From assembly GCF_007995155.1 (NCBI RefSeq), contig NZ_CP042593.1, positions 3,080,001-3,144,000 of the forward strand: 64,000 nt of DNA, given 5' to 3'. Of this stretch, positions 1 to 64,000 are shown piece by piece (positions within the stretch are counted from its first letter, which is position 1; the number at the start of each line of letters is the position of its first letter). The notes under the pieces are model-generated. The model was not told where the DNA came from, did no database searches, and saw only the letters and a list, made by a program, of their open reading frames with translations. The DNA is from Cytobacillus dafuensis. Lineage in GTDB: Bacteria > Bacillota > Bacilli > Bacillales > Cytobacillaceae. Position numbers and translations under genes: made by a program.

Positions 1-124
1 TTGAATTTTATATCATAGGTTTCTCTATTTTCACCCATAAAAAATCCCCTAATAGCAGACAGTTGAATGTTTTCTTTTTCTGTCTACTAGTGAATTATAT
101 AACTGTGCTTTTGCTGAAGGATAA

Positions 125-211
125 ATTGAAGGACATGTTGAAATTGTTAATGATGTTAAACTAACTTTCGATAGTGGAGAAGAATCTCCAATTTTCTTTT
201 TACCTAAATAG
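125..211 (+). pseudogene. possible C-terminal remnant of a protein gene
   Basis: A frame ending at a TAG (209-211) reads as a plausible 27-residue hydrophilic C-terminus finishing in IFFLPK. It is closed upstream by an in-frame stop at 122-124 and has no start codon or ribosome site. A terminator follows seven bases after the stop, which is why I think this is the decayed end of a gene. The family is not recognised, and it could be chance. Confidence 0.2.
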
Positions 212-217
212 ATTGTC

Positions 218-247
218 AAAGCCCCTTAAATTTTAGAAGGGCTTTTT
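218..247 (+). terminator. rho-independent terminator
   Basis: AAGCCCCTT pairs with AAGGGCTT around a 9-base loop (one bulged C) and is followed by a run of T. It closes whatever was transcribed rightwards from before the window or from the remnant at 125-211. Confidence 0.6.
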
Positions 248-310
248 AAGAATTATATAGGTATAGTAGATAAACGGATATAATATCTTAAAGATGAGAG
301 GAGATTGGGA

Positions 311-622
311 ATGTCTGATACAGTTGGACTGTCATTAACAATTCTGTTTGAAATTATTGCGTTTAGTATAATCAACTTTTATGTATTCAAGTTTTCTCAG
401 AAAGATATTAAAAGAAGAATATGGTCAGGGGTTATTTTTCTCCTCTTAACACCACTTATTTTCTTTGGCACTTTATTTTTTGTCTTATTCTTTGATGAAA
501 GTGGTTGGGGTGCAGGTATATTAACTGTCGTTTTTACTGGTCTTTATATCATAAACGGTATTTTAGTGTTACTTTCTTCCATCTGTTTATATTTTATGAA
601 ATCTAAAAAACGAGTAGTTTAG
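311..622 (+). CDS. small integral membrane protein, unknown function
   Basis: A 103-residue protein with three or four hydrophobic segments (about residues 5-26, 36-60, 66-92) and a short basic C-terminus (KSKKRVV). The ATG at 311 is chosen because a GAGAGGAGA ribosome site ends seven bases before it; an in-frame TTG at 305 sits too close to that site. I recognise no family. It stands alone between a terminator and the convergent pbuX terminator, so it is probably a single-gene unit. Confidence 0.6.
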   Translation: MSDTVGLSLTILFEIIAFSIINFYVFKFSQKDIKRRIWSGVIFLLLTPLIFFGTLFFVLFFDESGWGAGILTVVFTGLYIINGILVLLSSICLYFMKSKKRVV

Positions 623-703
623 TAAGGTGATTTCACTTTATAATCTCTCAATTGAGAAGGGACTATTTGCTGTATGTTATTCGTTTACGTTTCATAACAA
701 AAA

Positions 704-759
704 ACGTCACCTCCAATTGCTTATCTAATTATTATTAGATAAGCAATTGGTGATGACGT
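704..759 (-). terminator. long hairpin terminator downstream of pbuX
   Basis: A very long stem: ACGTCA at 704 pairs with TGACGT at 759, and an inner 16-18 base pair arm (CCAATTGCTTATCTAAT and its complement) closes on a small loop. On the minus strand the stem is followed by TTTTTTG, as expected for the xpt-pbuX terminator, about 65 bases after the pbuX stop. Confidence 0.75.
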
Positions 760-761
760 AT

Positions 762-788
762 CGACATATTTTCACCTAAAATATGTCG
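762..788. repeat. second perfect hairpin next to the pbuX terminator
   Basis: CGACATATTTT and AAAATATGTCG are perfect 11-base inverted arms around a 5-base loop. The element lies between the pbuX stop codon and the terminator hairpin, two bases from the latter. It may protect the mRNA 3' end or be part of a compound terminator. Confidence 0.6.
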
Positions 789-824
789 GGTATTCTAAGT
801 GAAAATTCACTCATGGTTTCCAAT

Positions 825-2832
<2,008 letters not shown>

Positions 2833-2887
2833 ATCGAAAAAGATGGAAATTATCAGGGAATACAATTCAGATTCCCGATCATTACTT

Positions 2888-2956
2888 ACTCATAGTCAGG
2901 TCATTTACGGTAACCCGGTAGAAACTTGCAAGCCATATTCCTGCGATTATATGAGT
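2888..2956 (-). promoter_or_regulatory. purine riboswitch aptamer, guanine class
   Basis: The minus strand carries the conserved purine aptamer: a P1 helix formed by ACTCATA and TATGAGT, the ATAATC junction, the GGAATATGGC arm, AAGTTTCTACCGGGTTACC and the closing TGACTATG. The ligand-contacting base in GACTATG is C, the guanine/hypoxanthine-specific form (adenine riboswitches have T there). With the terminator at 2771-2832 it should repress xpt-pbuX when guanine is plentiful. Confidence 0.95.
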
Positions 2957-2994
2957 TAATCTTTATTAGTATTTTATTAATTTGCGATAAAAGT

Positions 2995-3022
2995 ATTATA
3001 ACATCATTTTTTAGGAAATCAA
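2995..3022 (-). promoter_or_regulatory. sigma-A-like promoter of xpt-pbuX
   Basis: On the minus strand, TTGATT (3017-3022) and a perfect TATAAT (2995-3000) are separated by 16 bases, about 38 bases upstream of the riboswitch aptamer. Confidence 0.6.
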
Positions 3023-3207
3023 TTAAACAAATTAGACCGAGGGGTATTTTATGCATTTTTCTTTGAATGCCTATGTTTTCGATGTTTTAAGAAAATGTAT
3101 GCTTCCGAGAAAAATAGGCAAAAAAACATACATCTTAAGCACTATTTCTATACACTCACATGATAGATTTCATCTTCACAATATCTTCACAATTACACCC
3201 CTTCATT

Positions 3208-3223
3208 CGTGATATATATCACT
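3208..3223. promoter_or_regulatory. candidate Crp/Fnr-type box before the ba3 oxidase operon
   Basis: GTGA-TATATA-TCAC is a perfect palindrome differing from TGTGA-N6-TCACA only in the outermost bases. Its centre, 3215.5, lies 41.5 bases upstream of the start expected from a TAGCAT -10-like hexamer at 3245-3250, the class II activator position. The same geometry is seen at hcp. This is inference: the hexamer matches the -10 consensus at only 4 of 6 bases. Confidence 0.4.
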
Positions 3224-3231
3224 GAAATACC

Positions 3232-3262
3232 AACTTTACACTATTAGCATAGTGTTAAAGTT
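3232..3262. promoter_or_regulatory. inverted repeat overlapping the predicted ba3 promoter
   Basis: AACTTTACACTAT (3232-3244) and ATAGTGTTAAAGTT (3249-3262) are inverted copies with one extra base in the right arm and a 4-base spacer. No T run follows, so it is not a terminator. It covers the predicted -10 region and could be a repressor operator. The rest of 3000-3375 shows no gene. Confidence 0.4.
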
Positions 3263-3375
3263 ATCAATGAACAATTTGTGAACTCACTAAAACCATCTAG
3301 ATTCTCCAAAATAGTTTAGTATTATGAAATTGTAATCATTTACTTTTTCCAAATTTCCGAAAGGAGTGAGAGAAA

Positions 3376-3537
3376 ATGGCGAAAACGGAACTCAATAGAA
3401 ATACAGAAACAGAAACTGAAATTGAAGTAGAAGATAGTTCTTCTTTAAAAGGGACGTTAGCTTCCGTTTTCTTGTTAGGGGTTATCCTAATAGTTACGTG
3501 GGTTAGCGTTTACTCATTATTTTTAGATCGTTCTTAA
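3376..3537 (+). CDS. ba3-type cytochrome c oxidase subunit IIa-like small protein
   Basis: A 53-residue protein: an acidic N-terminal half of about 27 residues (many E, T and S), then one membrane helix, roughly LKGTLASVFLLGVILIVTWV, and a short polar tail. An AAGGAGTGAG ribosome site precedes the ATG. It lies directly upstream of subunits II and I of a ba3-type oxidase, where such small one-helix subunits (CbaD/subunit IIa) are found. The assignment rests on size, topology and position. Confidence 0.7.
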   Translation: MAKTELNRNTETETEIEVEDSSSLKGTLASVFLLGVILIVTWVSVYSLFLDRS

Positions 3538-3558
3538 TTGAAGAGAGGGGAAAAAGCC

Positions 3559-4035
3559 ATGCATTTGCATAAGTTTGAAAAAATTTGGCTTATCTTCGGT
3601 ATAGGATCGCTGCTTGTATTTTTAACCGTACTAGGTGTCAGCGCTTTCTATCTCGGAAATCAGCCTCCAAGCTGTTTGGCAACAATAGATCCTGAAAAGG
3701 TAGATACAACTGCTCCTTTTAATGAACCTGGGCTTAAAAAAGTTGAAGGTAAAGAATGGGACTATGAATTAGTATTCGTTGCTTCTGCATTTAATTATAC
3801 ACCTGGTGAAGTTCAAATTCCAAAAGGTGCAAAAGTAAAAGTTATTGCTACAACAAAGGATGTTATCCATGGATTTGAAGTAGCAGGCACAAACGTTAAC
3901 ATGATGCTAGAGCCTGGCTACATAAGTGAACTTGTCTATACTTTTAACAAAACTGGTGAATTTTTAATCCTTTGTAATGAATATTGTGGGGTTGGTCACC
4001 ATATGATGACTTCGAAAATTGAGGTGGTTGAATAA
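3559..4035 (+). CDS. cbaB: ba3-type cytochrome c oxidase subunit II (CuA subunit)
   Basis: A 158-residue protein with one N-terminal membrane anchor (about residues 9-33) and an extracytoplasmic cupredoxin domain. CuA ligands are visible: a His in DVIHGFEVAG and the cluster CNEYCGVGHHMM (CxxxC, His, Met). It accepts electrons from cytochrome c and passes them to subunit I. The start is the ATG preceded by GAGAGGGGA; an in-frame TTG at 3538 directly follows the previous stop codon but has no good ribosome site. Its stop overlaps the subunit I start by one base. The short one-helix form is typical of B-type (ba3) oxidases. Confidence 0.9.
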   Translation: MHLHKFEKIWLIFGIGSLLVFLTVLGVSAFYLGNQPPSCLATIDPEKVDTTAPFNEPGLKKVEGKEWDYELVFVASAFNYTPGEVQIPKGAKVKVIATTKDVIHGFEVAGTNVNMMLEPGYISELVYTFNKTGEFLILCNEYCGVGHHMMTSKIEVVE

Positions 4036-5690
4036 TGCTAAACCAGCTAGCAAATACAAAAGTTGACCGCCGCGATGGAAAACTTGCAATGGCACATCTT
4101 TATGTCGCATTTATTGCTTTAGCAATTGGCGGCCTTGCAGGATTATTGCAAGTTTTAGTTCGTTCTGGAAAATTGGAATTACCTGCTGGAATCGGATATT
4201 ATCAAATTTTAACGGTTCACGGTGTTGTTTTAGGACTTGTACTAACTACTTTCTTTATTATTGGCTTTATGGTTTCTTCTGTTAGTAAAACAGCAGGTAC
4301 ATTTACAGCTCGCCAGCGTACTCTCGGTTGGATCGGTTTTTGGTTAAAAACGATTGGTACTGCTATGGCTGCTGTGATGATTCTGCTAAACGAAGCTACT
4401 GTACTTTTTACATTCTACGCACCACTTCAAGCTCATTTTCTATTCTACCTAGGATTAACACTAGTTATTGTCGGAACATGGTTTGATAGTGCTGCTATTT
4501 ATATGAAATATGGTCAATGGAAAAAAGCTAATCCTGGCCAACCAAGCCCGTTGCTTACTTTTATGACAGTGATTACATTAATCATGTGGGACGTTGCAAC
4601 ACTTGGTGTAGCTACAACTGTTTTATTCCAATTATTGCCTTGGTCTCTTGGACTAGTTGATACAGTAAACATCGGTGTCAGCCGTGCATTATTCTGGTAT
4701 TTCGGTCATCCACTTGTATACTTCTGGTTACTGCCTGCATATATGGCATGGTATGTTGTCATTCCAAAAGTTATTGGCGGAAAAATGTTCTCAGATTCTT
4801 TAGCGCGTATGTCATTTATTTTACTACTGCTCTTCTCAATCCCAGTTGGTTTCCACCATCAATTGTTGGAGCCAGGAATTGACCCAGCATGGAAATTCTT
4901 ACAAGTTGTCTTAACTTTCTTAGTTGTAATCCCTTCCCTAATGACGGCTTTCTCATTATTTGCTACATTTGAAAGCTTTGGTCGTTCAAAAGGGGCAAAA
5001 GGACTTTTTGGTTGGGTTAAAAAGCTTCCTTGGGGAGATGCTCGCTTTACTGTTCCATTCATCGGTATGTTAGCATTCATTCCTGGTGGTGCAGGTGGTA
5101 TCGTTAACGCTTCCCACCAAATGAACCAAGTTGTTCACAATACAATTTGGGTTACAGGACACTTCCATTTAACTGTCGCTACTGCCGTTTTATTAACATA
5201 TTTCGGAGTTGCCTACTGGCTAATTCCGCATTTAACAGGAAGAATCTTTACTAAGAAAATGAATAAATTAGCCCTGATCCAAGGAATAACTTGGGCAATA
5301 GGAATGACATTCATGTCAGGCGCAATGCATGCTGCTGGTTTACTTGGCGCACCACGCCGCTCATCTTTCTCTGATTATGGTGGTGCTGCACAAGCTGCAG
5401 AATGGGTTCCTTATCAAATTGCACAAGCAGTTGGTGGATCAATCCTATTCTTATCCATTATCATAATGCTTTATATTGTCGTAAATCTTGCCTTCTTTGC
5501 ACCTAAAGGAGATCAAGAATTCCCTGTAGGTGAAGTTGCGGATAATGCTGAAAAGACTCCAATGGTATTCGACAACTGGAAATTATGGGTTGGTATTACT
5601 GCATGTCTAATCCTATTTGCTTACACACTACCGTTAATTGATTTAATACAAAATGCGCCACCAGGTGCGAAGGGCTTTAAATTCTGGTAA
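4035..5690 (+). CDS. cbaA: ba3-type cytochrome c oxidase subunit I
   Basis: A 551-residue multi-helix membrane protein, the catalytic subunit of a B-type haem-copper oxidase reducing oxygen to water. Visible landmarks are the low-spin haem His in TVHGVVLG (about residue 60), the CuB/cross-linked Tyr motif GHPLVYFW (about 229-236), GFHHQL, and the haem a3/haem b pair in TGHFHLTVA (about 376-384). The start overlaps the subunit II stop (TAATG). A strong terminator follows at once. The operon has no subunit III or haem A synthesis gene, as usual for this type. Confidence 0.93.
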   Translation: MLNQLANTKVDRRDGKLAMAHLYVAFIALAIGGLAGLLQVLVRSGKLELPAGIGYYQILTVHGVVLGLVLTTFFIIGFMVSSVSKTAGTFTARQRTLGWIGFWLKTIGTAMAAVMILLNEATVLFTFYAPLQAHFLFYLGLTLVIVGTWFDSAAIYMKYGQWKKANPGQPSPLLTFMTVITLIMWDVATLGVATTVLFQLLPWSLGLVDTVNIGVSRALFWYFGHPLVYFWLLPAYMAWYVVIPKVIGGKMFSDSLARMSFILLLLFSIPVGFHHQLLEPGIDPAWKFLQVVLTFLVVIPSLMTAFSLFATFESFGRSKGAKGLFGWVKKLPWGDARFTVPFIGMLAFIPGGAGGIVNASHQMNQVVHNTIWVTGHFHLTVATAVLLTYFGVAYWLIPHLTGRIFTKKMNKLALIQGITWAIGMTFMSGAMHAAGLLGAPRRSSFSDYGGAAQAAEWVPYQIAQAVGGSILFLSIIIMLYIVVNLAFFAPKGDQEFPVGEVADNAEKTPMVFDNWKLWVGITACLILFAYTLPLIDLIQNAPPGAKGFKFW

Positions 5691-5692
5691 TT

Positions 5693-5743
5693 AAAAGGGA
5701 TGTCTCGAAAGTCGATTATTCGACTCAGAGACACCCTTTTTTC
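5693..5743 (+). terminator. terminator of the ba3 oxidase operon
   Basis: A long stem with AAAAGGG and GTCTC pairing with GAGAC and CCCTTTTTT, and an inner AGTCG/CGACT arm, ending in a T run three bases after the cbaA stop. A-rich on its left side, it may also stop the convergent EamA gene. Confidence 0.8.
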
Positions 5744-5792
5744 ATTTCTAGAATTTCAGAAGGATTTGCTATTATGAAATAACCACTTTTTT

Positions 5793-6704
5793 TTATGATA
5801 ATTTTTGACTAACAGAGGTAACATTCTTTTTCTGAAAAGAAACATTAACGATTATGACTGAACAGAGAATTAATATAGCACCAGCAATTTGTATTAGACC
5901 CAGCTTTTCCCCATATAGCATTACCCCTAAGAGGGTTGCAACAACTGGTTCCACTGTAGCAATTACCGCTGCTTTACTCCCCTCTGTCTTTTGAAGACCC
6001 CATGTGTAAATAAAATATGCTAATACTGTTGGGATGAATCCTAGACCAATACTATATAATAACACGTTCGAATTTAAGAGCAGATCAACCTTTTGCCAAA
6101 GCTGTGTAATAGGCAGCAAGAAAATTGCAGCTACGATAAAGGTATACAATGTAATGGTAAATGGCTGATATTTCTTTAATGCGAATTTGCTGAAAATTGT
6201 ATATAATGCGTAGCCGAGTCCAGAGCCTAAACCCGTTATGACCCCAATGAACGTAAGGTTACTATCACCAGCAGAGACACCAGCGATTAATATACATCCA
6301 ATAATTGTCCCTATAACTGCAATAAGCTTGTTCATATTAAGGCTTTCTTTTAAGAAAATGAAAGACAAAATCGTCACAAATGCTGGTGCAGTATAAAGTA
6401 GAATGACTGCAATTGATATATTCATTTGACTTATCGTTGTGAAATAGCAGAAATTAAAAAATACGACACTGAATATGCCTGTTCCAATAAAAAAACGAAT
6501 ATCTGTAAATCGATATAGTATCATTTGTTTACGATAGTGGATTATGCCAATGAATAATAAAAATATTGCCGCATAAATGACTCTGATAGCTACAATTTCC
6601 ATCGAAGTAAATCCATAATCGGCTAACCCTTTAACGAAGAAAGCAATTATTCCCCAAAGACTGGCTCCTGCAGCAATCATTAAATAAGGCAGCAGCTTTT
6701 TCAT
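5793..6704 (-). CDS. EamA/DMT-family transporter
   Basis: A 303-residue protein with ten predicted membrane segments arranged as two homologous five-helix EamA halves (about residues 5-140 and 150-290). The second half carries the typical tail ATVEPVVATLLGVMLYGEKL. Family members export metabolites or amino acids; the substrate cannot be read from sequence. The ATG is preceded by AGGAGAG. It is separated from ypwA by 56 bases on the same strand and may be co-transcribed with it. Confidence 0.85.
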   Translation of the reverse strand: MKKLLPYLMIAAGASLWGIIAFFVKGLADYGFTSMEIVAIRVIYAAIFLLFIGIIHYRKQMILYRFTDIRFFIGTGIFSVVFFNFCYFTTISQMNISIAVILLYTAPAFVTILSFIFLKESLNMNKLIAVIGTIIGCILIAGVSAGDSNLTFIGVITGLGSGLGYALYTIFSKFALKKYQPFTITLYTFIVAAIFLLPITQLWQKVDLLLNSNVLLYSIGLGFIPTVLAYFIYTWGLQKTEGSKAAVIATVEPVVATLLGVMLYGEKLGLIQIAGAILILCSVIIVNVSFQKKNVTSVSQKLS

Positions 6705-6760
6705 AAAATTCTCTCCTTAAAGAAAGAGAATGACGCTAGTCATCCCCCACTTATCATGTC

Positions 6761-8275
6761 TTATTGCAATTTATATACATTGATGTACTTATCATATAGA
6801 TATTTAATTAAGAATTCGGCATTCAATCCCTCACCTGTCACATCATTTAGGATATCTAGCGGCTTCTTCAGCTTACCATATTTGTGTACATTCTCTGTAA
6901 ACCATTCTTTTATCGGTAATAAATTTCCTTCCTCCAGAAGCTGATCATAATGTGGCAAGTCTTTCTGCATCGCATTTTTCAGTTGTGCTGCATACATGTA
7001 GCCTAATGCGTAAGAAGGGAAATAGCCGAAGCTTCCTCCAGACCAGTGTACATCCTGAAGCACTCCTTGTGCATCATTTTCAGGCTTTACTCCTAAATAT
7101 TTTTCATATTTATCTTTCCAGACTTGAGGAAGATCTTTAACCTCTATTTCATCATTAAATATTCCTTTTTCAATTTCATACCGGATGATAATATGTAATG
7201 GATATGTTAATTCATCAGCTTCAATTCGGATGAGAGAAGGCTTAGATTCATTGATTGCACGATAAAAATCTTCGAGACTGATTTCATCAAATTGTCCTGA
7301 AGCATATTCCTTCAGTAAATCATAATTCTTCTTCCAGAAAGATTGATTGCGCCCGACAAAGTTTTCATAGAAAAGTGATTGTGATTCATGGATTCCCATT
7401 GATGTTCCGTCGCAAAGAGGTGTACCGATTAAATCTTGAGAAATATTCTGCTCATATAGTGCGTGACCTCCTTCATGGATCGTACCAAATACAGCTGTAC
7501 GGAAGTCAGATTCATCATATTTTGTTGTTACACGAACATCACCAGGGTTAAGTCCTATGGCAAAAGGATGTACAGTCTCATCTAATCTTCCTGCATTAAA
7601 GTTATAGCCCATCTGTTCAAGAATGGCTAGACTAAAATCTCGCTGCTTATTCTTAGGGAAATGTTCAAACAAAAAGGTAGTTTCCGGTTTATTGGCAGAT
7701 TCTGAGATTTGTTGTACAAGCGGAACAATTTTCTCACGTAGCTCGCCAAATACCCGATCTAATACCTCAACAGTAATTCCCGGCTCATACATGTCAAGCA
7801 AAGTATTATATTTATTCCCATCATATCCCCAATAGCCAATAAAGCGTTTTGTCGTTTCAACAAGTTTTTCTAAATATGGGCGGAACAATGAAAAATCCGC
7901 TTTCTCCTTTGCCTCTTCCCAAATACTTTCAGCCTTTGATTGTAGAATAACAAATTCTTTATATTCTTCTGCTGGAATTTTTTTATTACGGTCATATTCC
8001 TTTTTACATTCTTCCAGTGTCTTCCATGTCTTTTCTGATAAATCATCTTTACTGCCAGATAATTGTTCTATGTAATCTGCCATCTCATTTGACGTAGACA
8101 TTTTAAATACATCGGAAGAAAGCATACCAATGACTTCAGAACGCTGCTCAATTCCTTGCTTAGGTGCTCCTGTACGCAAATCCCAATACATTAACGAAAG
8201 AGCTTCATTATATGACTCCATTTTTTTTACATATTCCAAAAACTCGTTTTCAATTTTATCTATTTGATTACTCAT
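6761..8275 (-). CDS. ypwA: thermostable-type metal carboxypeptidase, M32 family
   Basis: About 504 residues; matches B. subtilis YpwA over its whole length from memory. Cytoplasmic zinc carboxypeptidase removing C-terminal residues from peptides. The active site HEGGH (within GTIHEGGHALYEQN, about residue 265) and the following MGIHESQSLFYEN element with the third metal ligand are present. Two ATGs lie side by side (8278 and 8275). The second is chosen because the AGGGGGG ribosome site is six bases from it and only three from the first. Confidence 0.92.
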   Translation of the reverse strand: MSNQIDKIENEFLEYVKKMESYNEALSLMYWDLRTGAPKQGIEQRSEVIGMLSSDVFKMSTSNEMADYIEQLSGSKDDLSEKTWKTLEECKKEYDRNKKIPAEEYKEFVILQSKAESIWEEAKEKADFSLFRPYLEKLVETTKRFIGYWGYDGNKYNTLLDMYEPGITVEVLDRVFGELREKIVPLVQQISESANKPETTFLFEHFPKNKQRDFSLAILEQMGYNFNAGRLDETVHPFAIGLNPGDVRVTTKYDESDFRTAVFGTIHEGGHALYEQNISQDLIGTPLCDGTSMGIHESQSLFYENFVGRNQSFWKKNYDLLKEYASGQFDEISLEDFYRAINESKPSLIRIEADELTYPLHIIIRYEIEKGIFNDEIEVKDLPQVWKDKYEKYLGVKPENDAQGVLQDVHWSGGSFGYFPSYALGYMYAAQLKNAMQKDLPHYDQLLEEGNLLPIKEWFTENVHKYGKLKKPLDILNDVTGEGLNAEFLIKYLYDKYINVYKLQ

Positions 8276-8491
8276 CATGATCCCCCCTAATATTGAAATA
8301 CGCTTCCTATTTTATCATATTTTTCTGAAAAAAAAGGAGCAATCTATCCAAAAATGATTCCAGTCACAGTAAGTTCAATTCCGATATTCGTTTTCTAATA
8401 AAAAAGAAGTTATAATTAGAAATGATATTGCCTTGATCAACTTCTTAAGTAAGACAAGACAGTTAAACTCTAAAACATAGGAAGAGATATT

Positions 8492-9649
8492 ATGAAACAA
8501 TTTATATTATTTATCGTTTTGATTTCATTTTTTGACATGTTTTCACAATTACCAATCATGAGCCCTTTTGCCAAAAGCTTAGGAGCAACACCTGCTTTAA
8601 TTGGTTTAACAGTAGGTATGTATTCTTTTACAAATATGTTCGGAAATATATTGGCTGGTTATTGGATAGACAAACAAGGAGCAAAAAAAGTATTGTTATT
8701 TGGTTTTTTCTTGACTGGAGGCAGTCTGCTTCTTTATACCATTGTTTCTACTCCAGAGCAATTGATGTTTGTAAGATTCCTACATGGATTATTTAGTGGA
8801 TTTTTAGTTCCTGCCGCTTTTACCGTCATAGCAAATAAAGGAGAAGAAGGAAAACAAGGAAAATCTATGGCTATTTCGGGAGTTGCAGTTGGCATTTCTG
8901 CGATTATTGGACCGGCATTTGGAGGAATTGTTGCAGCAAAATATGGAGTTAATTGGGTATTCATAATCATTGCTGTTATCATGCTAATTATTGCTGTACT
9001 ATCATTAATTATTATTCCTAATGGCACTACTCCAATTTCAAGGAAAATTGAGCCACCATTAAAAACTCTTGTAATTATAATAAAAACACCCATGCTTGCT
9101 ACTAGTTTTATTGGCGCTTTCTCGTTAATGTTTGCCCAAGGTGTGCTAGCGTACATGCTTCCATTACAGGTTGAAATATTCGAATTTGGAAGTCAGTATA
9201 GTGGGATGCTTCTTAGCACTTTCGGAATTACCGCGATTTTAATATTCGCTTTGCCTACGAATAAAGTTTTCGATACATACCAAAATCATTTTGTTATGAT
9301 GATTGGAATGTCAACAATTGGAGCCGCACTAATATTATTAAGTATGTCCTCCTCTCTGTTATTATTGTTTTTCTGTATGATATTATATGGCGCAGGGTTC
9401 GCCTTACTGTTTCCATCCATTTCAGCAATGCTTGCTAATCATACTGACCATGAAACAAGAGGAAAAGCATTCGGGCTGTTCTATGCCTTTTTCTCACTTG
9501 GAGTCGTTGTCGGATCATCACTTACAGGTTTATTGGAAGTATCTTATGGAACTGGCTATATAATCGCAGCATGTATATTATTTATCAATACGCTTTGGAT
9601 GTTTGTTTATTTTCGAAGCAAAAGCCAAGTCAAAGAGAGCATGGAGTGA
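8492..9649 (+). CDS. MFS transporter
   Basis: A 385-residue protein with 12 predicted membrane helices. The major facilitator motif A is visible between helices 2 and 3 as GYWIDKQGAKKVLLFG, and the related motif appears in the second half near HETRGKAFGLFYA. The ATG follows GGAAGAG. Probably a drug or metabolite exporter of the DHA1 type; the substrate is not identifiable. It forms a short unit with the 46-residue gene that starts eight bases after its stop. Confidence 0.85.
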   Translation: MKQFILFIVLISFFDMFSQLPIMSPFAKSLGATPALIGLTVGMYSFTNMFGNILAGYWIDKQGAKKVLLFGFFLTGGSLLLYTIVSTPEQLMFVRFLHGLFSGFLVPAAFTVIANKGEEGKQGKSMAISGVAVGISAIIGPAFGGIVAAKYGVNWVFIIIAVIMLIIAVLSLIIIPNGTTPISRKIEPPLKTLVIIIKTPMLATSFIGAFSLMFAQGVLAYMLPLQVEIFEFGSQYSGMLLSTFGITAILIFALPTNKVFDTYQNHFVMMIGMSTIGAALILLSMSSSLLLLFFCMILYGAGFALLFPSISAMLANHTDHETRGKAFGLFYAFFSLGVVVGSSLTGLLEVSYGTGYIIAACILFINTLWMFVYFRSKSQVKESME

Positions 9650-9656
9650 TAAATAA

Positions 9657-9797
9657 ATGCGTGAGCTGGTAGGTCATTGCACTTCCTGTGGAAAAAGTCT
9701 TTATTGTATGGATGGTTTTTTTAATGGTATTCATACGGAGGATATGAAAATAATATGCTTTGAATGTGCAGAGGAAAATGAAAAATCCGCAGAATAA
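9657..9797 (+). CDS. 46-residue CxxC zinc-ribbon-like protein
   Basis: A short reading frame starting at ATG 9657, with CTSCGK near residue 9 and CFEC near residue 35. The two CxxC pairs are spaced as in a small treble-clef or zinc-ribbon fold. The ribosome site would be the GGAGTG at the end of the MFS gene. The terminator at 9781-9813 includes its last codons and stop, which supports a real gene ending exactly here. Function unknown; possibly metal binding or a protein-interaction adaptor. Confidence 0.6.
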   Translation: MRELVGHCTSCGKSLYCMDGFFNGIHTEDMKIICFECAEENEKSAE

Positions 9798-9813
9798 AAA
9801 TTTCTGCGGATTT
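9781..9813 (+). terminator. terminator overlapping the end of the CxxC gene
   Basis: AAAATCCGCAGAA and TTCTGCGGATTTT form a near-perfect stem around a short A/T loop. The left arm is coding and contains the stop codon. A-rich left and T-rich right flanks allow action in both directions, also for the convergent ypvA. Confidence 0.85.
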
Positions 9814-9850
9814 TAACTTCTACAGGCTATGAATACTTCGTATAAGCCGA

Positions 9851-11782
9851 TTAAGACACCACATTCTGTGGAATCGTTGGCAAGACACTTTTTACTAATT
9901 CAACTACTTCTTGTTTTTCATTTTGATCCATTATGATATGAACAATCCCTTTATCTTCATGTGTTCTAATTAATCTTCCAATACCTTGTCTTAACCTTAG
10001 AATCATATAAGGCAAATCAACCTCATTAAATGGGTCTTGTGCTCCTTCACGTTTAGCGGTAAAGACTGGGTCATGAGGAGGAAATGGAAGCGAGTAAATA
10101 AAAACATTCTCAAGGGATTTTCCAGGAACATCGAGCCCTTCCCAAAGATGAACCGAACAAAGAACAGACTGTTCATCGTTTTGAAAATTAGAAACTAGTG
10201 TACTAATCTCAGCATCTCCCTCAAAATAAATTGGGAAGTTCATTTTTCCGTATATTTGTTTCTTAAATCGAGCAAGATCAGCATGATTCGTAAATAATAC
10301 TAATGCCCTGCCATTAGTCTTCACCAGCTGTTCTTGAACATATTGCATTTTCTCTTCATCCGCTTTACTTGGAAATACTGGCATAGTAATGATCATATTT
10401 TCCTCATAATCAAATGGAGAAGAAACAGAAAAAGATAAATATTGATCAATACCTAGGCTTTTAGCCATATAATCAAATGAGTTATTCTCAGATAATGTCG
10501 CAGAGGAGAAGATAAACGGTTTCTTTTGGGAAAAAACCTCTTCCCTCATAATATCTTCCACCATCCTTGGCATAATAACTAAAGTTCTTTCTCCATTATT
10601 CTCTTCAAACCATGTAATGCCTTTTAATTCTTTTAAAAATAACGATAAGGAATAATAAATTTGCTCTAAATATTCTTCAACAATTTTTAAATCATACTCG
10701 TTAATTACATACATTTCACTTTCAAATACTAGTTCTTCCTCAAGAGTGCTAATATGCTCAAGGAGTTTTTTCCCTTCTTTTAAAACTATGCCCGTTTTTT
10801 CAATTGTTCTTTTTTCTGAACCTTCATCTGAGGAAGATGCATGCTCAAGTGCATAAAAAAATTGCTCATTCTGGACGATCGTATTTTCAATAATATATAA
10901 AGTCTTTTCCCTAACATCATTAGCCATTAGCCTTGTTAAAAGAGATTCAAGTATTTGCTCAGTAAATCGATATGTTAATGCTTTTTGTGAAGCGAACTCT
11001 AATAAATGACCTTCGTCAAAAACAACGCATGAACTTTCAGGTAATAGAGGGAGCTGGCCTTCACGCTTCCTTGATTCCTTTGTCCAAATATGCTCCATAT
11101 AAAAATCATGGGAACAAATAATAATATCCTTCGCATTGCGGTAATAATCCCGGTTTAGTGTTTGTCCACAACGATGGCGCTTTTCACATGTAAAGCAATC
11201 TTGAAAAGGATCCCACGCAATTTTTCCCCACATCTCATCTGTTAATTCTGGATACTCCTTACGATCACCGTATTTTTCGAAGCTTTGCATGGACGAGCCA
11301 GAATGAACAAATTCAGGAAGCTGATCATAAAGCGCGTTATAGACTTCCCTGTCCTCACTTGCAATGTGTTGATCAAGCTTGTTTAGGCATAAATATTGAT
11401 CTCTCGACTTTGCCAGCCGCACATCAAAGTTTAAATTTAAAGCCTGCTCAAGCTTTGCAATATCGCCCTCCTTCTTAACAAGCTGTTCAATTAATGTTTC
11501 ATCTGCACACGCAATGATCGCAGGCTTATTTATGTATCTTGCATAAGCAATGCAATAAAGTAAATAGACGATGGTTTTTCCTGTGCCTACCCCTGCCTCC
11601 GCAAAAATAACTTTCTTTTCTTTAAATGCCTTTTCAAGTTGAAAGGCCATAAAAATTTGTTCGTCCCTTAACTCAAAGCCTGCTTCTGGCAATATATCGT
11701 AGAATACATCCCCAATCCACTCGCTTAATTTATCAAAAAAAGAATCGTTTTTGGACAATGCAAACGGCATCTTGCTTTGCAT
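9851..11782 (-). CDS. ypvA: DinG/XPD-family ATP-dependent helicase YpvA
   Basis: A 643-residue superfamily 2 helicase. Walker A GVGTGKT lies at about residues 64-70 and the DEAH-type box DEGH at 256-259. Four cysteines, C132 (YLCL), C196, C199 and C205 (DCFTCEKRHRC), match the iron-sulfur cluster of the XPD/DinG family. C-terminal motifs VI (RLRQGIGRLIR) and the DEGLDVPG-like WEGLDVPG are intact. Start chosen on GGAGGGGTAAT-ATG. Predicted to unwind DNA or R-loops during repair. It lacks the nuclease domain present in the window's other family member, dinG. Confidence 0.9.
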   Translation of the reverse strand: MQSKMPFALSKNDSFFDKLSEWIGDVFYDILPEAGFELRDEQIFMAFQLEKAFKEKKVIFAEAGVGTGKTIVYLLYCIAYARYINKPAIIACADETLIEQLVKKEGDIAKLEQALNLNFDVRLAKSRDQYLCLNKLDQHIASEDREVYNALYDQLPEFVHSGSSMQSFEKYGDRKEYPELTDEMWGKIAWDPFQDCFTCEKRHRCGQTLNRDYYRNAKDIIICSHDFYMEHIWTKESRKREGQLPLLPESSCVVFDEGHLLEFASQKALTYRFTEQILESLLTRLMANDVREKTLYIIENTIVQNEQFFYALEHASSSDEGSEKRTIEKTGIVLKEGKKLLEHISTLEEELVFESEMYVINEYDLKIVEEYLEQIYYSLSLFLKELKGITWFEENNGERTLVIMPRMVEDIMREEVFSQKKPFIFSSATLSENNSFDYMAKSLGIDQYLSFSVSSPFDYEENMIITMPVFPSKADEEKMQYVQEQLVKTNGRALVLFTNHADLARFKKQIYGKMNFPIYFEGDAEISTLVSNFQNDEQSVLCSVHLWEGLDVPGKSLENVFIYSLPFPPHDPVFTAKREGAQDPFNEVDLPYMILRLRQGIGRLIRTHEDKGIVHIIMDQNEKQEVVELVKSVLPTIPQNVVS

Positions 11783-11827
11783 ATTACCCCTCCGGCAAAT
11801 AAAAATTTAAGCGCTTTATAAGAAAAG

Positions 11828-12135
11828 AATAAGCGCCTTCGGAACAATCAAAGGACAATTGTTCCTGCGATGGAGAATTCGCAGGAGCTTTCCTTTGTGC
11901 TCACCCCCGACAAACATAAAACAGGCCGACTAGAAGGTTGGTTCTTTAATCTTCTTGGCGGACAGGCTTATGACCTCTTGGTCGACAAAAACGCGACGTC
12001 CTCCCAAAAGTTTCTCTTTTGGTCGTGCGATGTTTCGCTGACGAAGCTTCCCTCGTCCTGTCGCAATGTACACTAGTACTTCCTGTACTTCGGGGGTAGG
12101 CGCTGGAGCTAGCCCTTTCTAGAAAAGCGCTTATT
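11828..12135. repeat. intergenic repeat with terminal inverted ends, family 2, long copy
   Basis: A roughly 308-base element bounded by AATAAGCGCC on the left and GCGCTTATT on the right, which are inverted copies. Inside are several small hairpins (GGACAATTGTTCC; CCCAAAAG..CTTTTGG). It is richer in G+C than its surroundings and fills the gap between ypvA and the 12283 gene. A stretch near 11990-12065 is clearly similar to 24459-24533 in this window, and the left end to 33119-33171. It looks like a non-autonomous mobile repeat; no transposase frame is present. Confidence 0.65.
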
Positions 12136-12223
12136 TCATAACTATCATTTTCTCATTATTAACTTATTATTAAACAAAAGAACATCAATCATTTTATCGT
12201 AAATATCAAAAGTGTCAAGTAAG

Positions 12224-12252
12224 AAAAAAGAATCTGACTGACTGCCAGATTC
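12224..12252 (-). terminator. terminator after the 12283-12573 gene
   Basis: On the minus strand GAATCTGGCAG..CAGATTC forms a 7-base stem followed by TTTTTTC, 31 bases after the stop codon of the small gene. It ends the GGDEF/EAL-ypsC transcript. Confidence 0.75.
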
Positions 12253-12282
12253 CAAGTAAAGAAACGTTGTTTTTCGCTTTTC

Positions 12283-12573
12283 TTATTTATGTACGGATGT
12301 AAATGAAAAAGATATTGCCTGCTGGAGATCATGCTGTGCATTTTTCAGCTGTTCGAGAGCCGTAAAAGACAAATCCTTTTCATCTTTAATTGCTTCGATC
12401 GTATCGGTTAAAGCCTGTGATATTTTATTAAAATCAATAATGGGTTGATTCAATGAATAGCCCTCCTGACCTTTTTTGATGATATGTATATCATATTCAA
12501 GGTCAGGAAATCGTATGCAAAGAAAATTGCAGTTATATTTTTTATTAGTCGGAAGCAATTGAATGCCTTCCAT
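12283..12573 (-). CDS. hypothetical protein downstream of ypsC
   Basis: A 96-residue soluble protein with a beta-rich N-terminal half and an alpha-helical C-terminal half. It begins ten bases after the ypsC stop, with no clear ribosome site, so translation may depend on coupling to ypsC. A terminator follows directly. The position corresponds to yptA of B. subtilis, but I cannot confirm homology. No functional motif recognised. Confidence 0.6.
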   Translation of the reverse strand: MEGIQLLPTNKKYNCNFLCIRFPDLEYDIHIIKKGQEGYSLNQPIIDFNKISQALTDTIEAIKDEKDLSFTALEQLKNAQHDLQQAISFSFTSVHK

Positions 12574-12583
12574 AAACTATTAC

Positions 12584-13717
12584 TTAGCTTTTTGGCGGTC
12601 TTTTTCCCCAATATTGATAATAATCTGTACGGATAAATCCATTGAATAACTTTCGTTTTTTTGTTGCTGGTTTTCCGTAATATTTTTCAAATTCTTCATT
12701 TGAAGTAAGTATATAAATGGACCAAGTATCAAGTAATGAAAATGTTTTTCCCATTTCTTCATACATTTTCTGTACAGCTTCTTTATCTCCAAGTCTTTCA
12801 CCATATGGTGGATTCCCAACGATTACTCCGTATTCCTTTGGCGTTGTAAAATCCTTCACCTGCATTTGCTTGAAGCTAATTAAATCTCCAAATCCCGCTT
12901 CAAAAGCATTTTCTTGAGCAATTTTGACCATGCGGTGATCAATATCAGTTCCTGTAATATCAAGTGGCTGATCATATTTCGCTAAATCTTCCGTTTCATT
13001 TCGTGCTTCTTCCCATACTTTTTCTGGTATCCAATTCCACGACTCTGAAACAAATTCTCGATTAAATCCTGGAGCAATATTTTGTCCAATTAATGCGGCT
13101 TCAATAGGGATAGTACCTGATCCACAAAATGGATCGACAAAAGGCTTCTCTGGTGTCCAATTTGTAAGCATAACTAGGGCAGCAGCAAGTGTTTCTTTTA
13201 AAGGTGCTTCCCCTTGTCCAGCTCTGTACCCTCGTTTATGAAGACCGCTTCCACTGGCATCTAATGAAATTAAAGCTATATCTTTATGTAGAGCAACTTC
13301 TATTTTGAACAGAGGTCCATTTTCTTCAAACCAGCCCGTTTTTTTATAATGAGATCTCATTCTTTCAACAATTGCCTTTTTAACGATTGCCTGACAGTCA
13401 GAAACACTAAAGAGCTTTGATTTGACGGATTTCCCAGTAACCGGAAACTCAGCATTTTCTGGCAAATAATTTTCCCATGGCAATGATTTCGTTTTTTCAA
13501 ACAGCTCATCAAAAGTGGTTGCCTTGAATTCACCGATTTTTATTTTTATTCTATCAGCTGTTCTCAGCCACATATTAGAACGGGCAATCGCAAGAGCATC
13601 GCCTTTATATGTTATTTTTCCATTTTCAACTTCACAATCATACCCTAGAGCACGCACTTCTTTAGCAACTAAAGCTTCAAGCCCCATTGCAGATGTTGCA
13701 ATTAAATCATACTTCAT
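12584..13717 (-). CDS. ypsC: THUMP-domain rRNA methyltransferase YpsC
   Basis: A 377-residue enzyme with an N-terminal THUMP RNA-binding region (about residues 45-160) and a Rossmann-type methyltransferase domain. SAM motif FVDPFCGSGTIPIEAALIG lies at about residue 190, GTDIDHRMV near 255, and the N2-guanine methyltransferase motif NPPYGERLG near 307. It is related to the RlmL family that methylates guanine in 23S rRNA; the exact position is inferred. A ribosome site (AGGGTGA) lies within the end of the upstream GGDEF/EAL gene, only 12 bases away, so the two are probably co-transcribed. Confidence 0.9.
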   Translation of the reverse strand: MKYDLIATSAMGLEALVAKEVRALGYDCEVENGKITYKGDALAIARSNMWLRTADRIKIKIGEFKATTFDELFEKTKSLPWENYLPENAEFPVTGKSVKSKLFSVSDCQAIVKKAIVERMRSHYKKTGWFEENGPLFKIEVALHKDIALISLDASGSGLHKRGYRAGQGEAPLKETLAAALVMLTNWTPEKPFVDPFCGSGTIPIEAALIGQNIAPGFNREFVSESWNWIPEKVWEEARNETEDLAKYDQPLDITGTDIDHRMVKIAQENAFEAGFGDLISFKQMQVKDFTTPKEYGVIVGNPPYGERLGDKEAVQKMYEEMGKTFSLLDTWSIYILTSNEEFEKYYGKPATKKRKLFNGFIRTDYYQYWGKRPPKS

Positions 13718-13729
13718 GAATGTTTCACC

Positions 13730-15763
13730 CTATTTAATGAATTCCTGATCCCAACTTTCAAAAAAGGTTATTAGCTTATGAAAAGGGAGAGGTTTTGAAA
13801 AATAAAATCCTTGAATATAATCACAATTTTCTTTTTTAAGAAACTCATATTGTTTTTTGTTTTCTACACCTTCTGCAATCACTTTGAGATGCAGGCGATG
13901 TGCCATTGTGATAATTGCCTCCACAATTGAGCAGTCTTCTTTATAATTCAACAATCCGCTTACAAAGCTTTTATCAATTTTTAAGATATCAAGTGGAAAG
14001 CGATTCAAATAGCTTAATGAAGAATATCCAGTTCCAAAATCATCTATAGATAATTTTATTCCAAGCTGTTTTAATTTTACGAGCTTATCCACAGATTCAT
14101 TTGCTTTTGGCATAATCATACTTTCTGTTAACTCAAAATTGATATAATTAGGATTAACATTAGTCTTTTGAATAATGTCATCAATAGATTTTACAAAATT
14201 TTCCTGATTAAAATGAATGGCTGATATATTTATGCTCATTCTTAGTTTAGGTTTTCCTTGTAAGTGAATCATTTTTAAATCTTCACATGCTTTTTGAATA
14301 ATCCATTCACTTATAGGGATAATTAAACCTGATTCTTCAGCTAGTGGAATAAATTCAGAAGGTGAAATCACACCTAATTGCTTTTGTTTCCATCTGACTA
14401 GTGCTTCTACACTTACGATTTCATTCGTGTTTGCATCCATTACAGGGTGATACACAAGATAAATTTCATTACGCTCTAATGCTCGCCGTAAATTATTTTC
14501 CATGATCATTTTTTTAGATTCATTTCGATGCATTTCTGTATGGTAGAGCTCATACTGATTTCTTCCGCTATATTTTGCCTCGTACATCGCCTTATCTGCA
14601 TTTCGTAACAATGACTCTATATTATTTCCATCCAATGGATATAAACTAATTCCAATACTCGTTGTAACAAAAACTTCCTGATTGTTTAGCAGAAATGATT
14701 TTGATAATGCTTCTATTATTCCTTCTGCAATATGAACAGCTTCCTTTGGATGCTTAATATTAGGTAAGACAATGACAAACTCATCCCCACCAAGGCGGGC
14801 AATCATATCTTTATTTTTTATGATCCCCTTAAGTCTTGATGATACATTTTTTAAGAGCATATCCCCATAATTATGGCCAAGTGTATCATTTATTTGCTTA
14901 AATCTATCTAAATCAAGGAAAAGAATGGCAAGCAGCTGCTTATATTTTTGTGCTGTATGTAATAAACCTTCGAGACGCTTATTTAAACTATAACGGTTTG
15001 CTACCCCTGTAAGTGAATCATGATGTGCTAAGTACCTAAGCTGATCTTCCGCATGTTTCCTATCTGTAATATCTGTAAAAACCGCAACAAAGTTATTAAT
15101 ATTGCCATGGTCATCTTTAATGGAGCTAATTGTTATCCATTCCGGAAAAACCTCTCCACTTTTGCGTTTATTCCAAATTTCACCTTTCCAATAACCAATA
15201 TCTTCAATTTGTTCCCACATATTTTTATAAAATAATACATCGTGGATTCCTGATTGGAGAATATTTGGATTCTTTCCTACTACTTCTTCATTACTATATC
15301 CCGTAACGATTTCAAAGGCAGGATTTACAGAAATAATCCTGCTGTTTTTATCTGTAATCATGACACCTTCACTTGTATTTTCAAGAACCTTTTCTGCTAG
15401 CTTTTTTTCATTTTGCGAAATCTTTTGTTGAGTATAATCGTTGAAAATAACTATATATTGGGAATCATCTGCTCCTTCTTCAGTAAATGTTCGGATCATC
15501 ATCCATTCTGTATATAATTCACCATTTTTTCTTTTCTTTTGAACTTCACCCTCCCAATTCCCCATTTCTAGGAGGATATATTTAATTGTGAGAAAATCAT
15601 TCATCCTATTAAACAAAGAAGCGAAATCAATCCCATCTGCATCCTCATCTTTAAAAAGTGTGATCTTTTTCGCAGCTGGATTTAATGACATAATGTTAAA
15701 ATCCTTGTTTAAGAGGATGATTCCTTCCTGCATATGGTTAAATACAATGTCAGATACATTCAT
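13730..15763 (-). CDS. PAS-PAS-GGDEF-EAL cyclic-di-GMP protein
   Basis: A 677-residue cytoplasmic signalling protein: PAS 1 (about 1-110), PAS 2 with PAC region (about 120-235), GGDEF (about 240-405), EAL (about 415-670). The cyclase signature RLGGDEF is intact. The product-inhibition RxxD site is degenerate (KNKD). The EAL domain keeps EALVRW, NFELTES, DDFGTGYSSL and AEGVE, so phosphodiesterase activity is expected. No membrane segments are seen. The net activity on cyclic-di-GMP cannot be read from sequence. It interrupts the usual rnpB-ypsC neighbourhood and appears to be an insertion relative to B. subtilis. Confidence 0.92.
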   Translation of the reverse strand: MNVSDIVFNHMQEGIILLNKDFNIMSLNPAAKKITLFKDEDADGIDFASLFNRMNDFLTIKYILLEMGNWEGEVQKKRKNGELYTEWMMIRTFTEEGADDSQYIVIFNDYTQQKISQNEKKLAEKVLENTSEGVMITDKNSRIISVNPAFEIVTGYSNEEVVGKNPNILQSGIHDVLFYKNMWEQIEDIGYWKGEIWNKRKSGEVFPEWITISSIKDDHGNINNFVAVFTDITDRKHAEDQLRYLAHHDSLTGVANRYSLNKRLEGLLHTAQKYKQLLAILFLDLDRFKQINDTLGHNYGDMLLKNVSSRLKGIIKNKDMIARLGGDEFVIVLPNIKHPKEAVHIAEGIIEALSKSFLLNNQEVFVTTSIGISLYPLDGNNIESLLRNADKAMYEAKYSGRNQYELYHTEMHRNESKKMIMENNLRRALERNEIYLVYHPVMDANTNEIVSVEALVRWKQKQLGVISPSEFIPLAEESGLIIPISEWIIQKACEDLKMIHLQGKPKLRMSINISAIHFNQENFVKSIDDIIQKTNVNPNYINFELTESMIMPKANESVDKLVKLKQLGIKLSIDDFGTGYSSLSYLNRFPLDILKIDKSFVSGLLNYKEDCSIVEAIITMAHRLHLKVIAEGVENKKQYEFLKKENCDYIQGFYFSKPLPFHKLITFFESWDQEFIK

Positions 15764-15924
15764 TTTTCTCGTCCCTATTTGCTATATATTATCATGTTTA
15801 TTTATTTCAAATCATTCGTTTATAATCATATATGTATTTTATCCATTATACAAGAACAGCCTCATCTTCGCCTAATCAATGAAAAAAAATGCTGTCATAA
15901 AATCGACAAAAAACGACCTTTACA

Positions 15925-15957
15925 AAAATAAGAAAAGCTCTCCTTTAAGGAGAGCAC
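15925..15957 (-). terminator. terminator of rnpB
   Basis: On the minus strand GCTCTCC-TTAA-GGAGAGC is followed by TTTTCTTATTTTT, directly after the 3' end of the RNase P RNA. Confidence 0.85.
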
Positions 15958-15971
15958 TCATCTCAATTATT

Positions 15972-16391
15972 AATCTCACTAATAACGTTCTGTAAGCCAT
16001 GTTTTGTTCCTGTGTACTGCAAACGACCTTAGTCTCGTACTCAGGTGGTAATCATCTATCTACAGGTTTATGAACCTGTCCTTCTCCTCGTTCATTTCCT
16101 TAGAGAAAGTGCCCCTACCATAATTTGGGTTTCTCGCTCGTGGGGTTTACCTCGTTCCACCCTTTTCATTTCTGAAAAGGCTACGTCACTGTGGCACTTT
16201 CAAGGTATTCATGCCATATCCAGTAATGGACTTAGGCATTTTCCCTGCCGTCAGCCAAGCAAATGGCTGCCCTAGCTTATGATTTCACTAGGCACGAACA
16301 CTACGGACATCTCAGCCCGTGCGAGCATGGACTTTCCTCTGCAATTCGCTTACGCTCATTACAGCGATTACCCGAACGCTATTAATGATGA
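15972..16391 (-). ncRNA. rnpB: RNase P RNA, Bacillus (B) type
   Basis: The minus strand reads through the known B. subtilis RNase P RNA: a 5' part GTTCGGGTAATCGCTG, GAGGAAAGTCCATGCTCGCA, the GCCTAGTGAAATCATAAGC region, GAAAGTGCCACAGTGACG, GGTAAACCCCACGAGCGAG and the 3' part with GAACAAAACATGGCTTACAG. It is the catalytic RNA that removes tRNA 5' leaders, working with RnpA. It lies upstream of ypsC as in B. subtilis. Ends are set by promoter, terminator and alignment from memory, so may be off by a few bases. Confidence 0.95.
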
Positions 16392-16399
16392 CAAAAGTT

Positions 16400-16428
16400 A
16401 TTATATGTAACTTTCGTGTGAATAGCAA
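16400..16428 (-). promoter_or_regulatory. sigma-A promoter of rnpB
   Basis: TTGCTA (16423-16428, minus strand) and a perfect TATAAT (16400-16405) are separated by exactly 17 bases, placing the start near the RNase P RNA 5' end. Confidence 0.8.
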
Positions 16429-16460
16429 TGGTTTTCAGCTTGAAATTGAGGAAACTTTCA

Positions 16461-16760
16461 TCAATCGTACAATTTACTGCCAAAAACATGCTTTTCTAAA
16501 TTGGATAGCCGTTTTAGTATATCGAAATTAGTAGTTCCCGCTGTTTGCGTAGCTGGGCGCCTTGAAGTATCTTCAAGCTGTTTTCTTAATCGCATATTTT
16601 CTTGTTGTAAATCTTCAATTTCCTGATGAAATGTCTCATAATCTTTTATGACCCAATCCAAAAATTTATCTACTTCTTCTGGCTTGTAGCCGCGCATTGC
16701 AGTTTTAAACTCTTTTTCCAAAATATCTTTTGCTGTTAATTTCACTTTATCAGAAAGCAT
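16461..16760 (-). CDS. gpsB: cell-division/sporulation coordinator GpsB
   Basis: A 99-residue DivIVA-like protein coordinating septal and side-wall peptidoglycan synthesis by binding PBP1 and other wall proteins at the division site. The N-terminal DivIVA motif [20 protein letters not shown] (about 14-33) is followed by a coiled coil (35-65) and a C-terminal trimerisation segment. Start chosen at ATG of MLSDKV behind AGAGGTGATT. One binding partner, ponA (PBP1), is also encoded in this window. Confidence 0.95.
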
Positions 16761-16843
16761 GATAATCACCTCTAGTAATACCATCATCAACACTATTTTT
16801 TCAAAGATATGCATTTTTGTCAATTTTTCTTTTGAATTAATTT

Positions 16844-17407
16844 TTAATCATCCATAAGTTTCATCTGTTCTTCTTCAACAATCACTTGTAAATCATCGAA
16901 ATTTATCAATCGGATCTCGTATTCATTCTTCTCCTGCTCTTTTTTTGCTTCTTCATATATGTACTTCGGACTACCTTCTTTTTCAGTATCATAAAATAAA
17001 AGCAGCACATCGCTTTTCTGAATAAAAAATTGGTTTTTAAGGCGAAATTGCCAAGAATTCTCATAAGGTTTTCGAGAAACAGAATCGACAAAATCAGCTT
17101 GGATGATTATCGATTCGTACCATTCTCTATTCGATTCTTTCCAAGATTCTTCCTGATTCATAAATGGAGTAATTACTGCCAGCTTTAAATCTTCATATCC
17201 TTCAAGCTGTAAATCAAAAACTACTTCAGCTGCCCATAATTCTGTTCCAAGCTGTCCGCTAATCATTACCCATTCCAGGCCATCTTCTAATAAGGAAATT
17301 AGATTGGCTTTTATGGCCGTTTTTATATACAAAACAGCAGGATCATCGTTTTTAAATATGCCAATTTCATATGGTTTATAACCAGATACAACCGCAATAC
17401 TAGCCAT
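16844..17407 (-). CDS. ypsA: SLOG-fold protein YpsA (DUF1273)
   Basis: A 187-residue protein matching Bacillus YpsA from memory. The nucleotide-binding SLOG features are [14 protein letters not shown] (about 49-62) and the [18 protein letters not shown] region (about 132-149). In B. subtilis, YpsA influences cell division and FtsZ placement and is encoded next to gpsB, as here. The ligand is unknown, probably a nucleotide derivative. The glycine and glutamate positions of the presumed pocket are intact. Confidence 0.9.
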
Positions 17408-17445
17408 TTTTAACCCTCAATTATTAATTTAATATAAACATTCCT

Positions 17446-17630
17446 GTTGACTTCCGCTGCAGGCACTTAGCGATCGCGGGCGGTCATGAAGCCTCCTCGT
17501 CGAAGAGCGCTCCTGCGGGGTCTCCCTTTGACTCGCTTCTCCCGCAGGAAGTTGAATAATCTCCTCCAAACACGCACGAAGGAAATGCGAATGCATTTTC
17601 GAGGAACTCGCGCCTTCCACTCCAATCAAC
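17446..17630. repeat. Bacillus-type GTTGA-bounded intergenic repeat, family 3
   Basis: An element bounded by GTTGACTTCCGCTGCAG on the left and the complement of GTTGATTGGAGTGGAAGG on the right, with an internal TCCTGCGGG/CCCGCAGGA stem. It resembles a repeat I know from several Bacillus-group genomes, where the right stem arm is followed directly by the GCGCCTTCC part. Here about 55 extra bases interrupt it. It is G+C-rich relative to its surroundings and fills the ypsA-cotD gap. Reading frames inside it are not genes. Confidence 0.7.
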
Positions 17631-17680
17631 AACAAAACACCATTATCAAAACTGAGTTTTATTCAATGCATAATAAAATA

Positions 17681-17702
17681 ACAAGGGCAAAAATGCCCTT
17701 GT
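17681..17702 (-). terminator. terminator of cotD
   Basis: ACAAGGGCA and TGCCCTTGT form a perfect 9-base stem with a 4-base loop, followed on the minus strand by TATTTTATT, 15 bases after the cotD stop. Confidence 0.8.
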
Positions 17703-17716
17703 CAGTGTTTTTACTT

Positions 17717-18010
17717 TCAATAAAACGGTCCCCCACCGAACATGCCTGGTCTTGGAACACCGAAACCTCCGCCATATCCACCAGGAAATGGTCCAGGTGC
17801 TGCAACAAACTGCTGATTTGTCACTTCATTCACAACTGATTGAGTGTGTGGAAATGAGTGCACATGTTGAAAATGAACGTGGTTTACATTAGTTGTATGA
17901 CTAGGATGAATATGTGGGACGATATTGTTTTGAAAAGAATTGTTAACACAACATTTTGTTGGATGAACAATCGCAGGCAAAACATGAGATGGTCTAGGTC
18001 CACAGTACAT
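17717..18010 (-). CDS. cotD: inner spore coat protein CotD
   Basis: A 97-residue protein rich in His, Pro and Gly. The CotD core is plain: AIVHPTKCCVNN, IVPHIHPSHTTNVNH and HFQHVHSFPHT (about 13-60). The C-terminus is a Gly/Pro/Phe-rich tail (about 70-97), longer than in B. subtilis CotD. Made in the mother cell late in sporulation and deposited in the inner coat. The ATG is preceded by AAAGGGGATC. A single-gene unit with its own terminator, in the same position as in B. subtilis. Confidence 0.92.
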   Translation of the reverse strand: MYCGPRPSHVLPAIVHPTKCCVNNSFQNNIVPHIHPSHTTNVNHVHFQHVHSFPHTQSVVNEVTNQQFVAAPGPFPGGYGGGFGVPRPGMFGGGPFY

Positions 18011-18181
18011 ATTAAGATCCCCTTTCTTTAATTAAATTATTTACATTAATAGCCTATGTCGAAAAAGGGATTCTTGTACTAATGAAAAAACCTAATTTAT
18101 ACCTATTTTTTATACTACTGCATAATTAGCTCTTGGAAAGTATAAATAAACATTCATGAAAATATATACGATTGCCGATTA

Positions 18182-18277
18182 CTAAAACATGCTATAAAAA
18201 CTGTCTTTCATGTTTGAAAAAAGAATTGCTGTAAATAAAATTACGAAAAAAAACAGGAATAAAATTGCTTTATACAT
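18182..18277 (-). CDS. possible 31-residue single-helix membrane peptide
   Basis: Within the 370-base gap between cotD and yprB, an ATG preceded by GTGAGGCAG opens a 31-codon frame. It encodes one strongly hydrophobic helix (AILFLFFFVILFTAILF) and a short polar tail (SNMKDSFYSMF). Such single-helix peptides are common in sporulating bacilli, but AT-rich DNA produces them by chance too. The rest of the gap shows no clear signal. Confidence 0.35.
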   Translation of the reverse strand: MYKAILFLFFFVILFTAILFSNMKDSFYSMF

Positions 18278-18378
18278 GTTATCTGCCTCACTATTTTCCA
18301 TACTCTACACAATTAAACATTTTACAATTTTCCTTATAGACATACAACTAGGAAATTAGTGGTTGTTATGAGAAAACA

Positions 18379-19611
18379 TTATTTTTTTAAAAGTCTTGCA
18401 AGTCTTTTATTAAGGTCTTCTTCTGAAAATGGTGATTTTTTATTCTCTACAGTATGGGAAATTGATTTAGCCTTTTCTGTATAAATGAGTGCTTTTCTAT
18501 AGTTTTTCTCACGGTGTTCATAGATTTTTGCAAGTTCAATGCAGGCCTCCAACATTATTTTGTTATTTCCTGCGTCTGCAATTGCCATCCATAATTCTTC
18601 CGCTTCCGGCCATTTTTTTTGCTTTTTATACTCATAAGCAAGAGCATGTTTAGCATGAAGTGAATCAAGATTATTGCCTTGTGAAATATGTGAAAATACT
18701 TCTTTAGCAGAATCTGAGTCCCCTAGATGGGAAAACCACCTTCCAACTTCATATATTTCCCTGGACGTCTGTTTCTTATCAAGTCGAAGTATTTGAAAAG
18801 AAAGATGAGTATATAAACTAATAAGTGATAAAATATCAATTTCATTATGCTTTAAAATACCAATCATCCCTTGTGGATCTTTTCTTTCCACAAAATCAAA
18901 ATAAATCATCGGAGCAAGATAACCTGGAAGATCATCCTTCCTCTCTACCCCTAACACTTCCTTTTCTACGATTGAAAGCTTCATTCTATCCAGTTTATGT
19001 TTCCACATTCTTCTAGAAGCATGATATAGATCAAAATGACCAAATGGAGGAAGCTTTGGCACATGTTCCTTAATTAGCGTATGCCTAGTCTTAACTTGCG
19101 GCCAATCAAATGATTTTCCATTATATGTTGCCATTGTTCTATAATCGACACTATCAAGAAAGCTTTTATACAAAGGGATTTCCGCACCTGGATGTGGCAA
19201 AATATGTTGTTTTAGTTTTACCTTGTTATCAATTAAGCTTGCATGTCCAAGGATAAAGATCGTATTTCCTACCCCTCCTCCAAGGCCAGTTGTCTCAGTA
19301 TCAAAGAAAAAAAAGCTTTCTGGTTTATAGCCAGCTGCAGAAAGAGGATGATCTACATTTGAAGAATTCCACGCTTCAACTGCATCTGAGAATTGAGAAA
19401 AAGAATAAATACCATGTTTCTGGTCGATTGGAAATTCTTTCTCTCGCACAAGGCAGTAATCTCCATCGAAATAATATGGGGATACCCCCTCTTTTACCCA
19501 AAATTCTCTATAAGGTATTTCTTCATGGTGAGAGCTTTGAAATTTTTCCTTTTCTGTACGATCAGTCGACAAATGTGGTTTTAATCTATTTAGCTTGCTT
19601 TTAATTGACAT
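18379..19611 (-). CDS. mrfB: DEDD-type exonuclease MrfB (YprB)
   Basis: About 410 residues. An RNase-H-like exonuclease domain has FFFDTETTGLGGG (Asp and Glu, about 106-118), ATYNGKSFDWPQ (Asp, about 162-173) and HNEIDILSL (His/Asp, about 252-260). TPR-like repeats occupy the C-terminus. In B. subtilis, YprB acts with helicase YprA in a UvrA-independent mitomycin C repair pathway. The ATG at 19611 is preferred (GGTGG ribosome site), giving an 11-base overlap with yprA, so the two are coupled. Confidence 0.9.
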   Translation of the reverse strand: MSIKSKLNRLKPHLSTDRTEKEKFQSSHHEEIPYREFWVKEGVSPYYFDGDYCLVREKEFPIDQKHGIYSFSQFSDAVEAWNSSNVDHPLSAAGYKPESFFFFDTETTGLGGGVGNTIFILGHASLIDNKVKLKQHILPHPGAEIPLYKSFLDSVDYRTMATYNGKSFDWPQVKTRHTLIKEHVPKLPPFGHFDLYHASRRMWKHKLDRMKLSIVEKEVLGVERKDDLPGYLAPMIYFDFVERKDPQGMIGILKHNEIDILSLISLYTHLSFQILRLDKKQTSREIYEVGRWFSHLGDSDSAKEVFSHISQGNNLDSLHAKHALAYEYKKQKKWPEAEELWMAIADAGNNKIMLEACIELAKIYEHREKNYRKALIYTEKAKSISHTVENKKSPFSEEDLNKRLARLLKK

Positions 19612-21901
19612 GATTTCCACCAGTGCGAATCGTCATATTTGTAAAAATCGCTAAAATACTTTGCACATCTCTTTTAGCTGTGTCAGAAGACGTGTCTGTC
19701 CCAATACAGGAAGGACAGCCATCATCACATTGACACTTATTCACCATTTCTCCTGCTTCCATCAGTACATGTTCGAATCCTTCATATATCTTTTCGCATA
19801 ATCCAACCCCACCCGGATAACGATCATAGAAGAATATTGTCGGTTTTTCATTATGTTCAGCTTTCACTTGAGGAACAACATGAATATCTTGAGGATCACA
19901 CATGACAAATAGTGGTGCAATATGTCTTAACGCATGAGCTGCCCCTATTAGCCCCTGCTCCAAACGTCCTTGATCATTGTTTAAAAAATCCTCATTTAAA
20001 GAAAACCATGTAGAACTCGTATGCAACTCTGCCTCAGGCAGAGTAATCGGACCAGAACCTATATTTTCGTGAGTTTCAAATTTAATTTTCTTAAAAAGTG
20101 TTGCCATTGCTGTGACACTTACATCCCCATAGCCTATTTCACCCGAAGCTGTAAACCGATGTTTATCTTGTTCTAGAACCTTTAGCTGAACGGCAAGATT
20201 GGCATCTGTGAAATAATTAACATTAACCTCACTAACAAATGCTTTTTTCTCCTCCCAATCAAGCTTCTCTACTTGATATTGCTTACCTTGGTGAAGATAA
20301 ATAGCTTCATCATGAAGTAATGTCATGGCAGAAAATTGGTCCATTTCCCCAATCACTTTCACATTCGTAATATCAGATTGATCAATTATGACAACATTTT
20401 CTTGTGAGGCAGAACGAAGGCTTATATTATGGGCAGGAAATGAGTCATTCATCCAATAATATTTTTCTCCATTTTGAAAAAGGATTCTTTCTTCTGCTAA
20501 GTATTCTAGAACCTCATCTGTTTCAAATGAACCAAATGGCTCTCCAACTTTAAATGGAAGCTCATATGCCGCACATTTTATGTGATCAATTAAAATAATT
20601 AAGTTATCAGGGTTTATTCTTGCTGTTTCAGGGCTTCTTTTGAAAAAATAATCCGGGTTCTGAATGACGTACTGATCAAGCGGACTGCTGCTTGCTACCA
20701 TAATAACAAGGGATTCTCCATGCCTTCGCCCTGCTCGGCCAGCTTGCTGCCAAGAGCTTGCTATCGTCCCGGGAAAGCCCGTCATAATGCATACCTGAAG
20801 CTGTCCGATATCCACTCCTAGTTCAAGTGCATTTGTACTAACTACACCATAAATTTCACCTGAACGAAGGCCTTTCTCAATTTCTCTCCTCTCCGTTGGC
20901 AAATAACCTCCTCGATAACCTCGAATTGCTTTCGGACCTAATTTATGCTTAATTAAATCCTGCAAATATGTCAGCAAAATTTCAACTCTTACTCTGCTCC
21001 TAGCAAAAATTATCGTCTGGACTTTGTTTACCAAAAGGGCAGCAGCTAGCTTCCTGGCTTCTAAAGTAGCACTTCTTCTAATATTTAATGGCTTATTGAC
21101 AATTGGAGGATTATAAAAAACAAAATGCTTTTTTCCGCTTGGTGCTCCATTTTTATTGATTAATTCAACTGATTTTTCTGTAAGCTTTTCAGCAAGCTCT
21201 AATGGATTTGCAATAGTCGCTGAAGTACAAATAAAAATTGGATCGCTCCCGTAAAAACGACAAATTCTCTGCAAACGTCTTATAACATTTGCTACATGGC
21301 TTCCAAAAACACCTCTATAAATATGAAGTTCATCAATAATAACAAACTTCAAGTTCTCGAATAAGGAAACCCATTTTGTATGATGAGGCAAGATGGCAGA
21401 ATGCAGCATATCAGGATTTGTTATCACGACATGTCCTGCTTTCCGAACCTTCTGGCGTATATTTGATGGAGTGTCACCATCATATGTATAACTGTTTATC
21501 GCCAATCCTGAATCTTCAATGATTTCGTTTATTTCACTTTTTTGATCCTGTGCTAAAGCTTTTGTTGGAAACATATAAAGTGCTCTTGAACTTGGATCAT
21601 TTATGACCGTTTGCAAAACTGGAAGATTGTAGCATAACGTTTTCCCAGAAGCTGTTGGAGTAACTGCAACAAGACTTTTCCCTTTCATAGCCGTATCATA
21701 TGCTAATTTTTGATGCGTATATAGACTCGTAATCCCCCTTTTTTGTAATGCATCTTTTAGAGTGGGATGTAAATTTATTGGAAGGTCTGTAGTATTTGCC
21801 TCTTTTTCATCAATTGTGTGCCAATGAACTATATTATGTTTAAAAGGATCTGATTCTTTCATTTCCTTCATGATTTCATTTAAGTTTTTCCGTACTTTCA
21901 T
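19601..21901 (-). CDS. mrfA: mitomycin repair helicase MrfA (YprA)
   Basis: About 766 residues. A superfamily 2 helicase with Walker A TPTASGKT (about 82-89), the DEVH-type box DELH (about 187-190) and helicase C motifs (ALELGVDIGQ, QQAGRAGR). The C-terminal DUF1998-type region has four clustered cysteines in CQCDDGCPSC, a presumed metal site. It works with MrfB in excising mitomycin adducts. The ATG at 21901 is chosen because the in-frame GTG three codons earlier lies inside the GAGGTGA ribosome site. Confidence 0.92.
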   Translation of the reverse strand: MKVRKNLNEIMKEMKESDPFKHNIVHWHTIDEKEANTTDLPINLHPTLKDALQKRGITSLYTHQKLAYDTAMKGKSLVAVTPTASGKTLCYNLPVLQTVINDPSSRALYMFPTKALAQDQKSEINEIIEDSGLAINSYTYDGDTPSNIRQKVRKAGHVVITNPDMLHSAILPHHTKWVSLFENLKFVIIDELHIYRGVFGSHVANVIRRLQRICRFYGSDPIFICTSATIANPLELAEKLTEKSVELINKNGAPSGKKHFVFYNPPIVNKPLNIRRSATLEARKLAAALLVNKVQTIIFARSRVRVEILLTYLQDLIKHKLGPKAIRGYRGGYLPTERREIEKGLRSGEIYGVVSTNALELGVDIGQLQVCIMTGFPGTIASSWQQAGRAGRRHGESLVIMVASSSPLDQYVIQNPDYFFKRSPETARINPDNLIILIDHIKCAAYELPFKVGEPFGSFETDEVLEYLAEERILFQNGEKYYWMNDSFPAHNISLRSASQENVVIIDQSDITNVKVIGEMDQFSAMTLLHDEAIYLHQGKQYQVEKLDWEEKKAFVSEVNVNYFTDANLAVQLKVLEQDKHRFTASGEIGYGDVSVTAMATLFKKIKFETHENIGSGPITLPEAELHTSSTWFSLNEDFLNNDQGRLEQGLIGAAHALRHIAPLFVMCDPQDIHVVPQVKAEHNEKPTIFFYDRYPGGVGLCEKIYEGFEHVLMEAGEMVNKCQCDDGCPSCIGTDTSSDTAKRDVQSILAIFTNMTIRTGGNHVN

Positions 21902-22073
21902 ACTATTCACCTCATACTACTATTCTAGCGAATAAACGTTCGTTGTAAAAGAGGGAGCCTCTATTCTTTTTCTTCATAGAACATTCATATTCTTACAGTA
22001 TAAAAACACTTCTTTTAAATGTCTTTTTTGTTACAATGTTAGCAACAATGGTTTTACCATCAGAGGTGAAAAG

Positions 22074-22766
22074 ATGTTTAATTTAGAAATAAAAAAAGTA
22101 CTGTCGCAATTCACTCTTTTTCGAGACTTAAGTGATTCAGAAATGGAAAAAATTATTGAAATCTCTATCTCTAGGGAATGGAAGAAGGGCAGTCATGTCT
22201 TTATGCAGGATGATCCACTTGAAAATGTATATTTTATACAAAGTGGACGGATAAAGATTTATAAAAGTGATATTAATGGGAGAGAGCAAATCGTAGCAAT
22301 ATTGAAAAGTGGCGAGATGTTTCCACATGTCGGCTTTTTTCGTAAAGGCGGGTATCCTGCTTTTTCTGAAGTACTAGAAAATTCAATACTAGTCGTTGTC
22401 CCTATTGATCTATTTGAAAAAGTATTAATTGAAAATCCTGAGCTTTGTATTAAAGTATTTAAAGTACTTGGAGAAAAAATCGTTGATTTACAAGAAAGAT
22501 TGGAGTCGCAAATCCTTAATAATACGTATGAACAAATTATTAAACTACTTGTCCGTTTGGCAAAAATTCATGGGGAAGAAATGGATGAAGGATTGTATCT
22601 TTTAAAAACTGAATTCACGAATAAGGACCTTGCCAATATGATTGGAACGACGAGAGAAACCGTGAGTAGAACATTAACAAAGCTAAAAAAAGACCATTTA
22701 ATTGAAACTGACTCAGCAGGGAATATTATTATTGATCCTGACCGGCTGTTGGAAGAAATTTTTTAG
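22074..22766 (+). CDS. Crp/Fnr-family transcriptional regulator
   Basis: A 230-residue regulator: a cyclic-nucleotide-binding-type barrel (about 8-125), a dimer helix (about 128-150) and a winged helix (about 165-225). The recognition helix reads GTTRETVSRTL; R-E-x-x-x-R matches CRP-type proteins that bind TGTGA half-sites. It lacks Fnr's iron-sulfur cysteine set (only one Cys is seen), so it is not a classical oxygen-sensing Fnr. The ATG follows AGAGGTGAAAAG. It faces hcp, and a perfect TGTGA-N6-TCACA box lies before hcp, so control of hcp in response to nitrosative or low-oxygen conditions is likely. Confidence 0.88.
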   Translation: MFNLEIKKVLSQFTLFRDLSDSEMEKIIEISISREWKKGSHVFMQDDPLENVYFIQSGRIKIYKSDINGREQIVAILKSGEMFPHVGFFRKGGYPAFSEVLENSILVVVPIDLFEKVLIENPELCIKVFKVLGEKIVDLQERLESQILNNTYEQIIKLLVRLAKIHGEEMDEGLYLLKTEFTNKDLANMIGTTRETVSRTLTKLKKDHLIETDSAGNIIIDPDRLLEEIF

Positions 22767-22767
22767 T

Positions 22768-22813
22768 AAAAAAGAGAAGAACCCCTTTGACAATCTAAGG
22801 GTCTTCTCTTTTT
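22768..22813. terminator. bidirectional terminator between the regulator and hcp
   Basis: AAAAAGAGAAGA with ACCC pairs with GGGT and CTTCTCTTTTT. A run of A on the left and T on the right serves both convergent genes. Confidence 0.85.
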
Positions 22814-22846
22814 AGATAAGAATTATAAATTTTTCGAGATTGGGAT

Positions 22847-24139
22847 CTATACTAATTGCAGCATTTCTTGCATATCTTCTTGAGCTGTGCCAATTAGTTT
22901 TAGATTAAATGTTTCTTGAAGGACATTTAATACTCCCTCTGAAATAAATTCTGGCGCTTTTGGTCCGATACGAATATCTTGGATTCCTAAGCTAAACAAT
23001 CCTAAAAGGATGGCAACTGCCTTCTGTTCGAACCATGAAAGCACGATACTTACTGGCAGCTCATTAATTTCACATTCAAAAGCCTCTGCCAATGCTTTTG
23101 CAATTTTTACAGTAGATCCGGAATTATTGCATTGGCCTAAATCAATATATCTTGGGATATTTGTACCAGGTACGACCCCATAGTCAACATCATTAAAACG
23201 GAACTTCCCACAAGATGTTGTTAAAATAACTGTTTCTGGCGGTAAGGATGTAGCTAATTCACGATAGTATTCTCCTCCCTTGCCTGGCGCATCACAGCCT
23301 GCAATAACGAAAAACCTTTTAATCTTTCCTTCTTTAACAGCTGAAACGACCTCAGGAGCAAGACCTAATACAGTTTCATGATGGAAGCCTGTCAATAAAG
23401 TTTCATCGGATTCAATATTTGCTTCAGGCAATTCTAATGCTCGACTAATTAATGGGCTAAAATCATCATTTTCGATTTTCAAAACATTTTCAAGACCTGC
23501 CACTTCATAGGAGAACATGCGGTCAGCATATGTACCTTTAATTGGCATAACACAGTTCGTTGTTGCCAAAATCGCTCCTGGGAATTTTTCAAATAAGCGT
23601 CGTTGGTCATACCAAGCTTTACCGATATTCCCTTTCAAATGAGGATATTTTTTCAATTCTGGATAGCCATGTGCTGGAAGCATTTCCGAGTGGGTATAAA
23701 TATTGATACCTTTTCCTTCTGTTTGCTTTAATAGCTCTTGAAGTGCAAATAAATTATGCCCTGTAACAATAATACATTTACCTTCAATTTTATTTTGTGA
23801 AACACGGATCGGTTCTGGAATACCAAGTCTTTTTGTATGGGCTTCATCAAGAATTTCCATTACTCTAACAGCAGAACGTCCGACCTTCATCGCCATTTCT
23901 ATATGTTCCTGAACATTAAAGTTAGAATTAGTTAATGTTAAATAAAGGGCCTCATGTGTTGTAGCATCGACAAATGGATCTGTATATCCCAACTGATTCG
24001 CATGTGTACGATAAGCGGCAATACCCTTCAACCCAAAAATTATTGTATCCTGTAAGCTTGCGATTGTTTCATCTTTTCCACAAACACCGATTACTTTACA
24101 TCCCCCAGTTGGCGTCTGCTCACATTGGTAACAAAACAT
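22847..24139 (-). CDS. hcp: hybrid cluster protein (hydroxylamine/NO reductase-like), short form
   Basis: A 430-residue protein starting MFCYQCEQ. The N-terminal cluster ligands are C3, C6, C14 and C20 (Cx2Cx7Cx5C). Downstream His/Cys/Glu positions for the hybrid iron-sulfur-oxygen cluster are visible (TGHNLF; TTNCVMP; AGCDAPG; TTSCGKFRFND; QCNN). It is some 100 residues shorter than E. coli Hcp, as in the class III form lacking the helical part of domain 1. Hcp proteins reduce nitric oxide or hydroxylamine. Start chosen on GAGGAGGAATTTTTC-ATG. No hcr reductase gene is adjacent. Confidence 0.92.
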   Translation of the reverse strand: MFCYQCEQTPTGGCKVIGVCGKDETIASLQDTIIFGLKGIAAYRTHANQLGYTDPFVDATTHEALYLTLTNSNFNVQEHIEMAMKVGRSAVRVMEILDEAHTKRLGIPEPIRVSQNKIEGKCIIVTGHNLFALQELLKQTEGKGINIYTHSEMLPAHGYPELKKYPHLKGNIGKAWYDQRRLFEKFPGAILATTNCVMPIKGTYADRMFSYEVAGLENVLKIENDDFSPLISRALELPEANIESDETLLTGFHHETVLGLAPEVVSAVKEGKIKRFFVIAGCDAPGKGGEYYRELATSLPPETVILTTSCGKFRFNDVDYGVVPGTNIPRYIDLGQCNNSGSTVKIAKALAEAFECEINELPVSIVLSWFEQKAVAILLGLFSLGIQDIRIGPKAPEFISEGVLNVLQETFNLKLIGTAQEDMQEMLQLV

Positions 24140-24176
24140 GAAAAATTCCTCCTCATTAATTACTTGAACAGACTTT

Positions 24177-24219
24177 AGCATACAGTTTAGTAGGCACTTA
24201 CAGTGTGACGCAGATCACA
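24177..24219 (-). promoter_or_regulatory. hcp promoter with Crp/Fnr box at -41.5
   Basis: A perfect TGTGA-CGCAGA-TCACA palindrome lies at 24204-24219. Reading toward hcp, a TATGCT -10-like hexamer (24177-24182) would start transcription near 24170, placing the box centre at exactly -41.5, the class II activator position. No consensus -35 is seen at the right spacing, as expected for an activated promoter. The natural candidate to bind is the regulator at 22074-22766. Confidence 0.75.
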
Positions 24220-24271
24220 TTTTTTCTTTTGTCAAGAAGTGTTCAATATTGGAAAAACATGAAATAAATTT

Positions 24272-24384
24272 TTAGAAAAACTTGACGTTCACCAAGTCCT
24301 TTTTGGTGAATGCCTTAGCAGATATTTAATTGAATACACACTTTACTTTAGTACGTTAATAAACTTAAACTTCCTATTAGCTAA
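24272..24384 (+). repeat. palindromic repeat family 1, copy A (internal deletion)
   Basis: Starts TTAGAAAAACTTGACG and ends CCTATTAGCTAA. Compared with copies C and D it lacks about 22-26 bases between two TTAG direct repeats, removing the outer right arm of the hairpin. The tail CACACTTTACTTTAGTACG is identical to the other copies. It lies between hcp and hsp20 and is followed directly by a CTCGCC-GATT-GGCGAG hairpin. Confidence 0.8.
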
Positions 24385-24458
24385 TGAAAACTCGCCGATT
24401 GGCGAGCCTTGGAAAGGCGAAGACAGAGGAGTAGTTACACTTTCGCGCTCATACATGC

Positions 24459-24618
24459 CACGTCCTCTCAAAAGCTTCTCTTTTGATCGTGCGATGTATC
24501 TCTGACGAAGCTCTCCATGTCCTGTGGCATTCGCCCGACTAGGACATCCTCGCAAAAGCTATCGCTTTTCCTTCGTGCGATGTGAATGCTATCGAAGCCT
24601 TCCTTGTCCTTTCCATCG
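24459..24618. repeat. repeat family 2, copy with imperfect tandem duplication
   Basis: The stretch 24459-24533 closely matches 11990-12065 (shared blocks: CAAAAG, TTCTCTTTTG, TCGTGCGATGT, CTGACGAAGCT, GTCCTGT). A second, diverged version follows at about 24541-24618 (GACATCCTCGCAAAAG, TTCGTGCGATGTG, CTATCGAAGCC, TTGTCCT). So the unit appears twice in tandem with a period of about 80 bases. No gene is supported between 24385 and 24760. Confidence 0.6.
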
Positions 24619-24760
24619 TTCTTAATTCCTAAAATTGGAATTGTGTCGGATTATCTTCTGCACTGGCGATTTATAATTTCTTAACGTGGAACAAATGCCT
24701 AATTATTTTCATAGAATATGGTGGCTGTGCCATATTTATTTCATGAATGGAGATGAAAAT

Positions 24761-25228
24761 ATGAGTGATCAAGGAAGAAAGGAAAAAAATGAACCGTTTG
24801 GCGAAATAATGAAATCAATGAATCAATTTTTCCACGAGAAGCCTGTTAAGGGTTTTTTACAAACGATGGATGATTTTTTTAAAAACCCCTCCCCATTTCA
24901 TTCATCATTTCATATTGATGTACATGAAACCGCAGGTGAGCATATTATTACTGCAGAACTTCCTGGGGTAAAGCGTGAACAAATTCAACTAGATGTGCTG
25001 GATAATTATATAACTATTACTATTAATTCAAATGAATTATTTACTGAAGAGGATGAAAATCAGAAATTCGTTAAACGGCGGCAATCTATGCATAGATCAA
25101 GTAGAACCATCCCTCTTCCGCAACCCATTAATGAAAGAAAAGTAAAAGCGACTTATCAGAATGGTCTTTTACAAATACGTATTCCGAAACAGGTAGGAAA
25201 AAAAATCATAATCGATGAAATCAAATAA
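24761..25228 (+). CDS. Hsp20/alpha-crystallin small heat-shock protein
   Basis: A 155-residue ATP-independent holdase. The alpha-crystallin domain runs from about residue 50 to 145, with HIDVHETAGEHIITAELPGV, RSSRTIPLP and the family's A-x-x-x-N-G-L-L motif (ATYQNGLLQIRIPK). The last residues (KKIIIDEIK) contain an IxI-like element. Start placed at the ATG of MSDQGRKEK behind GGAGAT. It stands alone with its own terminator inside the accessory block. B. subtilis has related YocM, CotM and CotP; which is closest cannot be told here. Confidence 0.9.
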   Translation: MSDQGRKEKNEPFGEIMKSMNQFFHEKPVKGFLQTMDDFFKNPSPFHSSFHIDVHETAGEHIITAELPGVKREQIQLDVLDNYITITINSNELFTEEDENQKFVKRRQSMHRSSRTIPLPQPINERKVKATYQNGLLQIRIPKQVGKKIIIDEIK

Positions 25229-25263
25229 AAAACAAGCAGCGATAAACTGCTTGTTTCTTTATT
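25229..25263 (+). terminator. terminator of hsp20
   Basis: AAACAAGCAG and CTGCTTGTTT form a perfect 10-base stem around a 7-base loop, followed by CTTTATT. It begins directly at the stop codon. Confidence 0.85.
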
Positions 25264-25338
25264 AGCTAACATTTAAAAGTCTGCTGAAAAATAGCATTAG
25301 AAAAATTAGTATTCGACAGATGTCCTTGCAATCCGAAG

Positions 25339-27747
25339 TTACTCTAATGATGTATCAAGCCAACGATTAAAATAACCTGAAGGAACACTGAAATAATCTT
25401 TTGTAAACCTTATGAACTCATTCGTATCTACTTCTTTGTATTGAAAATGATGATAATAGTCTGAAAGAAATTGCATGCTAACCTCTTTGACATCTTCTCC
25501 TTTCATTCTATATTTGTCCTTCATCATCTTCAATAATTCAACGGCAGGCTGACCATATATAAATCCAGTGTTCTTCATTTTATCTAACGGAATATTAGAA
25601 TATTGTCTCCCTAGTGGAGGTTCTGACGATGCGATTCTTTCTATACGGCGATACGGAATACTAAAAGCATGTCTTTCGGTTTGATTTTTACCAGCATAAA
25701 AATACATCGAGGTTGCAAATTCAGTCATCCCTTCATCAACCCAAGCTTGATTATACTGATCATTTGCAACAACACCATAAAAATATTGATGGGCTATTTC
25801 ATGTACAATTGCGTTTCGATAGAAATAAGTATCCTCAATATATGGGTTAATCGTGACAACTCCAGAGTATTCCATAAACAGACCATTATCTAGAATAATA
25901 TCTAATTGTTTATGAGGGTACTTTCCTATGTTATCCTGATAAAACGACAATGCGTCTTTAGCAAGGGTCATTGTTTCTTTCAAATCTTTATGATGATCAT
26001 TTTTAGAGAATAAACGAATTTTTACTCCGTCATTTGCTATCTCCTCATGAACATCCATGTCCCTTATGATCGCAACAAAAAAATCTCTAACTTTATTTAT
26101 CTTTACTTTGCCTTCATTATTTTTAAGCTGTGGATCTTTCTCAGCAGATGAAATGAATGAATACCCCTTGGGTAGCTTGTATGCAATCTCAAAGTCGGAA
26201 AAGTCTGTATGATAGGTTTCAATTCCGTCGGAATATTCTTCCTTATTCCACTTTCCCTTTTGATAAGTTGCAAGCATTGGATACCATTGAGCCAAATAGT
26301 AATTATCCTTTTCCTTCGAAAAGCGAACACCTTCCTCTGGCACTGTAAATTCATAGTCGATTTTTACCTTAAATCTTTTTTTATCTTTCATTTCTGTAGG
26401 AAGATTAATTCTCAGCGTATCCCTTTCTAAACTATATTTAGCTTTTTCACCATTGATCTTGATTTCACCCATATTAATTTCAGAATAGCCCTTAACTGAT
26501 TGAAAATGATGACCTTTTTTAAATACATTTGGAATAAAGTAAAAAATGAGTTCATCCCATTTTTGATCTGATAAATTTTTCACAAGTATATTCGCTTCAG
26601 TTTTAAAAACTCCATTTTTATCCATTTCAAATTGAATATCATATTTAGCTTTGCTGTAATTTTTAACGCCAACATCATTATCTTTTGTTACTACAACATA
26701 TACACTTGCACTAATAAAAATAAGGAGCAATCCCATGAGAGCAAGCTTTTCTCCACTTGGCTTCCAAAAATTCCGCTTATTATTGTACTGTTTTCTAATT
26801 GGTTTTAATATTTGAATTTGTCCTGTCCTTATCCATGGGGTTCTTGAATAGTTTGATTGAAAGCGATTTTTCAAACCATTTGCCAGTAAACTAAATGAAA
26901 TAGTTGTAAATAATAAAATAATTAATGGGACAACCAGTATATGAGTATTCCCGTAAATGTTTCCCCTTGCTTGTCCGACTAATCCTGATAGCTCCTTCGT
27001 AGTGGATAAAAATATAAGAGGATCAAATCTAACAATCGTTCCACCGACAAAAATATTCATTAATGCAAGCTGCCCCATAATCGTTATGACATACACAATT
27101 TCTAATATGAACATAACTAAAATCGTTTCCTTTAATTGAGGAAAAATATGCTTCCAAATTAACCTGTTCCTGCTAGCTCCAAGAATATTTGCTGCCTCAA
27201 TATATACAGATTTATACAATTCATTCGTTTTCAATCTTACGGAGGAAACAATACTTGGAATACTAATTACAGAAGCAAGAATAATAAAATAGAAGACGAG
27301 AGTACTTGTTTCTAAAATACTATTAAAACTAATCGGTTTCATAAAAAAATATAATATTAGAAACAACGGAACATAACTCCAAGCATTCTCGAAGGCAATA
27401 ACCCAGCTAGGCGTTTTTTTCCATGTTCCAATATATAATCCAAAAACCGTGCCAAATAGCATTTTTATACACGTTACTGCTAATGCAATCAACACAGTAT
27501 AACGGATTCCGTACAATACCATCGTCAGTAAATCATAGCCCCATTTATCTGTTCCTAATGGATAGCTTTCATTTTCGAACGGTTCCAATGGTGGTGCTAG
27601 TACTTTTCCATTCGTATATTGAGTCTCTAGCAATTCTGTCAATGAATATGGAGCCAGAATCGGACCAAAAATGCTTAGAAAGATTAAAACAGATACAAAA
27701 AAGATTCCTAAATATAAAGAGTAATTAAGTTTATAAAGTTTATTCAT
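25339..27747 (-). CDS. OppC-like ABC permease fused to an M1-type metallopeptidase
   Basis: An 802-residue two-part protein. Residues 1-300 are a peptide-type ABC permease: an N-terminal helix (about 12-32), a PLGTDKWGYD element (about 63-72), several helices, and a conserved EAA loop, EAANILGASRNRLIWKHIFP (184-203), that contacts an ATPase. After a basic linker and another helix (about 337-354), residues 370-802 form an M1 (gluzincin) domain. That domain has the GxMEN-like FMEYSG (624-629), the zinc site HEIAH (649-653), the third ligand E672 (HEXXH-x18-E) and a likely catalytic Tyr in IYGQP (731). The peptidase should face outside. Start chosen at ATG 27747 (GAGGATTT), overlapping the upstream permease by eight bases. 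No ATPase or binding protein is adjacent. Confidence 0.88.
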   Translation of the reverse strand: MNKLYKLNYSLYLGIFFVSVLIFLSIFGPILAPYSLTELLETQYTNGKVLAPPLEPFENESYPLGTDKWGYDLLTMVLYGIRYTVLIALAVTCIKMLFGTVFGLYIGTWKKTPSWVIAFENAWSYVPLFLILYFFMKPISFNSILETSTLVFYFIILASVISIPSIVSSVRLKTNELYKSVYIEAANILGASRNRLIWKHIFPQLKETILVMFILEIVYVITIMGQLALMNIFVGGTIVRFDPLIFLSTTKELSGLVGQARGNIYGNTHILVVPLIILLFTTISFSLLANGLKNRFQSNYSRTPWIRTGQIQILKPIRKQYNNKRNFWKPSGEKLALMGLLLIFISASVYVVVTKDNDVGVKNYSKAKYDIQFEMDKNGVFKTEANILVKNLSDQKWDELIFYFIPNVFKKGHHFQSVKGYSEINMGEIKINGEKAKYSLERDTLRINLPTEMKDKKRFKVKIDYEFTVPEEGVRFSKEKDNYYLAQWYPMLATYQKGKWNKEEYSDGIETYHTDFSDFEIAYKLPKGYSFISSAEKDPQLKNNEGKVKINKVRDFFVAIIRDMDVHEEIANDGVKIRLFSKNDHHKDLKETMTLAKDALSFYQDNIGKYPHKQLDIILDNGLFMEYSGVVTINPYIEDTYFYRNAIVHEIAHQYFYGVVANDQYNQAWVDEGMTEFATSMYFYAGKNQTERHAFSIPYRRIERIASSEPPLGRQYSNIPLDKMKNTGFIYGQPAVELLKMMKDKYRMKGEDVKEVSMQFLSDYYHHFQYKEVDTNEFIRFTKDYFSVPSGYFNRWLDTSLE

Positions 27748-28603
27748 AAATAAATCCTCGTTTAAAAAGATAGAATACGAGTCTGACAGATGTATACACA
27801 ATGGCTGAAATTAGAAGCATCGAAAATAGCCCAATGGCTATTGGCTGTATCTCATTGCTCTGAAAAATAAATTTTGTTATTCCTGAAACATTCATTATGT
27901 ATTCAATAATAAAGAGATTTCCAATTGCTAATGATATGACCTTAACTAGTTCTGCTTTAATAAAGGGCTCAACATTTTTATAAACATGTTGAAAATTAAT
28001 ATAATTTAAGCTCATTCCTTTCGCAACTGCAGTTTTAATATAATCTTCTCCACTTGTTTGATAATACTTAACAGTGACAAGCTTAAATAAATACAGTGTT
28101 GGTGCTATACTGACGAGAATCGTCGGAAACCAAAGATTTAATGCTCCTGCATCTGGCCGTAATGACATTATTCTTATTCCTGTCATCTTATAGATTTTAA
28201 CAGCAAGTATCATAGACATGATGATGATAATAAAATCTGGAATTGCTGATAAAATATTCAATACGAAATTAAATACTTTTGTTAAATGAAAGCGACTAAT
28301 AAAAATTCCAAAAAACAGGCTGATACCAACAGCTGCATTTACACCTAAGAGCATAATCTTTAAACTAGTAAAGAAGTTATCACCAATGTCTTCTTCGATT
28401 GCACGCCGCTGGGTCCCTAATTGATAAGTACCTAGACTCCCTTTACTAATTTCAGAAATAAAATCACCAAAAATCTCAGGTAATTTTTCAAAATTCCAAT
28501 CTAAACTTTTCTCTACAGAATTAACTTCAATCATCATAGGTAATGCAGCAAGAGAAAGTATTAACAGGAAAATAATTACAATTTGTTGTATCGTTCGTAA
28601 CAC
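27740..28603 (-). CDS. OppB/DppB-like ABC transporter permease
   Basis: A 287-residue membrane protein with about six helices: an N-terminal one (about 7-24), a periplasmic-type insert (about 25-80) and the binding-protein-dependent permease core. The EAA loop is present but degenerate (YIKTAVAKGMSLNYINFQHVYKNV, described in part: conserved G and spacing, EAA replaced by KTA). The start is GTG, preceded by GAGGAGG at seven bases. First gene of a two-gene operon with the permease-peptidase fusion; presumably the two form a heterodimeric pore. Substrate unknown, peptides likely. Confidence 0.85.
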   Translation of the reverse strand: MLRTIQQIVIIFLLILSLAALPMMIEVNSVEKSLDWNFEKLPEIFGDFISEISKGSLGTYQLGTQRRAIEEDIGDNFFTSLKIMLLGVNAAVGISLFFGIFISRFHLTKVFNFVLNILSAIPDFIIIIMSMILAVKIYKMTGIRIMSLRPDAGALNLWFPTILVSIAPTLYLFKLVTVKYYQTSGEDYIKTAVAKGMSLNYINFQHVYKNVEPFIKAELVKVISLAIGNLFIIEYIMNVSGITKFIFQSNEIQPIAIGLFSMLLISAIVYTSVRLVFYLFKRGFIYE

Positions 28604-28730
28604 ATGTTTTTCCTCCTCTGCTATTATTTCTATATTTTTTCATTCTTTTTTATTAATTGTCAATAAAATTTAGTTAATTCCTATAATTCTATATATATTT
28701 TTTTCCTCTATCACTCTAAATAAAACTCAA

Positions 28731-28790
28731 TTGACCTACTCTATTTGATAGTCATATGTCTTGCAAGAACTATCACTAAAAGTAGGTCAA
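28731..28790. terminator. inverted repeat, possible yppG terminator
   Basis: TTGACCTACT (28731-28740) and AGTAGGTCAA (28781-28790) are perfect 10-base arms, with a second inner pair GATAGT/ACTATC. The T run on the minus side is weak (TTGAGTTTTATTT), so a terminator of yppG is possible but not certain. The rest of 28604-28838 shows no gene. Confidence 0.5.
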
Positions 28791-28838
28791 ATTATGATTA
28801 TGTTATTAGGGATTGTTCATCCATGTATACTCTCTTTC

Positions 28839-29411
28839 CTAGACTTTAATCATACCACCCAATCCCTTCACAAGTGACGAGACTTGATTAACTGCATTCA
28901 TCATTTGCCCAGCAGTATTCATCATTTTATTAATATCAATTGAGCCATCCTGTGCTTTAAAGGAATTCATTATTGATTGAACGCCAGATGGCTGCTTTGG
29001 AACAAATGATTGTTTCGGATATGGATTCATGTATGGGTTGGACATGTAAGGATTTTGAGGTTGAGCCATTTGGTTCTGTTCTGGTTCCAAAGGATTTTGA
29101 AAAATACTCTGAGTGTAGTTGCTTGATGGCATTTGCATTTCTGTTTGATGCATATTAAATCCTGCATTTTGGTATTGATTATGCATCATATTTTGTGAAG
29201 GAGCATATGGATAAGTATCTGGGTGAAAAGTCTGATTTCCGAAAAATGGCTGCTGCTGGAGTTGGTGATTGTATGGTGCTATATTTGCAGGATAATAAGG
29301 GAATTGCTGTTGTCTCCAATAATTTTGGGAGATAAATCCTGTTTCATTGGTAAATGGATAATCCGGGTAAGAGTGATTAATATAAAAGTTTGGTACTCTA
29401 CGACCGAACAT
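28839..29411 (-). CDS. yppG: YppG-like protein
   Basis: A 190-residue low-complexity protein rich in Asn, Gln, Pro, Tyr and Met. It begins MFGRR and ends in a predicted amphipathic helix (IMNSFKAQDGSIDINKMM, then QMMNAVNQVSSLVKGLGG). That C-terminal region and the MFGRR start are the features of Bacillus YppG, which is probably a spore-associated protein. The chain is longer than the about 125 residues I recall for B. subtilis because the Gln/Asn-rich middle is expanded. The ATG follows AAGGAGGAAG. Function unknown. Confidence 0.75.
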   Translation of the reverse strand: MFGRRVPNFYINHSYPDYPFTNETGFISQNYWRQQQFPYYPANIAPYNHQLQQQPFFGNQTFHPDTYPYAPSQNMMHNQYQNAGFNMHQTEMQMPSSNYTQSIFQNPLEPEQNQMAQPQNPYMSNPYMNPYPKQSFVPKQPSGVQSIMNSFKAQDGSIDINKMMNTAGQMMNAVNQVSSLVKGLGGMIKV

Positions 29412-29445
29412 TTGCTAACTTCCTCCTTTACTAACAGTAAAACTC

Positions 29446-29495
29446 ATTAGAAAAACTTGGCGTTCGCCTAGTCCTTTTTAGCGAATGCTTGCCAA
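29446..29495 (+). repeat. palindromic repeat family 1, copy B (truncated)
   Basis: ATTAGAAAAACTTGGCGTTC opens the copy and it matches the hairpin of copies C and D up to GCGAATGC, then diverges. It sits between yppG and the divergent yppF. The other bases of 29412-29767 hold no recognisable gene. Confidence 0.7.
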
Positions 29496-29767
29496 AAAAT
29501 CAAATGATTATTTCTATATTTTATGAAAATAATGCCCATCATGTGAATGTCCTGAAAGCGCTTACTATTGATGTCTAACAATGAAGAATCATGTCGGAAG
29601 TCTTAATATTAAAAAAATAAAGATCACTACTTATTTTATGATAGGATATAAAAAAAGTAATTAGCTCTTATTTCTTTATTTTCGTCATTAAAATGTTTAT
29701 AGAACTAGTGTTGGCTAATAAGCTTAACACAAATGGCGGGAATGACAATTATGAGGAGGGAAATAAA

Positions 29768-29950
29768 ATGAATGTTCACGAACTAACAATGAAGTTTCTT
29801 CAAACTAGGAATTATAGTCCAGAAAATGTAAATGAATTGCTTGATTTTACGAAAAAGGCTTATATTCATGATGATATTTGTATTTCAGTCTATCGTAAGC
29901 TTGTTCGTGAACTCGAGGCACAGGGTGCAGAGCTTCCAGATTTCTCTTAA
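29768..29950 (+). CDS. yppF: small conserved protein YppF
   Basis: A 60-residue, predicted all-helical soluble protein beginning MNVHELTMKFLQTRNYSPEN, matching the YppF family of Bacillus from memory. The ATG at 29768 is preceded by GAGGAGGGAAATAAA. Orientation is opposite to its neighbours yppG and yppE, as a single-gene unit. Function unknown. Confidence 0.8.
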   Translation: MNVHELTMKFLQTRNYSPENVNELLDFTKKAYIHDDICISVYRKLVRELEAQGAELPDFS

Positions 29951-30024
29951 ACTATTCCTCATAGAAAACTAGAATACAATTCAATAAAGAACCTATTATG
30001 AAGGGCTCTTCACCTCTTATTTTA

Positions 30025-30411
30025 TTAAGATGGCGGAGAGCCCATTTCTTCATTCAATAATAACTGAAGCACTTGATTTAATACAAAATTAGATGAAGCC
30101 ACTAAATTTTTAAATCTTGATCGACTTGTTTCCGGGAAAAAAGCTTGGACTGAAATCGTTTCAATATGTTCATTTGTAGATTCAATCTGCTGGGGATACA
30201 GGTTTTTCGGCCTTGTTGCTGTAATCCATTTAATTGCTTCATTCTTCCATTTGTCATTAAGTAACTTTACTTCGTCGGCAAAAGGTTTGACTTCTTCATA
30301 AAAATCTCCACTCTTTCCTGTTTCCCTTACCATTGAATACTTTTCTGTCATTTTATTAATACGCTCTAATAGCTGGCTTGTTAGTGCTATAAGCTCATTC
30401 TGCTTATCCAT
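30025..30411 (-). CDS. yppE: YppE family protein (DUF1798)
   Basis: A 128-residue predicted four-helix-bundle protein: MDKQNELIALTSQLLERINK at the N-terminus, then the KPFADEVKLLNDKWKNEAIKW helix, and a C-terminal helix ending NEEMGSPPS. Fits the DUF1798/YppE family in sequence and position. A GGGCTCT/AGAGCCC inverted pair brackets its last codons (about 30003-30052) and may act as a weak terminator. Function unknown. Confidence 0.8.
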   Translation of the reverse strand: MDKQNELIALTSQLLERINKMTEKYSMVRETGKSGDFYEEVKPFADEVKLLNDKWKNEAIKWITATRPKNLYPQQIESTNEHIETISVQAFFPETSRSRFKNLVASSNFVLNQVLQLLLNEEMGSPPS

Positions 30412-30430
30412 TATTTATCAGCTCCGAATA

Positions 30431-30570
30431 ATTAGAAAAACTTGGCATTCGCCAAGTCCTTTTTGGCGAATGCCTTAGTTTTTCTTATGCGATCTTATTA
30501 GCAAATATTTAATTGATAACACACTTTACTTTAGTACGTTAATAAACTTAAACATTCCTATTAGCTAAAA
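30431..30570 (+). repeat. palindromic repeat family 1, copy C (full length)
   Basis: About 140 bases. The left 58 bases form a long hairpin: ATTAGAAAAACT with AGTTTTTCTTAT (outer arms) and a perfect GCATTCGCCAA/TTGGCGAATGC inner stem on a GTCCTTT loop. A conserved tail of about 80 bases ends CCTATTAGCTAA. It lies between yppE and the 30619 gene and abuts that gene's terminator. Confidence 0.85.
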
Positions 30571-30596
30571 AAGCAGCTTAATAAATTAAGCTACTA
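30566..30596 (-). terminator. terminator of the 30619-30891 gene
   Basis: AGTAGCTTAAT and ATTAAGCTGCT pair on the minus strand and are followed by TTTTTTAGC, 23 bases after the stop codon. The T run overlaps the end of repeat copy C. Confidence 0.75.
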
Positions 30597-30618
30597 TAAT
30601 GACCCTATTTTATTGTAA

Positions 30619-30891
30619 TTAAAACCCAAGTTCAAGCTTAATGCCTGTTGGATGATGATGAGTACCTTTTTTATCTAATTTTCCATTGAAATCATAAAGG
30701 TTAGCGGTTTTCGTTTCGAGTGAACGAATTTCCTCTGAGCAGTTCCTCATTTTTATCGCACATTCATCTTGCCATTTTTGACGGGCATTCGAAAAGTTTG
30801 ATTCTATTGCACCCTCTAACTCCTCAAGCTGATCGTAAATTTCATTCAGCATATTTATCAATTCCTCTTTAGGCATTATTTTTTCATTCAT
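30619..30891 (-). CDS. small coiled-coil hypothetical protein (yppD position)
   Basis: A 90-residue acidic, helical protein with a likely coiled coil (ELINMLNEIYDQLEELEGAI, about 10-29) and a C-terminal segment with HHHPTG. A good ribosome site, AAGGAGGGCGAG, precedes the ATG. It lies where B. subtilis has yppD, but I cannot confirm homology. Own terminator follows. Function unknown. Confidence 0.7.
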   Translation of the reverse strand: MNEKIMPKEELINMLNEIYDQLEELEGAIESNFSNARQKWQDECAIKMRNCSEEIRSLETKTANLYDFNGKLDKKGTHHHPTGIKLELGF

Positions 30892-31115
30892 TTTCTCGCC
30901 CTCCTTAAAATAAGCAATCTCAATTTTTTAAAAGTTTTTTTATCTGATGACTACTCTATTCGCCCTCACTAAATACTTTCCTTCACCACTGACAAAACTA
31001 GAAGTATTTCGCCAAAGAAAGTAGAATTTTTTAGTAATCAGTACTTCATTTCGACATACTCAAATAGCATGAAAGCAACTGCGATGCACACAATAATAAG
31101 TGGAGGTGAAGACGT

Positions 31116-31223
31116 ATGAAAAGAACTGATAAACAAACTAAAGTTCAGCCAAAAAAACTAGAAGAATCAAAACCAGGGCATGGAGATAAAAAGTTAGAAG
31201 GTCCAAACCGACCTTCCACATAG
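31116..31223 (+). CDS. sspM: small acid-soluble spore protein M
   Basis: A 35-residue, strongly basic protein too short for most gene finders. Its end, DKKLEGPNRPST, matches the conserved C-terminus of Bacillus SspM (KKLGGPNRPST), and Lys/Gln-rich residues precede it. The ATG follows GTGGAGGTGAAGAC. Made in the forespore under sigma-G; I could not fix a convincing sigma-G promoter in 30892-31115. It lies between the ypp genes and yppC as in B. subtilis. Confidence 0.85.
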   Translation: MKRTDKQTKVQPKKLEESKPGHGDKKLEGPNRPST

Positions 31224-31274
31224 AAAAGCGGGTGTCACTGCTAACAACTGTATGTACTGAACCGCCCCTCCTTT

Positions 31275-31329
31275 AGCTGCGGCTCATAGCCTCAATAATC
31301 AAGTTCGAGAGCCGATGATGTTCGCAGCT
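31275..31329. repeat. two-armed inverted repeat downstream of sspM
   Basis: AGCTGCG (31275-31281) pairs with CGCAGCT (31323-31329), and the adjoining GGCTC pairs with GAGCC (31309-31313). The right side carries eight to nine unpaired bases between the arms. It is more G+C-rich than the surroundings. It has no T run on either side, so it may be a structured RNA element or an old repeat end. Confidence 0.4.
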
Positions 31330-31391
31330 AGACAATTCTTAAGCTAAAAAAATATTCTTTTTTCGCTTCCAAAACGTTTGCTCTTTATTAT

Positions 31392-32384
31392 TTAAGATTT
31401 TATTAATTCGCTTATATATATTGCCTTTTTCAATTGTCTTTGCTTTTTCAAATACCACTTCGTCATTTCAATTGGATGTTTTTGCTGTACATCTACCTTC
31501 AACCATTTTCTTCTCAATCGTTTATATTTCGACCAATCTTCAAAAAAAACCCTTTTATGATTAATCACCGGATAGGTACACCGTAAAAATGGAGTTGATC
31601 TGTTCGGCCTATTTTTAAAATAGTATTCATAATCGTATCTAGAGCCAGTATGTACTGTTTTGAGAGCAAATTCATAAAAAGCAGGATATAACTTCTTATC
31701 AAACAAAATATCTGCCAGCCTTTTCCCAAGTTCGATTCTTTTTGAAAGAGATTTAAAACCATTCACACTTGTACCATATAACTTCCCTTCACATGTTGGA
31801 AAAATAACCGAGCTAAAATGAAACCAATCCTGAAGAAAAAAAATTGGAGATTGAAATACACGTTTTTTATAAACTGGATTTTTAATAACAGGTTTTTGAA
31901 TGATGTTTTGTTCATTGATAATTTGCGATATTAACAGCCTTTTATAATTTCTTTCTTCCCAAAAAACCACCCATTCGCTCTCCATAAATTTGGAAACATG
32001 AAAAAATCTTAATAAATGAAACATTGGTCGATTTATTTTCGTCGAATATTGATAGAGAAGCAATTGAGGAAAAGCATCCTGGAAAATAAGCCAATTTGCT
32101 CGTTCATAAGTTAAAAATAACTTTTTCCTAACCTGCTCCTTTATTATTTTGGGAAACCAATTTCCTTCAAGATCGCACATATTCCAGCCAGCATTTCGAG
32201 ATACCATACTTGCTAGAAATGACCACAGCACTTCTGGATGGAGATGATAAAAATGAAAATAGGCATCCGTTCTTGAAATATTATCAGCATTATTTTTTAT
32301 TGTTTGATCATGTATCTGCTGAATTAATTCGATTTCATCAATATTTAGTTGGTTTAATGACTTTTTTTTATGGAAATGTTTCAT
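31392..32384 (-). CDS. yppC: YppC family protein (DUF2515)
   Basis: A 330-residue basic, aromatic-rich soluble protein beginning MKHFHKKKSLNQLN. It matches the DUF2515/YppC family by sequence style (NISRTDAYFHFYHLHPEVLWSF region near residue 37) and by position next to the divergent recU. The ATG at 32384 is chosen because of GGAGGAAAACTA before it; a TTG 20 codons upstream has no ribosome site. Function unknown. Confidence 0.85.
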   Translation of the reverse strand: MKHFHKKKSLNQLNIDEIELIQQIHDQTIKNNADNISRTDAYFHFYHLHPEVLWSFLASMVSRNAGWNMCDLEGNWFPKIIKEQVRKKLFLTYERANWLIFQDAFPQLLLYQYSTKINRPMFHLLRFFHVSKFMESEWVVFWEERNYKRLLISQIINEQNIIQKPVIKNPVYKKRVFQSPIFFLQDWFHFSSVIFPTCEGKLYGTSVNGFKSLSKRIELGKRLADILFDKKLYPAFYEFALKTVHTGSRYDYEYYFKNRPNRSTPFLRCTYPVINHKRVFFEDWSKYKRLRRKWLKVDVQQKHPIEMTKWYLKKQRQLKKAIYISELIKS

Positions 32385-32498
32385 TAGTTTTCCTCCGAAA
32401 AAAGCATATTGCTTAACATTTGCAAATCGGTGCTTTTTATTCAACCAAAAATTAGCGAGATTTGTTATGATAAGTAATAGCTTGTGAGGTGATCAATA

Positions 32499-33110
32499 AT
32501 GAAATTCCATTATCCTAACGGCAAGAAATATGTACCGAAAAAAGAGGAATCGATAGGGATTAAAAAAGAAAAAAAATGGTCTTACGGTAATCGCGGTATG
32601 ACTTTGGAGGAAGATATTAACGAAACAAATGAGTATTATTTAAAAAATGGAATTGCTTCTATTCATAAAAAGCCAACACCTGTTCAAATCGTTCAAGTAG
32701 ATTATCCAAAAAGAAGTGCTGCTGTCATTAAAGAAGCATACTTTAAGCAGGCATCAACAACCGATTATAATGGTGTTTATAAAGGGAGATACATTGATTT
32801 TGAAGCGAAAGAGACACAAAACCCAACATCATTTCCTTTACAAAACTTTCATGAACACCAAGTGAAACATATGGAAAATATTATTCAGCAAAAAGGAATC
32901 TGCTTCGTCCTTTTACGATTTTCTATTACTGAAGAAATTTTCCTTCTTGAAGCCATTCACTTACTCACTTTTTGGAAGAGAATGAAAGATGGAGGAAGAA
33001 AGTCAATAACCAAGGAAGAAATAGAGATTAATGGTCATCCAATTTCGCTTGGATACAACCCAAGAATTGACTATATTAAAAAAATCGATTATCTTTATAA
33101 CCTTAGATGA
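32499..33110 (+). CDS. recU: Holliday junction resolvase RecU
   Basis: A 203-residue nuclease resolving four-way junctions in recombination and chromosome segregation. The PD-(D/E)xK-type site is visible: [20 protein letters not shown] (Asp, then Asp-x-Glu-x-Lys, about 85-104). The N-terminal stalk region and the conserved basic start [11 protein letters not shown] are present. Start behind GTGAGGTGATC. Paired with ponA downstream, the usual recU-ponA operon arrangement; a repeat remnant separates the two genes here. Confidence 0.95.
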
Positions 33111-33118
33111 ATTACGGA

Positions 33119-33171
33119 GGCGCCTTCGAAACAATCAAATTTCAGATTGTTCCTTTGGTGATTATTCGAAG
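33119..33171. repeat. repeat family 2, truncated copy between recU and ponA
   Basis: GGCGCCTTCGAAACAATCAA and the following GATTGTTCC hairpin match the left end of the element at 11828-12135 and then stop at TTCGAAG. It sits inside the recU-ponA operon without an evident terminator. Confidence 0.5.
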
Positions 33172-33226
33172 TATATTTCCTAATAGCAAAAACAACTCTT
33201 CTTATCATCAGAAAGGATGAACATAT

Positions 33227-35824
33227 ATGTCAGAAAAATACCAATCAAGAGAGGAGCGCCGAAAACAGCAAACTCCAAATCCAAATAAAAAGAAAAAAAA
33301 GCAGGCAAAAGGGATATTTAAACGTATCTTTTTAACATTAATAGCCCTTGGCATCGCGGGTATGCTGCTTGGTGCTGGCGCATTTGCCTACATGGTTAAG
33401 GATGCACCAAAACTTGATGAAAAACAATTACGGGATCCGATCCCATCCAAAATATTAGATAAAGATGGCAATGTCATTACAGAAGTTGGATCAGAAAACC
33501 GAGAATATGTTGAATATGAAGATATCCCCAAATTGGTGGAGGACGCATTTCTAGCCACTGAGGATGTTCGTTTTTATCAACATAACGGGATGGATTTGAG
33601 GCGTCTTGCCGGTGCTGTATTAGCAAATATTACTGATGGTTTTGGTTCACAAGGAGCTAGTACGATTACTCAGCAAGTCGTGAAAAATTCCTTCCTAAAT
33701 AATGAAAAAACATTAAGCAGGAAGGCTCAAGAAGCTTGGCTTTCCTTTCAGCTTGAACGTAAATATACAAAGCAAGAAATTTTCGAGATGTATGTGAATA
33801 AAATTTGGATGTCAGAAGGTAGTCATGGGGTATTGACAGCTTCTCATATTTATTTCGGTAAAGACCTCGACGAACTCGAGTTGCATGAAGCTGCTTTACT
33901 AGCAGGAATGCCGCAAAGTCCCGAAAATTATAATCCTTTCAAGCATCCTGATAAAGCAGAAAAAAGACGTAATATTGTTCTTTCTTTAATGAATCAGCAT
34001 GGTTTCATCACAAAAGAAGAAATGGAAGCTGCTCAAAAAATTCCAGTTGAATCAAGTCTTGTTAAGGAAGAAGATCGCAAGCACAATGACTCACCTTATG
34101 ATTCATTTGTTGATGTTGTCATTGATGAGATGGAACAAAAATATCCTGATTTGAACGTTTCTTCAGATGGTTTAACCATTCATACTACATTAGATACGAA
34201 TGCACAGGATTATGTTGAGAAAATGCTTAATTCAAATGAAATTGTTCAATTTCCTGATGATAAATTTCAAGCAGGTATTACCCTATTGGATACAAAAACA
34301 GGTGAAATTAGGGCAATAGGCGGAGGTAGAAACCTTGAAGTAAAAAGAGGATTTAACTACGCAACGGATTTAAGAAGACAAGCTGGTTCGACCTTTAAAC
34401 CAATACTCGATTATGGTCCTGCCATTGAATATTTAAATTGGGGCACGTATCATGTTCTTAACGATGAACCATACACTTATTCAGATGGTACGAAAATCAA
34501 TAACTGGGATCACAAGCATATGGGGCCGATGTCAATGCGTGAGGCATTAGCACGTTCACGAAACATCCCTGCTCTAAAAACTTTACAAGAGGTTGGCCCA
34601 GATAAAGCGAAGGAATTTGCGAATAATTTGGGCTTTGAGCTAGACGAGGTAAACGAATCCTATGCAATTGGTGCCAATTTAGTATCACCACTTCAAATGG
34701 CAGGTGCCTACAGTGCCTTTGGAAATAACGGCCTATACAATGAGCCTCATGCCATTAAAGAAATTGAAATGCGAGACGGAACAAAAATTGATGTCACTCC
34801 TGAAACAAAACCTGTTATGAAGGACTCTACAGCTTTCATGATTACAGATATGCTAAAAAGTGGTGTAAAGGATTCTTACGGTACAGGAAAAGCGGCAAAT
34901 GTTCCAAACCTACATGTCGTTGGAAAAACAGGAACGACCAACTATAGTGCTGATCAAATTCAAAAATGGAATATTCCAAATGGTGCGTTACCTGATGCAT
35001 GGTTTGCTGGCTATACAACAAACTACACAGCAGCAGTTTGGACTGGATATAAAGATATGGAAAACTCTATAGCAGCAGGCCATGACCAAAGAATTGCACA
35101 ATTGTTATTTAAAAATTTAATGGAGCATGTATCACAAGGAATTGATACACCTGACTTCCCTGTTCCAAATAGTGTGGAAAAAGTAGCTATTGAAAAGGGA
35201 ACATCAAAGCTAGCAAGTGAATTTACACCTAAAGATCAGATCGTTTATGAATATGCTGTTAAAGGTCATGCACCAACCGAAATTTCTGATAAATACGATA
35301 AGCTTGATTCTCCTTCAGACTTAAGTGCAGCATATGACAAAGAAGCAAATGAAATTGTATTGAATTGGAAGTATCCAGATGAAGTAGATGATGTACAATT
35401 TGAGGTATCAGTATCTCTAGATGAGGGCGCAGACCAGCCATTACAAGTGGTTTCTGAAAAAGGAATAAGAGTGGCTAACCCTGTTCCAGGAGGTATTTAT
35501 CAATTCAAGGTCGTAGCAATTCGAGATGATCAAAGAAGTGATTCTGCAGTTGTAAAAGTCGAAATTCCAGCTCCTGAGATCAGTGATGATCAAGATGATA
35601 CGGGTGAAGGTGGAATAGATAATGGCCAAGGCAACGAAAACGGAAATCCTGAAGATGATGGATCAGGTCAAGGAAATGGAAATGGAAATGGAAGCGATAA
35701 TGGACAGGGTAACGGCACTGACCAAGGTGGTGGCGGCGGTCTAGGTGAAAGTGGTAATCCGTCAGACCCTGGACAGACGAATCCTCCTTCAGGACCTACC
35801 TCTCCTGGCTCAGGCTTTCAATGA
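33227..35824 (+). CDS. ponA: penicillin-binding protein 1A/1B (bifunctional)
   Basis: An 865-residue class A PBP: a basic cytoplasmic tail (1-30), membrane anchor (about 32-56), GT51 glycosyltransferase (about 75-250) with catalytic Glu112 in ATEDVRFYQHNG and QGASTITQQVVKN, and a transpeptidase with S388 (STFK), SRN (444-446) and KTG (567-569). A fibronectin-III-like region (about 690-785) and a Gly/Asn/Asp-rich tail (about 790-865) follow. It polymerises and cross-links peptidoglycan outside the membrane. Start behind AGAAAGGATG. The low-complexity tail is repetitive (GNGNGNGSDNGQGNG) and probably length-variable between strains. Confidence 0.96.
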   Translation: MSEKYQSREERRKQQTPNPNKKKKKQAKGIFKRIFLTLIALGIAGMLLGAGAFAYMVKDAPKLDEKQLRDPIPSKILDKDGNVITEVGSENREYVEYEDIPKLVEDAFLATEDVRFYQHNGMDLRRLAGAVLANITDGFGSQGASTITQQVVKNSFLNNEKTLSRKAQEAWLSFQLERKYTKQEIFEMYVNKIWMSEGSHGVLTASHIYFGKDLDELELHEAALLAGMPQSPENYNPFKHPDKAEKRRNIVLSLMNQHGFITKEEMEAAQKIPVESSLVKEEDRKHNDSPYDSFVDVVIDEMEQKYPDLNVSSDGLTIHTTLDTNAQDYVEKMLNSNEIVQFPDDKFQAGITLLDTKTGEIRAIGGGRNLEVKRGFNYATDLRRQAGSTFKPILDYGPAIEYLNWGTYHVLNDEPYTYSDGTKINNWDHKHMGPMSMREALARSRNIPALKTLQEVGPDKAKEFANNLGFELDEVNESYAIGANLVSPLQMAGAYSAFGNNGLYNEPHAIKEIEMRDGTKIDVTPETKPVMKDSTAFMITDMLKSGVKDSYGTGKAANVPNLHVVGKTGTTNYSADQIQKWNIPNGALPDAWFAGYTTNYTAAVWTGYKDMENSIAAGHDQRIAQLLFKNLMEHVSQGIDTPDFPVPNSVEKVAIEKGTSKLASEFTPKDQIVYEYAVKGHAPTEISDKYDKLDSPSDLSAAYDKEANEIVLNWKYPDEVDDVQFEVSVSLDEGADQPLQVVSEKGIRVANPVPGGIYQFKVVAIRDDQRSDSAVVKVEIPAPEISDDQDDTGEGGIDNGQGNENGNPEDDGSGQGNGNGNGSDNGQGNGTDQGGGGGLGESGNPSDPGQTNPPSGPTSPGSGFQ

Positions 35825-35891
35825 AATTAATAGCGCAATCGCCTTTGGATCAATCAACTGGACATGCTTAAATGTTTTTCATTATTAATAG

Positions 35892-35931
35892 AAAAAAGCG
35901 TCTCTTAGCTTAGTGCTGAGACGCTTTTTTT
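35892..35931. terminator. bidirectional terminator between ponA and ypoC
   Basis: AAAAAAGCGTCTC and GAGACGCTTTTTTT form an almost perfect stem around a 14-base loop. The right arm contains the ypoC stop codon. It serves both convergent genes. Confidence 0.9.
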
Positions 35932-36434
35932 AATGCTATTTGCTTAACGTAAAGCTTTTCCATTTCAATCATTAGTTCAGATAATTGAATAAATGAATGA
36001 TAAAGGGTCGGTCTATGCAAAATAAATTCTAATCTTTCTACCATATTTACAGGCTTAATAATTAAAGACTTTGCATTTTTATAATTTGTAAGAGAAACGG
36101 GCAAACCGTTTCCCCAATAAACAAACTCTAGAAAAAGACAAATACCTTTTTTCATCGGAGCAGTTACTTGAGTACGCTCCCTTTTTGCAAATACCTTTTT
36201 TAAAAACTCTTTTTCTGAATTCCATTCATTTAAAAGAATAGGAATGCACTCTTCCCGCAATTCCCACGGCCTTTTTGCATTAATTCCTAAATAATAGGCA
36301 GCCTCATATAGAAATGGCATAGAGGGAAGTATATGAGTCAATGCATGCTCATCAATTGTGAATGAATCATTCTTAGTAAAGAGGTGTGGATCCATAAGCT
36401 CTTCGGGGATTGAAAGAGTTATTTTAGTACTCAT
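35910..36434 (-). CDS. ypoC: YpoC family protein
   Basis: A 174-residue soluble protein matching Bacillus YpoC by position and by conserved blocks such as AKRPWELREECIPILLNEWN (about 51-70) and LFLEFVYWGNGLP. Its start overlaps the nth stop by four bases (ATGA), so it is coupled to nth. Last gene of the dnaD-nth-ypoC unit; the stop lies inside the terminator stem. Function unknown. Confidence 0.85.
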   Translation of the reverse strand: MSTKITLSIPEELMDPHLFTKNDSFTIDEHALTHILPSMPFLYEAAYYLGINAKRPWELREECIPILLNEWNSEKEFLKKVFAKRERTQVTAPMKKGICLFLEFVYWGNGLPVSLTNYKNAKSLIIKPVNMVERLEFILHRPTLYHSFIQLSELMIEMEKLYVKQIALKKASQH

Positions 36435-37087
36435 TTCTTACTCTTCCCTTTCATCCGCTTTTTCCCTTCTCTGCATACTTCTAATAGAGGACAAACATCA
36501 CATTGAGGATTCTGTGCTTTACAATGGTATCGACCAAAAAAAATCATTCGATGGTGAGTAATATGCCATTCTTCTATTGGAATCTTTTTCATTAAGGATT
36601 TCTCCACTTCCAATACGGAATCCTTCCACTTGCAAAATGCTAATCTCTTGCTAACTCGTTCAACATGGGTATCAACAGCAATTGCTGGGACACCGAAGGC
36701 AACTGAGACAACTACATTTGCAGTTTTTCTTCCGACACCCGGCAACTTTGTTAATTCGTCCCGATCCTGAGGGATAATACCATTGTATTCCTCTAATAAT
36801 AGACTGCATAATTTTTGAATATTTTTGGCTTTATTACGATATAATCCTATTGAACGAATATCATCCTGTAATTCTTCAAGAGAAACCTTTAGGTAGTCTG
36901 ATGGTGTTTTGTATTTTTGAAATAAATCTTTTGTTACTTTATTAACTAATACATCTGTGCATTGAGCCGATAAAGCAACTGCAATGACAAGTTCAAAAGG
37001 ATTGGAATGATTTAATTCGCAATGGGCATCTGGAAACATTTCTCCCATTTTATCAAGACAAAACCTTATTTGATTCTTATTTAACAA
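36431..37087 (-). CDS. nth: endonuclease III
   Basis: A 218-residue base-excision-repair glycosylase/AP lyase acting on oxidised pyrimidines. The helix-hairpin-helix LPGVGRKTANVV (about 110-121) contains the catalytic Lys; the catalytic Asp is in AVDTHVERVS (about 137). The iron-sulfur loop C-x6-C-x2-C-x5-C is in CKAQNPQCDVCPLLEVC. A TTG at 37087 is preferred as start because GGTGAG precedes it and the product then begins exactly like B. subtilis Nth; upstream GTG codons overlap the ribosome site. Confidence 0.94.
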   Translation of the reverse strand: MLNKNQIRFCLDKMGEMFPDAHCELNHSNPFELVIAVALSAQCTDVLVNKVTKDLFQKYKTPSDYLKVSLEELQDDIRSIGLYRNKAKNIQKLCSLLLEEYNGIIPQDRDELTKLPGVGRKTANVVVSVAFGVPAIAVDTHVERVSKRLAFCKWKDSVLEVEKSLMKKIPIEEWHITHHRMIFFGRYHCKAQNPQCDVCPLLEVCREGKKRMKGKSKK

Positions 37088-37163
37088 TGATCTCACCACT
37101 TAATTTTGTTTTAACAAAAATATAGTCGCTTTAATAACAGAAAGTATATGCAATAACTTTTAT

Positions 37164-37874
37164 TTATTGTTCCAACCAATTATAAAAGGGTATTGATTTT
37201 GTTGTTTGTGCCGAGCCTTCATTGGCTTTATATCGATTCTGTGATTGATTTTGTCTAAACTTTTTACCATAACTTTTAGCTTGTTCGATTGTTTTGATTC
37301 CATTCTTCTTCCACTCAAACAAAATTCTATCAATATAACGAAAATTTAGCTTACCTGAAATCACAGCTTCTCTAAGTGCAGCTTTTATTATGTGAGGATC
37401 ATGATGATCATCATCCATCCACAATGCAAGTGTCTCACATTCAAATGGAGACAATGGCCGACCAAATTCCTGTTCAAAGCATGTATATAAATCTGTTTCG
37501 TTTTGCTGATTTATGACTGCAGCTTCTTGTTTACTCTTTAAAAGAAAATGATCAAATAGTTTTTCAAATAGAGGTTCGATATTGTACTTTTCATATCGGA
37601 TTCCTTCGGCTGAATAACTGTCTTTAATTTCTATATAACCTTTTTGAATTAATTTTCTAAGTATTTCAGTACACTCTGATACAGAAATAGTCATACGTGA
37701 AGATAATTCAATTGGGGTAGGAAATTCATTTCCTTTTTCGATAAAAGAAATGACGTGCAATATTAAAACTAGTTCATGCTCATAGAGATTCATTTCTTTA
37801 TAGTGATTTAATAAAGCTCCAGGTATCGTTACATTTCCTTCCTGGAGCCACTTTAATATACTTGTTTTAGACAT
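37164..37874 (-). CDS. dnaD: DNA replication initiation protein DnaD
   Basis: A 236-residue primosome protein helping load the replicative helicase at oriC and stalled forks. It has an N-terminal winged-helix domain (about 1-110) and the C-terminal DnaB-like DDBH2 domain (about 128-196) with the family motif YIDRILFEWKKNGI. The ATG of MSKTSILKW is chosen behind AGAGGTGTC; the longer frame would add an unlikely hydrophobic extension. First gene of dnaD-nth-ypoC. Confidence 0.95.
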   Translation of the reverse strand: MSKTSILKWLQEGNVTIPGALLNHYKEMNLYEHELVLILHVISFIEKGNEFPTPIELSSRMTISVSECTEILRKLIQKGYIEIKDSYSAEGIRYEKYNIEPLFEKLFDHFLLKSKQEAAVINQQNETDLYTCFEQEFGRPLSPFECETLALWMDDDHHDPHIIKAALREAVISGKLNFRYIDRILFEWKKNGIKTIEQAKSYGKKFRQNQSQNRYKANEGSAQTTKSIPFYNWLEQ

Positions 37875-38002
37875 CCCTGACACCTCTTTATCAGTATAGC
37901 ATGAACTGCTCCTATCTAGTAAGAAGAATAAAAGGTAACTTTTCCATACTAAAAAACTCGACAGAAAGTATAACAAAAAGAGCTCACCTATAAATACTTA
38001 CT

Positions 38003-38140
38003 ATTAGAAAAACTTAGCGTTCACCAAGTCCTTTTTGGCGAATGCCTTAGTTTTTCTAATGCGATCTTATTAGCAGTTAAATTAATTGAACACACACTTT
38101 ACTTTAGTACGTTAAAAAACTTAAACTTTCCTATTAGCTA
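38003..38140 (+). repeat. palindromic repeat family 1, copy D (full length)
   Basis: About 138 bases. The outer arms ATTAGAAAAACT and AGTTTTTCTAAT are perfectly complementary; the inner stem GCGTTCACCAA/TTGGCGAATGC has two non-Watson-Crick positions on the same GTCCTTT loop. The tail is nearly identical to copy C. It lies between the dnaD promoter region and the asnS terminator, whose T run it abuts. Confidence 0.85.
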
Positions 38141-38172
38141 AAAAAAGAAAACCGGCAGATTTACCGATTTTC
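38141..38172 (-). terminator. terminator of asnS
   Basis: On the minus strand GAAAATCGG and CCGGTTTTC pair around an 8-base loop, followed by TTTTTTT, about 54 bases after the asnS stop. Confidence 0.8.
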
Positions 38173-38225
38173 TTTCACATTACTTCTCATTTAAGCTTCA
38201 TAATTTTACAATTCAAATATTAAAA

Positions 38226-39521
38226 TTATGGGTATAATCGATTTAATAATCGTGGGAATGGGATGGATTCACGAACATGTTCCACTCCACTAATCCATGC
38301 TACAGTTCTTTCAAGGCCAAGACCAAATCCTGAATGAGGAACAGAACCATATTTACGCAACTCTAAATACCATCCATACGCATCTAAATCAAGGTTATGC
38401 TCTTCCAAACGCTGCTTAAGAAGATCATAATCATGAATACGCTCTGAACCACCAATAATCTCTCCATAGCCCTCTGGAGCAATTAAGTCAGCACATAGGA
38501 CTACATCTTCTCGGTTTGGATCTGGCTGCATGTAAAATGGTTTTAATGACGTTGGATAATGAGTGATGAATACTGGCTTATCATAGCTCTCAGCAATTGC
38601 TGTTTCATGCGGAGCACCAAAATCATCTCCCCATTTAATATCATTAAACCCTTTTTCATGTAAAAATTTAATCGCTTCATCATACGTAATGCGTGGAAAA
38701 GGTGCCTTCACCTGTTCTAGCTTAGATGTGTCACGACCTAATGTTTTTAACTCTAAGCTACAATTTTCTAATACAGATTGAACTACATGAGAAACATATT
38801 CCTCCTGCACCTTTAAGCTATCCTCGTGTTCATAAAAAGCCATTTCAGGTTCAATCATCCAGAACTCAATTAAATGGCGACGAGTTTTTGATTTTTCCGC
38901 TCTAAATGTAGGACCAAATGAGAAAACCTTTCCAAGAGCCATGGCAGCTGCTTCCATATATAATTGACCGCTTTGAGATAGATATGCATCTTCATCGAAA
39001 TATTTCGTATGAAATAATTCAGATGTTCCCTCTGGTGCACTTCCAGTCAATATCGGAGGATCGATCTTTGCAAAGCCTTGTTTATTATAAAATTCATATG
39101 TAGCTCTAATGATTTCGTTTCGAATTTTCATAACGGCATGTTGGCGACGAGAGCGAAGCCATAAATGACGGTTATCCATTAAAAATTCAGTTCCATGCTC
39201 CTTTGGTGTAATTGGATAATCAACAGCAGCATGAATCACTTCAATACCTGTTACAAGCAATTCGAAACCGAATGGAGAACGTTCATCCTTTTGGATTTTT
39301 CCTGTAACATAAAGGGATGATTCTTGCGTCACTGACTTTGCCGCTTGAAATACTTCCTCTGGTACTTCACTTTTGACAATAACACCTTGAATAAATCCTG
39401 TTCCATCACGAAGTTGAAGGAAAGCAATTTTTCCGCTAGAGCGCTTATTCGCAACCCATGCTCCAATTTTTACTTCTTGTTCAACATATTTGTATACTTC
39501 AGATATTGTCGTTTTAATCAC
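38226..39521 (-). CDS. asnS: asparaginyl-tRNA synthetase
   Basis: A 431-residue class II synthetase charging tRNA-Asn. The N-terminal OB-fold binds the anticodon (about 15-100). Class II motifs 2 ([20 protein letters not shown], about 208-227) and 3 ([12 protein letters not shown], about 397-408) are present. The likely start is the GTG at 39521, preceded by GGAGGG at seven bases; the earlier in-frame ATG overlaps that ribosome site, and the GTG gives an N-terminus like B. subtilis AsnS. No T-box was seen upstream. Confidence 0.96.
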
Positions 39522-39640
39522 TAATGTTCCCTCCAAAAACTAGCAAATCTCATGTAATGTATCCAATATATTATACCTTTCAGCTAAGGGACAAGCAACA
39601 AAGAAAAGAAGAAACGCATTGAAAGAACATAATTAAAGCA

Positions 39641-39661
39641 GCAGCCGATTTCTTCGGCTGC
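39641..39661 (-). terminator. terminator of the ypmA-ypmB-aspB unit
   Basis: GCAGCCGA and TTCGGCTGC pair tightly around a TTTC loop seven bases after the aspB stop. The minus-strand T stretch behind it (TGCTTTAATT) is short but adequate. Confidence 0.7.
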
Positions 39662-39667
39662 CACTTT

Positions 39668-40858
39668 TTATTTCATATTTTTTTCGACAAATTGATGAAT
39701 TCGATCTACTGCTTTTTCTAATAATTCTAAAGATGTTGCATACGACAAACGAATGTTATTCGGTGCACCAAAGCCAGAGCCAGGGATAACCGCAACCATT
39801 GCGTCTTCAAGCAAAGCTTTTGAAAAATCATCAACATTTTGGAATCCTGTCAATTCGGCGGCAACTTTTACATTCGGGAATAAATAAAAAGCTCCTTGAG
39901 GCTTTATACATGAAAAACCAGGAATCGCAATTAACTTTTCGTAGATAATGTTTAATCGATTTTCAAACGCTTCTTGCATGTCTTTAAGCATTTTTTGTGA
40001 ACCTGAATAAGCAGCAATTGCTCCATATTGAGCAGTTGTAGTTGGATTTGATGTGCTATGACTAGCAAGGTTTGTCATTGCTTGAATAAGATCTTTATTT
40101 CCTGCTGCGTATCCAATTCTCCAACCAGTCATGGAATGAGATTTAGAAACACCATTTATGATAATTGTTTGCTCTTTTAATTCCGGGGAAATCTCAGCAA
40201 TAGATACATGCTTAAACTCACCATAAACTAGCTTTTCATAAATTTCATCAGACACAATTAATATATTATGATTTAAACAAACCTCACCTAATGCCCTTAA
40301 TTCTTCTTCTGAATAAAGCATTCCTGTTGGATTACTAGGTGAATTGATTATTACAGCCTTTGTTTTATCCGTTATCGCAGACATTAACTGTTCAGGGGTA
40401 ATTTTATACTCATTCTCCTCTTTACCCTCTATATAAACGGGAATGCCATCAGCTAATTTTACTTGTTCAGGATAGCTTACCCAATATGGTGTTGGGATAA
40501 TTACTTCATCCCCTTCATCAAGAAGTGCCTGAAATAATGTATACAGTGCATGCTTCGCACCACTTGCTACAATAATTTGACTTGGATCATAATCAATTCC
40601 TTGATCATCTTTAAACTTTTTAACAATTTCTTTTTTTAAAGCTGGAAGACCTGCAGAAGGTGTATATTTCGTATGACCTTCATTCATTGATTGAACAGCT
40701 GCATCGATTATATGCTGAGGGGTATTAAAATCGGGTTCACCTGCTCCTAAACCTATTACATCATAGCCCTGCTCCTTTAATTCTTTTGCTTTCGCGGTAA
40801 TTGCAAGTGTTGAAGATGGTGTTAATGCTTTTACTCTTTGTGCAAGATGAATCTTCAT
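39668..40858 (-). CDS. aspB: aspartate aminotransferase
   Basis: A 396-residue fold-type I PLP enzyme interconverting aspartate and oxaloacetate with glutamate. Visible: the N-terminal LGAGEPDFNTP, substrate/cofactor residues in NSPSNPTG (about 172-179), SDEIYEKLVYG, and the PLP-binding Lys in SKSHSMTGWRIGY (about 236). Start behind GTGGAGGAATTTCAGT. Follows ypmA-ypmB on the same strand and precedes asnS, linking aspartate supply to the downstream asparaginyl-tRNA synthetase, as in B. subtilis. Confidence 0.96.
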   Translation of the reverse strand: MKIHLAQRVKALTPSSTLAITAKAKELKEQGYDVIGLGAGEPDFNTPQHIIDAAVQSMNEGHTKYTPSAGLPALKKEIVKKFKDDQGIDYDPSQIIVASGAKHALYTLFQALLDEGDEVIIPTPYWVSYPEQVKLADGIPVYIEGKEENEYKITPEQLMSAITDKTKAVIINSPSNPTGMLYSEEELRALGEVCLNHNILIVSDEIYEKLVYGEFKHVSIAEISPELKEQTIIINGVSKSHSMTGWRIGYAAGNKDLIQAMTNLASHSTSNPTTTAQYGAIAAYSGSQKMLKDMQEAFENRLNIIYEKLIAIPGFSCIKPQGAFYLFPNVKVAAELTGFQNVDDFSKALLEDAMVAVIPGSGFGAPNNIRLSYATSLELLEKAVDRIHQFVEKNMK

Positions 40859-40879
40859 ACTGAAATTCCTCCACTTTTC

Positions 40880-41362
40880 TTATAAGTTCTCAATATTCTT
40901 GCGCCATTTCCCTGTTTCAAAATCAACATAATAATAATTTATTAAATCTCCCTCAGTACGGTAGTATATTTCCCATAGAGGGATATTGTTTTCTATCCCA
41001 AGTCGAATGGATATGATTTCTTTCGGATTTTTTTCTTCTTTTAGTTTGTTTAATGCTTCTTGTTTCGTAACTCCATCTTTCACATTTCGGACAATAATTC
41101 TTCCTTCGTTTTCAGGTATCCAAACATAGAGGGCTGTCCCATTTTTGTCCTTGCCTTTTAATACATAATAAGTTTCTTGGCCGTTATATAATTGAAAGTC
41201 ATCTACTTCTTTCAGCCTGGTTTCTTTCAATGCAATCTCAATTGCTTTCTTTTCGGCCGCTTTAACTGGTTCAACAGCTTTTAAATACACGAAAATCCCA
41301 GATCCTAAACCAACTGCAAGTATAATTAAGAATATAATAATTATTTTTTTCACATTTGTCAC
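40880..41362 (-). CDS. ypmB: membrane-anchored YpmB (PepSY-like domains)
   Basis: A 160-residue protein with one N-terminal signal-anchor helix (IIIIFLIILAVGLGSGIFVYL, described as residues about 7-27) and an outside domain of two PepSY-like halves, each with a KxxAIEIALKET or KQEALNKLKEE helix. It matches the Bacillus YpmB family. Located five bases downstream of ypmA. Function unknown; possibly a regulator of cell-surface enzymes. Confidence 0.88.
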   Translation of the reverse strand: MTNVKKIIIIFLIILAVGLGSGIFVYLKAVEPVKAAEKKAIEIALKETRLKEVDDFQLYNGQETYYVLKGKDKNGTALYVWIPENEGRIIVRNVKDGVTKQEALNKLKEEKNPKEIISIRLGIENNIPLWEIYYRTEGDLINYYYVDFETGKWRKNIENL

Positions 41363-41367
41363 TCTTC

Positions 41368-41538
41368 TTATGTACGATAAATTGAAAAAACCGCTTTATT
41401 TTGATCTTCCTTATCAAGTGCTAAACCAAACATTAAATCTTTTTCTTTTAATGTTCTGTTTAATACATCAACAACCTTATAGAGGTCTGGGCTAAGTTGA
41501 ATTTTCACTGTTGATATAACCTCAATTTTGCTTTCCAT
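41368..41538 (-). CDS. ypmA: small conserved protein YpmA
   Basis: A 56-residue soluble protein, MESKIEVISTVKIQL to AVFSIYRT, matching the YpmA family (DUF4264). Start chosen on GAGGAGGAATTCCAGT-ATG; the longer frame would run into untranslated leader. First gene of ypmA-ypmB-aspB. Function unknown. Confidence 0.85.
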   Translation of the reverse strand: MESKIEVISTVKIQLSPDLYKVVDVLNRTLKEKDLMFGLALDKEDQNKAVFSIYRT

Positions 41539-41706
41539 ACTGGAATTCCTCCTCAAGTACAACAATATTTGTAACTCATACACAATTAACACATCGTACA
41601 AACTATATGTACGTAACATTTTAAACCTTAATCTTTAGTATAACAGCTCTAAGTAAAGCCTTGAATAAAAAAACTAATATTTTTTCTAATCCACTTTCGT
41701 TATTTA

Positions 41707-41728
41707 GCTGCGCTTAATTAAGCGCAGC
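41707..41728. terminator. perfect 22-base palindrome after dinG
   Basis: GCTGCGCTTAATTAAGCGCAGC is self-complementary over its whole length (shown in pieces: GCTGCGCTTAA/TTAAGCGCAGC), 18 bases after the dinG stop. The dinG side lacks a T run, while the plus side has CCCTTTTACTTTTTT. Probably the dinG terminator, though less typical. Confidence 0.55.
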
Positions 41729-41745
41729 CCTTTTACTTTTTTCAA

Positions 41746-44550
41746 TTAGTTCATCGATTTTTTTATGGTATCAATCATACCGTCAATTTTACTTTTAATT
41801 ATTGGGATTTTAGGAATAGACTCTAAAAATGCTTTCCCATAATGAGTCGTAATAATTCTTCGATCAAAAATAAAAATAAATCCTTTATCACTTCTGGTTC
41901 TAATCAATCTGCCAAATCCCTGTTTAAAGCGAATAATCGCATCTGGCAAGGAATAATCTGAAAATGCATTTCCGCCACTTTGTTTAATTTGATCACATTT
42001 TGCTTCTGTGTAAGGATCATCGGGAGGTGAAAAAGGTAATCTTATTATTATTAAGCATGACAAATCTTCACCAGGGATGTCTACCCCCTCCCAAAAACTG
42101 TTTGTACCTAATAAGATGGCCTTATCAAATTTTTGAAAATTCCTTGTTAATCTTGAGCGGCTCCCACTGGAAACACCTTGTGCAATAATAGCATAATCAT
42201 CAAGAAAACCTGACTCTTTAATGAGTTCGTATGTTTTTCTTAACATTTCGTGGGAAGTAAATAAAATGAGCATCCTACCTTTAGTCGCTTCTGCAATTGA
42301 AATAATATGTTCGCTAATGGCCGTAACATACTCCTCTATTGGAACCGCATTAACCTCTGGTAAGTCCTCTGGAATAAACAGCTTTATTTGTTCTTCATAA
42401 TCAAAAGGTGATGGAATTTGTTCTACAGAACAATCAATCGGCTTTAATCCTAGCTCGTTTAAAATATAATGAAAGGAATTTTTCACCGACAAAGTAGCCG
42501 ATGTAATAATGACTGATTCCTTCTTTTCAAAGAAATCCTGCTTTAGAATATCACCAACCTCAATAGGCTGTGCATAAATAGTCGTTGCATTTTGCATAGA
42601 TCTTATATCTAATTCGATCCATATTACATAATCTTTGGAAGGATGTAATATGGCTTTTTTTATTACTAGCATGATTTCTTCTAGTTCTATACATAATGTA
42701 ACAAGCTCTTCCATAAACGATTTTTCACGTGCAGATAAATGATCCTTGATCGAGCTAATAAAATCTAATCTATTATTTAGTTCAGTATAAAAATCCTTTA
42801 ATAGAAATAGAAAACGCTCTGCACTAGCTTCTACTGCCTTCCATTCCTTACTTGCTTCATCAGCTGAAATACGGCAATTTATCCGATTATATCCCTTTCT
42901 AGACCTAGTTTTCTTTTTCGTAAACACCCCAATTATTTTAAACAGCTCATCCATTTCGAAAAGTAGTTCATTCATCATTTGATTTAATTCAAAGGAATGT
43001 ATTAACTTATAATCGCTTATTTCTTCTTTTTCTATAATTTGCTCAAGCTTATATAACAATTGTTTTTGTTCCAAATGACCAATGCGACCAAGCAAGAAAC
43101 GTGTATGTAAATAATCTAATGTAGATCCAAAATGCTTGCCTGAAGCCTTGACAAAATGATGACCTTCATCAATTACAACATGGCTATATTCAGGCAGTAT
43201 TTTATTATCTGCTACTAAATCCGATAATAGCAAGGCGTGATTCGTGATAATGATATCAGATTTTAAAGCTGCTTTTCTCGCTCGGTAATAGAAATCTCGA
43301 GATAACCATGATTTATTTTGAAGGAAAATGGCTTCATCATTTTTAATTTTATTCCAATAAATCATACCTCCACTTGATAGATTTAACTCATCGATGTCGC
43401 CAGTATTCGTTTCAGTCAACCATACAAGAATTTGCATCTTCGTTAAAACCGTATCGTAATTGTCATCCTTATCTTTTAATGTTTGTTCAAATTTAGCCAA
43501 ACTCAAATAATGATTTCTTCCTTTTAGCAGTACAGCTTTTAGCGGGAAAGGAAGCATTTTTTGCAATTTAGGAATATCATTTGAAAGGAGCTGAGCTTGC
43601 AGATTGGTCGTATATGTACTAACAATAACTGGTTGTCCAATTTCTTTTCCAAAAATAACTGCAGGGATCAAGTAAGCTAATGATTTACCTACTCCAGTAC
43701 CAGCTTCAATGATGGCATGCTTTTTTTGTGTTAAGGCTCCATAAACAGAATCCATCATTGAAAATTGACCTGATCGAATTTCATAGGCAGGAAATGCTTT
43801 TTTGAAAAGCTCTATCTTCTGCGATTGCTGAGTAGGGAATTCGATCTCTTCATGATTTTTGTAATCAATTTGATCTAGAGTCCTTTTTAAAGCAATTCCA
43901 TGATGAATATCGAGATCATCCTGTAAATATTCAATCGAAGATTCCTTTTGAATAATGATATTATCGAGAAGTAAATCTAAATCACTTTTTAATGAACCAG
44001 AGAGCTTATGAATTTGTTTAGTTGTATTTAATGGTAATTTTTCAAGTCGGACTAAAAGACGCAATAATAATTCCGCAGTCACATAAGCGTCACTGTCTGC
44101 CTGGTGCGGACGCTCATGATTTAGCCCTTCTCTTTGAGCTAATTCTGACAATTGAAAGCTATCTGCGGTTGGCATTAAAATTCTTGAAAGCTCTACTGTA
44201 TCTAATACAGGACCATAAAAGCCATTATATCCAGCCTCAATTAGCTCTTCCTGTAAAAAAGAAAGGTCAAAAAGAACATTATGGGCGACAAAATAAGCAT
44301 CTTCTAATAGGGTATGCACTTTAGGAGCAATTTCAGAAAAAACGGGAGCATCATGCACTATTTCATCATCTAACCCCGTTAATTCTTCAATAAATGGAGG
44401 AATCGGTTTTCCAGGGTTTATAAAAGAGGAGTATTCTTCAATTATTTTTCCGTTTTTGATCACAACAGCAGCAAATTGTATTATTTTATCACCCTTTTTC
44501 GGTGAATTTCCTGTTGTTTCCAAATCAATCACAACAAATTTATTACCCAT
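41746..44550 (-). CDS. dinG: DinG: exonuclease-helicase fusion without Fe-S cysteines
   Basis: A 934-residue protein. An N-terminal DnaQ-like 3'-5' exonuclease has VIDLETTG (D9, E11), HNVLFD (D95) and HQADSDAY (about 149-156). A superfamily 2 helicase follows with GTGVGKS (284-290), DEGH (461-464) and QGFGRLIR. The cluster region expected to hold four cysteines has none: the YLCL position reads YLSL (S350). This nuclease-bearing form without iron-sulfur cluster is typical of Firmicutes DinG. It probably acts as a 3'-5' exonuclease. Start behind AGAGGTGTGAAGT. Contrasts with ypvA in this window. Confidence 0.92.
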   Translation of the reverse strand: MGNKFVVIDLETTGNSPKKGDKIIQFAAVVIKNGKIIEEYSSFINPGKPIPPFIEELTGLDDEIVHDAPVFSEIAPKVHTLLEDAYFVAHNVLFDLSFLQEELIEAGYNGFYGPVLDTVELSRILMPTADSFQLSELAQREGLNHERPHQADSDAYVTAELLLRLLVRLEKLPLNTTKQIHKLSGSLKSDLDLLLDNIIIQKESSIEYLQDDLDIHHGIALKRTLDQIDYKNHEEIEFPTQQSQKIELFKKAFPAYEIRSGQFSMMDSVYGALTQKKHAIIEAGTGVGKSLAYLIPAVIFGKEIGQPVIVSTYTTNLQAQLLSNDIPKLQKMLPFPLKAVLLKGRNHYLSLAKFEQTLKDKDDNYDTVLTKMQILVWLTETNTGDIDELNLSSGGMIYWNKIKNDEAIFLQNKSWLSRDFYYRARKAALKSDIIITNHALLLSDLVADNKILPEYSHVVIDEGHHFVKASGKHFGSTLDYLHTRFLLGRIGHLEQKQLLYKLEQIIEKEEISDYKLIHSFELNQMMNELLFEMDELFKIIGVFTKKKTRSRKGYNRINCRISADEASKEWKAVEASAERFLFLLKDFYTELNNRLDFISSIKDHLSAREKSFMEELVTLCIELEEIMLVIKKAILHPSKDYVIWIELDIRSMQNATTIYAQPIEVGDILKQDFFEKKESVIITSATLSVKNSFHYILNELGLKPIDCSVEQIPSPFDYEEQIKLFIPEDLPEVNAVPIEEYVTAISEHIISIAEATKGRMLILFTSHEMLRKTYELIKESGFLDDYAIIAQGVSSGSRSRLTRNFQKFDKAILLGTNSFWEGVDIPGEDLSCLIIIRLPFSPPDDPYTEAKCDQIKQSGGNAFSDYSLPDAIIRFKQGFGRLIRTRSDKGFIFIFDRRIITTHYGKAFLESIPKIPIIKSKIDGMIDTIKKSMN

Positions 44551-44697
44551 ACTTCACACCTCTAACATTCAGTCATTCAAACGGTATCATAAAAACGGAA
44601 AAAGAAAAAGTAAAAACCTCCTTCTTATATTTTTAGCAATTTTTTGGAAATATATAGCTTCTCTAAAAGAGTATGTATATCAGCTATTCTTTTTTAC

Positions 44698-44735
44698 TAA
44701 AAAGGCCGACGCGGTACATCGGTCAGCCTTTTTTA
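44698..44735 (-). terminator. terminator of panBCD
   Basis: On the minus strand AGGC-T-GAC pairs with GTC-G-GCCT across an 11-base loop, followed by TTTTTAGT, about 36 bases after the panD stop. It also carries a T run on the plus side. Confidence 0.75.
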
Positions 44736-44770
44736 GTTAATTCATTTTATTGCAAAATGATAATATAATT

Positions 44771-45154
44771 CTAAATAATTGTTCTTTCAGGCTCTTTATT
44801 AATCATTTCCTTAATTTTATTATGATTGTCCATAATGGCGACTTTGGGTTCATGTGTTAATACTTTTTCTTCTGAAACTAAGGCATAGGATATGATAATA
44901 ACGATATCCCCTTCCTGAACAAGTCTTGCTGCAGCTCCATTAACACAGATAACACCGCTTCCTCTTTTCCCAGGAATAATATATGTTTCAAATCTAGCTC
45001 CATTGTTATTATTTACAATTTGCACCTTTTCATTTGCTACCATCCCGACTGCATCGAGAATATCGGTATCAATTGTAATGCTGCCAACATAATTTAAATT
45101 TGCTTCTGTTACAACAGCTCTGTGAATTTTGCCGTTCATCATGGTGCGATACAT
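44771..45154 (-). CDS. panD: aspartate 1-decarboxylase (pro-enzyme)
   Basis: A 127-residue pyruvoyl enzyme making beta-alanine from aspartate. The self-cleavage site is in NYVGSITID (Gly24-Ser25). Other active-site residues are visible in [22 protein letters not shown] (about 57-77: Tyr, Arg, Asn). Last gene of panB-panC-panD; starts 28 bases after the panC stop. No PanZ/PanM activator gene is seen, consistent with bacilli that do not need it. Confidence 0.96.
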
Positions 45155-45182
45155 GATGCTTCCCCCTAAAATAAATTTATTT

Positions 45183-46031
45183 TCATTGAATATTCAATAC
45201 TAAATTATCTATTAAACGAACTTTTGAAAATTTAACTGCTAAGGCAATTATTATTTTGCCTTCTAATTGGGTTAATTCTAAAAGTTTTGGATAGGAATAT
45301 ATTTCAATATAGTCAATATTGCCGTTTGTTTTATCTAAAATCATTTCCCTTATATAAGAGATAACAATATTAGGATTTTTTTCTCCATTTTCAATGAGGG
45401 CTTTTGCACCTTGCAGACTTTCAAAAAGTACTGGTGCTTGATCCCTTTCAATGGTAAGCAAATTTACATTTCTTGAACTTTTGGCAAGTCCATCTGATTC
45501 CCTTACGATTTCAATTGGAATAATTTCAATTGGAATGTGAAAATCATTTACAAGGCCTTCAACAATAGCAATTTGTTGAGCATCCTTCATACCAAAGAAA
45601 GCTTTTGTTGGCTGAACAATGTTAAAAAGTTTTGTAAGTACCGTTGCAACGCCATCAAAATGTCCAGGGCGGGATCTCCCACATAATACATCTGTTCTGG
45701 CATTTACTTTCACTGTTACTGTCAAAGGCTCGGGATATATTTCCTCAACTGATGGGTAAAAAATATAGTCTACACCATTGTTTTCAGCAAGCTTATGATC
45801 ACGTTCAAAATCTCTAGGATAAGAGCTTAAGTCCTCATTCGGTCCAAATTGGAGGGGATTTACAAAAATACTTAAAACAACAATGTCCGTTTCCCCTCTA
45901 GCCTTTTTAATTAGGGATAAATGACCTTCATGCAAAAAACCCATCGTTGGTACAAATCCAACCGATTTTCCAATCTTTTTATCTTTTAATATGGTTTCTT
46001 GCATTTCATCTATTGTAGTAATTACTTTCAT
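45183..46031 (-). CDS. panC: pantothenate synthetase
   Basis: A 282-residue enzyme condensing pantoate and beta-alanine with ATP. The HIGH-like motif is [12 protein letters not shown] (about 29-40), and the [27 protein letters not shown] and KSSRNVNL elements are present. The ATG overlaps the panB stop by four bases, showing coupling. Middle gene of panBCD. Confidence 0.96.
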
Positions 46032-46867
46032 TTTTTTCCTCCATATAGGCTTATTAGCTCTGATTCTTTCATAGTAAAGCTATGCTGATCTTCAGGAAAT
46101 TTCCCTAGCTTTACATCTGTCAAATAGTTATTAAATCCCCGTAGAGCCATTTCATTCATATTTTCATACTGTTTAACAAACTTTGGAACTCTTTCGACGC
46201 CATATGAGAGTAGATCATGATAGACAAGAACTTGTCCATCTGTATAAACACCAGCACCAATTCCAATTGTCGGGATTGAAATAGAATCTGTTACAGCTCT
46301 TGCTAATTGCTTTGGTACACATTCTAAAACGAGTGCAAAAGCGCCTGCTTGTTCACATTTTTTTGCATCTTCCATTAATTTTTGAGCAGCCTCTGCATCT
46401 TTCCCTTGAACTTTATATCCCCCGAGAACAGTGACAGATTGTGGTGTAAGACCGAGATGAGAAACCACTGGGATACCTGCATTTGTCAACGCACTAATGT
46501 TGGCAATAATAATATCATCTGCTCCTTCAACCTTCACAGCATGTGCACCTGTTTCTTGAATAAGCCTCGCTCCATTCAAAAGCGTATCACGAACAGATAA
46601 GTGATAGCTCATAAATGGCATGTCGACAACTATAAAAGTATCTGCAGCACCTCTTTTAACAGCCTTTCCGTGGTGAACCATGTCGTCCATTGTAACAGGG
46701 ATCGTCGACTCATATCCTAATACGACCATTCCTAATGAATCACCGACCAGAATCATGTCTACACCAGACTTTTCAGCGAGCTTCGCTCCAGGGTAGTCAT
46801 ATGCGGTCAGCATGACGATCTTTTCCCCATTCTCTTTCATTTTCAAAAAATCGGTCGTTTGCTTCAT
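46028..46867 (-). CDS. panB: 3-methyl-2-oxobutanoate hydroxymethyltransferase
   Basis: A 279-residue TIM-barrel enzyme making ketopantoate with methylene-tetrahydrofolate. The signature [13 protein letters not shown] (about 40-52), metal/substrate residues in HLGLTPQS, and the ECVP and IGIGAG motifs are present. Start behind AAAGGAGGATT. First gene of panBCD, behind a leader of over 200 bases with a terminator hairpin, so expression is probably attenuated. Confidence 0.96.
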
Positions 46868-46899
46868 CCATAATCCTCCTTTATTAAGGAAGAGGGTGA

Positions 46900-46936
46900 T
46901 AACAAAAATAAAAATCCTTCTGAAAGCAGAAGGATT
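46900..46936 (-). terminator. attenuator-like terminator in the panB leader
   Basis: ATCCTTCTG and CAGAAGGAT (minus strand CTTCTG-CTTT-CAGAAG) form a strong stem followed by TTTTTATTTTTG. It lies about 33 bases before the panB start codon and more than 400 bases after birA, so it is positioned to control readthrough into panBCD. Confidence 0.75.
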
Positions 46937-46966
46937 CCGAATTTAGTCATTATTATGTCTCATCCC

Positions 46967-46998
46967 TCTGTCCCGGTCCATTTGTGGATCTAGGCAGA
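46967..46998 (-). promoter_or_regulatory. candidate pan RNA motif hairpin in the panB leader
   Basis: On the minus strand TCTG-CC..G.TCC and GGA.C..GG..CAGA form an interrupted stem around an ACAAAT loop, with unpaired A residues inside the stem. The pan RNA motif described upstream of panB in bacilli is a hairpin with conserved bulged adenines, so position and form agree. I cannot verify against the family model. Confidence 0.45.
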
Positions 46999-47205
46999 AA
47001 TCTTTATTTTTTTGGCGTATTTCTTCATGAATATTGCATCAAAAAATCTTATTTACACAGCAATATTATAAAAAATCACCTTTTTAAAAAATCGGTGCAG
47101 TTCAGCTGATGATACTGCCCATTTGAAAAGCGCATGCGCTAGACAAATTAAGTATAACAAATCGGTGATTAAACTGGCTACAAAAAATTTCAATTATCGC
47201 AGATT

Positions 47206-47279
47206 AACGGGCAGTAAGACCCCCACTTCAATGAATCGAGTAAAACAATGAAGAGTAAGTGGAGGATCAACTGCCCGTA
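47206..47279. repeat. nested long inverted repeat between birA and panB
   Basis: Outer arms ACGGGCAGT and ACTGCCCGT pair; inside them CCACTT pairs with AAGTGG, and TTCATTG-type arms pair again. The whole folds as a long interrupted hairpin. With the hairpin at 47301-47336 it makes a compact structured region unlike the flanking AT-rich DNA. The remaining gap (47040-47205) has one palindrome, AGCGCATGCGCT (47129-47140), and no gene. Confidence 0.55.
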
Positions 47280-47300
47280 AAGGCCCGATAAGTTCAACTA

Positions 47301-47336
47301 ACAATCAGTGGGGGATGAGGAAACCCCCCACTGATT
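47301..47336 (-). terminator. strong hairpin after birA
   Basis: AATCAGTGGGGG and CCCCCCACTGATT form a 12-base stem with a 9-10 base loop, 12 bases after the birA stop. No T run follows on the minus strand, so it may be an mRNA-stabilising or structured RNA element instead of a simple terminator. Confidence 0.55.
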
Positions 47337-47347
47337 GAAGTTTCACT

Positions 47348-48325
47348 TTATAGTTCAATATCTGCAGAATAGATATGATGTACTTTTCCTGAATCATCCT
47401 CAACTTTTAGGACGCCATCTTCAGTTATCCCGAGTGCCTTCCCATGGATACTACCTGTAATCGTCCGCGCTGTAATGTATTTCCCAATGCTGATTGCGTA
47501 GCTCTCCCAAAGCAGCTTGATCGGATAAAATCCTTTCTCAAGATATAGAAAATATAATTGCTCTAGTTTTTGAAGAATCAATTTGATAAGATCTGCTCTT
47601 TGGAGTTTTTTATCACACTCAATTGAAAGTGAAGTTGCAATTGCTTGTAAGTCCTCAGGGTAATCTTCTACCTTCTGATTGACGTTAATCCCAATTCCGA
47701 TAATAATTGAGGTAATCCGATCTGCATCAGCCTGAAGCTCTGTTAAAATCCCGGTTACCTTTTTTCCGTTTATCAAAATATCATTTGGCCATTTTATTTG
47801 AGGCGATAGTCCTGTAAAATCCTCTATAGCCTGAACAACTGCGACGGCAGTAATTAAGGTAAGCTGCGGGGCTTTCGGTGGAGGAATATTTGGACGTAAA
47901 ATGACGCTCATCCAAATCCCTGTATATTTTGGTGAGTGCCATCTGCGATCCATTCGTCCTCTTCCTAAAAGCTGCTCCTCTGCAATGATGATCGTTCCCT
48001 CAGGAGCATCTTCATTTGCTAGGCGATGAGCAATTTTTTGTGTTGAATCCACAGTTTCCTCATAATGAATATCCCTGCCTAAAACCCTTGTCGATAGCCC
48101 AAGTCTTACTTCATCTGCTGTAACACGTTCAGGAACCTTTATAATTTTATACCCTTTTCTCCTAACAGCTTCTAGCTCAAAGCCATCCTTACGCAATTCT
48201 TCTATATGCTTCCAGACAGCTGTTCTTGAGCAGCCAATAATATCAGCTAAATGCTGTCCAGATAAATATTCAGCCTCATTATTTGTAAATGCATCTAGGA
48301 GCTTCTTTCTTAATTCAGATTGCAC
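47348..48325 (-). CDS. birA: biotin-protein ligase and biotin operon repressor
   Basis: A 325-residue bifunctional protein. The N-terminal winged helix (SGQHLADIIGCSRTAVWKHIEEL, in part; about 20-45) represses biotin genes. The central ligase domain has the GRGRMDRRWHSP biotinyl-AMP loop (about 118-129) and KWPNDILINGKK. A C-terminal SH3-like part ends HHIYSADIEL. The GTG at 48325 is favoured as start: AAAGGAG lies upstream, and length and N-terminus then equal B. subtilis BirA. It overlaps the cca end by 16 bases. Confidence 0.95.
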   Translation of the reverse strand: MQSELRKKLLDAFTNNEAEYLSGQHLADIIGCSRTAVWKHIEELRKDGFELEAVRRKGYKIIKVPERVTADEVRLGLSTRVLGRDIHYEETVDSTQKIAHRLANEDAPEGTIIIAEEQLLGRGRMDRRWHSPKYTGIWMSVILRPNIPPPKAPQLTLITAVAVVQAIEDFTGLSPQIKWPNDILINGKKVTGILTELQADADRITSIIIGIGINVNQKVEDYPEDLQAIATSLSIECDKKLQRADLIKLILQKLEQLYFLYLEKGFYPIKLLWESYAISIGKYITARTITGSIHGKALGITEDGVLKVEDDSGKVHHIYSADIEL

Positions 48326-49509
48326 TCTAACAGCCACTCCTTTATTGAATCTTTTCGATTGCTAACCTGCTTGTATAATACGGCTTTTTCGGCAGCTTCC
48401 AATTTTTCTTTAATCCATGGTCCAGGAGTCCTATGATACCATTCTTGTAAATCAGTTCCCGAAACCTGAAGCTCACTGCGCTGTTTAATAGGCAGTAAAT
48501 CATACTGAGCCTTTAAGCGATTAACATTTAGATCTACGCTTTGATTATGCAAAACATTATTAATTCTTTCAGTACTGCAAATGTACTCTTCTCCAGCTTC
48601 AAACAAGTATTCTTTTATCCAATCATTGTCCACTCTATACTTTAGCCATTTTAATAATTGGCGTATTTTTTTTGTTTTTTTCACAGACAGCTTCCATTGC
48701 TTCAAAAATTCTTCTGCCTCAAAGTCTTCAATTTCAAATTTTATTAGGAGCAACGCCCACATTTCGTCAACAGTAAGCTGGATGCAATCATATTGACCGA
48801 TTTCTCGTAAGCCTTCCACCCTGTGCTTCATGTCTGGCAAATATTTATAAAGCTCAGTTTCACCTAGTGCTTTAAGTGCATTAATTCGATTTTTTCCAGC
48901 TAATAATTTTTCAAATTCCACTAGCTTTCTTTCTACAGATATCTTTTCGAGTAGATGACTTGAAGAAATAATAGCTTTTCTTGTTGTATCATCAATTTTA
49001 AAATCAAGTTGACTATAAAATCGAATAGCGCGCATCATTCTTAATGCATCTTCTTGAAAACGATCTTCAGCATTTCCAACTGTTTTGATAACTCTTTCCT
49101 TTATCGCTTCTCTTCCATGAAAAGGGTCAAAAAACTGCCCATGCTTATCCATCGCGATGGCATTCATTGTAAAATCCCTTCGCTTTAAGTCTTCATTCAA
49201 TGATCGAATAAATTGCACCTCTGTTGGGCGTCTGAAATCTATATATTCTGATTCTGTTCGAAAAGTCGTGACCTCGTAGGGAATTCCCTTAAATAATACG
49301 ACAATTGTGCCATGCTCTATTCCGACATCAACAGTTCTAGAAAAGATTTCTTTTAATTCCTCTGGCGTGGCAGAGGTTGCAATATCAACATCAGCTATTT
49401 CTTTATGGAGAAGACAATCTCTAACAGATCCTCCGACAAAATATGCTTCATAGCCAGCTTCTTCTATTTTTGATAATAGTGGAATAGCTTTTTGAAAAGA
49501 TTCATTCAA
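48310..49509 (-). CDS. cca: CCA-adding tRNA nucleotidyltransferase
   Basis: A 399-residue class II enzyme adding or repairing the tRNA 3' CCA end without template. The nucleotidyltransferase motif is GGSVRDCLL followed by ADVDIAT (DxD, about 27-46). RRDFTMNAIA and EDALRMMRAIRF are typical of the family, and helical neck, body and tail domains fill the rest. It starts one base after bshA stops and overlaps birA, so it belongs to a tight operon. Confidence 0.95.
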   Translation of the reverse strand: MNESFQKAIPLLSKIEEAGYEAYFVGGSVRDCLLHKEIADVDIATSATPEELKEIFSRTVDVGIEHGTIVVLFKGIPYEVTTFRTESEYIDFRRPTEVQFIRSLNEDLKRRDFTMNAIAMDKHGQFFDPFHGREAIKERVIKTVGNAEDRFQEDALRMMRAIRFYSQLDFKIDDTTRKAIISSSHLLEKISVERKLVEFEKLLAGKNRINALKALGETELYKYLPDMKHRVEGLREIGQYDCIQLTVDEMWALLLIKFEIEDFEAEEFLKQWKLSVKKTKKIRQLLKWLKYRVDNDWIKEYLFEAGEEYICSTERINNVLHNQSVDLNVNRLKAQYDLLPIKQRSELQVSGTDLQEWYHRTPGPWIKEKLEAAEKAVLYKQVSNRKDSIKEWLLECNLN

Positions 49510-49510
49510 T

Positions 49511-50650
49511 TTATCTCACCTTCTTTAAAAGGTTGTAATAAATATTTTCATATTGATTGACAATAAGCTCAGACCGAAAGTTTTTGTAGGCAGAATTAAT
49601 TGCTTCTGCAGAAAATTTTTGATGTAGTGCTTTATCAGAAAGTAGTGAAATCCCCTTTTCTGCAATGGTTTCAATATCACCCAGTTCGCAAAGGTACCCA
49701 TTTTTTTCATGAGTAATGACTTCAGGAATTCCACCAATATTTGTCCCTATACAAGGTACTCCGCATGCCATCGCTTCAAGCGCAACCAAACCAAAGCTTT
49801 CTTTTTCTGATAGTAGGAGCATCAAATCACTGATTGAATATAATTCTTCAAGATTATCTTGTTTCCCTAAAAAAAGCACTTGTTCATTTATTCCTAATTC
49901 AGTCACAAGTTTGCACACTACAGATATTTCTGGTCCATCCCCAACAAGCAGAAGCTTTGCTGGTATCTTTTTTGCAATTTTTGCAAACGCCTTGACAACA
50001 TCTTGAACTCTTTTTACCCCGCGAAAATTAGATACATGTATTACAACCTTTTCCTCGTCTTTAATCCCGTATTCTTCTCGCAAATAGTAAGAATTTGTTT
50101 GTCGATAAATCCGTTCATCAATAAAATTGTAAACAACCTCAATGGATTTCTCAGGTTTAATAACATCATATGTTTGAGCCGTCAATGAACAAGAAACAGC
50201 TGTTACGGCATCTGACTTCTCAATTCCAAAGCGAATCGCATCGGTCAAGGAAGGGTCATGCCCTAGAACCGTAATATCGGTTCCATGCAATGTCGTTACA
50301 ATTTTTATATCCTTTTCGCTCATTTGTTTAGCCAAAATAGCGCAAACAGCATGTGGTATAGCGTAATGAACATGAAGTAAATCAAGGTTTTCACGATTGA
50401 TGACTTCTGCCATTTTGCTTGCAAGGGCAATATCGTAAGGTGGATACTGAAAAACTGAATATTGATTTACCTCCACTTGATGATAGAAAATATTTGGGTG
50501 CATTTTATTCAAACGAAATGGAAGGCTAGAGGAAATGAAATGAATCTCATGGCCTATTTCCGCTAGCTTTTTTCCTAATTCAGTTGCAATAGCTCCAGAC
50601 CCTCCAACAGTCGGGTAACAAGTAATTCCAATTTTTAATTTTGACTTCAT
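49511..50650 (-). CDS. bshA: BshA glycosyltransferase (bacillithiol step 1)
   Basis: A 379-residue GT4 enzyme joining UDP-GlcNAc to L-malate in bacillithiol synthesis. It has an N-terminal [20 protein letters not shown] loop, HVHYAIPHA near residue 93, and the C-terminal donor site [20 protein letters not shown] (about 285-304, E-x7-E). The start overlaps the bshB1 stop by four bases. Formerly ypjH. Confidence 0.94.
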
Positions 50651-51363
50651 TCTTTTTCTCCAAACAAATCAAGATTCATTAACAATGGTTTATTTCTCAT
50701 AAAGCCTTCTGCGTATGTTACTTCTACTTCTTTACCAAATAATCTTTCTCTAGCCTCAATTGATTCAATATATCCATTTACTAAAGGAGTATCCACTGCC
50801 TCATCAGCCTTAATAAATTGACTTTTATAGGCCTGCAGACTTGCTATTTTTTTATCCATATATTTAGATACATCAATAACGAAATCAGGTTTATGAAAGC
50901 CATTAATCATATAAAAATAACAATTTTTCACACGATGAGGTTCGAAAACATCTTCTGTCTCAAATTTTTTTATGCCTGCTGAAAAAATAGCTTCTTCTAC
51001 TAATCGTGCACAATTCCCATGATCGGGATGACGATCTTCATAATATGGAGCAAAGACTAGATTCGGGCGATATTTACGAATTACATTAACAATTTTTTTT
51101 ATGTATTCTTGATTCATGTAAAGCCCTCTATCTGGAAGACTTAGAGAGTCCCTTATTTCCACTCCTAAAATTTCTGCAGCCTTCATTGCTTCGTTTTTAC
51201 GAATGTCCACCGTTCCATTTGATGATAGCTCGGCATCGGTAAGATCGCAAATACCAATTCTTTTACCGATTTTAGCAAACTTGGCAATGGATCCACCCAT
51301 TCCAATTTCAACATCATCAGCATGTGCCCCGAAGGCAAGTATATCTAGCTTCAATTCATGCAT
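50647..51363 (-). CDS. bshB1: BshB1 deacetylase (bacillithiol step 2)
   Basis: A 238-residue zinc LmbE-like hydrolase removing the acetyl group from GlcNAc-malate. Metal motif AHADDVEIG (about 12-20) and [11 protein letters not shown] (about 110) supply the His/Asp ligands. The ATG at 51363 is chosen behind GCGGTGATC, overlapping the mgsA end by eight bases; a longer frame would run 19 residues into mgsA. No bshC is in this window. Confidence 0.93.
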
Positions 51364-51775
51364 CTTGATCACCGCTTTTTCCATACACAATTGTTCTCCA
51401 AGATAGATCCCCTCGTTCAAGCCCTTTTATGATTATTTCAGCTGTACCCATATTTGTAGCTAGAGGCACTGAGTAAACATCACATAGACGAATTAATGCT
51501 GTGACATCCGGCTCATGCGGCTGAGCCGTTAAAGGGTCTCGAAAAAAAATTACAATGTCCATTTTGTTATTAGCCACATATGCACCAATCTCCTGATCCC
51601 CACCATATGGACCGGATTGAAACCGGTGAATTGAAAGACCCGTTTCATTCATTAATCTAGTGCCCGTTGTACCAGTGGCGTATAGGTTATGTTCAGCCAA
51701 GATGGCTTTATAGGCAGTCACAAAGCCGACAAGAGCATCTTTTTTCTTATCATGTGCAATCAATGCAATATTCAT
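51356..51775 (-). CDS. mgsA: methylglyoxal synthase
   Basis: A 139-residue enzyme converting dihydroxyacetone phosphate to methylglyoxal plus phosphate. The phosphate-binding TGTTG (about 33-37), [12 protein letters not shown] (about 54-65, with the catalytic Asp) and FFRDPL are present. Start at [11 protein letters not shown] behind AGAGGCGATAAG. Linkage to bacillithiol genes makes sense, since bacillithiol helps detoxify methylglyoxal. Confidence 0.95.
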
Positions 51776-51785
51776 CTTATCGCCT

Positions 51786-52586
51786 CTATTCCAAAATATT
51801 TTCAAGCCCATAAACAAGAGTATCAATTTTTAATACAGTATCTACAGCTAGCTTTACACCAGACATAAAAGATTGACGATTATACGAATCATGGCGAATC
51901 GATAATGTTTGTCCTTCTGAACCAAACATAACCTGCTGATGAGCAATTAAACCAGGTAATCTGACAGAATGAATATGCATTCCTTCATACTCTGCCCCTC
52001 TTGCCCCTGTAATGGCTTCTTTTTCTTCTGGATGTCCTTGTTTTTTTGCTTTTCGTACATCTGCGATCATTTCCGCTGTTTTTACAGCTGTACCTGAAGG
52101 AGCATCAAGCTTCTGATCATGATGCAGCTCAATAATTTCAACATCATTAAAATATTTACCTGCCATTTGAGCAAATTTCATCATAAGAACGGCTCCGATA
52201 GCAAAGTTAGGTGCGATGATACAGCCAATTTCTTTTTCACGGCAAATAGAGTCAAGTTCTGATAGATTCTCTTTAGAAAAACCAGTTGTTCCAACTACTG
52301 GCCTGACGCCATACTCCAATGCCGTTTTCGTATGAAACATACCATGTTCTGGTGTCGTTAAGTCTATGAGCACATCAGCCTTTGTTTCACAAAAACATTT
52401 TGCTATATCCGAATAAATCGGTATTTCTAAACCAAAGAAGCCCTCTACTTCACTTAAAAATCTACCATCGTATTTATGATCAACAACAGCAATTAAATGG
52501 TAGTTTTCCGTCTGTTGTACAAGCTTAACAGCCTCTCTACCCATTCGTCCTCTTGGACCAGCGATAACGACATTAATTTTTTCCAT
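51786..52586 (-). CDS. dapB: 4-hydroxy-tetrahydrodipicolinate reductase
   Basis: A 266-residue NAD(P)H reductase of the lysine/diaminopimelate pathway, also feeding dipicolinate for spores. The N-terminal nucleotide motif [11 protein letters not shown] (about 9-19) and the signature [15 protein letters not shown] (about 154-168) with catalytic His and Lys are intact. Ten bases separate it from mgsA in the same operon. Confidence 0.95.
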
Positions 52587-52601
52587 ATTAACTTCTCCTT
52601 T

Positions 52602-52931
52602 TTAATCCTCGATTCTTGTCCACCGATCTTTATCACGAGTGTTGAATTTTTTCATGACAATGTCATGAGCCTCTTCTAAGTTAATATTTAATGAATTGGC
52701 TAGGCAAATAAGGACAAATAGCATATCACCCATTTCCTCTTCAATCGCCTTCTCCGTTTCTGTTTCTTTCTTCGGCTTCTCCCCAAATTGATGGTTAACC
52801 TCTCGAGCAAGCTCTCCTAATTCTTCTGTCAATCTCGCAATCATTGCCAATGGGCTAAAATAACCTTCTTTAAATTGGCTAATATAAGCATCTACTTCCG
52901 CTTGAAGCTCTATCATTGTTTTATGTGACAT
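52602..52931 (-). CDS. ypjD: MazG-like nucleotide pyrophosphohydrolase YpjD
   Basis: A 109-residue all-alpha NTP pyrophosphatase. Metal-binding motifs are RLTEELGELAREVN (ExxE, about 34-47) and EEEMGDMLFVLICLA (ExxD, about 66-80). The ATG at 52931 is preferred; an in-frame TTG two codons earlier is too close to AAAGGGTG. First gene of the ypjD-dapB-mgsA-bshB1-bshA-cca-birA operon. A house-cleaning role is likely. Confidence 0.9.
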   Translation of the reverse strand: MSHKTMIELQAEVDAYISQFKEGYFSPLAMIARLTEELGELAREVNHQFGEKPKKETETEKAIEEEMGDMLFVLICLANSLNINLEEAHDIVMKKFNTRDKDRWTRIED

Positions 52932-53130
52932 AATCAATTACACCCTTTCCAAAAATAAAGCAATCAAAACACCATCATGATCCTTCTTACATGTTAGCTA
53001 AACAACTGCCTATTGACAAACATTTTTTATCAGAAGAAGCGTCTTGATTTATCACTTGAAACTCTCTTGACTTTATCCACTATAAACAGGCACAATTATT
53101 TAAGTGAAATTTAGGAAGCGGAGGATTTTT

Positions 53131-53991
53131 ATGAGATTAAAGAATATATTATATATCCTGTTAGGGTCAGCTATTTTTTCCTTTGGAATTGTCCATTTTA
53201 ATATGCAAAATAATTTAGCTGAAGGTGGTTTTACAGGGATTACACTTCTTCTTTATTTTCTTTTTAAATGGGATCCATCTTATACAAACTTAATTTTAAA
53301 CATACCACTTTTCTTAATTGGTTGGAAATTACTTGGGAGAATTTCCTTTTTATATACAATTCTTGGTACGGTAAGCGTATCGATTTTCCTTTGGATTTTT
53401 CAGCGCATTCAAATACATATGCCGTTAAATGAAGATTTAACATTAGCTGCTTTATTTGCAGGCGTTTTTATTGGAACGGGATTAGGAATAATTTTTCGTT
53501 ATGGAGGGACAACAGGAGGCGTCGATATAATCGCAAGATTAGTGAACAAATATGCAGGAATTAGTATGGGAAGAACCATGTTCGTATTTGATGCAGTTGT
53601 CATTATCCTATCTTTAATTTTTTATTTATCATATAAGGAAGCTATGTATACACTTGTTGCTGTATTTGTTGGAGCACGGGTAATTGATTTCATGCAGGAA
53701 GGCGCCTATTCTGCGAGAGGTGCGATGATTATTTCAGATTTGAATGATGAAATTGCCTCAAAGATCATGACTGAAATGGAAAGAGGAGTAACTGTATTAA
53801 AGGGCTATGGATCATTTACAAAAAAGGAAAGAGAAGTTCTATATTGCGTTGTCGGAAAAAATGAAATAGTTCGTTTAAAAAATGTCATTACGTCCGTTGA
53901 CCCTCACGCATTTGTTTCAGTCACCATCGTTCATGATGTTCTTGGAGAGGGCTTCACATTAGACGAAAATAAAAAGCCGCTTGAACTGTAA
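53131..53991 (+). CDS. ypjC: YitT-family membrane protein YpjC
   Basis: A 286-residue protein with five or six N-terminal membrane helices (DUF161-type, about 7-195, including FRYGGTTGGVDIIARL) and a C-terminal cytoplasmic DUF2179 domain (about 200-280, with MERGVTVLKGYGSFT and VDPHAFVSV). Start chosen at ATG behind AGCGGAGGATTTTT. Lies alone on the plus strand. Family function is unsettled. Confidence 0.9.
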   Translation: MRLKNILYILLGSAIFSFGIVHFNMQNNLAEGGFTGITLLLYFLFKWDPSYTNLILNIPLFLIGWKLLGRISFLYTILGTVSVSIFLWIFQRIQIHMPLNEDLTLAALFAGVFIGTGLGIIFRYGGTTGGVDIIARLVNKYAGISMGRTMFVFDAVVIILSLIFYLSYKEAMYTLVAVFVGARVIDFMQEGAYSARGAMIISDLNDEIASKIMTEMERGVTVLKGYGSFTKKEREVLYCVVGKNEIVRLKNVITSVDPHAFVSVTIVHDVLGEGFTLDENKKPLEL

Positions 53992-54048
53992 ATGAATCTT
54001 CGATTAGTTAGGAGCCTTACTACTTGTTAATCTGTAATAAAAACAATT

Positions 54049-54082
54049 AAAGGTGCCTGTCAAGAGACAGGCACCTTTTTTA
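54049..54082. terminator. bidirectional terminator, ypjC / YugP-like gene
   Basis: AAAGGTGCCTGTC and GACAGGCACCTTTTTT form a perfect 13-base stem on an AAGA loop, placed between two convergent genes. Confidence 0.92.
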
Positions 54083-54093
54083 AAAGAAATGGA

Positions 54094-54774
54094 TTAATCT
54101 TGTCTTTGCATTCCAGTGTAGACAAGAATAAGTCGAAGTAATTCCAATACTGCTACAGCAGCTGCGGCTACATATGTCAATGCCGCTGAGTTTAGAACCT
54201 TTCTTGTTTCCTTTTCTTCATCATTCCTGATCACCCCAAGAGCAATTACTTGATCCATCGCCCTATTGGATGCATTGAATTCAACAGGTAAAGTAACAAG
54301 TTGAAAAATAACGGCAGAAGCCATAAAAATAATTCCTAGAAGAACAAATCCACTCAATCCAGCAAACATACCAATTAATATTAATATCCAAGAAAAATTT
54401 GATCCTAAATTGGCTACTGGAACAAGTGCATGTCGGAATCGTAAAAATGCATAATCTTGCTGATCTTGAATAGCATGTCCTACTTCATGAGCTGCTATTG
54501 CAGCTGCAGCTACCGAATGGCCATGATAGTTGCTTGATGATAGCCTTACTGTCTTTGAACGGGGATCGTAATGATCTGTTAAATGTCCACGTATTTCTTC
54601 AATTCCTACATGATATAAACCATTGGCATCAAGAATTCTTCTTGCAACCTCTGCTCCTCTCATATGTGAAGAAGATGGTACTTTTGAATATTTAACATAA
54701 GAGCCTTTCACTCTCATTTGCGCCCAAATTGGCACTATCATAATGATAATAAAATAAATAAGATATCCTCCCAT
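54094..54774 (-). CDS. YugP-like membrane zinc metallopeptidase
   Basis: A 226-residue membrane protein with helices at about 3-19, 120-165 and 195-218. The zinc-peptidase motif HEVGH (within AAIAAHEVGHAIQDQQ, about 92-107) precedes the membrane core, and RVARRILDANG-type and HYDPRSKTVRLS elements match the YugP family. Start at MGGYLIY behind AAAGGAGGTAC. B. subtilis yugP lies elsewhere, so this copy in the ypj cluster is a local difference. Confidence 0.88.
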   Translation of the reverse strand: MGGYLIYFIIIMIVPIWAQMRVKGSYVKYSKVPSSSHMRGAEVARRILDANGLYHVGIEEIRGHLTDHYDPRSKTVRLSSSNYHGHSVAAAAIAAHEVGHAIQDQQDYAFLRFRHALVPVANLGSNFSWILILIGMFAGLSGFVLLGIIFMASAVIFQLVTLPVEFNASNRAMDQVIALGVIRNDEEKETRKVLNSAALTYVAAAAVAVLELLRLILVYTGMQRQD

Positions 54775-54867
54775 TTTTGTACCTCCTTTTCTGCGTTTTC
54801 TAGAAGGACACCATAATTGGTGTAAATCTTTATTTAAACTTAATTGTATTTTCAATGATGAATATCG

Positions 54868-55662
54868 TCAATCTTTTTGCCTTTTAGAAAGATTTTTTTC
54901 AGCTTGCTGAGTCCCTTTGTATTTTCTCCAGCCAACATAGGATAATGTAAGAATTATGATACTCCCAGTAGAAATTATTACCCACCATAAGGAAGGATCA
55001 GCTTCGTCATCAGTCATTTCATCGAATAATAGCTGCAAATCTGCTTCTAAGGCCTCAAGTTCCATTTGTGTCGTTGTTTCTTCTAAAACTTGATTGCGAT
55101 ACTTATCAATAACCTCAATTCGCGCATCTATTTTTTGGATTCGCTCAATATCAACATTTATTTTCATACTAGGGTAGATTACATCATACAAAGATAAAAA
55201 ACTGTTTAAATTTGCATGGAATTGTTCCTTTTCACCAGCATAAGCAGCTTCCTTCACTTGGCTAAATGCATTCATAATCGGAGATTCCATCTCTGTCCAC
55301 AACGGCTGATATGGGGACGTAATAGCATCCATTACAAGTCTAAACTTTGTAACACGATTTATTTTCTCTTCATGATTCATTGTTGCATTTGCTGTTGCTT
55401 GAACAGCTTCATCATACGAGATCGAAACGATCCTTAATTCATCAACAGTGAAGGATCTACCTTTATCTGAAACTGTTACGAATTGTTCCGAAAAATAATC
55501 CAACAGCTTTTTAGCATCTTCATATCGATGTAGCTTGACCATTTGTAATGCTTCATTAGATAATTGATCCAATTTATCTACAGGTGAGGTTTCGTCTGCA
55601 TTTACTGATATGGGCAATAATAGTAAAAACATTATAATTGTCATAAATACTCTTGCTTTCAT
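54868..55662 (-). CDS. ypjB: sporulation protein YpjB
   Basis: A 264-residue protein with an N-terminal signal peptide (MKARVFMTIIMFLLLLPISV, cut near NADE), a helical outside domain (about 25-215) and a C-terminal membrane helix (about 224-243) with a basic tail. It fits the YpjB family, mildly needed for sporulation in B. subtilis. Follows ypjA on the same strand. Confidence 0.88.
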   Translation of the reverse strand: MKARVFMTIIMFLLLLPISVNADETSPVDKLDQLSNEALQMVKLHRYEDAKKLLDYFSEQFVTVSDKGRSFTVDELRIVSISYDEAVQATANATMNHEEKINRVTKFRLVMDAITSPYQPLWTEMESPIMNAFSQVKEAAYAGEKEQFHANLNSFLSLYDVIYPSMKINVDIERIQKIDARIEVIDKYRNQVLEETTTQMELEALEADLQLLFDEMTDDEADPSLWWVIISTGSIIILTLSYVGWRKYKGTQQAEKNLSKRQKD

Positions 55663-55750
55663 ACTTGTCCCCCCTCGAATTACTATTAAATATGTATGAG
55701 GGATTGGACAAGGATAGACCAGAAAATCAGACCTTGAATTATCTATTCAT

Positions 55751-56347
55751 CTAGATATTCATTTTTAGTGTAAATCTATTATTTCGTAAACATAAATAGG
55801 CAGTTATTCCCAGTGAAAATATAGATAGCCAAAATGTAAAATACCCAATTTGAGGTGTATATAAATCCAAAATGGGATAGCGAGGCAGCATGAAAAATAC
55901 ATAGTCGATGACATCATTATGTAATGTCCATATTGCTGTTACAACAAAGTGCCAAGTCTTAATACGGTAAAATGGTGCATAAAGCATCCCTTGGATGGCC
56001 ATTGCTCCATGCGAAACAATAAGCATTAGTGCTATTATATCTAATTCTCCTGTAACTTGAAAAACCAAAATATTCATAACAACTGCCCAAATACCATATT
56101 TGATCAGAGTAACAATAGCTAATGCTTCGAATAATGGCCAATTTTTACCTAGCAGAAAAGCAATTAATACAAAAACAAAAAACAAACTAGCTGTTGGACT
56201 GTCAGGAACAAATGGCAAGAAAATAGGCGGGGTATCAACCATCTGCCATTTATACCAAATATAGCCATAAATCGTACCTGCAATATTCACAATTAATAAA
56301 AGCCATAATACTACTCGATTAGCTAATATAGGATATATCCACTTCAT
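55751..56347 (-). CDS. ypjA: membrane protein YpjA (DUF1405)
   Basis: A 198-residue protein with about six membrane helices and the DUF1405 blocks WYKWQMVDTPPIFLPFVPDSP (in part; about 32-50) and YAPFYRIKTWHF. Sits between the qcr operon terminator and ypjB, as in B. subtilis. Start behind AGAGAAGAGGGCAATA. Function unknown. Confidence 0.87.
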   Translation of the reverse strand: MKWIYPILANRVVLWLLLIVNIAGTIYGYIWYKWQMVDTPPIFLPFVPDSPTASLFFVFVLIAFLLGKNWPLFEALAIVTLIKYGIWAVVMNILVFQVTGELDIIALMLIVSHGAMAIQGMLYAPFYRIKTWHFVVTAIWTLHNDVIDYVFFMLPRYPILDLYTPQIGYFTFWLSIFSLGITAYLCLRNNRFTLKMNI

Positions 56348-56422
56348 TATTGCCCTCTTCTCTTTAAATATTATTCAACCATTATTTTACCATAGAGCAA
56401 TCTAGAATATCTGATTTCATAG

Positions 56423-56453
56423 AAAAAAGCTGACACAAATGCGTCAGCTTTTT
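56423..56453 (-). terminator. terminator of the qcr operon
   Basis: AAAAAAGCTGAC and GTCAGCTTTTT form a perfect stem on an 8-base loop. A second perfect hairpin, ACATTTCTCAA/TTGAGAAATGT (about 56473-56496), lies between it and the qcrC stop, and a short G+C-rich piece with AAGGCGCTTAGGC (56512-56525) resembles a repeat end. Confidence 0.8.
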
Positions 56454-56531
56454 ATCATGAATAAGAAGTATAACATTTCTCAATTTTGAGAAATGTCTAG
56501 CGAAAGCAGCCACAAGGCGCTTAGGCTTTTT

Positions 56532-57305
56532 TTATTTACTTGTTAAACCAGAAATATATTCAGCAAGTTTTTTAAGCTCTTCATCAGTGCCTTTGAACAT
56601 ACCAGGAGGCATTGAACCTCTACCATTTTTAGCAATCTCAGAAATCTCTTCAGGTTTTAGTCCTGTATCGACAAGAGCAGGTGAACCTCCGCCACCAGTA
56701 AGCTCCGCTCCGTGACATGATAAACAGTTATTTGCTTCGAGTAGCTTATAACCTTCAGCTTCAGTATCAATGTCAACTTCAGCTACAATTTTCCCTTGAT
56801 TTGCAGCAGCTTCCCAGTCATGGGTAGCAACTGACTGCCAAGTTAAAAATGTAATCCCAGCTAAAGCAAGTAGCATAAACCCTGTAGCTAATGGACGCTT
56901 TGAAGGTCTGCGCTCAGGACCACGGTCAATGAACGGCGCTAATAATAATGCTCCAAACGCAAGGCCTGGTATAATAAAAGCACCTACAGCATTAAATGGA
57001 CCAGAAGCATAAGTATACTTAAGTAATTGATATAAGAATAAGAAATACCAGTCTGGAAGTGGAATATAAGCTGTATCACTAGGATCAGCTATTTTTTCAA
57101 GCGGTGGTTCATGGGCAATGGTTAGACATAAAAATCCGACTAAGAAAACAGCACCAACCATCCATTCCTTCAACAGGAAGTTAGGCCAGAACGCTTCCGT
57201 TTTCCCAGGGTATTCCGAATAATCTTTTGGAATATTCGGTTTTCGTTCAGAAAGCGCAGGTACACGAGAGTCACCTACGAATTTCATACCTTTTCCACGA
57301 TGCAT
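56532..57305 (-). CDS. qcrC: menaquinol:cytochrome c reductase cytochrome b/c subunit
   Basis: A 257-residue membrane subunit: subunit-IV-like helices in the N-terminal two thirds (about 45-160) fused to a C-terminal cytochrome c domain with haem motif CLSCH (about 188-192) and an axial Met in GSMPPGMFKG. Start at MHRGKGMKF behind AAGGAGGGG. Last gene of qcrA-qcrB-qcrC. It passes electrons from menaquinol to cytochrome c oxidases such as the ba3 enzyme at the left of the window. Confidence 0.95.
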   Translation of the reverse strand: MHRGKGMKFVGDSRVPALSERKPNIPKDYSEYPGKTEAFWPNFLLKEWMVGAVFLVGFLCLTIAHEPPLEKIADPSDTAYIPLPDWYFLFLYQLLKYTYASGPFNAVGAFIIPGLAFGALLLAPFIDRGPERRPSKRPLATGFMLLALAGITFLTWQSVATHDWEAAANQGKIVAEVDIDTEAEGYKLLEANNCLSCHGAELTGGGGSPALVDTGLKPEEISEIAKNGRGSMPPGMFKGTDEELKKLAEYISGLTSK

Positions 57306-57348
57306 TGGGCGATTCCCCTCCTTTTTCAAAATAATCGTATTTTTTTTT

Positions 57349-58023
57349 TTACAATGGTCCGGAAATACCTTGTTTACGAATCATAACAAAGTGAGCGGCC
57401 ATTAATCCAAATAAAGCTGCTGGCAAGAAGAATACGTGAATTGCAAAGAAGCGGGTAATCGTTTGTGCTCCTACAATATCTGGATCTCCAGCAATTAATG
57501 TTTTTAAGTATGTTCCTATTAAAGGAGTAGATTCAATAATTTGCATTGTAACTTTTGTTGCGAACAGTGCTTTCATATCCCAAGGTAATAAGTAGCCTGT
57601 TAAACCAAGTGCAAGCATAATGAAGAAAATAAGTACTCCAACTACCCAGTTTAATTCACGAGGCTTTTTATACGCTCCCTGGAAGAAAACGCGTAACGTA
57701 TGTAAGAACATCATTACGATGACTAAGCTTGCACCCCAGTGATGCATACCGCGGACAATTTGTCCAAATGCAACATGGTTTTGCAAGTAATACACAGATT
57801 CCCATGCATTTTTAATATCTGGAACATAATACATAGTTAAAAACATTCCAGATAGAATTTGAATTACAGTAACGAAGAACGTTAATCCACCGAAACAGTA
57901 AACAAAAGCAGAAAAGTGATGTGCTGGGTTAACATGCTCAGGCACTTCATGATCTGCAATGTCGCGCCATAAAGGCGTAATATCTAAACGCTCATCTACC
58001 CAATCATAAATCTTGTTTAACAA
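57349..58023 (-). CDS. qcrB: menaquinol:cytochrome c reductase cytochrome b6 subunit
   Basis: A 224-residue cytochrome b6-type subunit with four helices. Haem b ligand histidines are visible in RGMHHWGASLVIVMMFLHTLRV (in part; about 90-110) and in FFAIHVFFLPAALFGLMAAHF (about 191-211). Starts three bases after the qcrA stop. Carries the quinol-binding sites of the bc complex. Confidence 0.96.
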   Translation of the reverse strand: MLNKIYDWVDERLDITPLWRDIADHEVPEHVNPAHHFSAFVYCFGGLTFFVTVIQILSGMFLTMYYVPDIKNAWESVYYLQNHVAFGQIVRGMHHWGASLVIVMMFLHTLRVFFQGAYKKPRELNWVVGVLIFFIMLALGLTGYLLPWDMKALFATKVTMQIIESTPLIGTYLKTLIAGDPDIVGAQTITRFFAIHVFFLPAALFGLMAAHFVMIRKQGISGPL

Positions 58024-58026
58024 TGA

Positions 58027-58533
58027 TTACGCCTCCTTTCGTGGCTTGGCTTTTCCTAAATAAAGAAAACCGTCTTTTTCTTTGTAAGGATATACATCTA
58101 GCGCTCCACTCGGTGGAGTTCCTGGAACATTCGTACCATCTTTCGTATAAAGTCCACCATGACAAGGACAATAGAACTTATCTGGATTTGCCTTATCTGT
58201 GTTCCAGTCTACTACGCAGCCTAAATGCTTACATACAGGCGATAATGCGACAATTTCCCCTTTGTCATCTAGGTATACCCATGCAGTACCAGTTACTTCT
58301 GATGTATACCAAGCATCCTGCTGTTCAAATTTAAAGTCAACCCTAGTTGGAACATCAGTAATTTCAGAAACTTTTTGTGGTGTTGGAATGAAATCACTTT
58401 CAGCTTTAGCTTGCAAAACTGGATCAACAGCAAAACGAACCATAGGCATTAACATCCCTGCAGCCATGAAACCGCCTACACCAGTTAGAGTGTAGCTAAG
58501 GAATTGACGTCTAGAAACTTGATTTTTGCTCAT
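58027..58533 (-). CDS. qcrA: Rieske iron-sulfur subunit
   Basis: A 168-residue protein with a twin-arginine-like start (SRRQFLSYTLTGVGGFMAAG, about 7-26) serving as membrane anchor, and an outside Rieske domain. The 2Fe-2S ligands are CKHLGC (about 105-110) and CPCH (about 124-127). Start at MSKNQVS behind AGAGGGGGGAAA. First gene of qcrABC. Confidence 0.96.
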   Translation of the reverse strand: MSKNQVSRRQFLSYTLTGVGGFMAAGMLMPMVRFAVDPVLQAKAESDFIPTPQKVSEITDVPTRVDFKFEQQDAWYTSEVTGTAWVYLDDKGEIVALSPVCKHLGCVVDWNTDKANPDKFYCPCHGGLYTKDGTNVPGTPPSGALDVYPYKEKDGFLYLGKAKPRKEA

Positions 58534-58682
58534 ACTTTTCCCCCCTCTATTATGAAGTAAAGTCCAACGGACATAATTCAACACAATATAAAACTAGGAC
58601 ATAACCATGATATATCAATCTGTAATGAAGGTCAATATAATCCTAAGGTAAAACATGTCAACTATGTGACGTATAAAGTGTT

Positions 58683-59147
58683 TTAGTCGGCAGATTGCCA
58701 TTTTTGAAGAAACAAATTCATTAATTGCTTCACTTGATCCTCTAAAAGAGAATTTCGATTCTTCTCATCCATATGTTCTAATGGCAGTGATGGCAGCCAA
58801 ATTAGCTCGCCCTCTAACTGATTTTCAACAGTCTTCCAATTACTATCAGATGTTAAGAAAAGAACATGTTTAAAGTCATTTTCAAGTAACTCTCTCTCCC
58901 AAACTTTTAAATCCCCTGAAAGCTTGTCCATAGACTCCGTTTTCAAGTAAGAATAGCCAGGTAGCAAAAGAAGTCTGCCTCTAAATTGTCTTTCGAGCTG
59001 CATACTTAGTAATGAGATAAACTCAGTCATTGATGCTGCTTGTTTTGTATCATTACTGATAGCAACTGGCAGCAATGGCAAAACAACAGTATCAACATAT
59101 TCCTTTGATTGCAGGAACATATCAATGTCTTGGGGGTTCCATTTCAT
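58683..59147 (-). CDS. ypiF: YpiF family protein (DUF2487)
   Basis: A 154-residue soluble protein starting MKWNPQDIDMFLQSKEYVDT, matching the DUF2487/YpiF family. It contains VLPLLPVA and LLLLPGYSYLK segments and a WLPSLPLEHMDEK region near residue 117. Lies upstream of qcrA on the same strand, separated by about 150 bases that may hold the qcr promoter. Function unknown. Confidence 0.85.
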   Translation of the reverse strand: MKWNPQDIDMFLQSKEYVDTVVLPLLPVAISNDTKQAASMTEFISLLSMQLERQFRGRLLLLPGYSYLKTESMDKLSGDLKVWERELLENDFKHVLFLTSDSNWKTVENQLEGELIWLPSLPLEHMDEKNRNSLLEDQVKQLMNLFLQKWQSAD

Positions 59148-59208
59148 TTAATTCACTCCATTACTTAATTTATCCTTTTTATCATATCACTATTAATTAA
59201 CTGCTACA

Positions 59209-59240
59209 AAAAAATAAAAAGCCTGCTAAATAGCAAGCGA
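59209..59240 (-). terminator. terminator of ypiB
   Basis: GCTTGCTA and TAGCAGGC pair on the minus strand (59221-59238) and are followed by TTTTTATTTTTTTG, within ten bases of the ypiB stop. Confidence 0.8.
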
Positions 59241-59244
59241 AAAA

Positions 59245-59787
59245 TTAATACTTTAGTCTTTTTAGTTCTTCTGATAAACGCAGGAAGCCAATTTCATCCT
59301 GTTTATCTAGCGCTTCATCAATTTTCTTTAAAAGACTTTCCTTTTGGAATTTCTTTAAACTGTCATTTAGGAATCTTTCGGCAACAATTTTATCCTTTTC
59401 ACTAATTTCAATACGATTCGGCATAAATGGATTTTCTTCCAAAACTGCAGCATACTGATGAGCTTTATTTGATGCATGAAAGTTTAGTTGAATAAAAATA
59501 TCCTCATCACGGTTCAGACGAATATCATGAAAGGATTTCTCAGCATCAGTCGTCATAACATTTTCCTTATAGAAGCGAAATGGCACTTCTTCTACGCAGT
59601 GGGTGGACATAATTAATCCCTTTGGGCAATACTGAGCTTGTTCTACAAAATGAACTTTTTCCATTAGCTGGTCATGGCTCATCAAATAATTTAAAATCCA
59701 TACGCATTCGCGCCTTTTTAATTGATAATGATTGAGAAACCAGCGAATAAAATCCTTTTTCTCGTTGACAGATACAGGGGCTGACAT
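59245..59787 (-). CDS. ypiB: YpiB family protein (UPF0302)
   Basis: A 180-residue soluble protein, [20 protein letters not shown] at the start and a C-terminal helical IDEAL-type segment ([20 protein letters not shown], about 155-174). Start at ATG behind GAGGAGGGAATCG. Matches Bacillus YpiB. In B. subtilis it contributes to quality control and ATP-dependent proteolysis of some substrates; the same role here is inference. Confidence 0.88.
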
Positions 59788-59928
59788 GTTCGATTCCCTC
59801 CTCTGCTTTTTATAGGATAGAGATTTGAAGCAAGAATTGAGGAATCCAGTGAATGAGCTGATTCCTTTCATTTACTCCTAAATTCTCTACCCAATTTTTA
59901 AATTAGTAAATAATTGTTTAACTTTTTA

Positions 59929-61185
59929 TTACTCCGAAAGCCTTTGCAGTATATCTTGATATTCTATGCTGTCTGGCTCCATTTTAACTAGCTTACTAAA
60001 AATTTCGGCAGCCTCACTCATTTTTCCTTCTTCAATTAAAAAATTCCCGTAATCTGAAAGAAAATCTGACTGCTCTTTTAAGTAAGTATATGCGGTTGTG
60101 TATTTGTTTAATGCTAATGAATATTCTTCAAGTTGATGATAGGAAATGGCAGCATCCCATAGAAGCTGAGGCTCTTCTTCTTCAAAGTCATTAAATAAAT
60201 CTGTTATTTCTAAAACATCTTCATATCTTTCTTGATGAAGGAATAATTTAGTCAAAGTGGAAGCAGCTTCTGTATACTCTGGATCAAGTGCCAAAGCCTC
60301 TCTAAATAGATTCTCTGCATCCTCTTCCTTATTAAGCTTCAATGCAAGCTTCCCGCCATGAAAAAAGAGTTCTTTATTAAACTCATCGTACTCAATTCCT
60401 GTATTTATGGCATTGAAACTATTTTGCAGCTCTTCCTCACGCTCATATGCCTTTGAAAGATATAAATATAAGGAATGGTATTCCGGATCAAGCTCTTTAA
60501 GTTCATTAAATTTTTCGATAGCAGTCCGATTAAATCCAGCTTGTAAGGCCGTGAATCCATAACTAAAAAGGGTATTAATTTCAATTTTTTCATTTAAGGC
60601 TTTTTCATAATAGGGTAAAGCTTCCTCAAATGCTCCACCAACACTAAGAACTTCCGCCATCCTTTGATTAACATTTACTCCAGCTATCACATCTTCTGTT
60701 AAAAGAACTTTTTCATAAGCCTTTGTTGCCTCTAAAAATTTTCCTTGCTCAGCATATAACTCCCCTAAAGCAAAATCAATTATAACTTCATTTTGTAAAA
60801 TGGATTTTGCTTTCATTAGCTTTTGCTCGCTTACTTCATATAAGCCTTCCATTTGATAAAGATCAGCTAGCAATAATAAGGATTGAGGGTAGCTTGGATC
60901 TTCCTCATTTAATCGTTCTAACACAAGTATTGCTTCATCCTCTTGACCAAGATCAATATGGGCTTCTGCTAGTAGGACAAGTAACTCTCCCTCATCAGGA
61001 TAGGATTCAAGCAATCTTTCGAATAATGCCTTTGCTTCTTCAATAAAACCAAGCTGAAATAATTCCTCACCAAGAACAAATCTCTCTTCATGGGAACCAT
61101 TTGTAAGTATTTTTCGGTAGCTTCTTAAAGCTTCTTCATGATTACCGTTCTCTAAAAGAGTTATGATTTGATTTATTTTATCCAT
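59929..61185 (-). CDS. ypiA: tetratricopeptide-repeat protein YpiA
   Basis: A 418-residue acidic protein built of about eleven TPR units, e.g. AKALFERLLESYPDEGELLVLL, in part near residue 50, and the repeated pattern LY-x-GxFxEAxxxYExxL. A scaffold for protein contacts, partner unknown. Of two nearby ATGs, 61185 is chosen because the AAAGGAT site is seven bases from it and only about two from the other. Its 5' part overlaps no neighbour; the preceding gene ends 20 bases upstream. Confidence 0.88.
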   Translation of the reverse strand: MDKINQIITLLENGNHEEALRSYRKILTNGSHEERFVLGEELFQLGFIEEAKALFERLLESYPDEGELLVLLAEAHIDLGQEDEAILVLERLNEEDPSYPQSLLLLADLYQMEGLYEVSEQKLMKAKSILQNEVIIDFALGELYAEQGKFLEATKAYEKVLLTEDVIAGVNVNQRMAEVLSVGGAFEEALPYYEKALNEKIEINTLFSYGFTALQAGFNRTAIEKFNELKELDPEYHSLYLYLSKAYEREEELQNSFNAINTGIEYDEFNKELFFHGGKLALKLNKEEDAENLFREALALDPEYTEAASTLTKLFLHQERYEDVLEITDLFNDFEEEEPQLLWDAAISYHQLEEYSLALNKYTTAYTYLKEQSDFLSDYGNFLIEEGKMSEAAEIFSKLVKMEPDSIEYQDILQRLSE

Positions 61186-61204
61186 ACTCATTATCCTTTC
61201 AAGG

Positions 61205-62110
61205 TTAAACATCCATTTTAAAGAAAGATGGTGTATTTATTTTAACATGTTCTCCGAAACCTGGGCGAAAAATCACTTCATCCTTCACTCTTATGACTTC
61301 ACCCTTATGAACAGTAATAACCAGCTTATTTCTATGATAATGGAACAATTCCTCTTCATCAATTTTTCTGATTTCATTACTTTTCAAGTATAGATTATAT
61401 GACAATTCACAGCCTTGATGAATACTTGATTTAAATGGAAATATTCCAATTTGAGATCGTATAGGATATGAAATGGGCTGATTTTCAACTAACTCATCAT
61501 GAACATATGGAATTTTTTCTTCCTCCATTATTCTTTTCCATTCCATTTTTGCTTGTTTATTCTCTTTATCCTTATCATTAATAAACATTGGAATAAGTGG
61601 ACTATTGTAAGGAAACATGGCCTCTCTTATCCAACCCCAGGGAATTCCATATAGCTCGTCCACACATTGAATATCTACGAACACAGCAGGTATTTTTTCT
61701 CGTTTACACCTTCTTATGAAAGATTGTGTTATTAATCGTATCGGACATCTAACACCTATAATATAATCGACTGGACAATTTAATAAACGGATCTTCAATT
61801 TCTTAATTTCTACTTGTACTTCATACTCATGATTCACGGTAGCCATTGTTAAAAAAGCGGTGCAGCCTTTAAGAATATATTCTTGAATATAATATTTTTT
61901 TATTTCTTGAAATGAGAGGTCACTCGGAATCTCATTATTGAATAGGATTGGTGAGGGCGTCATAATATAGGGGTCAGCATCCATTCTCATATGCCTATAC
62001 TTTTTATAACTAGGTTTAATAGATGATATTTTCCCATTCTCAATTAACAGAGAGGACTTTGTTAATCTTTGATCTTTCAAAATATTGGCATTTTCAATAA
62101 TATAAGTCAT
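61205..62110 (-). CDS. degenerate amidohydrolase-like protein
   Basis: A 301-residue protein. The first 35 residues (NANILKDQRLTKSSLLIENG) look like the N-terminal composite domain of amidohydrolases. The expected PGxIDxHxH metal motif is replaced by TPSPILFNNEI, and no other HxH is seen. Near the C-terminus GEVIRVKDEVIFRPGFGEHV resembles the returning composite-domain strand. So it is probably a catalytically dead relative with a binding role. It lies between aroA and ypiA. No gene name recognised. Confidence 0.7.
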   Translation of the reverse strand: MTYIIENANILKDQRLTKSSLLIENGKISSIKPSYKKYRHMRMDADPYIMTPSPILFNNEIPSDLSFQEIKKYYIQEYILKGCTAFLTMATVNHEYEVQVEIKKLKIRLLNCPVDYIIGVRCPIRLITQSFIRRCKREKIPAVFVDIQCVDELYGIPWGWIREAMFPYNSPLIPMFINDKDKENKQAKMEWKRIMEEEKIPYVHDELVENQPISYPIRSQIGIFPFKSSIHQGCELSYNLYLKSNEIRKIDEEELFHYHRNKLVITVHKGEVIRVKDEVIFRPGFGEHVKINTPSFFKMDV

Positions 62111-62195
62111 AAAACCACCCTTTTAACGGTCTTATGACAAGCTATGTATAATTTTTTGAATTTATGATCATTTATTTCACACATAAATTGAATAA

Positions 62196-62212
62196 GGGCT
62201 GCAGTGCAGCCC
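62196..62212 (-). terminator. hairpin after aroA
   Basis: GGGCTGCA and TGCAGCCC form a perfect 8-base stem with a one-base centre, 14 bases after the aroA stop; TTATTCAATTTATG follows on the minus strand. Confidence 0.6.
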
Positions 62213-62226
62213 CAAAAAATCAATGA

Positions 62227-63513
62227 TTATTGTAGAGATTTTAAATGTTCGAAAAATGAAGGATAGGATATGTATATTGATTCTTCATTTTCAAGGAAAA
62301 CTTCATCCTTACAGATGGCAGCGGCAATAGAAAGCATCATTCCAATTCGATGATCTCCATGGCTTGAAACTGTTCCGCCTTTTAAGTTAGACTTTCCTTT
62401 TATGATCATACCGTCATCTGTTGCAATGATTTTTGCTCCAAGCATAACTAACTCATTCACTACTGTATCAATTCGATTTGTTTCCTTTACCTTTAGTTCT
62501 TGAGCGTCTTTTATTACTGTATCACCCTCTGCTTGTGTTGCTAAAAGAGCTATCACAGGGATCTCATCAATTAATCTAGGGATCATGTCCCCTTCAATAG
62601 TGATTCCATTTAGAATAGAGGATTTTATGACAATATCACCGCAAGGTTCAAAAGTATCGTCTTCAGATGGAATGATTGTAATATCGGCACCCATTTCCTT
62701 CATTACATCAATAATACCCGTTCTTGTTGGATTTAAACCAACATTTTTTAGCGTGATTTCACTATTAGGTACAATTGAACCTGCAACAAGGAAGAAAGCA
62801 GCAGATGATATATCTCCTGGTACATGGATGCGTGTCCCAGAAAGCCGCTGACCTCCTTTTAGGTGGATTGTTCGCCCATCAATTTCAATTTCACCGCCAA
62901 ACTTTTTGATCATTCTTTCAGTATGATCTCTTGTTTTTACAGGTTCAATGACTGTTGTTACTCCTTTTGTTTGTAATCCTGCAAATAGCAAAGATGATTT
63001 CACTTGAGCACTTGCTACCGGCAGTTCATAATTTATCTCTTTCACATTCCCGCCTTTTATCGACAAAGGAGTAAATTCGCCATTTTTTCTGCCTTGAATA
63101 ACAGCACCCATTAACTTCAATGGCTTGGTTACTCTTGTCATTGGTCGTTTGCCAATCGATTCATCTCCCACCAATACAGAATGGAAGGGGCGCCCAGCTA
63201 GTATCCCTATAAGTAAACGAATCGTTGTTCCTGAATTTCCAACATCTAATATTTCTGATGGCTCTTCTAGCCCATTAAACCCTTTGCCATTAATAATCAC
63301 TTTATCTTCTTGCTGTTGAATGGATACACCTAATTTTTTAAAGCATGAGATTGTACTTAAACAATCTTCGCCCAATAAAAAATTCGTGACCGTAGTCTCG
63401 CCCTCTGCGATTGCCCCAAACATGATGGATCGATGAGATATTGATTTATCACCTGGTATGGCTAAAGTACCCTTCAACGAAGGAATGTTCGTTTGTAGTT
63501 TAATTGGCTTCAT
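62227..63513 (-). CDS. aroA: 3-phosphoshikimate 1-carboxyvinyltransferase (EPSP synthase)
   Basis: A 428-residue shikimate-pathway enzyme joining PEP to shikimate-3-phosphate. Conserved blocks: GDKSISHRS (about 21-29), [10 protein letters not shown] (about 92-101), [17 protein letters not shown], and the SHGDHRIGM motif near residue 380. Start at MKPIKLQ behind GGAGGATTTTC. Called aroE in older B. subtilis maps. It follows tyrA in the aromatic amino-acid cluster that continues beyond the right edge. Confidence 0.96.
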
Positions 63514-63555
63514 GAAAATCCTCCTTCCTAACATTTACAAAAACTAGAAGTTATT

Positions 63556-64000
63556 CTAAAGACCTTCCGACGTTTCATAATTTGTATGCTTATGAATACA
63601 AAGATCTGCCCGAGTTCGATCCTCTTCTGTTTGAAAACTAATTACTAGAATTCCATTAATATCTTCACGCGTTTCTAGAATCCTAATATTCGTTATACTA
63701 ATCTCTTCTTTTGCTAAATAACCAGTAATTTCTGAAATGACACCAGGGTAGTCTGGTACATCGACAAAAAGATCGTAAAAAGACGGAATTGCTCCTCTTT
63801 CCTTTTGAGGCAATTCATCTCGAAATTGCTTTGCATAAAAAAAATAATTAAAAATCTCCGCACTATTTGCAGCTGCTATCATTTTAGCCACTTTATGCAT
63901 TTCCTCTTGCCAATCATCCAATAAGCTTAAAAGCACATCTTTGTTATGTAGTAGAATATCTCTCCACATTTCTGGACTGCTTGATGCAATTCTTGTTACA
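63556..64000 (-). CDS. tyrA: prephenate dehydrogenase, C-terminal part
   Basis: The frame stays open to the window edge, so this is the 3' end of a longer gene. Visible: the end of the helical dehydrogenase domain (EMWRDILLHNK, KQFRDELPQK) and an ACT domain, LFVDVPDYPGVISEITGYL, in the last 75 residues, as in Bacillus TyrA, where it allows feedback by tyrosine. It lies 42 bases upstream of aroA on the same strand. Start codon and NAD domain are outside the window. Confidence 0.93.
   Translation of the reverse strand, partial: VTRIASSSPEMWRDILLHNKDVLLSLLDDWQEEMHKVAKMIAAANSAEIFNYFFYAKQFRDELPQKERGAIPSFYDLFVDVPDYPGVISEITGYLAKEEISITNIRILETREDINGILVISFQTEEDRTRADLCIHKHTNYETSEGL

Follow-up and report, generated by a model that had tools for sequence, protein, structure and literature searches.

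Type I ABC importers are taken to require a binding protein. Among the closest described relatives of the locus presented here are the canonical Opp/Dpp systems (DppABCDF and OppBCDF in E. coli; OppABCD and DppABCD in M. tuberculosis), from which it differs in having no ATPase in the operon, no binding protein and no scoop, the motif of canonical OppB and DppB that docks the binding protein (PMC12136057). The sharing of ATPases has precedents: in Borrelia, two permease heterodimers are served by one OppDF (PMC5736914), and MsmX is a case of ATPase sharing in sugar uptake (PMC7658222).

The OppB'/OppC'-M1 locus of Cytobacillus dafuensis

The window (the whole stretch of DNA that was analysed, 64,000 nt) corresponds to the interval 3080001-3144000 of contig NZ_CP042593.1 of Cytobacillus dafuensis (GCF_007995155.1). 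Two genes are of concern here, both present as mechanical open reading frames, 27740-28603(-) and 25339-27801(-). The first encodes an OppB-type permease of 287 aa with a GTG start, here called OppB' (27740..28603, (-)), and the second the OppC'-M1 fusion (25342..27747, (-), stop codon excluded), whose mechanical start is TTG and whose homologous start, an ATG at 27747, gives 802 aa. The stop of OppB' ends at 27740 and the ATG of OppC' begins at 27747, an 8-base overlap that recurs in all 48 related loci in which OppB can be read and that confirms what the initial annotation had said of the upstream gene, namely that it is a second permease overlapping the fusion by eight bases.

A promoter scan found a promoter-like site (TTGACA-18-AAAAAT; 28634..28663, (-)) upstream of OppB', and a terminator-like hairpin lies 3′ of the fusion gene (25227..25259, (-)); such promoter-like sites number 25 in the scanned stretch vs 20.0 expected, and such hairpins 3 vs 1.6 expected. 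Both Neobacillus stretches that were scanned also have a promoter-like site ahead of OppB', and TTGACA is found at most 90 bp upstream of OppB' in 29 of 47 regions, the shuffled mean being 1.1 and the rows being related to each other. Given these sites, separate transcription of OppB' is possible. A CodY box upstream was considered and rejected, as the best windows show 3-6 mismatches to the consensus, and a PADLOC scan of the DNA gave 0 matches.

OppB' matches the Pfam family BPD_transp_1 (E 1.1e-11), as does the fusion at positions 117-314 (820-aa numbering; E 8.8e-9). The OppC' permease part, residues 1-298 (26854..27747, (-)), is recognised by its Pfam and NCBIfam results, by a match to DppC (E 1.1e-12) and in the AF2 model. 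The NCBIfam equivalog cut-off of 350 bits is reached by neither protein, the best scores being 38.5 bits for OppB' and 77 bits, with Opp4C, for the fusion. The OppB/OppC membrane fold is kept in OppB'; as the VIA list for the fusion was filled by M1 chains, OppC' was judged by sequence alone. EAA coupling loops are conserved in both subunits, as in Opp/Dpp. In OppB', EAA loop comparison identifies the motif EDYIKTAVAKG (28016..28048, (-)), which is retained in 46 of the 48 orthologues (L019 has a variant and L023 gives no match); the canonical loop that had been annotated in the permease half of the fusion occupies residues 184-203 (27139..27198, (-)), with G190 and P203 present in 42/42 fused rows.

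The permease part is followed by a K/R-rich linker (residues 294-331; 9 K/R, 0 D/E), a seventh membrane helix, TM7 (residues 332-354; 26686..26754, (-)), which is helical in the AF2 model, and lastly by an M1 aminopeptidase part of two domains (residues 365-802; 25342..26655, (-)), predicted to lie outside. Pfam Peptidase_M1 matches at 662-798 (820-aa numbering) with 28.7 bits, the cut-off being 27.7, and the M1 fold was found. Every active-site residue proposed initially could be located: the zinc motif HEIAH, by alignment of rows (H649, E650 and H653; 25789..25803, (-)); the third zinc ligand E672, 18 residues past H653 in an HExxH-x18-E arrangement (25732..25734, (-)); E626 of the MEY motif (25870..25872, (-)), which we take to be the probable N-terminus-binding glutamate; and Y731 (25555..25557, (-)), presumably the catalytic tyrosine. 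All six are intact in 56 of the 67 rows of the protein set. Judging from its residues, the M1 active site of the window protein is complete and aminopeptidase activity is predicted; TM7 is predicted to hold M1 on the outer face, and the earlier idea of an outside-facing peptidase is supported as a prediction.

The union of an OppC-type permease with an M1 metallopeptidase in a single chain is confirmed by the 802-aa product and its BPD_transp_1 and Peptidase_M1 matches. The initial annotation had named two findings that would speak against it, a sequencing or assembly error joining two genes and homologues that are always split and have their own ATPase and binding protein, and neither was found. 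Homologues are not always so arranged, and an artefactual join is refuted, with next to no probability left to it: 59 of the family's 193 genomes contain 61 copies (at least 60% identity), 51 with the long frame and 10 short (hand count), and the fusion is also seen in named strains of several genera. A protein search returned 79 proteins, of which 65 are full-length fusions (query included), the other fusions being 43-92% identical to the query; carriers are named Cytobacillus, Neobacillus, Mesobacillus and 'Bacillus', among others. The M1-bearing pore is found in one group of soil bacilli.

Some copies deviate. Four of the 51 long-frame copies give no match to stand-alone M1 at E 1e-60 and, by frame length, are probably diverged forms. 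In G048, one of the short copies, a frame change splits the fusion and M1 still lies just downstream in another frame; in G013, also short, there is no M1 within the 8 kb examined. The long frame of G056 has an in-frame stop, and its locus, L071, looks identical in sequence to L036. The latter (L036:7947-10139) comes from a contig titled Pseudomonas sp. ISL-84 that is in full synteny with the Cytobacillus locus and is probably mislabelled or contaminated.

A subfamily of orphan pairs and the history of M1

The scoop region of OppB' is short, with a segment of 25 aa vs 38-42 aa in nine canonical OppB from the same genome. An LDxP-type motif is present in 9/9 of these canonical OppB, in 0/48 orthologues and in 0/15 other rows; strict P[GF]xP is present in 8/9, in no orthologue and in no other row, and a loose GxP pattern appears in 2/48 orthologues and 2/15 other rows. 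Segment length, motif counts and the structure model, with strands at residues 25-28 and 33-36, point to a short hairpin in place of the scoop motif at residues 20-37 (28493..28546, (-)). On this evidence, OppB' is without the docking scoop, as are the M1-less members of the subfamily.

A search of the same 193 genomes also brought up relatives of OppC' at 33-46% identity. Fourteen wider loci (L095-L108; L109 is L045 repeated) each have an OppB-like and an OppC-like gene, which overlap by 8 bases in 8/14 and by 4 bases in 2/14, the mechanical starts being ambiguous in four. In the stretches examined, OppDF-like or SBP_bac_5-like genes were found in 0/14 of these loci (Walker A plus signature; BLAST vs the nine own sets), and a single ATPase, at 32%, is present in L106. 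A wider member used as query against proteins gave 78 hits, among them Cytobacillus, Niallia, Virgibacillus, Lentibacillus, Ornithinibacillus, Brevibacillus, Paenibacillus and Heyndrickxia. In the aligned members, OppC has an extended loop with GGT at its start and GLxG within it (by eye, in the portion of the alignment covered). The window pair is a member of a wider OppB'/OppC' subfamily of Bacilli, mostly without OppDF or a binding protein nearby. It had been suggested that M1 might replace the binding protein; this is unsupported, because the M1-less pairs lack the docking segment as well, and the wider family also lacks a linked binding protein.

A scan of 10 proteins flanking the wider pairs revealed no common family except for two penicillin-binding transpeptidases; one protein had no match and one was a gamma-glutamyltranspeptidase, whose gene (L098:10769-12541) lies ~1.1 kb upstream of the OppB'C' pair on the same strand. 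At L105:8400-11184 (G191), the orphan pair consists of one OppB-like gene followed by two OppC-like genes. Additionally, a second, different Opp-type pair adjoins yprA at L007:11867-13683, with no ATPase in the stretch, in the C. firmus group and B. infantis; it is also found in L008, L010, L014, L016, L017, L032 and L039, and its OppB starts in L007, L010 and L032 are, by eye, without a PGDP-type scoop.

The named collection of 50 loci consists of 41 fused ones (including L036 with its in-frame stop), 8 without M1, and L050, where a remnant is left. Five of the unfused proteins (L042-L046) stop in or past the seventh helix, in a way that suggests removal of M1, and three (L047-L049) stop ahead of it; no convincing M1 remnant was detected in the unfused loci (best E 0.33). 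When the permease tree is rooted on the wider family, the presence or absence of M1 requires at least 5 changes within the clade (the starred branches alone force fewer), and the active site 2 changes. A single gain of M1 is probable, with several later losses or inactivations of its catalytic site, the permease being retained. The active site is intact in 34/42 fused rows and altered in 7/42, the eighth remaining row being the truncated L036; six of the altered rows are without zinc-site or catalytic-glutamate residues and L027 lacks the tyrosine only. Six pairs whose sites are intact have an M1 dN/dS (NG86) of 0.10-0.20, and the values are 0.275 for L037/L038 and 0.22 for L035/L040, both with ruined sites; L027/L041 and L024/L027 give 0.11 and 0.07, at dS above 1.7. 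Since M1 is absent or altered in several lineages that kept OppB'C', trimming would be dispensable, and the permease does not depend on M1.

Across 99% of its length, the M1 part shares 40-43% identity with stand-alone M1 metallopeptidases of Peribacillus, Rummeliibacillus, Lysinibacillus, Priestia and Virgibacillus. Inspected by eye, 9/15 stand-alone relatives start with a membrane helix or a lipobox-like sequence; 5/15 showed neither and one was ambiguous. In P0063 and P0064 (649 aa), two tandem OppC' copies form one chain, the second in the place of M1.

Motor, binding protein and direction of transport

The window has no ATPase gene, as initially reported, in so far as none of the 136 PF00005 matches listed (150 of 213 candidates scored) falls in its interval, and it has no binding protein, the SBP_bac_5 matches of the genome all lying outside. 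If the pair is a transporter, it needs ATPases from elsewhere, as had been proposed, and an ATPase is expected because the EAA loops are conserved in both orphan subunits. The orphan OppD/OppF suggested as their source were not found: OppBC pairs, OppDF pairs and linked binding proteins each number nine in the genome, and 18/18 oligo_HPY matches belong to the nine pairs beside complete OppBC operons (an OppD/F without oligo_HPY would be invisible in this search). Close-spaced ATPase pairs at 3894, 4026 and 1666 kb were discarded, as their neighbours are, by eye, permease genes of the branched-chain amino acid (Liv) type. In one complete opp operon of the same genome, a single protein of 665 aa (L061:4555-6552) combines two OppD-OppF-like ABC ATPase domains with oligo_HPY.

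A hint of the partner comes from Neobacillus, where the pair of 5/50 loci (L029 and L046-L049) lies behind SBP-oppB-oppC-oppD-oppF on the same strand, with a gap from oppF to the pair of 124-264 bp in four loci and 1429 bp in L029. These opp ATPases are 86-88% identical to the set at 1741461-1743466 of the C. dafuensis genome. The five loci form one clade and hence represent one event that was kept, and only in these 5/50 loci is a binding protein linked, there belonging to the adjacent opp operon; in the other 45/50 there is no OppDF in the stretch examined, several stretches ending at contig ends. An OppF of that type is present in 180/193 genomes, which makes its co-occurrence with the pair uninformative, and is missing at E 1e-150 from G162 and G048 (the genome with the frame-broken fusion), both of which have the pair. 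EAA-loop likeness was discarded as a guide to the partner: for the OppC' loop, L059b reaches 32% while two other sets give 39% and 37%, for the OppB' loop it is 34% vs 37% for two others, and the set at 1738-1743 kb is not singled out.

That the motor is unlinked in most loci, and the pair alone in many genomes, could also mean that OppB'C' transports nothing and is a sensor or scaffold which regulates OppDF or presents M1 at Opp sites. This is quite improbable, as the OppB fold is retained along with the EAA loop of each subunit, which fits energised transport.

The reading that we prefer, with a probability of roughly 0.4, is a peptide translocator that needs no binding protein and is powered in trans by a shared OppDF, with a surface M1 trimming at its outer mouth. 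OppB' and the OppC' part would form an Opp-type heterodimeric membrane pore that lacks a dedicated ATPase gene, and the pore would bind OppD and OppF made elsewhere, most likely by the operon at 1738-1743 kb of the same genome (G000; ATPases at 1741461-1743466). With no scoop in OppB', it may work without a canonical binding protein. We infer that transport would be inward and that the substrate would be a peptide, whose N-terminal residues M1, placed on the outer face by the seventh helix, would strip at the outer mouth; cleavage might in this way be spatially coupled to transport, and such trimming is plausible. In favour of this reading are the widespread long frame, the low dN/dS and mostly intact active site of M1, the retained EAA loops, the Neobacillus arrangement, the Borrelia precedent, the missing scoop, the K/R-rich linker with TM7 and the anchored starts of stand-alone M1. 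Against it count the many loci with no OppDF nearby, the two genomes that have the pair but not that OppF, the promoter-like sites ahead of OppB' even in Neobacillus, the dispensability of M1, export by the Opp-like SapBCDF and the stand-alone M1 starts in which no anchor was seen.

Two SBP_bac_5 genes of the genome stand away from permeases, at 2934762 and at 3898553 (~3 kb from another opp set). They leave room for an ordinary importer that borrows OppDF together with one such permease-free binding protein, M1 being a passenger with a new membrane anchor. Such a view would suit the dispensability of M1 and the fact that several stand-alone relatives are anchored already, but the scoop is missing in 48/48 orthologues and in the wider members, and the M1 active site is kept in most rows, so we consider it improbable.

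The main rival to inward translocation is export. In this case, the scoop-less OppB'C' would send out a signal or cell-wall peptide that the outer M1 matures or degrades, the mirror image of the C39-peptidase exporters. Most loci have no linked binding protein and the docking segment is missing, as would suit an exporter; putrescine export is reported for the Opp-like SapBCDF and for the type I importer PstSCAB (PMC12772348), and SunT is a precedent for a peptidase-exporter fusion (PMC11466899). Nevertheless, no gene for a precursor peptide was noticed, the SapBCDF substrate is not a peptide and several lineages have lost M1, and export seems unlikely to us. Beyond the window pair, we advance only tentatively, as somewhat less probable than the trans-driven translocator itself, the general proposal that Bacilli possess type I ABC translocators without their own motor, binding protein or scoop that borrow OppDF, and that in one clade the substrate is met at the mouth of the channel by a surface aminopeptidase built into the pore and not by a binding protein.

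Comparison with known systems

Each part of this locus is known and the combination is new, that is, an Opp-type subfamily without a linked motor or scoop, in which one clade has its own surface aminopeptidase. No description of the fusion or of scoop-less orphan pairs was found in the literature at title/abstract level, mostly outside subscription papers. A conserved Opp-type pair without docking segment or its own motor would offer a test of whether peptide pores may operate without a binding protein, or outward, and the fusion is a natural coupling of an enzyme to a translocation pore, for which the natural M1-less and M1-dead versions provide controls.

In comparison with canonical Opp/Dpp, the present pair also has a longer OppC loop (GGT start, GLxG; by eye) and an added TM7 and M1. 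The Opp system of Borrelia burgdorferi resembles our model in its two permease heterodimers on one OppDF; by contrast, it uses binding proteins, and a permease peptidase is not mentioned in the accessible part of PMC5736914. That no binding protein is linked to the pair would fit an Opp-like exporter of the SapBCDF type, whose export would need none.

With regard to the enzyme, the two-domain M1 of Deinococcus radiodurans (6a8z and relatives) is a separate protein of ~430 residues outside any permease. The stand-alone M1 of Peribacillus and the other genera are likewise unfused, and the Peribacillus starts inspected have neither a membrane helix nor a lipobox-like sequence. ABC-2-type permease/M1 fusions do join M1 to an ABC permease, but one of a class unrelated to OppC'. 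A parallel in architecture is provided by P0070-P0076, in which an OppC-type permease carries an extra C-terminal domain, and those with M28 are also peptidases, as here. However, these fusions (P0073-P0076 and P0070-P0072, with an M28 peptidase or PQQ-type repeats) involve another enzyme family and a distant permease (25-29% identity).
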